From a virus, in the IMG/VR virus record IMGVR_UViG_3300040856_002405, positions 1 through 22,169 of that record: a stretch of 22,169 nt of DNA; one strand, given 5' to 3'. Position 1 is the first letter of the stretch; every line of letters begins with the position of its first letter. The notes beneath the pieces are model-generated. The model ran no database searches. It was not told the DNA's origin and saw only the letters and a program-made list of their open reading frames with translations. This document shows, piece after piece, positions 1 to 22,169 of the stretch. Made by a program: the position numbers and the translations under genes.

Positions 1-1
1 T

Positions 2-430
2 CAGGGAAGATCCCTCAATTCCAAATCTGTTAAATATATCACTGTGATGTTTAATGATGACGCACCAAAAATCTACGGTCTCGATAAGGTCAAGAAAAAT
101 GAAACTGTCTACATTACAGAAGGACCATTCGATAGCACCTTCATTCACAACGCGATTGCCCTATGCGGTGCAGATGGTGATGTGGATAAGTGGGGCATTA
201 ACGATTGTGTTTGGATTTACGATAACGAACCTCGTAATACAGAAATCTTATCAAGAATTTCCCGTGTTATCGGAGATGGACAGAAAGTTGTCATCTGGCC
301 TTCGTCAATAAATGAAAAGGATATTAATGACATGGTGCTCTCTGGACTTGACGTTCAGAGTGTGATAGAATGTAATACTTACTCAGGATTAGAAGCAAAA
401 CTTAAGTTTACTACTTGGAAAAAAATATGA
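2..430 (+). CDS. 61: T4 gp61-like DNA primase, 3' part (5' end outside window)
   Basis: The reading frame is open from base 2, so this is the C-terminal part of a longer protein; GTG at 44 is only the first possible start inside the window. The visible part contains a TOPRIM-like core: TEGPFD at about 116-133 gives the conserved Glu, and YDNEPRN at about 218-238 gives the acidic Asp/Glu cluster that binds metal. T4-type gp61 makes RNA primers for lagging-strand synthesis together with the gp41 helicase in the cytoplasm. The stop overlaps the next start (ATGA at 427-430), so it is translationally coupled to nrdA. The family call rests on motif resemblance and on the neighbouring nrdA and nrdB. 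Confidence 0.8.
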   Translation, partial: QGRSLNSKSVKYITVMFNDDAPKIYGLDKVKKNETVYITEGPFDSTFIHNAIALCGADGDVDKWGINDCVWIYDNEPRNTEILSRISRVIGDGQKVVIWPSSINEKDINDMVLSGLDVQSVIECNTYSGLEAKLKFTTWKKI

Positions 431-2724
431 GCAACGGAACAAAGGTAGTCAAGAGAAATGGTCGAATTGAAACTCTTGACCTAGATAAGATGCACATCAT
501 GGTGGATGAGGCATGTAAAGGTCTTGCAGGAGTATCTGCGAGTCAAGTAGAAATGAAGTCTGGCATTCAATTTTACGACGGCATTTCTACAAATGAGATT
601 CAGCAGATTCTGATTCGTAGTGCAAGTGATTTGATTGATCTTGATCACCCAAATTATCAGTTTGTTGCTGCAAGACTTCTTCTGTTTTCTGTGAGGAAGT
701 CTTTGTATGGAATGATTCGGGATTTTCCACATCTTGAAGATCATATTATGAATTGTACAAACAATGAGGTTTATGATAAAGATATTTTTCTTAAATACTC
801 TAAGGAGGAGATTGATAAAGCTAATTCCTTTATTGATCATCACCGTGACTACCTATTCACTTATGCAGGTCTACGTCAGGTCGTTGACAAGTACCTTGTG
901 CAGGATAGAAGTACTGGAAGGGTATATGAAACCCCACAGTTCATGTACATTATGATTGCTCTGACAATCTTTGCAGAGTATCCAAAAGAAACCAGAATGT
1001 CATATGTCAAGAGGTATTATGACGCAATCTCAAAGCACAAAATCAACATCCCCACTCCCATCATGGCAGGAGTGCGGACGCCACTTCGACAATTTGCTAG
1101 TTGTGTTCTTGTTGATGTTGATGACTCCCTCGATTCTATCTTTAGCAGTGATATGGCTATTGGCAGATATGTCGCACAAAGGGCGGGAATCGGTATCAAC
1201 GCAGGTAGAATCCGTGGCATCAACGCTAAAATCAGAGGCGGAGAAGTTCAACACACTGGTGTTGTACCATTTCTCAAGAAGTTTGAAGCAACTGTCCGAT
1301 GCTGCACGCAAAATGGCATACGAGGTGGATCCGCGACAGTCCACTTCCCAATCTGGCACCAAGAAATAGAAGATATTATTGTCCTTAAAAACAATAAAGG
1401 AACTGAAGATAATCGTGTTCGTAAACTAGACTATTCAATCCAAATCAGCAAACTTTTCTATGAACGTTTCATCCAAGATAAAGAGATCTCCCTCTTCTCT
1501 CCACACGACGTTCCTGGTTTGTATGATGCTTTTGGCACTGATAGATTTGATGCACTATACAATGATTATGAACGAAATGCATCTGTTCCAAGAAAGACTG
1601 TCAGGGCTCAAGAACTCATTCTGGATATTCTGAAAGAGCGTGCTGAAACTGGTCGTTTGTATCTGATGAATATTGACCATTGTAATAGTCATTCTTCCTT
1701 TAAGGATAAGGTTAATATGAGTAACCTTTGCCAAGAGATTACTTTGCCAACTGATCCTATTCAACATATTGATGATGATATGGGAGAGATTGCACTTTGT
1801 ATTCTTTCTGCTATCAATGTTGGTAAGGTTAAGTCTGATGAAGAACTGGAAGAACTTTGTGAGCTTTCTGTCCGTGGACTGGAAGAACTTATCGACTACC
1901 AGAAGTATCCTGTAAAGGCAGCAGAACGCGCTACAAAGGCACGCAGATCCCTTGGAGTAGGTTTTATTGGTCTGGCACACTATTTGGCGAAACTTGGATT
2001 CAACTACGATTCTCAGGAAGCCTGGGATGCTGTAAATGGTCTTTCTGAATCGTTCCAATATTATCTTCTGAAAGCATCGAATGAGATTGCTAAGGAGAAG
2101 GGTTGGTGTACTGATTTTGGTCGCACAAAGTATGCTGATGGTATTCTGCCAATTGATACATACAAGAAGGATGTAGATGAAATTTCAAACCTAGAGTTGC
2201 AACATGATTGGGAAGGTCTTAGAGCATCTATCTTGGAACACGGATTGCGACACAGCACATTGTCCGCACAGATGCCATCGGAGAGCAGTTCCGTTGTGTC
2301 AAATGCAACCAATGGAATCGAACCACCAAGAGATTACTTGTCCGTTAAGAAGTCGAAGAAGGGAACACTCAAACAGATTGTTCCACAATATCAAACTCTT
2401 AAACACAATTATACTTTACTGTGGGATATGGAGTCCAATCGTGGTTATATTAATATTGTTGCTATGATGCAAAAATATTTTGACCAAGCAATAAGTGGTA
2501 ATTGGAGTTATAACCCAGAGAACTATCCTGACAATGAAGTTCCTGTATCTGTAATGGCACAAGATCTTCTTACAACTTACAAGTATGGTTGGAAGACAAG
2601 TTATTATCAGAACACTTATGATGGAAAGAAGGACGAAGAAGACTTTGAAAAAGTGGAACTTAAAAATCTAATAAATGATATTATGGAGTCCGAAGAGGAC
2701 GATTGTGAAAGCTGTAAAATTTAA
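427..2724 (+). CDS. nrdA: Class Ia ribonucleoside-diphosphate reductase, large (alpha) subunit
   Basis: Reduces ribonucleoside diphosphates to deoxyribonucleotides for phage DNA synthesis, with NrdB. The protein has 765 residues, close to the 761 of E. coli NrdA. An ATP-cone begins at the N-terminus (KVVKRNGR). Key residues are all visible: redox pair C226 (ASCVLVD) and C458 (IALC), thiyl C435 with N433 and E437 (NLCQE), the radical-transfer pair Y726-Y727 (SYYQNT), and C-terminal shuttle cysteines C760 and C763. The C-terminal pair is CxxC, where E. coli has a wider spacing. An upstream in-frame TTG at 415 exists, but ATG 427, which overlaps the primase stop, is the natural start. nrdB follows after 11 bases. 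Confidence 0.97.
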   Translation: MSNGTKVVKRNGRIETLDLDKMHIMVDEACKGLAGVSASQVEMKSGIQFYDGISTNEIQQILIRSASDLIDLDHPNYQFVAARLLLFSVRKSLYGMIRDFPHLEDHIMNCTNNEVYDKDIFLKYSKEEIDKANSFIDHHRDYLFTYAGLRQVVDKYLVQDRSTGRVYETPQFMYIMIALTIFAEYPKETRMSYVKRYYDAISKHKINIPTPIMAGVRTPLRQFASCVLVDVDDSLDSIFSSDMAIGRYVAQRAGIGINAGRIRGINAKIRGGEVQHTGVVPFLKKFEATVRCCTQNGIRGGSATVHFPIWHQEIEDIIVLKNNKGTEDNRVRKLDYSIQISKLFYERFIQDKEISLFSPHDVPGLYDAFGTDRFDALYNDYERNASVPRKTVRAQELILDILKERAETGRLYLMNIDHCNSHSSFKDKVNMSNLCQEITLPTDPIQHIDDDMGEIALCILSAINVGKVKSDEELEELCELSVRGLEELIDYQKYPVKAAERATKARRSLGVGFIGLAHYLAKLGFNYDSQEAWDAVNGLSESFQYYLLKASNEIAKEKGWCTDFGRTKYADGILPIDTYKKDVDEISNLELQHDWEGLRASILEHGLRHSTLSAQMPSESSSVVSNATNGIEPPRDYLSVKKSKKGTLKQIVPQYQTLKHNYTLLWDMESNRGYINIVAMMQKYFDQAISGNWSYNPENYPDNEVPVSVMAQDLLTTYKYGWKTSYYQNTYDGKKDEEDFEKVELKNLINDIMESEEDDCESCKI

Positions 2725-2735
2725 TTAGAGGGCAT

Positions 2736-3914
2736 ATGCAGTACGATTTTGTAACATCCAAAGATAAGAATGAAATGAATGGGATTACGGTTTTTAATAC
2801 TGAACAAGTGAACACTAAAAAGCAACCTATGTTTTTTGGTAAACCTTTGGGAGTTCAAAGATACGACTCTTACAAATATCCAGTCTTCGATAAACTTACT
2901 ACACAACAACTAGGATATTTCTGGAGACCTGAGGAGGTCTCCCTCCAGAAGGATCGTGGCGATTATCATACTCTACGTCCTGAACAAAAGCATATCTACA
3001 CTTCTAATCTGAAGTATCAGATCATGCTTGATTCTGTTCAGGGTCGTGGTCCTGGTATGGCATTCATTCCCTACTGCTCACTTCCTGAACTGGAAGCGTG
3101 TATGGAAGTTTGGGGATTTATGGAGATGATTCATTCACGCTCTTATACCTATATCATCAAAAATGTTTATTCAGATCCTTCAGTGGTCTTTGATACTATC
3201 ATTGGCGATGAGCGCATTCTAGAGCGTGCTGAGAGCGTTACAGAGTCCTACAACGACTTCATCAACTCTGCTCATTTTTATGGTGTTTCTGACCAGTGGA
3301 AGCACCGCCTTGAAGGTGTTGAATATGCAAAAGAATCTCTGAAAGAAGTCAAGCGCAAACTCTATCGTGCAATTGCGAATGTTAATATCCTTGAGGGTAT
3401 TCGCTTCTATGTTTCCTTCGCTTGCAGCTTTGCTTTTGGTGAACTGAAACTTATGGAAGGTTCTGCTAAGATTATTTCTTTGATTGCTCGTGATGAGAAT
3501 CAGCATCTTGCTATCACTCAGAACATTCTGAACAAGTGGCGTGATGGTGATGATCCTGAGATGAAGCAGATTGCTAAGGAAGAGGAAGAGTGGGTCTATG
3601 CTATGTTTGACCGTGCAGTAAATGAAGAGAAGAAGTGGGCAGACTATCTCTTCAAAGATGGATCTATGATTGGTTTGAATGATAAACTTCTTCAACAGTA
3701 TGTTGAGTGGATTGCTAATCGCCGCATTAAAGCAATTGGTCTGAAACCTCAGTATGATATTTCTGCCAATAACAACCCTCTTCCTTGGACTCAGAACTGG
3801 ATTTCTTCTAAAGGACTTCAGGTCGCACCACAAGAAACAGAAGTAGAAAGTTACATTGTTGGGGGTATTAAGCAAGATGTCAAAGCAAACACATTCTCAG
3901 GATTCAAACTCTGA
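2736..3914 (+). CDS. nrdB: Class Ia ribonucleoside-diphosphate reductase, small (beta) subunit
   Basis: Carries the di-iron tyrosyl radical used by NrdA. The protein has 392 residues. Iron ligands and radical residue can be matched to E. coli NrdB: D99 (MLDSVQGR), E130 and H133 (EMIHSRSY), radical tyrosine Y137, E220 (ILEGIRFY), and E254 with H257 (RDENQH). Near the C-terminus ESYIVGG supplies Y373, the counterpart of E. coli Y356 in the radical-transfer path. An AGAGGG Shine-Dalgarno element lies just before ATG 2736. The gene is about 15 residues longer than E. coli NrdB, mainly at the N-terminus. It is co-directional with nrdA, 11 bases apart, and certainly one transcription unit. Confidence 0.97.
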   Translation: MQYDFVTSKDKNEMNGITVFNTEQVNTKKQPMFFGKPLGVQRYDSYKYPVFDKLTTQQLGYFWRPEEVSLQKDRGDYHTLRPEQKHIYTSNLKYQIMLDSVQGRGPGMAFIPYCSLPELEACMEVWGFMEMIHSRSYTYIIKNVYSDPSVVFDTIIGDERILERAESVTESYNDFINSAHFYGVSDQWKHRLEGVEYAKESLKEVKRKLYRAIANVNILEGIRFYVSFACSFAFGELKLMEGSAKIISLIARDENQHLAITQNILNKWRDGDDPEMKQIAKEEEEWVYAMFDRAVNEEKKWADYLFKDGSMIGLNDKLLQQYVEWIANRRIKAIGLKPQYDISANNNPLPWTQNWISSKGLQVAPQETEVESYIVGGIKQDVKANTFSGFKL

Positions 3915-4095
3915 AGATCTATCTTCTATATGGGAGGAGATGGATGATATAGAACCATTAACTCCTATTGCAAGACTTTCTGAATTGGATTATTGTATAG
4001 ATTCATATAAAGAAGCAGCAAAATATGATGAGTATTTGTTTGGAGATTATGACTATTGTAAAGAATGGGTAGGTATAACTACCTTAGATGTATAG
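3877..4095 (+). CDS. Small acidic hypothetical protein overlapping nrdB
   Basis: A 72-residue acidic protein (MSKQTHSQDSN at the start, then SSIWEEMDDIEP and a Tyr/Asp-rich C-terminus). It starts at ATG 3877 inside the last 38 bases of nrdB in another frame, with a GGGGG tract 11 bases upstream that could act as a weak ribosome site. The frame is open a little further upstream from TTG 3856, but ATG is preferred. It ends three bases before a clear terminator, making it the last gene of the nrd unit. I recognise no domain, and its role is unknown. Confidence 0.65.
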   Translation: MSKQTHSQDSNSEDLSSIWEEMDDIEPLTPIARLSELDYCIDSYKEAAKYDEYLFGDYDYCKEWVGITTLDV

Positions 4096-4097
4096 AT

Positions 4098-4125
4098 AGA
4101 GGAGCGTTATAACTCCTCTTTTTCT
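4098..4125 (+). terminator. Rho-independent terminator after the nrd unit
   Basis: A 7-bp perfect stem AGAGGAG (4098-4104) / CTCCTCT (4113-4119) with an 8-base loop is followed by a T run (4119-4123). It closes the primase-nrdA-nrdB-small-gene unit. The stem sequence is nearly the same as in the terminator before the sugar island at 8761. Confidence 0.85.
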
Positions 4126-4126
4126 A

Positions 4127-4285
4127 ATGATTGGTCTTACGGATATTTTCACACTCAAATCAAGACTTGATAAACTCAAGAATCATATCGACACAGAAAA
4201 TGCAACTCCACGTGAGAAAGAACTTGCTCATAAATATCTGAGCAAAGCTATTGACTATGTGAATGAGTTGCAGTTATACTACTGA
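4127..4285 (+). CDS. Small hypothetical protein, 52 residues
   Basis: An ORF from ATG 4127 to TGA 4283-4285 encodes 52 residues, starting MIGLTDIFTLKSRLDKL and ending ELQLYY. It is highly charged and mostly helical in character (LKSRLDKLKNHI, then EKELAHKYLSKAIDYV), looking like a two-helix bundle. It lies immediately after the nrd terminator and overlaps the GIY-YIG gene by 23 bases, a packing typical of real phage genes. No Shine-Dalgarno sequence is visible. Function not recognised. Confidence 0.6.
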   Translation: MIGLTDIFTLKSRLDKLKNHIDTENATPREKELAHKYLSKAIDYVNELQLYY

Positions 4286-4718
4286 TGAAACCTATGACAA
4301 TCCCTGGATTTATAATGGCGAGGTTTTTACTTCTAGCGATATTGGGGACTACTTTGGGTTTGTTTATCTCATTACCAATAAGTCCAACAACAGAAAATAT
4401 GTCGGAAGGAAATACTTCTTCTCTTTTAGAACGCCTAAGGGGAAGAAACGAAAAGTAAAATCAGAATCTGACTGGAAAAACTATTATGGGTCTTGTACAG
4501 AACTTAAAGAAGATTTGGAAAATTATGGAAAGGGGATATTCGGACGGACTATCCTCTCCCTCCATAAAACAAAAGGAAAAACCAATTTTGAAGAAACCAG
4601 ACAACTCTTTATCAACGGAGTCCTTACAGAAAGACTTGACAACGGAGAACCAGCATTCTATAATAGCAACATCCTCAACAGATACTTCCGAAAAGATTAC
4701 TATGAATGCGAAGATTGA
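4263..4718 (+). CDS. GIY-YIG family endonuclease, SegE-like
   Basis: A 151-residue protein with a single GIY-YIG nuclease domain. GFVYLITN at residues 32-39 is the GIY strand and KYVGRKYF at 45-52 is the YIG strand; downstream come conserved charged residues around E110-E111 (NFEETRQLF) and N134-N136 (FYNSN). The combination KYxGRK plus the short length matches the SegE-type proteins of T4-like phages, which in T4 are free-standing homing endonucleases cutting related phage DNA. No separate DNA-binding domain is seen, so it may be a minimal nuclease. It overlaps genes on both sides (23 bases upstream, 17 downstream). The family call is firm; homing activity is inferred. Confidence 0.8.
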   Translation: MSCSYTTDETYDNPWIYNGEVFTSSDIGDYFGFVYLITNKSNNRKYVGRKYFFSFRTPKGKKRKVKSESDWKNYYGSCTELKEDLENYGKGIFGRTILSLHKTKGKTNFEETRQLFINGVLTERLDNGEPAFYNSNILNRYFRKDYYECED

Positions 4719-4920
4719 ACCAGTGAAGCAAGTTGTGGATTGGTCAATAGATAGAATTCACCAGTTATCAGATATACCAGATATTGAATCCCAATTCGAT
4801 GCTGTGGCAATTGCTGAAGAATTTTCTGAATGGATTAACCCAGAAGAAGGGAAAAAGGAAATTGAGTATATATGTCTTGAAAACCAAGACTTTGGAAATC
4901 AAGAGATAGATACTCCATAA
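4702..4920 (+). CDS. Small acidic hypothetical protein
   Basis: A 72-residue protein from ATG 4702 (MNAKIEPVKQVVDW) to TAA 4918-4920. The frame is open upstream to 4486, but that part is only the shifted shadow of the nuclease gene, and ATG 4702 gives a normal 17-base overlap with it. It is acidic (EEFSEWINPEEGKKEIEY) with no cysteines in motifs and no membrane segment. Its stop codon lies within a late-promoter-like box that serves the next gene. Function not recognised. Confidence 0.6.
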   Translation: MNAKIEPVKQVVDWSIDRIHQLSDIPDIESQFDAVAIAEEFSEWINPEEGKKEIEYICLENQDFGNQEIDTP

Positions 4921-4923
4921 ATA
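4916..4923 (+). promoter_or_regulatory. T4-type late promoter box CATAAATA
   Basis: CATAAATA differs from the T4 late consensus TATAAATA at one base. It lies 31 bases before the ATG of the coiled-coil gene at 4954, the right distance for a short leader. In T4-like phages this box is read by host RNA polymerase with gp55/gp33. Confidence 0.55.
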
Positions 4924-4953
4924 AAATCTGTAATTTGCAATTTTTTACAAACA

Positions 4954-5175
4954 ATGACTGAACAACAAGAACACCTTACTAATCTTTTGAATCAGCGACA
5001 ACAACTTGCTGCTGAGATTGAAAAACTTCAGGGACAATCTTCATCCGCAAGAGAAACTTTCTTTAAAGTTCAAGGTGCCATTGAGTATCTTGCACAGATT
5101 GGTGTAACTCTTCCAGAACCAGAAGTCACCGAAGAGACCCAAGAAGCACCTGCTGAAGAAACTGCAGCAGAGTGA
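4954..5175 (+). CDS. Coiled-coil protein, unknown function
   Basis: A 73-residue protein. Residues 1-35 are strongly coiled-coil (LTNLLNQRQQLAAEIEKLQ), residues 36-53 form a second helix, and the last 20 are an acidic Glu/Ala/Thr-rich tail. The gene has its own late-promoter-like box and a leader with a T-rich stretch, so it may be expressed with structural genes. Small proteins of this shape are common in T4-like cyanophages, to my memory without an assigned function. ATG 4954 is the only sensible start; a recognisable Shine-Dalgarno sequence is absent. Confidence 0.7.
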   Translation: MTEQQEHLTNLLNQRQQLAAEIEKLQGQSSSARETFFKVQGAIEYLAQIGVTLPEPEVTEETQEAPAEETAAE

Positions 5176-5176
5176 T

Positions 5177-5205
5177 TTGACAAAACCGACCTTCTATCTT
5201 AGAAT
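5177..5205 (+). promoter_or_regulatory. Sigma70-type early promoter for the tRNA cluster
   Basis: TTGACA (5177-5182), a 17-base spacer, then TAGAAT (5200-5205). The expected start is near 5212, eight bases before tRNA-Arg. The -35 box begins right after the stop codon of the preceding gene. Confidence 0.85.
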
Positions 5206-5219
5206 ATGAGGGTCCTTAT

Positions 5220-5291
5220 GGGCTCATAGTTAAGCGGATATAACTACCGCCTTCTAAGCGGTCGTCCCTGGTTCGATTCCAGGTGAGCCTG
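5220..5291 (+). tRNA. tRNA-Arg (UCU)
   Basis: Acceptor GGGCTCA (5220-5226) pairs with TGAGCCT (5284-5290), with one G-U at the first pair. The anticodon stem ACCGC/GCGGT encloses loop CTTCTAA, so the anticodon is TCT at 5253-5255, reading AGA and AGG. The T arm is CCTGG-TTCGATT-CCAGG. CCA is not encoded. It is first in the cluster, directly after the early promoter. Confidence 0.95.
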
Positions 5292-5292
5292 T

Positions 5293-5371
5293 TGGAGTTT
5301 ATCTCCATATATAAAAGTGATAGAGGGTAAGTCCCTGTTATATCCTTATGAGGTATATCACACTTACTCCA
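5293..5371 (+). ncRNA. Candidate structured RNA between tRNA-Arg and tRNA-Gly
   Basis: No ORF lies here, but nested inverted repeats do. TGGAGT (5293-5298) can pair with ACTCCA (5366-5371); inside it GTGATA (5317-5322) pairs with TATCAC (5356-5361); inside that are two hairpins, AGGG/CCCT (5324-5327 / 5333-5336) and ATAT-CCT / AGG-(T)-ATAT around 5340-5358. The first strand can instead form a local hairpin TGGAG/CTCCA (5293-5297 / 5303-5307), so two exclusive folds are possible. There is no T-arm-like sequence, so it is not a plain tRNA. It may be a stable small RNA or a processing spacer. Confidence 0.45.
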
Positions 5372-5377
5372 TCAAAT

Positions 5378-5448
5378 GCGAGTGTGGTGTAGCGGTAACA
5401 TGCGAGCCTTCCAAGCTCTTGTCACGGGTTCGATCCCCGTCACTCGCT
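5378..5448 (+). tRNA. tRNA-Gly (UCC)
   Basis: Acceptor GCGAGTG (5378-5384) pairs with CACTCGC (5441-5447); the discriminator is T, usual for tRNA-Gly. Anticodon loop CTTCCAA gives TCC at 5410-5412, reading GGA. The T arm is CGGG-TTCGAT-CCCCG-like. It is followed by a small hairpin GAACC-TTTG-GGTTC (5451-5464) that separates it from tRNA-Asn. Confidence 0.95.
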
Positions 5449-5468
5449 CTGAACCTTTGGGTTCTTAT

Positions 5469-5540
5469 TCCACAATAGCTCAGCGGTAGAGTCGGTGACT
5501 GTTAATCACTTGGTCCCTGGTTCGAATCCAGGTTGTGGAG
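5469..5540 (+). tRNA. tRNA-Asn (GUU)
   Basis: Acceptor TCCACAA (5469-5475) pairs with TTGTGGA (5533-5539). Anticodon stem GGTGA/TCACT encloses CTGTTAA, so the anticodon is GTT at 5501-5503. The T arm is CCTGG-TTCGAAT-CCAGG. CCA is not encoded. Confidence 0.95.
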
Positions 5541-5731
5541 TTGGTAGTCCTTAGCGATTAACTAAGTAGACGCCATGATCTCCAGATGCCATTTGGTAGT
5601 TTCCTTAGTCTGGGGTGATATAAAGGGTCAAACTACCTGTAGGTGCCAAAACCGCTCCTCATCCCTAGTATTCTGTGGGTGAGTGAATGTAAAGAGTGGG
5701 GACATAGGTAAAGTCCCCAACGCCTACCATA
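5541..5731 (+). ncRNA. Candidate structured RNA, about 190 bases, inside the tRNA cluster
   Basis: No plausible ORF, but dense base pairing. (a) CTTAG/CTAAG hairpin at 5550-5566 with a 7-base loop. (b) GGTAGTTT (5595-5602) pairs with AAACTACC (5630-5637), and CCTT/AAGG continue the helix inward after a 3-base bulge, giving 12 pairs. (c) CTCA-CCC (5658-5665, one bulged T) pairs with GGGTGAG (5677-5683). (d) TGGGGAC (5697-5703) pairs with GTCCCCA (5713-5719). (e) GTAGG (5639-5643) pairs with CCTAC (5723-5727) and encloses (c) and (d). The segment TTGGTAGT..CCTTAG occurs twice (5541 and 5593). T4 makes stable RNAs of unknown function from its tRNA cluster, which is a loose parallel only. Confidence 0.5.
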
Positions 5732-5732
5732 A

Positions 5733-5804
5733 CCTCTGGTAGTCTATTGGTAAGGACAGGCGGACAACGCACTTGGAAACTAGGTTCGATTCCTAGACAG
5801 AGGT
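5733..5804 (+). tRNA. tRNA-like gene with an abnormal anticodon arm
   Basis: Much of a tRNA is present. Acceptor CCTCTGG (5733-5739) pairs with ACAGAGG (5797-5803), six pairs plus one G-A mismatch, or seven pairs if shifted one base out. Then T8, D arm GTCT-ATTGGTAA-GGAC, and a perfect T arm CTAGG-TTCGATT-CCTAG (5780-5796). The 21 bases where the anticodon stem, loop and variable region belong (5759-5779) do not form a 5-bp stem with a 7-base loop: the expected loop reads ACAACGC without T33. The best fold there is GCG/CGC around GACAA. I cannot assign an amino acid; it may be degenerate or do another job. Confidence 0.5.
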
Positions 5805-5807
5805 CAC

Positions 5808-5880
5808 GGGAGCATAGCTCAGCGGTAGCAGCGTCTGCTTTACACGCAGAATGTCGGGGGTTCGAATCCCTCTGCTCCCA
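5808..5880 (+). tRNA. tRNA-Val (UAC)
   Basis: Acceptor GGGAGCA (5808-5814) pairs with TGCTCCC (5873-5879), discriminator A. Anticodon stem TCTGC/GCAGA encloses TTTACAC, giving TAC at 5841-5843. The T arm is canonical (GGGGG-TTCGAAT-CCCTC-like). It starts three bases after the preceding tRNA-like gene, so the two must be processed from one transcript. Confidence 0.95.
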
Positions 5881-5881
5881 T

Positions 5882-5889
5882 GATAAATA
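5882..5889 (+). promoter_or_regulatory. T4-type late promoter box GATAAATA
   Basis: GATAAATA differs from the late consensus at one base. It lies just after tRNA-Val and 29 bases before the zinc-ribbon gene at 5918, so it can add late expression to a gene otherwise read from the early tRNA transcript. Confidence 0.55.
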
Positions 5890-5917
5890 AAACAGAATAA
5901 CTCCAAATGAATATATT

Positions 5918-6175
5918 ATGGATACGATAAGAGTAAGGTGTAAGAACTGTAATAAAGAATTAGAGGGACATCCCACAAAAACAATATCTTGTGGTTGTCC
6001 TAATATGACAACAATAAGAGGAGAACAGATATCAGGTATTGACTTATCTAAGGTTGTTATGTTAAACTTATACAAAGAGGAAAGAAAAAAGAATTTCTTA
6101 ACTCATGAAGACATTGCTTGGCAACAGGCAAGAAGGGATCGAAAAGTTCGTAAATTAGACTTTGAGATTAGATAA
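5918..6175 (+). CDS. Small zinc-ribbon-like protein
   Basis: An 85-residue protein. Four cysteines form a likely zinc site: C8 and C11 (RCKNCNKEL) with C25 and C27 (SCGCPN). The rest is charged, with a basic C-terminus (QQARRDRKVRKLDF) that could bind nucleic acid. To my memory, proteins with the N-terminal pattern CxxC..ELEGHPTKTISCGCPNMTT are conserved in cyanophages with no known function. It sits between tRNA-Val and tRNA-Ser behind a late-promoter-like box. ATG 5918 is chosen because the cysteine motif follows at once. Confidence 0.75.
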   Translation: MDTIRVRCKNCNKELEGHPTKTISCGCPNMTTIRGEQISGIDLSKVVMLNLYKEERKKNFLTHEDIAWQQARRDRKVRKLDFEIR

Positions 6176-6180
6176 AACTT

Positions 6181-6264
6181 GGAAAGGTGACCGAGTGGTT
6201 TAAGGTAGCAATCTTGAAAATTGCCGTGTTAGTAGCACCGTGGGTTCGAATCCCACCCTTTCCG
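6181..6264 (+). tRNA. tRNA-Ser (UGA)
   Basis: A class II tRNA. Acceptor GGAAAGG (6181-6187) pairs with CCTTTCC (6257-6263), discriminator G as expected for Ser. Anticodon stem GCAAT/ATTGC encloses CTTGAAA, giving TGA at 6215-6217, reading TCA. A long variable arm with GTG/CAC follows, and the T arm is GTGGG-TTCGAAT-CCCAC. Confidence 0.95.
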
Positions 6265-6278
6265 TTTAGTAACAACAA

Positions 6279-6312
6279 AGACATTAAAATGTTAAGAGAT
6301 GATTTAATGTCT
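6279..6312 (+). repeat. 10-bp perfect inverted repeat upstream of a small membrane gene
   Basis: AGACATTAAA (6279-6288) and TTTAATGTCT (6303-6312) are exact reverse complements around a 14-base loop. There is no T run after it, so it is not a standard terminator. A 15-codon ORF (ATG 6289, starting MLRDDLMS) begins in its loop and ends at TAA 6334-6336, one base before ATG 6338. The structure could shield a ribosome site, act as an operator, or mark the end of the tRNA-Ser precursor. Confidence 0.5.
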
Positions 6313-6337
6313 ACATATGAATATATGGGATTATAAA

Positions 6338-6556
6338 ATGGCAGGGTTTTATCTTCTAATGCTGACATTTGTTGCATTAGTTGCTTATGCAGGTTATGAT
6401 GAGACCATGAGACTCTTTGCTTACCTTGACTTACAAATCCGATATGCATTTGTAAGGACGCAAATGAAGTGGATGGGTTGGAAACTTAAGAGGCAACTTA
6501 TTAAGGATACGACCGATTTTGAGAAGTTCCTTAAGGAGTACAAAGATGGAGAATAG
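6338..6556 (+). CDS. Small single-TM membrane protein
   Basis: A 72-residue protein starting MAGFYLLMLTF, with one membrane segment near residues 4-22 (FYLLMLTFVALVAYAGY) and a basic, helical cytoplasmic tail (MKWMGWKLKRQLIK, then DFEKFLKEY). The frame also opens at ATG 6317, seven codons earlier; I prefer 6338 because a GGGA lies seven bases upstream and the hydrophobic segment then starts near the N-terminus. It overlaps the next gene by 11 bases. Function unknown; a host-envelope role is possible but not shown. Confidence 0.65.
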   Translation: MAGFYLLMLTFVALVAYAGYDETMRLFAYLDLQIRYAFVRTQMKWMGWKLKRQLIKDTTDFEKFLKEYKDGE

Positions 6557-6791
6557 AGAGCTGTCCGACCTATCTCTTGATAGGAAAGAATGCCCTAAGT
6601 GTGGTGCTACTTGGCTGAATGGTGATCACTATTGGTCGGGAACTGGTAAGAAAGGAAACGAATTAGATCTTGCTGGTCTTGTATGTAACAAACTTGGTGA
6701 TGATACCTGCATAAACCCTTGCAGGGGGGAAGAAGGAGGAGTAACATGGGAGAAGCGTTTAACGGAACTGGGAGAGGATTTTCCTGAATGA
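6546..6791 (+). CDS. Small cysteine-rich (zinc-ribbon) protein
   Basis: An 81-residue protein from ATG 6546, backed by a clear AAGGAG ribosome site at 6533-6538. C16 and C19 (ECPKCGATW) and later cysteines in VCNK, DTCINPC make one probable zinc-ribbon. The fold has many Gly, Trp and charged residues. The frame is open further to 6519, but the Shine-Dalgarno site decides for 6546. It overlaps the genes on both sides, the downstream one by ATGA. I know this type from other cyanophages as a conserved unknown. Confidence 0.75.
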   Translation: MENRELSDLSLDRKECPKCGATWLNGDHYWSGTGKKGNELDLAGLVCNKLGDDTCINPCRGEEGGVTWEKRLTELGEDFPE

Positions 6792-6988
6792 TTGAACCTC
6801 ATGACGAGTTTGTAAGTCGTAGTGAAGTACAGGAGATGATTGATGATGCCATACGAAGACATAATCGTAATGCTGCGATTATTTCAATGTGTGTTGGTTG
6901 GGTTGTTCTTGCTCTTTTTGCTGAAGGTCTTCTTCGACTTATTGGAGTAATCCCACCACTCTTTTCTTGGCTAAACATAACACTTTAG
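6788..6988 (+). CDS. Small single-TM protein
   Basis: A 66-residue protein coupled to the preceding gene by an ATGA overlap. The N-terminal half is polar and charged (SRSEVQEMIDDAIRRHNR); residues about 30-62 are hydrophobic (AAIISMCVGWVVLALFAEGLL, then IGVIPPLFSW), giving one or two membrane segments. This would anchor a short cytoplasmic helix in the inner membrane. No family recognised. Start ATG 6788 is supported by the overlap and by a GGAGAGG stretch 14 to 20 bases upstream, which is rather far. Confidence 0.65.
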   Translation: MIEPHDEFVSRSEVQEMIDDAIRRHNRNAAIISMCVGWVVLALFAEGLLRLIGVIPPLFSWLNITL

Positions 6989-6993
6989 TAAAG

Positions 6994-7119
6994 ATGGAAT
7001 CAGAAGAAAAGTTTACAGAAGAAGACGAAAAGAAACTTCAACAAGCAATTCAGTTTTTAAAGCACAGAGAAATGTGCCAAGAACCTTTTGATGGATACTG
7101 GGACGAGGAGGAAGAATGA
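6994..7119 (+). CDS. Very small acidic protein, 41 residues
   Basis: ATG 6994 to TGA 7117-7119 encodes 41 residues, starting MESEEKFTEEDEKKL and ending in a run of Asp/Glu. The composition is extremely acidic and helical. It overlaps the next ATG (ATGA at 7116-7119), and its final codons GAG GAG GAA GAA form the ribosome site for that gene. The exact overlaps on a short ORF support it as real. Function unknown. Confidence 0.55.
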   Translation: MESEEKFTEEDEKKLQQAIQFLKHREMCQEPFDGYWDEEEE

Positions 7120-7304
7120 AATCACTAATTCTTATTGCTTGCTTTTTACCTGTTGTTATAATCTACATAGTAATGAAATTATCTGTGTGGATTGCTGCTG
7201 TAAATTCTGAAAACGATTATGTCAGAGAAGATGCCAAACGAGAACACGGACCCTATTTGGCAGACGCATATGCAGATGTTGATGAAGAGAAAGAGAATTA
7301 TTGA
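7116..7304 (+). CDS. Small membrane protein, N-terminal TM
   Basis: A 62-residue protein whose first 27 residues are a hydrophobic membrane segment (SLILIACFLPVVIIYIVMKL). The remainder is polar and acidic (SENDYVREDAKREHG) and would lie on one side of the inner membrane. Only one Lys precedes the hydrophobic run, so it could be an uncleaved anchor; there is a Cys at residue 9, but no clear lipobox. A strong GGAGGAAG ribosome site sits just before ATG 7116. It is coupled to its neighbours by overlaps. Function unknown. Confidence 0.65.
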   Translation: MKSLILIACFLPVVIIYIVMKLSVWIAAVNSENDYVREDAKREHGPYLADAYADVDEEKENY

Positions 7305-7446
7305 AACAGCACAGACCATTGACAGAGCACTCTGGGAATGGTATTCTGATAGGGGACTTGAGGTTCCTGATTGGAAAACGCAAGAAGATCCACAATGGTG
7401 GATCGATTATTTAAATGAACTTGGTATTGACCCAACAAATCCATAA
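7282..7446 (+). CDS. Small hypothetical protein, Trp-rich
   Basis: From ATG 7282 the product has 54 residues (MKRKRIIETAQTIDRAL at the start, then WEWYSDRGLEVPDWK). It is notable for five tryptophans and a basic N-terminus. Longer starts at ATG 7219, 7270 and 7276 are in frame; 7282 gives the smallest overlap (23 bases) with the previous gene, but no start has a good Shine-Dalgarno site, so the N-terminus is uncertain. The stop overlaps the next start (TAATG at 7444-7448). Function unknown. Confidence 0.55.
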   Translation: MKRKRIIETAQTIDRALWEWYSDRGLEVPDWKTQEDPQWWIDYLNELGIDPTNP

Positions 7447-7598
7447 TGTCACACTTTGTAGCAGCAGCACTCAACAATCCAGTATTTCTTGGTATTCTAA
7501 GTGGTTCTCTTATTGTATTGCCCATAGCAGGTATGTGGGCAGTTCATAAATATAAGTGGGAGCACTGGGCACCGTTTGACAAAAATCACGACAAGTAA
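7446..7598 (+). CDS. Small single-TM protein, 50 residues
   Basis: ATG 7446 to TAA 7596-7598 encodes 50 residues: a short N-terminus MSHFVAAALNNP, a membrane segment (VFLGILSGSLIVLPIAGMWAV, residues 13-33), and a polar tail with WEHWAPFDK. It starts inside the stop of the previous gene (TAATG) and ends one base before the next ATG at 7600. The tight junctions plus the clean membrane helix support it. Function unknown. Confidence 0.6.
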   Translation: MSHFVAAALNNPVFLGILSGSLIVLPIAGMWAVHKYKWEHWAPFDKNHDK

Positions 7599-7599
7599 A

Positions 7600-7845
7600 A
7601 TGCTTACATTCAGAGAGTTCTACGAAATTTGCGAAGGAAAAAAATCAGGAACACCTCCACACGCAGTTCCTGGTTCTTATAGTGAGAAAGATGGAGTAAA
7701 GACATATACTCTTCAATCTTATGATGGTCCTGACGGTCCTCCAACCAAGAAGGAAGTTAAGAAACTTATTACTGATAGAAGTGGTGGTAAGGCAGTTAAA
7801 CAAGAACTAAAAAGAAGGAAAAAGATTGACAAAAAGAAAAAGTGA
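7600..7845 (+). CDS. Small basic protein, unknown function
   Basis: An 81-residue protein from ATG 7600. It opens MLTFREFYEICEGKKSG, has a glycine/proline-rich centre (SYDGPDGPPTKKEV) and a very basic C-terminus (QELKRRKKIDKKKK) that could bind nucleic acid. The frame reads back to TTG 7576, but that lies within the previous gene and ATG is preferred. MLTFxEF openings are frequent among T4-like cyanophage proteins, some of them virion-associated; that is an impression, not proof. A consensus sigma70 promoter is embedded in its last codons. Confidence 0.65.
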   Translation: MLTFREFYEICEGKKSGTPPHAVPGSYSEKDGVKTYTLQSYDGPDGPPTKKEVKKLITDRSGGKAVKQELKRRKKIDKKKK

Positions 7846-7854
7846 TCTTATAAT
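7826..7854 (+). promoter_or_regulatory. Perfect-consensus sigma70 promoter
   Basis: TTGACA (7826-7831), a 17-base spacer, and TATAAT (7849-7854) match the consensus exactly. The -35 lies inside the 3' end of the preceding gene. The start should fall near 7861, at the left arm of the structured RNA before tRNA-Pro. It is among the strongest-looking promoters in the window. Confidence 0.88.
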
Positions 7855-7858
7855 AGTT

Positions 7859-7934
7859 CAGTTGAGAGGAAAACCACTCAACTGCGGCAGTTCCCTTCTG
7901 ATAGGTTCAGGACTGGCGGCGACAGGAACCTATC
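7859..7934 (+). ncRNA. Candidate small structured RNA or leader before tRNA-Pro
   Basis: Two strong hairpins follow the promoter at once. CAGTTGAG (7859-7866) pairs with CTCAACTG (7877-7884), with an inner GG-AAAA-CC. GATAGGTTC (7900-7908) pairs with GAACCTATC (7926-7934) around a 17-base GC-rich loop. The 3' arm of the first hairpin can instead pair forward (AACTG-CGG-CAGTT, 7880-7892), giving two exclusive folds. No ORF is present. It ends eight bases before tRNA-Pro, so it may be a separate small RNA or the 5' leader of the tRNA transcript. Confidence 0.55.
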
Positions 7935-7942
7935 ACTTACAT

Positions 7943-8018
7943 CCGGATATCGCCTAACTTGGTCATGGCACCTGCTTTGGGAGCAGGAATAATCTCAGTT
8001 CAAATCTGAGTATCCGGA
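7943..8018 (+). tRNA. tRNA-Pro (UGG)
   Basis: Acceptor CCGGATA (7943-7949) pairs with TATCCGG (8011-8017), discriminator A. Anticodon stem CCTGC/GCAGG encloses TTTGGGA, so the anticodon is TGG at 7978-7980, reading CCA. The T arm is CTCAG-TTCAAAT-CTGAG. Confidence 0.95.
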
Positions 8019-8020
8019 CT

Positions 8021-8028
8021 TATAAATA
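8021..8028 (+). promoter_or_regulatory. Perfect T4-type late promoter TATAAATA
   Basis: An exact match to the T4 late consensus, directly after tRNA-Pro. Its last base is the A of ATG 8028. A transcript started here would begin only a few bases before ATG 8037, suggesting a nearly leaderless message or a start at the second ATG of the antitoxin gene. Confidence 0.7.
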
Positions 8029-8210
8029 TGACAACAATGAAGATTTATTCTGTGGAACACTGGCAAAACAACTGGGACACCTTGATTGAAAGAGTTGAGA
8101 ATGGGGAGCATATTGGAATCAGAAACGAAGAAAATGGGCAAACTGCAGTCATGATTCCAGCAGATGATGAACTGCTGAGAATCTATACAGACCACGACGA
8201 AGCATCGTGA
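8028..8210 (+). CDS. Phd/YefM-type antitoxin-like protein (orphan)
   Basis: A 60-residue protein, MTTMKIYSVEHWQNNWDTL then IERVENGEHIGIRNEENG. The pattern (a short strand ending in SV, a helix, LIERVENGE, a charged turn, then QTAVMIPADDE) follows the N-terminal DNA-binding domain of Phd/YefM antitoxins, which repress their operon and whose C-terminal tail neutralises a RelE- or Doc-type toxin. The tail here is short (LLRIYTDHDEAS) and there is no toxin gene on either side: tRNAs flank it. It may neutralise a host toxin, as T4 Dmd does in principle, or only bind DNA. ATG 8037 is a possible alternative start, giving 57 residues. Confidence 0.7.
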   Translation: MTTMKIYSVEHWQNNWDTLIERVENGEHIGIRNEENGQTAVMIPADDELLRIYTDHDEAS

Positions 8211-8216
8211 TTTTCT

Positions 8217-8289
8217 GCTCGTTTAGCCATCTGGTGAAGGCAGCGTTCTCATAAAGCGCCGTAGGAGAGTTCGATCCTCTCAACGAGCA
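8217..8289 (+). tRNA. tRNA with CAU anticodon (Met elongator or Ile2)
   Basis: Acceptor GCTCGTT (8217-8223) pairs with AACGAGC (8282-8288), discriminator A. Anticodon stem GCGTT/AGCGC encloses CTCATAA, anticodon CAT at 8250-8252. The T arm is GAGAG-TTCGATC-CTCTC. The first pair is G-C and the anticodon stem lacks three G-C pairs, so it is not an initiator. Methionine elongator and lysidine-modified tRNA-Ile cannot be told apart by eye. Confidence 0.93.
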
Positions 8290-8318
8290 TTGACAGTTCG
8301 CTGTCAATCCCTTATAAT
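8290..8318 (+). promoter_or_regulatory. Perfect-consensus sigma70 promoter with -35 inside a hairpin
   Basis: TTGACA (8290-8295), 17 bases, TATAAT (8313-8318), an exact consensus match. The -35 is the left arm of a perfect inverted repeat TTGACAG-TTCG-CTGTCAA (8290-8307). In RNA this would be a 7-bp stem with a UUCG loop one base after tRNA 3' end. Start expected near 8325, giving a 16-base leader for the gene at 8341. Confidence 0.85.
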
Positions 8319-8340
8319 ACTAAGGTAATCAATCAAAACA

Positions 8341-8556
8341 ATGGCACTTACTTCCAAGTTCAAAAAAGACATTCAAACTCTTCGCGGAGCAGCAAACGGA
8401 GACTTTTATCTTGATGTAAAGAATCCGAAACTTTATAAAAAGGTTCGCCGTTACTATGAAAACGAAGGTGTTGTTTTTTCTGGAGATCCTATGGATGACT
8501 ATGAAATGTTGATGGAGTATCTCTATCAAGATCTTGAAACTGTTGAGGTTGCTTGA
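8341..8556 (+). CDS. Small conserved-type phage protein, unknown function
   Basis: A 71-residue protein, MALTSKFKKDIQTLRGAAN at the start and acidic towards the end (MDDYEMLMEYLYQDLETVE). The N-terminal half is basic, the C-terminal half acidic and helical. No Shine-Dalgarno site precedes ATG 8341; the leader is A-rich. The consensus promoter just upstream points to strong early expression. From memory, short proteins with the FYLDVKNPKLYKKVRRYYENEG pattern recur in cyanophages; no function is known to me. Confidence 0.7.
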   Translation: MALTSKFKKDIQTLRGAANGDFYLDVKNPKLYKKVRRYYENEGVVFSGDPMDDYEMLMEYLYQDLETVEVA

Positions 8557-8584
8557 GTCACGGAGAGACTTTAAAAGTACTGGT
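8557..8584 (+). repeat. Direct repeat, copy 1 of 2 (28 bases)
   Basis: GTCACGGAGAGACTTTAAAA plus GTACTGGT. It starts right after the stop of the preceding gene. It contains the imperfect palindrome ACTTTAAAAGT and the palindrome AGTACT. It matches copy 2 at 27 of 28 positions with a 44-base period. Confidence 0.85.
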
Positions 8585-8600
8585 CGGGAACCCCCCTTTA

Positions 8601-8628
8601 GTCACGGAAAGACTTTAAAAGTACTGGT
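8601..8628 (+). repeat. Direct repeat, copy 2 of 2 (28 bases)
   Basis: The same 28 bases as 8557-8584, with A for G at 8609. After this copy the sequence runs into GGAG (8629-8632), the ribosome site of the 32-residue gene at 8639; after copy 1 the corresponding bases are CGGGAA. Confidence 0.85.
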
Positions 8629-8638
8629 GGAGTCAAAT

Positions 8639-8737
8639 ATGACCCTATATGAGTTTCTTGCTTCTCGCAAGAGCAAGTGGTGCGGATGGGATCTTACTCC
8701 CGCCTGGGATTTAGTTATTACCCAGTCAATCAAATAA
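8639..8737 (+). CDS. Very small protein, 32 residues
   Basis: ATG 8639 to TAA 8735-8737 encodes MTLYEFLASRKSKWCGWDL followed by TPAWDLVITQSIK. A GGAG Shine-Dalgarno site lies six bases before the ATG. The frame reads back through both repeats to TTG 8534, but the good ribosome site supports the short form. It is rich in Trp with a single Cys. It is the last gene before the terminator at 8761. Function unknown; reality is moderately supported. Confidence 0.5.
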   Translation: MTLYEFLASRKSKWCGWDLTPAWDLVITQSIK

Positions 8738-8760
8738 CTTGGCGAGCCTGAATATTACTA

Positions 8761-8789
8761 AGAGGGGTTTACAAGACTCCTCTTTTTTT
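8761..8789 (+). terminator. Rho-independent terminator before the sugar island
   Basis: AGAGGGG (8761-8767) pairs with CTCCTCT (8777-8783), seven pairs with one G-U, 9-base loop, followed by seven T (8783-8789). It should end early transcripts from the tRNA/small-gene region. A promoter is built into the same bases. Confidence 0.85.
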
Positions 8790-8796
8790 GTATAAT
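8768..8796 (+). promoter_or_regulatory. Sigma70-type promoter overlapping the terminator
   Basis: TTTACA (8768-8773), 17-base spacer, TATAAT (8791-8796). The -35 is the terminator loop and the spacer contains the right stem arm and the T run. The start should be near 8803, about 20 bases before the first sugar gene. Confidence 0.75.
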
Positions 8797-8801
8797 AAAT
8801 A
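8794..8801 (+). promoter_or_regulatory. T4-type late promoter box AATAAATA
   Basis: AATAAATA differs from the late consensus at one base and overlaps the early -10 box by three bases. It would let the sugar island be transcribed late as well as early. Confidence 0.5.
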
Positions 8802-8823
8802 CAACAGAAATTGATTTTTTTAT

Positions 8824-9870
8824 ATGAGTGAATATAAGAAGACTGCACTTGTTCTTGGTGCTGGTGGGTTTATTGGAAGTCACATGGTAAAAAGACTTCG
8901 ATCAGAAGGATATTGGGTACGTGGAGTTGATCTCAAACGCCCTGAATTTTCACCTACTGAAGCAAATGAATTTATTCAAGGAGATCTGAGAGATCTTAAC
9001 TTTGTAGAAAGAGTTATTAGTTTCAAAGGTTATCTTGGAAACTTTTATCACTTTGTATCATCAAAGTATATTGATACTTTTGATGAAATCTATCAGTTTG
9101 CTGCTGACATGGGTGGAGCAGGATTTGTTTTCACTGGTGAAAATGATGCAGACATTATGCACAATTCTGCTACAATTAATCTAAATGTTCTTGAAGCACA
9201 GAGACAACTTAATGATTTTAAAGGAACAAGCAAAACTAAAATCTTCTATTCTGGATCTGCTTGCATGTATCCAGAACATAATCAACTAGATCCATATAAT
9301 CCAGATTGTCGTGAAGATTCTGCATATCCTGCAAACCCAGATTCGGAATATGGGTGGGAAAAACTTTTTTCGGAACGTCTTTATTTTGCCTATCATCGCA
9401 ATTATAATATTCCTGTTCGTGTTGCCAGATATCATAATATCTTTGGTCCCGAAGGTACATGGGATGGTGGAAGAGAAAAGGCACCAGCAGCAATCTGCCG
9501 TAAGGTAGCATATCTCCCAGAAGAAGGTGGAACTATTGATGTATGGGGTGATGGACTGCAAACACGTTCTTTCTTGTACATTGATGAATGTATTGAAGCA
9601 ACACGTAGACTGATGGATTCTGACTTCCAAGGTCCTGTTAATATTGGTTCTGAGGAAATGGTGACTATCAATCAACTTGTAGATACTGCTGCTAAAGTTT
9701 CTGGAAAGAACGTTGAGAAGAATCATATTGATGGTCCACTTGGAGTTCGTGGTCGTAATTCTAACAATGATCTTATTCGTGAAAAACTGGGTTGGGATTA
9801 TTCACAAACTCTTGAAGAAGGCATTCGCAAAACTTACAATTGGATCTCTGAACAAATCTCAAACAAATGA
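8824..9870 (+). CDS. GDP-mannose 3,5-epimerase-like enzyme (extended SDR)
   Basis: In plants this family converts GDP-D-mannose to GDP-L-galactose and GDP-L-gulose. The 348-residue protein has the NAD-binding GAGGFIG at 12-18, then AADMGGAGF (93-101), SGSACMYPE (143-151) with C147, YGWEK with Y176 and K180, GGREKAPAA (215-223) with K219, and WGDGLQTRSF (241-250). C147, Y176, K180 and K219 match the catalytic Cys, Tyr, Lys and Lys of the plant enzyme, and the whole central block is far closer to it than to generic epimerases. Residues about 65-85 look like an insertion relative to plant GME. No Shine-Dalgarno site precedes ATG 8824. First gene of the island, overlapping the next by ATGA. Confidence 0.85.
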   Translation: MSEYKKTALVLGAGGFIGSHMVKRLRSEGYWVRGVDLKRPEFSPTEANEFIQGDLRDLNFVERVISFKGYLGNFYHFVSSKYIDTFDEIYQFAADMGGAGFVFTGENDADIMHNSATINLNVLEAQRQLNDFKGTSKTKIFYSGSACMYPEHNQLDPYNPDCREDSAYPANPDSEYGWEKLFSERLYFAYHRNYNIPVRVARYHNIFGPEGTWDGGREKAPAAICRKVAYLPEEGGTIDVWGDGLQTRSFLYIDECIEATRRLMDSDFQGPVNIGSEEMVTINQLVDTAAKVSGKNVEKNHIDGPLGVRGRNSNNDLIREKLGWDYSQTLEEGIRKTYNWISEQISNK

Positions 9871-10181
9871 AAAGATATGTAATTGATTTAGATCATACTT
9901 TGTGCGATACAAAGAAAAATGAAGATGGTAGTTGGAATTATCTTCAGGCACTTCCTTATCAAGATAGAGTTGCAAAAGTAAATAAATTATCTGAAGATGG
10001 GAACTATATTATTATAGAGACTGCTCGCGGATTTTGGAAGAAGAGAAATTGGTATTGTGAAACATATGATCAACTTACTAGTTGGGGTCTTAAATTTCAT
10101 GAATTGAGAACAGGTGTAAAATTTGCTGCAGATTATTATATTGATGATAAAGCAATTAACAGCGAGGAATTTTTCAAATGA
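9867..10181 (+). CDS. HAD-superfamily phosphatase (capsule-locus type)
   Basis: A short 104-residue HAD protein. Motif I is DLDHT at 7-11 (nucleophile D7, acid/base D9), motif II is the Thr in ETARG (T52), and the C-terminal acidic motif is DYYIDDKA at 89-96. There is no cap domain, as in the small HAD phosphatases found in polysaccharide loci and in the sugar-phosphate phosphatase GmhB type. Likely substrate: a sugar phosphate or sugar bisphosphate made by this island. It is coupled to both neighbours by ATGA overlaps and pairs naturally with the kinase that follows. Confidence 0.8.
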   Translation: MKRYVIDLDHTLCDTKKNEDGSWNYLQALPYQDRVAKVNKLSEDGNYIIIETARGFWKKRNWYCETYDQLTSWGLKFHELRTGVKFAADYYIDDKAINSEEFFK

Positions 10182-11167
10182 CTAATGCAGATTATTTAAA
10201 ACAAGAAAGTGGTGGAAAAACTAAAGTTATTCTTGTAAGTAGAGTACATAAAGAAGCTGCAGATGAGCGGATGATGAAACTCGTTGATGAATATGAATTT
10301 ATCGAATCAATCCCGACAGAATTTAAAGAATATTTTCCTCGAATTGTTCTTTATGGAATAGAAGGTAATAAGGCATTCTATGAAATGGAGCATTACGATC
10401 TTCCTACTCTTCGTAGGTTGATGTTATCAAATGAAATTGAAGAAGATGAAGTTCTTTATTGGTGCGACAAGATTACTGAGTTGTCACGTAATCTTTATCT
10501 TCATGAGGTATTACCAATGCCAGATGATTACTTTGAAAAGATGCATTTTCAAAGACTTAACAATCGTTTAGATGAACTTGGTAAAAAGTCTGACTGGTTT
10601 AAAGAGTTGATTCAAAAAGAAACAGTTGTTGTTAATGAGAAAGAATACAAAAATATTCCTATCCTGGCAGAGAAATTTAAAAATATTAACTTCTTGAATA
10701 CAGTTAAACCAGAATTTGTTGGTAGATGGAGTCATTCTGATTTGCATTTTTCGAACGTTTTGATAGATCGCCAGAACGATAAATTTATTATGATTGATCC
10801 TCGTGGTTATGATTATTGTGATTATTATTATGATTACGGTAAGTTCTGGCATTCTGTGAATGGAAAGTATGAAATGATTGCTTCTCGTGAATTTGATTTA
10901 GATGGTAGCAATTTCCAACTCTGGAACAACCAGATGTACAATTTATGCGAATCGTTGAAGAAATCTATACCAAGTATCTTATTAAAACATTCTCCGGAAA
11001 GTCCTGAGGATGTAATGAGAAAAACAGAATGGAACGAAGTTATGCATTTCTCAAGTCTTCTTCCCTTTCTTTTGGATTTTGATGGAGTTGATGCCCGAAC
11101 AAAAGTTGCATACTATACTAGTGTTATTTTAATTAATGAATTTTGCGAAAAATATGAGATTAATTAA
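10178..11167 (+). CDS. Aminoglycoside phosphotransferase-like small-molecule kinase
   Basis: A 329-residue protein with the APH/choline-kinase catalytic loop: WSHSDLHFSNVLID, giving the catalytic D188 and N193, then MIDPRG with metal-binding D207. The N-lobe includes VILVSRVHKEAADERMMKL with a candidate ATP-binding Lys and FYEMEHYDLPTLRRL at the hinge. Such kinases in surface-sugar loci phosphorylate sugars or other small alcohols; real antibiotic resistance is unlikely here. It sits between a phosphatase and an aminotransferase and shares ATGA overlap with the former. The next start lies inside its end. Substrate unknown. Confidence 0.78.
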   Translation: MTNADYLKQESGGKTKVILVSRVHKEAADERMMKLVDEYEFIESIPTEFKEYFPRIVLYGIEGNKAFYEMEHYDLPTLRRLMLSNEIEEDEVLYWCDKITELSRNLYLHEVLPMPDDYFEKMHFQRLNNRLDELGKKSDWFKELIQKETVVVNEKEYKNIPILAEKFKNINFLNTVKPEFVGRWSHSDLHFSNVLIDRQNDKFIMIDPRGYDYCDYYYDYGKFWHSVNGKYEMIASREFDLDGSNFQLWNNQMYNLCESLKKSIPSILLKHSPESPEDVMRKTEWNEVMHFSSLLPFLLDFDGVDARTKVAYYTSVILINEFCEKYEIN

Positions 11168-12221
11168 TTGGGACGATCAGGATATTGGTGATGATGAGAT
11201 ATACGCAGCACTTGAATCACTAAAAAAAGGAGTTGGTGCCAAAGGTGATAATCTCATTCTTCTAGAAGAAGAGCTAAAGGAAAGATTGGGTTGTAAACAT
11301 GCAATACTTGTTTCTAATTGCACAACAGCATTGATTACATCTCTGATGGCTTTAAAACAAATATATCCTAATATCAAAAAAATTGCAGTTCCATCATTTA
11401 CTTTTATTGCCTCTGCTAATGCTGCAAAATTTGTATTAGATGACGTAGAATTAGTTGATTGTGGACTGGATGATTGGAATGTGAGACCTGAAGATATTCC
11501 ATCAGATGTCGATGCTGTAATGTTGGTTGATGTTGGTGGTATTCCTTGCGATTATGATAGATTTAAAGACCTAGGAGTTCATGTTATTGCAGACTCTGCC
11601 GAAAGTTTGGGATCAACTTATAAGGGAGAACAAATTGGAACTCAGGTAAGTCTTCATTGTTTTAGCTTTCAGCGTTCCAAAATAGTCACTTCAGGTGAGG
11701 GTGGCCTTATTACTACTAATGATGATAAAATAGCAAGTATCTGTAGGGCAATTGTTAATCATGGATATAGTGAAAATAAAAAATCTTATGAATATATCCA
11801 CGATAACTTTGGTTTGAATTTTAGAATGTGTGATGTTGAGGCATCTATACTCAGACAGCAACTTAAAAAACTAGACAAATATGTAGTTCGAAGAAATAAA
11901 GTAGCGAAGAGATATACGCAATTTTTATCTCAATACTATCAGGTACAACAAATTCCAAACTATTGTACGTCAAATTATTTTTTCTATGGAATACTTGTTG
12001 ATGAAGAAGTAAGAGATGAATTTGCTGAATATTTGATAGAAAAGGGAATAGTTGTAAAATGTTGGACTGCAATTCATCAACAAAAATTATGGGAGACTTC
12101 TGGACTTCCCAATGCAACTTCAATTTCAAATCGAGTTATTCTTCTTCCTATACATAATAAGATAACGGATGATGATGTTGATTACATTATCGAAACTTGC
12201 TTGCAATTTAATGAAAGATGA
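11154..12221 (+). CDS. DegT/DnrJ/EryC1/StrS-family sugar aminotransferase
   Basis: A PLP-dependent enzyme that adds an amino group to a keto-sugar nucleotide. It has 355 residues from ATG 11154. Visible motifs: VSNCTTAL near the N-terminus (phosphate cup), VPSFTFIASANA, ADSAESLGS (Asp to the PLP ring nitrogen), and SFQRSKIVTSGEGG with the Schiff-base lysine K176. ATG 11136 is also in frame but overlaps the previous gene by 32 bases; MRLINWDD is the usual type of start. The keto-sugar donor is not obvious: no separate dehydratase is seen, unless one SDR gene plays that part. Overlaps the next gene by ATGA. Confidence 0.88.
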   Translation: MRLINWDDQDIGDDEIYAALESLKKGVGAKGDNLILLEEELKERLGCKHAILVSNCTTALITSLMALKQIYPNIKKIAVPSFTFIASANAAKFVLDDVELVDCGLDDWNVRPEDIPSDVDAVMLVDVGGIPCDYDRFKDLGVHVIADSAESLGSTYKGEQIGTQVSLHCFSFQRSKIVTSGEGGLITTNDDKIASICRAIVNHGYSENKKSYEYIHDNFGLNFRMCDVEASILRQQLKKLDKYVVRRNKVAKRYTQFLSQYYQVQQIPNYCTSNYFFYGILVDEEVRDEFAEYLIEKGIVVKCWTAIHQQKLWETSGLPNATSISNRVILLPIHNKITDDDVDYIIETCLQFNER

Positions 12222-13429
12222 AAAAACTTTTTTATAAAATTTTTGATAAATTTACCTTCAATCAGTTACCCCATTTAAATTTCTTCATTGAGATGGAGAA
12301 AAAAACAATTGGAGAACTGAAAAACTTTCAATTTGAAAGACTTAAAGAAATTGCTTCTAAGTTTAATATAAGCATCCGTACCTGGGATGACTTTTATAAA
12401 CTACCTATCACTACAAAATCAGATTTGCCAGATCGACCTAATTTTCCTGATGAGGAAATGCGGCAGCATGAAACTTCTGGATCAACAGGTCAACCTAGAG
12501 TAATTTGGGTTCCTCCCTCCACCTGGTATAGGAAGGATGCTATTTTTACCCGTAGTTGGTTGAAAATGGGTAGAAAAGATGAATGGGTTTTTCGTTTGAT
12601 TTCTGGAGAACCCAAGTATCCATTTTATGATAGTCTTAGAAATGTTAAGGCTATGAATTATAAAACCCTGTCTCAAGATCATGTTGATTGGGTTGTTAAG
12701 CATAAACCATATCTTATTCATGGACCAGGCGGATCTATAAGACAACTGTGTGAAATGATTATCGATGCTGGACATGCTGATGTTCTTAAAGATATTAAGA
12801 TACATTGGTGCAGTGAAAGTTCTTATGGGCATAAAGAAAGACTTTTACCTTTAGTTAAAGAGTTTCATGAGCAATACGGACTTGCAGAACTTCCAACTGT
12901 AGGTGCTACCGATGGTATAGGAAATATTCGCGTTGTGATGGAACAGGGAATAGTTGAAATTGTAGATGAAAATGGAAATCCAGTTCCAGAGGGAGAAGAG
13001 GGATATATTGTAGTTACTGATTTTAATAATTACCAAACACCTATTTTTAGGTATCGTTGCGGTGATCGTGGCAAAATGAAAATGGTTGAAAGTGGTGGTA
13101 GACAATATTATGTTCTTTATGATATAATTGGAAGAGGAGTAGATTATTATAATGGACCTGAGGTTAAAAAGCCGATAGGTTGGTGGATAGTATCGCCAAT
13201 ATCACATACGGTGGGTGATGTAATTGAAAAGTGGAGATGTGAAGTTAATATTCCCAGAAAGACATTGATTCTCCATGTTAAATTTAAAGGTGATGAAAAC
13301 TTGAATGCATTAAAACCATATGCAGAATGGGTAAAAGAAAACGTTGGATTGAATACTGAATTTATGATTGCCGAAGAAGAAAAATATGACATCTATTGGA
13401 AAAATAAATTGGTGAGGGTTGTAAAATGA
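12218..13429 (+). CDS. CapK/PaaK-like adenylate-forming enzyme (ANL superfamily)
   Basis: A 403-residue protein resembling phenylacetate-CoA ligase and the CapK proteins of capsule loci. The ATP-binding loop is ETSGSTGQPR (85-94); a later signature VGATDGIGN (228-236) sits where other family members have YGxTE, with Asp for Glu; FRYRCGDRGK (277-286) has the ribose-binding Asp, and IIGRGVD (303-309) is the hinge. The ANL C-terminal domain follows. It probably activates a carboxylic acid as an acyl-adenylate, maybe to acylate an amino sugar made by the DegT enzyme. Such an enzyme is unusual in a phage. ATGA overlaps on both sides. Confidence 0.8.
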   Translation: MKKLFYKIFDKFTFNQLPHLNFFIEMEKKTIGELKNFQFERLKEIASKFNISIRTWDDFYKLPITTKSDLPDRPNFPDEEMRQHETSGSTGQPRVIWVPPSTWYRKDAIFTRSWLKMGRKDEWVFRLISGEPKYPFYDSLRNVKAMNYKTLSQDHVDWVVKHKPYLIHGPGGSIRQLCEMIIDAGHADVLKDIKIHWCSESSYGHKERLLPLVKEFHEQYGLAELPTVGATDGIGNIRVVMEQGIVEIVDENGNPVPEGEEGYIVVTDFNNYQTPIFRYRCGDRGKMKMVESGGRQYYVLYDIIGRGVDYYNGPEVKKPIGWWIVSPISHTVGDVIEKWRCEVNIPRKTLILHVKFKGDENLNALKPYAEWVKENVGLNTEFMIAEEEKYDIYWKNKLVRVVK

Positions 13430-14643
13430 ATGTAAGTTTTGTTGGACTTGGGAAGTTGGGACTTCCTTTAGCTTGTTGTTTGGTGCAATCTGGAAATAAA
13501 ATTCTGGGAGTTGATAAAAATGAATATGTCCTTGACATCTTAAACAAGGGAGAACTTCCTTTTTATGAACCAGGACTAAGTAATATTTTTCCACATGTAA
13601 ATTTTATTGGATTCACCGATTCTTATCAGAGAGCCATTGATGAAACTGATGTAACAATTATTCTTGTCAATACTCAACTTGGCGATAATGGATATTCTTC
13701 CGAATTTGTTGAAGATGTTTTGACCGACCTTTCTTTAAATCTCAAAAAAAGTAATAAAGAAAAGCATACGATTATCCTTTCATCTACAGTTCTTCCTGGA
13801 ACTATTAAAAAGTTAATCAAACTTGTTGAAAAAATTTCTGGTAGAAAATACGGAGAAGGGTTTGGCTTTTCATATGTGCCAGATTTTGTCAAGTTGGGAA
13901 GTGTGATTTATGACTTTAAAAATCCGGAGTTTTTCCTTGTAGGTGCGAATAATCAAGATGATATTGTTTTAACTCAAAGTATTTGGTACGAATTTCATCA
14001 AAATAATCCCCCAAAGAAAGTTCTAACTCTTGAAGAAGCTGAAATTTCTAAAGTAGCTTTGAATGCTTATATTGTTAATAAGATCACCTTTGCAAATTTT
14101 CTTGGACAACTTTGTGAAGGAATTGATAATGTAAATGTTCATAATATTACAAAAACTATAGGTATTGATAAAAGAATTTCTCCCCATTTCTTTGGATATG
14201 GAACACCTTATGGTGGAACTTGTTTTCCAAGAGATACTTCTGCTTTTATTAAATTTGCAAAAGATAGAAAAAAAAGAGCAAAAAATTTAATTTTTGCCGA
14301 AGAGGTAAATGAAATGGTTTATAAAAGTATTTTGGACAAGGTTAAATGCTATAAAAAAGTTGGAGTTCTTGGAATTTCATTTAAACCAAACTCTCCAGTT
14401 ACAATTGGATCTCCTTCAGCAAGATTGATTGGTGACTTGATTGATTGCGGATCTGAAGTTAATGGATATGATAGAATTAAAGAGACCTATCAAAATCTTG
14501 ATGCAGATATCAATCTATTTGAATCTGCTCAAGAATGTATACACAATTCTGATATTGTGGTTATTATGCATCCAGATTGTTATTTTTCAAATTTAGAATA
14601 TGGCAAAACAAATGTAATTGATTATTGGGGAGTATTAAAGTGA
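13426..14643 (+). CDS. UDP-glucose/GDP-mannose 6-dehydrogenase family
   Basis: An NAD-dependent enzyme that oxidises C6 of a nucleotide sugar to a uronic acid in two steps. The 405-residue protein has the Rossmann signature VGLGKLGLPLA at 6-16, the SSTVLPGT segment, the central-helix Lys/Asn segment (EISKVALNAYIVNKITFAN), and the catalytic-cysteine motif PYGGTCFPRD with C266. The C-terminal domain (GVLGISFKPNSP) binds the nucleotide sugar. UDP-glucose and GDP-mannose are both possible; the nearby GDP-mannose epimerase favours a GDP sugar, weakly. Coupled upstream by ATGA and downstream by GTGA overlap. Confidence 0.9.
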   Translation: MNVSFVGLGKLGLPLACCLVQSGNKILGVDKNEYVLDILNKGELPFYEPGLSNIFPHVNFIGFTDSYQRAIDETDVTIILVNTQLGDNGYSSEFVEDVLTDLSLNLKKSNKEKHTIILSSTVLPGTIKKLIKLVEKISGRKYGEGFGFSYVPDFVKLGSVIYDFKNPEFFLVGANNQDDIVLTQSIWYEFHQNNPPKKVLTLEEAEISKVALNAYIVNKITFANFLGQLCEGIDNVNVHNITKTIGIDKRISPHFFGYGTPYGGTCFPRDTSAFIKFAKDRKKRAKNLIFAEEVNEMVYKSILDKVKCYKKVGVLGISFKPNSPVTIGSPSARLIGDLIDCGSEVNGYDRIKETYQNLDADINLFESAQECIHNSDIVVIMHPDCYFSNLEYGKTNVIDYWGVLK

Positions 14644-15383
14644 ATTCTATTGTAAATACAGTTTTAAATGATTACCTAGATGAGAATGAAAAGATTGTAG
14701 TTCCTAAAGAACTTGATAGAGTGTTGATTGATATTGGAACTTCATACAATGCTCCACACTGTCAGGTATGGACTGAAGAAACAGAGGATGTTTGTGTATT
14801 TGCGTTTGAACCTAATCCTTTTAATATTGAGTGTATTAAATCTGGCAAATGGTTAAAATCGTCCTGGCAACATCCGTTGCAATTAAATCCAAAACAACTT
14901 GGAAAGAAGGTCTTTCTTGTAGAAACAGCACTTTCTGATTGTGAGCCTAGTTATTTGAATTTCTATTGTGCAGAGGAAGATCCCGGCACATCAAGTCTTT
15001 ATAAACCAACATATATTAAAGTTGAAAAAAATGTTGAAGTATCTGTGATTAGATTGAAAGATTTTTTTGATTTATTTCCATGGAATCAAATTCCTTTCAT
15101 TGAACATATTAAAATAGATGCTCAGTCTTCAGATTTTAGTATTGTTAAAGGCATGGGGGATTACTTAAAAAAAGTTTTATATTTAACTGTTGAATGCAAT
15201 ACTATTGATGACAATAACATTCGACAATATGAGAATCCAGATGAAAACCCCAATCAAATGAGAGAATATATTGAATCTTTTGGATTTGAATGTAAAAGGT
15301 GGAATGTGAATGGAGTCTTTTATAATAAAAATATGAAAGATCTTTGGGATGAATATGAGTATTACTTTTTGGAGAATGAATAA
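14640..15383 (+). CDS. FkbM-family methyltransferase
   Basis: A 247-residue SAM-dependent methyltransferase, likely O-methylating a sugar. Motif I is VLIDIGTSYNAP (28-39), the acidic loop is FAFEPNPFN (54-62), and IEHIKIDAQSSDFSIVKG (154-171) is the FkbM-type post-IV segment. The start is GTG 14640: a strong GGGGAG ribosome site at 14627-14632 lies seven bases upstream, and GTGA overlaps the stop of the preceding gene. A longer TTG start at 14625 would swallow that ribosome site. The next gene follows with no gap. Confidence 0.85.
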   Translation: MNSIVNTVLNDYLDENEKIVVPKELDRVLIDIGTSYNAPHCQVWTEETEDVCVFAFEPNPFNIECIKSGKWLKSSWQHPLQLNPKQLGKKVFLVETALSDCEPSYLNFYCAEEDPGTSSLYKPTYIKVEKNVEVSVIRLKDFFDLFPWNQIPFIEHIKIDAQSSDFSIVKGMGDYLKKVLYLTVECNTIDDNNIRQYENPDENPNQMREYIESFGFECKRWNVNGVFYNKNMKDLWDEYEYYFLENE

Positions 15384-16004
15384 ATGAAAGAAATTACTTC
15401 TAACTCTTACAGTTATCAAGATATTTTTGCTCTTCTGTGTTCAGATGAAAAGGGAACTGGTGGAAAATCTCCGGGAACATTTGTAGATATTGGATGTTAT
15501 GTTTCAAATATAACTTCTAATGTAAAAACTTTATTAGATTGTGGCTGGTCGGGAATTGGATTTGATATTAATCCTGATGTATTGCCTTCATGGGAACAAT
15601 ATGAAAATCAAATTGAGGTTTTTATATTGGACGTTGTTGAAAGTATTGATAAAGTTAATCAGGAAATATCTAAACTTCCCGAAGTCATTGATTACCTCAA
15701 TGTTGATATTGATGGATATCCATGCCAATATGCCATTGAAAATTTAGATTTAAGAAATAAAACATATAGATGCATTACGATTGAGCATGATGCATATAGA
15801 TTTGGTGATGTATATAAAAATGCACAACGAAAAGTTTTGGAACCACTTGGGTATGAGATAGTAATAAAAAATGCCGCAGAAGATTTTTATGTTAAACCAG
15901 AATTGATTAACGATAATTTTTTAAAAAACTTAAGGAGTGTCCCCAAAGATTATGTTCAATGTGATGCCAACCTCCATGAGATTCGTAAATATTTAAAATT
16001 TTAA
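15384..16004 (+). CDS. Methyltransferase-like protein, FkbM-related
   Basis: A 206-residue Rossmann-fold protein. GTFVDIGCYVSNITSN (31-46) is the SAM-binding loop, WSGIGFDINPD (55-65) the following acidic strand, DYLNVDIDGYP (103-113) and ITIEHDAYRF (131-140) the later FkbM-like segments. It is shorter than its neighbour and only distantly similar, so the pair is not a recent duplication. It probably methylates another position of the same glycan. It starts immediately after the previous stop and has low GC. Could also be a methyltransferase-like fold with altered activity. Confidence 0.72.
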   Translation: MKEITSNSYSYQDIFALLCSDEKGTGGKSPGTFVDIGCYVSNITSNVKTLLDCGWSGIGFDINPDVLPSWEQYENQIEVFILDVVESIDKVNQEISKLPEVIDYLNVDIDGYPCQYAIENLDLRNKTYRCITIEHDAYRFGDVYKNAQRKVLEPLGYEIVIKNAAEDFYVKPELINDNFLKNLRSVPKDYVQCDANLHEIRKYLKF

Positions 16005-16006
16005 TC

Positions 16007-16885
16007 ATGACCGTTTTTTTACAAACAAATACTGATGGATTTGATAAAGAAGGTATAGGTTCTGTTATTCAATGGAATTTACTTCTTTATGGAATTGCAA
16101 AAAAGTTACAAGTAAATTTTTCTTCTCATCCTTTTATTAATATATCACATTATCAATATAACAATATATCAAAACAAAAATGGAGCGAAGACTTTACAAA
16201 GTTTTTTAATCTTCCATGCCAACAGAATTTTGATATTGAATATATTTTTGATGGAGATTATCAAGATTTAGTAAACTTTATTCATGAAAATAAAGATAAT
16301 CAAAAAAATATTTCTGTTGAAGTCTCTAAAAACTTTCTAATAAAAGAAGCGTTTTCTTTGGTTGATGAATTTTTTGAAAATGAATATTTAAAAGAGATAA
16401 AAGAAAATCTTGTTTATAAAAAGAAGACATACTTCAATGATGGAGACTTTAACGTATGTCTCCACTTAAGGTCTCCAAATTCCTGCGATGTTCCCACATA
16501 TCCAGAAATGGAAACATATTTGATTTATAAAAATGCTGATGACATTAAAAATATATTTGACATTTTGAAACAAAGGTTATATGATAAAAAAGTCTGTGTC
16601 TATGTGTATTCGCAGGGAGATCAAAGCAGTTTTGTTGATTTATTAAAATTATCAGATAAGAATTTTGATGTTGTTCTAAAGTTAAATGAACATCCAATAG
16701 ATGACATTTATCATATGTCAAATGCTAATTTGTTGATTATGTCAAAGAGTTCTTATAGTTGGACTTCTCATCTATTAAATTTTAATCAAACAATTGTTAG
16801 AGATAATTTTTATCAACCCACTTATCCAAATAGGATATACTTAGACACGAATTACAAGTTTGATCCATCAGAATTAATACTATGA
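16007..16885 (+). CDS. Putative glycosyltransferase, GT11-like but divergent
   Basis: A 292-residue protein with no clear family match by eye. Its layout recalls the GT11 fucosyltransferases: VCLHLRSPNSCD (150-161) lies where GT11 has HxRRGD, VYSQGD (200-205) where GT11 has the CSDxxDW strand, and IDDIYHMSNANLLIMSKSSYSW (231-252) resembles the GT11 segment ending in SSxSWWGA. The two arginines of the donor-binding motif are reduced to one, so it may use another donor or be inactive. It is the most AT-rich gene in the window by eye. It overlaps the first true GT11 gene by ATGA. Confidence 0.55.
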   Translation: MTVFLQTNTDGFDKEGIGSVIQWNLLLYGIAKKLQVNFSSHPFINISHYQYNNISKQKWSEDFTKFFNLPCQQNFDIEYIFDGDYQDLVNFIHENKDNQKNISVEVSKNFLIKEAFSLVDEFFENEYLKEIKENLVYKKKTYFNDGDFNVCLHLRSPNSCDVPTYPEMETYLIYKNADDIKNIFDILKQRLYDKKVCVYVYSQGDQSSFVDLLKLSDKNFDVVLKLNEHPIDDIYHMSNANLLIMSKSSYSWTSHLLNFNQTIVRDNFYQPTYPNRIYLDTNYKFDPSELIL

Positions 16886-17805
16886 TTTCATACGATAGAC
16901 TAGGAAGTAATGGAAGACTGGGAAATCAAATGTTTCAGTATGCAGCTCTTCGCGGAATTGCTGCAAATCGTAAATTTGATTGGTGTATTCCAGATAAAAA
17001 TGTACCTTCATTGACAGATTATTGTGTTCAACTTCCATTTAAAATGCCTAATCTGAAGGAAAATAATATTGGTACGTTAAATTCAAATATAGGTTCTCAT
17101 CAAAGTCATAGTTTCAATTCTCTTGCAACATCAAACCCACAAGTCAAAAATAGAATTGAAAAGTCATTTGAGTTTGATGAAAAACTTTTTAATGAAGTAG
17201 AAGACAATACTAATATTGATGGATTTTTTCAGAGTGAAAAATACTTTAAGCATATTGAAAAAGAAATTCGTGAAGACTTTGAATTCATTGATGATATTCT
17301 AAAACCATGTCAAGAATTTATTTCACAATTTAATGATGTTATCTTTCTACACATTCGCAGAGGAGATGCACATGGATTTGAGCACCTATGTAAAAACAAA
17401 ACTTTTGATGAATACTACGCACCTGCCTTAGAACATTTCAGTGATGATGTATCTGTAATCGTATGTAGTGATGAGATTGACTGGTGTAAAGAACAAAAAT
17501 TCTTTAAAGATGAAAGGTTTTATCTTTCTGAAAATAATGAAAAATTTGAAAATAAATGTTGGTTATGGTTAGATGGTAATCCAGAATTTAGAAACTCGAC
17601 TATACCTTATACTGATTTGTGTTTGATGAGTCTATGTAATGGTGGAATTACAGCCACAAGTAGTTTGAGTTGGTGGGGTGCATGGTTGCAAAAAAATAGA
17701 ACTAATCCTATAATAGTTCCAGAGCCATGGTTTGGTCCAGAACTTATGAAAAGTAACAATACAAAAGATCTTATTCCCGATGATTGGATCAAACTTTCCT
17801 GTTAA
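16882..17805 (+). CDS. GT11 glycosyltransferase (alpha-1,2-fucosyltransferase family), copy 1
   Basis: A 307-residue inverting transferase. NGRLGNQMFQYA (10-21) is the N-terminal family signature, FLHIRRGD (155-162) binds GDP-L-fucose in known members, VCSDEIDWCKEQ (194-205) and SSLSWWGAWL (260-269) complete it. Known members add L-fucose from GDP-L-fucose to the 2-OH of galactose. There are no GDP-fucose genes here; the GDP-mannose 3,5-epimerase suggests GDP-L-galactose as donor, which is inference. It carries an extra segment of about 25 residues after 70, absent from copy 2. Overlaps its upstream neighbour by ATGA; 17 bases separate it from the GT6 gene. Confidence 0.92.
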   Translation: MISYDRLGSNGRLGNQMFQYAALRGIAANRKFDWCIPDKNVPSLTDYCVQLPFKMPNLKENNIGTLNSNIGSHQSHSFNSLATSNPQVKNRIEKSFEFDEKLFNEVEDNTNIDGFFQSEKYFKHIEKEIREDFEFIDDILKPCQEFISQFNDVIFLHIRRGDAHGFEHLCKNKTFDEYYAPALEHFSDDVSVIVCSDEIDWCKEQKFFKDERFYLSENNEKFENKCWLWLDGNPEFRNSTIPYTDLCLMSLCNGGITATSSLSWWGAWLQKNRTNPIIVPEPWFGPELMKSNNTKDLIPDDWIKLSC

Positions 17806-17822
17806 ATTAATTTAGGTTTCTT

Positions 17823-18554
17823 ATGAAAATTTGTGTAATTACAATTGCAACTGGAAGGTACATCCAGTTCGTAGAAAAACTTCTTGAGTCTATTGAGAAC
17901 AACTTTTTGGTTGGTCATGATATCAGTTGTCTCCTTTTCACCGATAATGACTTAGAAGAGACTTCTGATAATATTAAAGTCAGTAAGATTGAGCACAAAA
18001 CATGGCCCGAACCAGCACTTAAGAAGTATAACTATATTCACTCTGAGCGAGAATATCTCAAGCAGTTTGATTATACTTACTTGTTTGATGCTGATGTCTA
18101 CTTTGTGGACAAGGTTGCAGATGAGGTTCTTGAAGATCTGGTTGGTGTAATCCATCCATATAAGGTACTTGAGGATAAGTCTGTATATCCTTATGAAGCA
18201 AGGAAAGAGTCTACTGCTTATGTTCCTGATGCTGATAGAAGCAAGTACTATGCTGCTGCATTTGCTGGCGGTAAGTCTGAGAAGTTTTTAGAAATGGCAG
18301 AGACTATTTCTGCACGAGTCTCCGAAGATGAGAAGAATGGTATTGTTGCAGTGTGGCATGATGAAAGTCACCTGAACAAATACTTCAATGAGAATCCACC
18401 GAAGGATCTCTCTCCGAGTTACATGTTCCCTGAGGAACTGGTAAATCATCCAAACTATCCTTGGAAACCTAAACTGATTGCGGTCAATAAGGATGCTTTT
18501 GATACTTCATTCAATCAAGAGAAGCGGGAACTGAATCAATACGGCAATATTTGA
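17823..18554 (+). CDS. GT6 glycosyltransferase (histo-blood-group ABO family)
   Basis: A 243-residue retaining transferase. YLFDADVYFV contains the DxD metal motif (D89, D91); YYAAAFAGGKSEKFLEMAE (142-160) and GIVAVWHDESHLNKYF (173-188) with H179 and E181, then LSPSYMFPEE, follow closely the catalytic domain of vertebrate A/B transferases and alpha-1,3-galactosyltransferase. The N-terminal stem and membrane anchor of the animal enzymes are absent. From memory, bacterial members mostly replace DxD by NxN, whereas a cyanophage member keeps DxD; this one keeps it. The family adds Gal or GalNAc alpha-1,3, usually to a fucosylated galactose, which a GT11 enzyme next door would make. GC is visibly higher than in its upstream neighbours. 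Confidence 0.92.
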   Translation: MKICVITIATGRYIQFVEKLLESIENNFLVGHDISCLLFTDNDLEETSDNIKVSKIEHKTWPEPALKKYNYIHSEREYLKQFDYTYLFDADVYFVDKVADEVLEDLVGVIHPYKVLEDKSVYPYEARKESTAYVPDADRSKYYAAAFAGGKSEKFLEMAETISARVSEDEKNGIVAVWHDESHLNKYFNENPPKDLSPSYMFPEELVNHPNYPWKPKLIAVNKDAFDTSFNQEKRELNQYGNI

Positions 18555-18555
18555 T

Positions 18556-19272
18556 ATGAAAATAAACCTGAGAAATTTAAATACCTACTACATCAATCTT
18601 GATGAGAAGGAAGAAAGAAGAAGATCTGTTGAATATACGTTGAACAGACTTAACTTTTCTTCTGTGACTAGAGTTTCTGGTGTTAGTTGTGATGATGGTA
18701 AAGTTGGATGTGCCAGATCTCAACATAAAGTTTTGTCTGATGCTTCAATCCAAACTCCATTCTTGTTGATGGAGGATGATTGTTTGTTCACTGGCAACTC
18801 TGACTTTGAGATTGAAGTCCCTGATGATGCTGATGCTCTGTTTATTGGAGTTTCTCAGTGGGCTAGGTATTTGAATTTCTCTGGTCCATTTCTGCACTAT
18901 AGAAAAGTTGATGATAAAGTAGTCCAGGTGTATAATATGCTATCTGGTCATGCTGTAATTTATCTCACCGAAGAGTATCGTCAAGTTTGTTCTCGTATAT
19001 CCAAGTATTGTGGTTATCAACTTCTTGACCACATGGACAATGGGTATGCAGAGATACAAAAATACTATAGTGTATACTCATTAGACATGCCAATCTTCAA
19101 ACAGAATGGACATAATGGTGGAGTGACTTCAACTAGAATTACAGAAATGGGAATGGATATTTCTCAGGCAGATAAGTTTTTTGATAGTGTTAAATACAAT
19201 TTAGGTAGTCTTCAGGGAGTTCCTGACCTGAACAATTGCCCAAGCACTTATTATCCATCTAAACTTGTTTAA
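18556..19272 (+). CDS. GT25-family glycosyltransferase, copy 1
   Basis: A 238-residue protein. TYYINLDEKEERRRS (10-24) is the GT25 opening, VGCARSQHKVL (50-60) is the second motif, and FLLMEDDCLF (69-78) has the metal-binding acidic cluster. The family includes LPS galactosyltransferases such as LgtB/Lob1 types and collagen galactosyltransferases. It starts one base after the GT6 stop. It probably adds one residue to the same glycan; donor unknown. Only about 30% of it looks alignable by eye to the second GT25 gene, so the two are old paralogs or separate imports. Confidence 0.82.
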   Translation: MKINLRNLNTYYINLDEKEERRRSVEYTLNRLNFSSVTRVSGVSCDDGKVGCARSQHKVLSDASIQTPFLLMEDDCLFTGNSDFEIEVPDDADALFIGVSQWARYLNFSGPFLHYRKVDDKVVQVYNMLSGHAVIYLTEEYRQVCSRISKYCGYQLLDHMDNGYAEIQKYYSVYSLDMPIFKQNGHNGGVTSTRITEMGMDISQADKFFDSVKYNLGSLQGVPDLNNCPSTYYPSKLV

Positions 19273-19274
19273 TT

Positions 19275-19526
19275 ATGATTAGAAGATTGAGGATCGAACT
19301 TTGGTATGTTGTTGCAGAATTGGAATATATCCTTTACCCATGGAAAGATGGAGACCGTCCATCCGCAGAAACAATATCCAAATACAATCTTCCAGAAGAA
19401 AGTTATGATGATCGTCTTTATTACTATGATTGGATAAAAAGTCAAGACCAAAAAATACAAAAGATAGAAGAAGACATTATCTTTCTAATTAATAGGATCA
19501 ATAAAATTGAGGAAATTCACAAATGA
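19275..19526 (+). CDS. Small hypothetical protein with C-terminal coiled coil
   Basis: An 83-residue protein placed between a GT25 and an SDR gene. Aromatic and charged N-terminal part (RIELWYVVAELEYILYPW), a Tyr-rich middle, and a C-terminal coiled coil (QKIQKIEEDIIFLINRINKI). It begins two bases after the previous stop and overlaps the next gene by ATGA. It may be an adaptor or oligomerisation partner of one of the neighbouring enzymes; nothing in the sequence gives a function. Confidence 0.65.
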   Translation: MIRRLRIELWYVVAELEYILYPWKDGDRPSAETISKYNLPEESYDDRLYYYDWIKSQDQKIQKIEEDIIFLINRINKIEEIHK

Positions 19527-20374
19527 AAATTGCAGTGTTGGGTTCTGGTGGTCAGATCGGTGCCTATCTAACAGAGTATTTACGTAACAAAGGACACAAG
19601 ATTCATGAGTTTGATGTTGTCAATGGAGAGCATCAAGACTTAACTACGATTCCAAATCCAGAACTTCATCGTGTGATTATGGATTCTGACTTTGTTTTCT
19701 TCCTTGCATTTGATGTAGGTGGATCACGATACCTTAAGAAGTATCAGCATACCTTTGACTTCATTAATAACAATACGCGGATAATGGCAAATGTATTTGA
19801 TTATTTAAAAAAATATAATAAGAGATTTGTATTTGCATCATCTCAGATGAGTAACATGAGCTATTCACCATATGGTGTTATGAAGAGAGTTGGTGAAATG
19901 TATACTAAAACTCTTAATGGACTGACTGTTAAATTTTGGAATGTCTATGGTATTGAGAAAGACCATGAAAAGGCACATGTTATCACCGACTTTATCCGTA
20001 GAGGGTTTGAGGAAGGTGAGTTTGAGATGTTAACTGATGGCACTGAAGAACGACAGTTTCTATATGCTGAAGATTGTTGCGAAGCACTTGAAACTGTCAT
20101 GGATAATTATACTGACTTTAAACCTGAAGATCCTCTTCATATTACTTCTTTTAGATCTACATCAATCAAAGAGATTGCATCAATAATTCAAGGATGTTTT
20201 AATAGAATTGGCAAGTATGATGTAAGAATCAAACCTGGATTGGCAAAAGATAGTGTTCAGTTAGATAAAAGAAACGAAGCAGATGCATATATTACTGGGT
20301 GGTGGTTGCCAAAAACATCTATAGATAATGGGATTGCAAAAGTATTTGAGGAAATGAAAGGTGATTGGGTTTAA
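19523..20374 (+). CDS. NAD-dependent epimerase/dehydratase (extended SDR)
   Basis: A 283-residue nucleotide-sugar SDR. GSGGQIGAYL (7-16) is the NAD-binding loop, FASSQMSN (104-111) holds the active-site serine, and SPYGVMKRVGE (115-125) gives catalytic Y117 and K121. WNVYG and ERQFLYAEDCCEAL are usual extended-SDR segments. It is more diverged from known families than the 8824 epimerase, so epimerase, 4,6-dehydratase and reductase are all possible. If a dehydratase, it would supply the keto-sugar needed by the DegT enzyme. It overlaps the second GT11 gene by 14 bases. Confidence 0.82.
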   Translation: MKIAVLGSGGQIGAYLTEYLRNKGHKIHEFDVVNGEHQDLTTIPNPELHRVIMDSDFVFFLAFDVGGSRYLKKYQHTFDFINNNTRIMANVFDYLKKYNKRFVFASSQMSNMSYSPYGVMKRVGEMYTKTLNGLTVKFWNVYGIEKDHEKAHVITDFIRRGFEEGEFEMLTDGTEERQFLYAEDCCEALETVMDNYTDFKPEDPLHITSFRSTSIKEIASIIQGCFNRIGKYDVRIKPGLAKDSVQLDKRNEADAYITGWWLPKTSIDNGIAKVFEEMKGDWV

Positions 20375-21212
20375 TCATATCGGAACTATTGGAAGATTTG
20401 GTAATCAAATGTTTCAGTATGCAGCATTGAAGGGAATTGCTGCAAATAGGGGATTTGAATATGCAATTCCTCCTAAAGATTTTAAGATACAAATTGACAA
20501 TTATGGATTATTGGATGCCTTTAATCTAGATACAAATAAAAATGTTGACTGGGTTATTGCTACTGAAGTTGTACAAGAAAGTCATTTTCATTTTGATGAA
20601 AAACTTTTCAACGAATGTCCAGATGATTCGACTATCTATGGATTCTTTCAGTCTGAAAAATATTTTAAACACGTTGAGGAAGATATTCGTAAAGACTTTA
20701 CTTTTAAAGATAACTGGTTAAACCCTTGCAAAGAGTTTAGGGAACAACTAGGCGAAGAGGTTATTTTCCTTCATGTGCGTCGAGGAGATCCTAACCTTGC
20801 AGACAAGAGAGGATTTAAGTGGGCATATGTAAATATACAATCACAACATCCAGTACAAACTCTTGAGTATTATGAGAAGGCACTTGCAGAGTTTAATGAT
20901 GATTTACCGGTTGTAGTATTTTCTGATTCTATAGATTGGTGTAAGGAACAAGATATATTTAAATCTGATAGGTTTATGTTCTCCGAACCAGAAGATAAAC
21001 ATTCTGATGGAGCATTAGTTCCTTATCTTGATATGTGTTTAATGTCTTTATGTGATCATGCAATCATTGCTAACAGTTCCATGTCTTGGTGGGGTGCATG
21101 GTTAATTAAAAATCCAAACAAAAAAGTCATAGCACCATCTATGTGGTTTGGATCAGATTATGCAGATAAAGATACTAAAGATTTGTATTGTGAGGGGTGG
21201 AAAGTAATCTAA
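20361..21212 (+). CDS. GT11 glycosyltransferase (alpha-1,2-fucosyltransferase family), copy 2
   Basis: A 283-residue paralog of the 16882 gene. It has IGRFGNQMFQYA (10-21), FLHVRRGD (136-143), FSDSIDWCKEQ (187-197) and NSSMSWWGAWL (238-248). Shared stretches with copy 1 such as AALxGIAANR and GFFQSEKYFKHxE suggest one ancestral gene duplicated within the phage lineage. Copy 2 lacks the extra segment after residue 70. The start is GTG 20361, with GAGGAAA upstream and an N-terminus that aligns with copy 1. The role is likely a second L-sugar addition with a different acceptor. Confidence 0.92.
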   Translation: MIGFNHIGTIGRFGNQMFQYAALKGIAANRGFEYAIPPKDFKIQIDNYGLLDAFNLDTNKNVDWVIATEVVQESHFHFDEKLFNECPDDSTIYGFFQSEKYFKHVEEDIRKDFTFKDNWLNPCKEFREQLGEEVIFLHVRRGDPNLADKRGFKWAYVNIQSQHPVQTLEYYEKALAEFNDDLPVVVFSDSIDWCKEQDIFKSDRFMFSEPEDKHSDGALVPYLDMCLMSLCDHAIIANSSMSWWGAWLIKNPNKKVIAPSMWFGSDYADKDTKDLYCEGWKVI

Positions 21213-22009
21213 TGGATAAAAACAAAGCAGCATATAAACTTGAAAACTTTGGACCCATATACTATTTAAATCTTGATGGGCAACCTGAAAGAAAGGAGTA
21301 TATGGAAAATCAGTTTGACTATTGGAAAATTGAAAATTATACTCGTATCTCTGCTTATGATGGTAGAGATGATGATCTAAGTGAAATTATTAAAGGAACT
21401 TATCCTGAAAATATGACCACTGGTGAGATTGGATGTGTCACTTCACACTTGAAAGCAATTAAAAATTGGTATGAGACTTCGGATAGTCCGTATGCGGTTA
21501 TCATGGAGGATGATTGCGATTTAGACATTGTTAAATGTTGGAACTTTACTTGGAAAGATTTTGTTGCAAGGGCTCCTTATGCATGGGATGTTCTGCAACT
21601 TGCTATTATTTGTACTGGTAATATTATTGTTCCAATACACAATCGTTTTGTGAATGATTTTTCTACCGCTTGTTATGTCATTACTCGTCATCATGCGGAA
21701 AAATTAATTCGCAATCATGTAAGAGGAGAAAAATATAAACTTGATAATGGAGTCAGACCAAGAGCAGTTGCTGATGACTTGATTTATAATTCTGGAGTAA
21801 CTTATTCTTCTCCAATTCTTCTTTACAAAATTGCTTTGGGATCTTCTATTCATCCTGATCATGTTGATGTATTTCATAGGAATAGTTACAATGGTATTTT
21901 AAACTTTTGGAAAACCCAAGGATCTGAATTGACTTTGGATCAAATTACTTCATATAATCCTTATTTGGGTAGAATTTCAGAAGGAGAAAAACCAAAAGAA
22001 GAATCTTGA
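21212..22009 (+). CDS. GT25-family glycosyltransferase, copy 2
   Basis: A 265-residue protein. PIYYLNLDGQPERKEYM (15-31), TGEIGCVTSHLKAIKNW (70-86) and AVIMEDDCDLD (95-105) are the three GT25 motifs, better preserved than in copy 1. ADDLIYN and the tail are typical of the longer family members. ATG 21212 starts inside the previous stop (TAATG); an in-frame GTG at 21197 is less likely. It is the last gene of the island. Donor and acceptor unknown; LPS-type galactosyl transfer is the closest known role. Confidence 0.85.
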   Translation: MDKNKAAYKLENFGPIYYLNLDGQPERKEYMENQFDYWKIENYTRISAYDGRDDDLSEIIKGTYPENMTTGEIGCVTSHLKAIKNWYETSDSPYAVIMEDDCDLDIVKCWNFTWKDFVARAPYAWDVLQLAIICTGNIIVPIHNRFVNDFSTACYVITRHHAEKLIRNHVRGEKYKLDNGVRPRAVADDLIYNSGVTYSSPILLYKIALGSSIHPDHVDVFHRNSYNGILNFWKTQGSELTLDQITSYNPYLGRISEGEKPKEES

Positions 22010-22031
22010 CACCCAAGAAACTCCATGCTAT

Positions 22032-22039
22032 TATAAATA
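22032..22039 (+). promoter_or_regulatory. Perfect T4-type late promoter TATAAATA
   Basis: An exact match to the T4 late consensus, 23 bases after the last sugar gene and 119 bases before the next start codon at 22158. It opens a new transcription unit that leaves the window. Confidence 0.8.
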
Positions 22040-22044
22040 AGTGA

Positions 22045-22157
22045 TCACTACTGAATGCCTCAACTACTCGCTGCAAGAACGTGATACAAACGGGACGAGT
22101 CGAAGTCCCTGACATCTGTGGGTAACCATTCCACAAGAAAACTACGAGGTAACTAAA
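22045..22157 (+). promoter_or_regulatory. Long structured 5' leader of the next gene
   Basis: An untranslated leader of about 110 bases. GGGAC (22092-22096) pairs with GTCCC (22105-22109) around an 8-base loop, and TGTGG/CCACA form a second small hairpin near 22117-22135. A nine-codon ORF (ATG 22055, MPQLLAART) lies in it. A GAGG ribosome site (22146-22149) precedes ATG 22158. The length is unusual beside the very short leaders elsewhere in the window. Confidence 0.5.
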
Positions 22158-22169
22158 ATGTTCAACAAA
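22158..22169 (+). CDS. Start of a gene cut by the window edge
   Basis: ATG 22158 followed by three codons (MFNK) runs off the end. A GAGG ribosome site eight bases upstream and a perfect late promoter further up show that it is a real, late-expressed gene, perhaps for a virion or abundant protein. Four residues do not allow identification. Confidence 0.6.

Follow-up and report, generated by a model that had tools for sequence, protein, structure and literature searches.

A DxD-type family 6 glycosyltransferase encoded next to a GT11 gene in a T4-like cyanophage fragment

Introduction

The gene at positions 17823–18554 of a viral DNA stretch raises the question of what an enzyme resembling the human blood-group A/B transferases would do in a phage, and from where it came. 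The window, i.e., the whole stretch of 22,169 nucleotides analyzed here, stems from an IMG/VR virus contig and is a 22 kb fragment of a marine, T4-like cyanophage: its NrdA and NrdB match phage families (PHROG), the latter with 86% identity to NrdB of Synechococcus phage Bellamy, and eight tRNAs are present. An initial sequence-only reading had recognized the gene as a phage member of glycosyltransferase family 6 (GT6) that keeps the DxD motif, with a cyanophage precedent for this motif; the phage setting, the family, and the precedent, which is P-SSM2, were all borne out. GT6 genes are indeed already known from P-SSM2-type cyanophages, those of Prochlorococcus phages P-SSM2 and P-SSM5 being annotated as "glycosyltransferase family 6", and two cyanophages are mentioned in the GT6 literature (PMC3961637). 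A more informative feature had been missed: a GT11 gene, GT11a, is the next gene upstream, with a gap of 17 bp between its stop and the GT6 start.

Fold and catalytic residues of the window GT6

The protein is confirmed as a GT6 glycosyltransferase. It matches the Pfam profile PF03414 (Glyco_transf_6) with an E-value of 2.1e-40 and a score of 138.9 bits, the cut-off being 25, and PHROG 3317 (glycosyltransferase) with an E-value of 3e-67; the cut-off of NCBIfam NF041524 (Gltr_6) is missed (201.4 bits vs 250). In phmmer searches against solved structures, human ABO transferase chains (E ~1e-35) and Bacteroides ovatus BoGT6a (E 1e-33) were retrieved, in agreement with the likeness to A/B transferases first noticed in the blocks WHDESHLNKY (residues 178–187) and YYAAAFAGG (residues 142–150). 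The gene and its main motifs are as follows:

17823–18554, plus strand: GT6 glycosyltransferase, 243 aa, complete ORF with an ATG start
18087–18095, plus strand: DAD motif, residues 89–91, aligned with human D211-V212-D213 and BoGT6a N95-A96-N97
18252–18260, plus strand: Ala144-Ala145-Ala146, aligned with the donor-specificity tripeptide 266–268 of the human A/B transferase
18354–18365, plus strand: WHDE, residues 178–181, including Glu181, equivalent to GTB Glu303 and BoGT6a Glu192
18489–18491, plus strand: Lys223, candidate equivalent of BoGT6a Lys231 and bovine a3GT Lys359, in a nearly invariant column

The AlphaFold model (55-sequence; mean pLDDT 92.6, pTM 0.90) displays the GT-A fold of the solved GT6 enzymes: the top listed Foldseek matches in the PDB are human GTA/GTB, BoGT6a, and bovine a3GT, with TM scores up to 0.90 and an rmsd of 1.5. 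The window protein shares with human GTA/GTB the fold (TM ~0.8), the DxD motif, the catalytic Glu, and the His233 equivalent. It differs from them by an identity of only ~32%, another tripeptide, a Pro in place of Thr245, and its reduction to the catalytic domain alone, no stem or membrane anchor being seen. BoGT6a is similar in size and fold (rmsd 1.5–1.7) and is likewise a soluble catalytic domain.

The alignment bears out the DAD motif at residues 89–91, which is predicted to bind the metal and UDP. The Glu, Trp, His, and Asp at the catalytic positions of GTB and BoGT6a are conserved, the Glu181 column throughout alignment A2, and His111 aligns with GTB H233 and BoGT6a H122. The lysine of which Lys223 is the candidate equivalent has a role toward the UDP leaving group in BoGT6a and bovine a3GT (PMC3961637). 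The window GT6 is predicted to be a retaining enzyme that takes Gal or GalNAc from a UDP-sugar and attaches it in α-1,3 linkage.

Donor, acceptor, and metal

The AAA tripeptide is confined to the window GT6 and 17 close viral relatives, AGG being present in most other phage members, and it lies outside the known A/B donor tripeptides LGG, AGG, MGA, and GGA. The tripeptide is not a strict guide: Forssman synthase carries GlyGlyAla, yet uses a GalNAc donor. On the human A transferase scaffold, HisAlaAla or MetGlyAla confers B-type (Gal) and AlaGlyGly A-type (GalNAc) activity (PMC6351642). Since AAA is not in that set, its occurrence in the window's phage clade, which suggests UDP-Gal rather than UDP-GalNAc, is a lead to the donor and not a result.

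Among the acceptor contacts of GTB and BoGT6a, His111, Trp178, His179, Asp180, and Glu181 are kept. Thr245 of GTB (Thr134 of BoGT6a) is replaced by Pro123, position 235 is occupied by Tyr113, and Asn69 and Thr70 of BoGT6a correspond to Pro64 and Ala65. Because of Pro123, the protein is filed here as a GT6 and not as an A/B transferase, and is regarded only as working like one. The same residues are relevant to an alternative, in which the GT6 would use a fucose-free galactoside or HexNAc (α-Gal/Forssman type) and the GT11 would be just another enzyme of the cluster. AAA is nearest to the HisAlaAla of bovine a3GT, which needs no fucose, and the Thr245 equivalent is unconserved; His111, the counterpart of GTB His233, speaks against this alternative, as a3GT has Gln there.

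The metal requirement can be approached by comparison. BoGT6a, with NAN (NxN type), is metal-independent, whereas the DxD-type GT6 of Parachlamydia requires Mg2+ or Mn2+ (PMC3961637). Given this contrast and its DAD motif, the window GT6 is probably Mn2+/Mg2+-dependent.

Distribution of the DxD motif and phylogeny of GT6

In the alignment, DxD is present in the window and in all 85 IMG/VR viral rows. In the phage-record collection it is carried by 16 of 18 rows, the other two having NAN and being unverified faecal contigs. The early statement that bacterial GT6 carry NxN covers part of the picture, 50 of the 81 bacterial rows sampled being N-type; as a rule for all bacteria it is ruled out by the other 31, which have DxD and belong to Dependentiae/Babeliales, Chlamydiae, Moorena, Arenibaculum, and others. 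As these rows come from the best 80 of 226 loci retrieved with a phage-derived profile, the fraction is biased toward DxD; that such bacteria are numerous is unaffected by this. Two such bacterial members were known by 2014 (PMC3961637).

Further members were observed in other settings. Two uncultured phages of ~640 kb (L024 and L025) carry a DxD-type GT6, with a GT11-like gene 4 kb away in one of them. A 958-aa environmental protein of Megaviridae (BFVD A0A5J6VM96) matches the window GT6 model with a TM of 0.85 and 32% identity, indicating that GT6 is also present in giant viruses. In Akkermansia (L053:1310-5953), a 756-aa Galactosyl_T/methyltransferase/GT11 protein is followed by one of 786 aa whose C-terminal domain is a GT6 with the motif NGT.

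In a maximum-likelihood GT6 tree of 85 rows, with the motif columns excluded, a branch with support 100/99 divides the family into two halves. The first holds the window's clade A (with P-SSM2), vertebrates, Dependentiae, Chlamydiae, Moorena, two marine cyanobacteria, and two megaphages; the second holds all N-type bacteria together with phage clade B (S-CAM9, Bellamy, and others), which has DAD. Phage clade A and the window's own subclade are each supported at 100/100, so that the local placement of the window GT6 in the phage clade is firm. As to whether it might nest within the NxN enzymes, the best tree places it outside them, in the DxD half, although a forced NxN grouping is unrejected (AU p 0.375). 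A single N-type clade (p 0.44) and a single origin of clades A and B (AU p 0.32) are also unrejected constraints, the best tree suggesting two phage origins, and one or two D/N state changes are needed. Sisterhood of clade A and vertebrates is unsupported, though unrejected (AU p 0.549). A quick initial tree (115 rows) proved unreliable, being beaten by a constrained tree by 51 log units, and smaller careful trees were therefore used instead.

The resemblance of the motif blocks to vertebrate A/B enzymes could mean that the phage recently took up a GT6 gene from an animal or an ordinary gut bacterium. We consider this extremely improbable: the vertebrates are set apart by a long branch of their own, and the phage clade, besides its full support, is old and diverse (66–98% identity among the nearest contigs, 52% to P-SSM2). 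The composition of the gene, moreover, equals that of the phage's own core genes, with a GC3 of 0.365 for GT6, 0.344 for nrdA, and 0.374 for nrdB, vs 0.18–0.26 for the genes at 8824–17805. The compositional contrast that had been taken as a sign of separate acquisition is thus real, but the deviating genes are those upstream, and a foreign composition of GT6 is ruled out.

A close host origin was rejected as well. In the family of cyanobacterium G334, a GT6 match was found in just 3 of 400 sampled genomes, one of them broken up (G697); the two intact genes share 37–43% identity with phage clade A and fall outside it, in a group with a betaproteobacterial gene. These two, in the small-genome cyanobacteria G334 (L276:8242-8997) and G667 (L275:8276-9028), are of the DAD type and have no GT11 within ~8 kb; that of G334 adjoins a secA-like reading frame. 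In five IMG/VR contigs (L123, L153, L154, L167, and L168), a clade A GT6 gene is accompanied by a second one related to clade B; in L167 and L168 the two lie back to back.

The glycan gene cluster

The window GT6 is surrounded by other sugar genes:

8824–9870, plus strand: GDP-mannose 3,5-epimerase-like (phmmer to Arabidopsis GME 2c59, E 1.1e-85; next family E ~1e-24)
16007–16885, plus strand: possible divergent fucosyltransferase-like protein, weak (GT11 HMM E 1.6e-5; Pfam GT11 E 0.011, below cut-off)
16882–17805, plus strand: GT11a, α-1,2-fucosyltransferase family (PF01531 E 9.6e-17, 61.6 bits vs 23.9; HIRRGD at 157)
18556–19272, plus strand: uncharacterised protein, possibly GT25-like, next after GT6 (PHROG 24091, unknown, E 2.6e-85; GT25 E 0.14)
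19523–20374, plus strand: NAD-dependent nucleotide-sugar epimerase (PF01370 E 1.7e-26)
20361–21212, plus strand: GT11b, a second GT11 gene (PF01531 E 6.9e-22; HVRRGD at 138)
21197–22009, plus strand: GT25 glycosyltransferase (PF01755 E 1.4e-13)

The AT-rich block at 8824–17805 also encodes a DegT aminotransferase, a UDP-glucose dehydrogenase, a weak AMP-binding-like protein, and an FkbM methyltransferase, and looks like a recently acquired glycan island. The order nrdA-nrdB-tRNA-GME is common to Bellamy (L030) and the window, with a clade B GT6 in the former and a clade A GT6 in the latter; the GT6 slot in such phages seems to hold either type.

Glycosyltransferases, the FkbM methyltransferase, and sugar-nucleotide enzymes are present in the 22 kb window together with no annotated flippase or polymerase. 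This would suit a cluster whose sugars are attached to the tail fibres or capsid of the phage itself and not to the host lipopolysaccharide, and giant algal (chlorella) viruses do glycosylate their own virions with their own glycosyltransferases. In a fragment of only 22 kb the absence of a flippase means little, and the field usually reads such genes as host surface modification (PMC9602691). Virion decoration, which is compatible with either reading of the enzyme, is a real possibility that stays short of probable.

Coupling of GT6 to GT11

The GT11a model (pLDDT 92.3) resembles GDP-fucose fucosyltransferases in fold searches (FUT8, POFUT1, plant FUT1, and NodZ; TM ~0.5), and phmmer against PDB sequences gave no useful match for GT11a. 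An α-1,2 linkage from GDP-fucose is predicted for it from its family, which also includes other linkages, e.g., the α-1,3 of Helicobacter hepaticus (PMC4202792), and GT11a is predicted to make the GT6 acceptor.

A GT11 gene directly precedes GT6 in S-CAM9, S-8S55, S-PRM1, B23, DSL-LC02, DSL-LC03, Bellamy, and SynMITS9220M01, and lies several genes away within the cluster in P-SSM2. GT11 is present on 39 of the 40 GT6-bearing viral records checked. For the neighbour counts, GT6 genes more than 75% identical were merged, and expected values were obtained by placing GT11 at random among the locus genes. GT11 was the immediate neighbour of GT6 in 9 of 18 viral loci vs 2.4 expected, with a p of 0.0002 that is optimistic, since each locus is counted once but the viral lineages are related. 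In bacterial loci the count was 25 vs 9.1 expected (none of 100,000 draws reached 25), to which two fusions are added. These GT6-GT11 fusion ORFs (Pfam) come from two bacterial phyla, in a Hoeflea MAG (L076:5650-7593) and a Planctomycetota MAG (L104:6001-7632), and group together in the GT6 tree, so that they may represent a single event. On supported branches of the GT11 tree, at least 8 changes of the GT6-adjacent state are seen among viral genes. A single GT11 is all that many of the bacterial genomes have; in Moorena (8.3 Mb) it is located 44 bp from GT6. Taken from the side of GT11, the association is narrower: GT6 lies within 4 kb of 5 of 80 viral GT11 loci, all contigs of the window's own GT6 group, and the other 75 are without it. 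In one locus (L116:4315-6004), a tandem pair of GT11 genes from different phage lineages was seen directly before GT6.

These data also weigh on the fucose-free acceptor. A nearby GT11 accompanies only 8 of 30 DxD bacterial genes vs 35 of 47 NxN genes; the DxD relatives in Dependentiae and Chlamydiae are mostly without one, and so are the two marine cyanobacterial genes described above, as would suit an enzyme independent of fucose. On the other side, GT11-GT6 adjacency exceeds what cluster membership would predict, fusions exist in two phyla, and GT11 is nearly constant on the viral records. We hold a fucose-free acceptor to be rather doubtful. Gene linkage and the fusions support the predicted action of GT6 after GT11.

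Sugar supply

The window contains GDP-mannose 3,5-epimerase, GT11, and GT6 genes together. In S-CAM9, S-8S55, S-PRM1, Bellamy, and SynMITS9220M01, these three genes follow one another in that order with overlaps of a few bases, suggesting that they are translationally coupled in those five phages. The product of 8824–9870 would supply GDP-L-galactose. Other phages have GMD and GDP-fucose synthase instead of the epimerase, a split by which GT11 may, in some lineages, use GDP-L-galactose as its donor. Cyanophage S-SCSM1 has GMD, GDP-fucose synthase, GDP-mannose 3,5-epimerase, and an α-1,2-fucosyltransferase, with no link to GT6 in the passages considered here (PMC9602691). A bolder scheme would see in these genes a portable cyanophage cassette for GDP-sugar, GT11, and GT6, building an ABH-like end with L-galactose in place of fucose and switching by lineage between GalNAc (AGG) and Gal (AAA) in a human A/B-like manner; we judge it unlikely.

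Discussion

We favor, with somewhat more confidence than doubt, a reading in which the window GT6 is a metal-dependent retaining α-1,3-Gal(NAc) transferase that caps an H-like glycan made by GT11. From the computed family, fold, motif, and GT11 coupling, we infer the order of the steps, the donor, the acceptor, the metal need, and the destination of the glycan. The soluble DxD-type GT6 would belong to a surface-glycan cluster of the T4-like cyanophage. GT11 would first attach an α-1,2-linked L-fucose, or L-galactose, to a galactoside; GT6, as a retaining enzyme, would then place Gal or GalNAc in α-1,3 linkage on that galactose. The product would be an A/B-antigen-like terminal group, added during infection to the virion or to a glycan of the host surface.

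Comparison with known systems shows how much of this arrangement is shared. P-SSM2 is like the window in its clade A, DxD-type GT6, in a GT11 upstream, and in a nucleotide-sugar epimerase followed downstream by a GT25 that forms the end of the cluster. It differs by AGG instead of AAA, by a GT11 that is two genes off instead of adjacent, and by GMD and GDP-fucose synthase instead of GDP-mannose 3,5-epimerase. In the clade B phages S-CAM9, S-PRM1, Bellamy, and SynMITS9220M01, a DxD GT6 also directly follows GT11, but it is only 32–36% identical to that of the window, forms a separate clade that goes with the NxN enzymes in the tree, and carries the tripeptide QGC in S-CAM9 and Bellamy. In E. 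coli O86, a GT11 and the GT6 WbnI together produce blood group B (PMC4202792). The window would follow the same logic of GT11 then GT6; the O86 pair is unlike it in belonging to an enterobacterial O-antigen cluster and in the NxN assigned to bacterial enzymes (PMC4202792).

What appears to be new is that GT6 pairs with GT11 again and again in phages as well as in bacteria, that fusions of the two exist, how widely DxD is spread among bacteria, and the AAA variant; in the literature searched, which covered part of the relevant GT6 and cyanophage papers, no link of phage GT6 to GT11 was found. The evolutionary picture of the family is thereby changed, as in the best tree the DxD enzymes form one well-supported half that is common to vertebrates, one phage clade, megaphages, Dependentiae, Chlamydiae, and some cyanobacteria. 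The change from AGG to AAA within one phage clade offers a clean case for donor switching. The cyanophage GT6 had previously been an isolated curiosity, and the GT11 pairing makes its job testable through a concrete biochemical prediction: a two-step synthesis in which an H-type structure would be followed by A/B-like capping. A fucose-adding enzyme paired with an ABO-type transferase is also how animals and gut bacteria make blood-group sugars in two steps.
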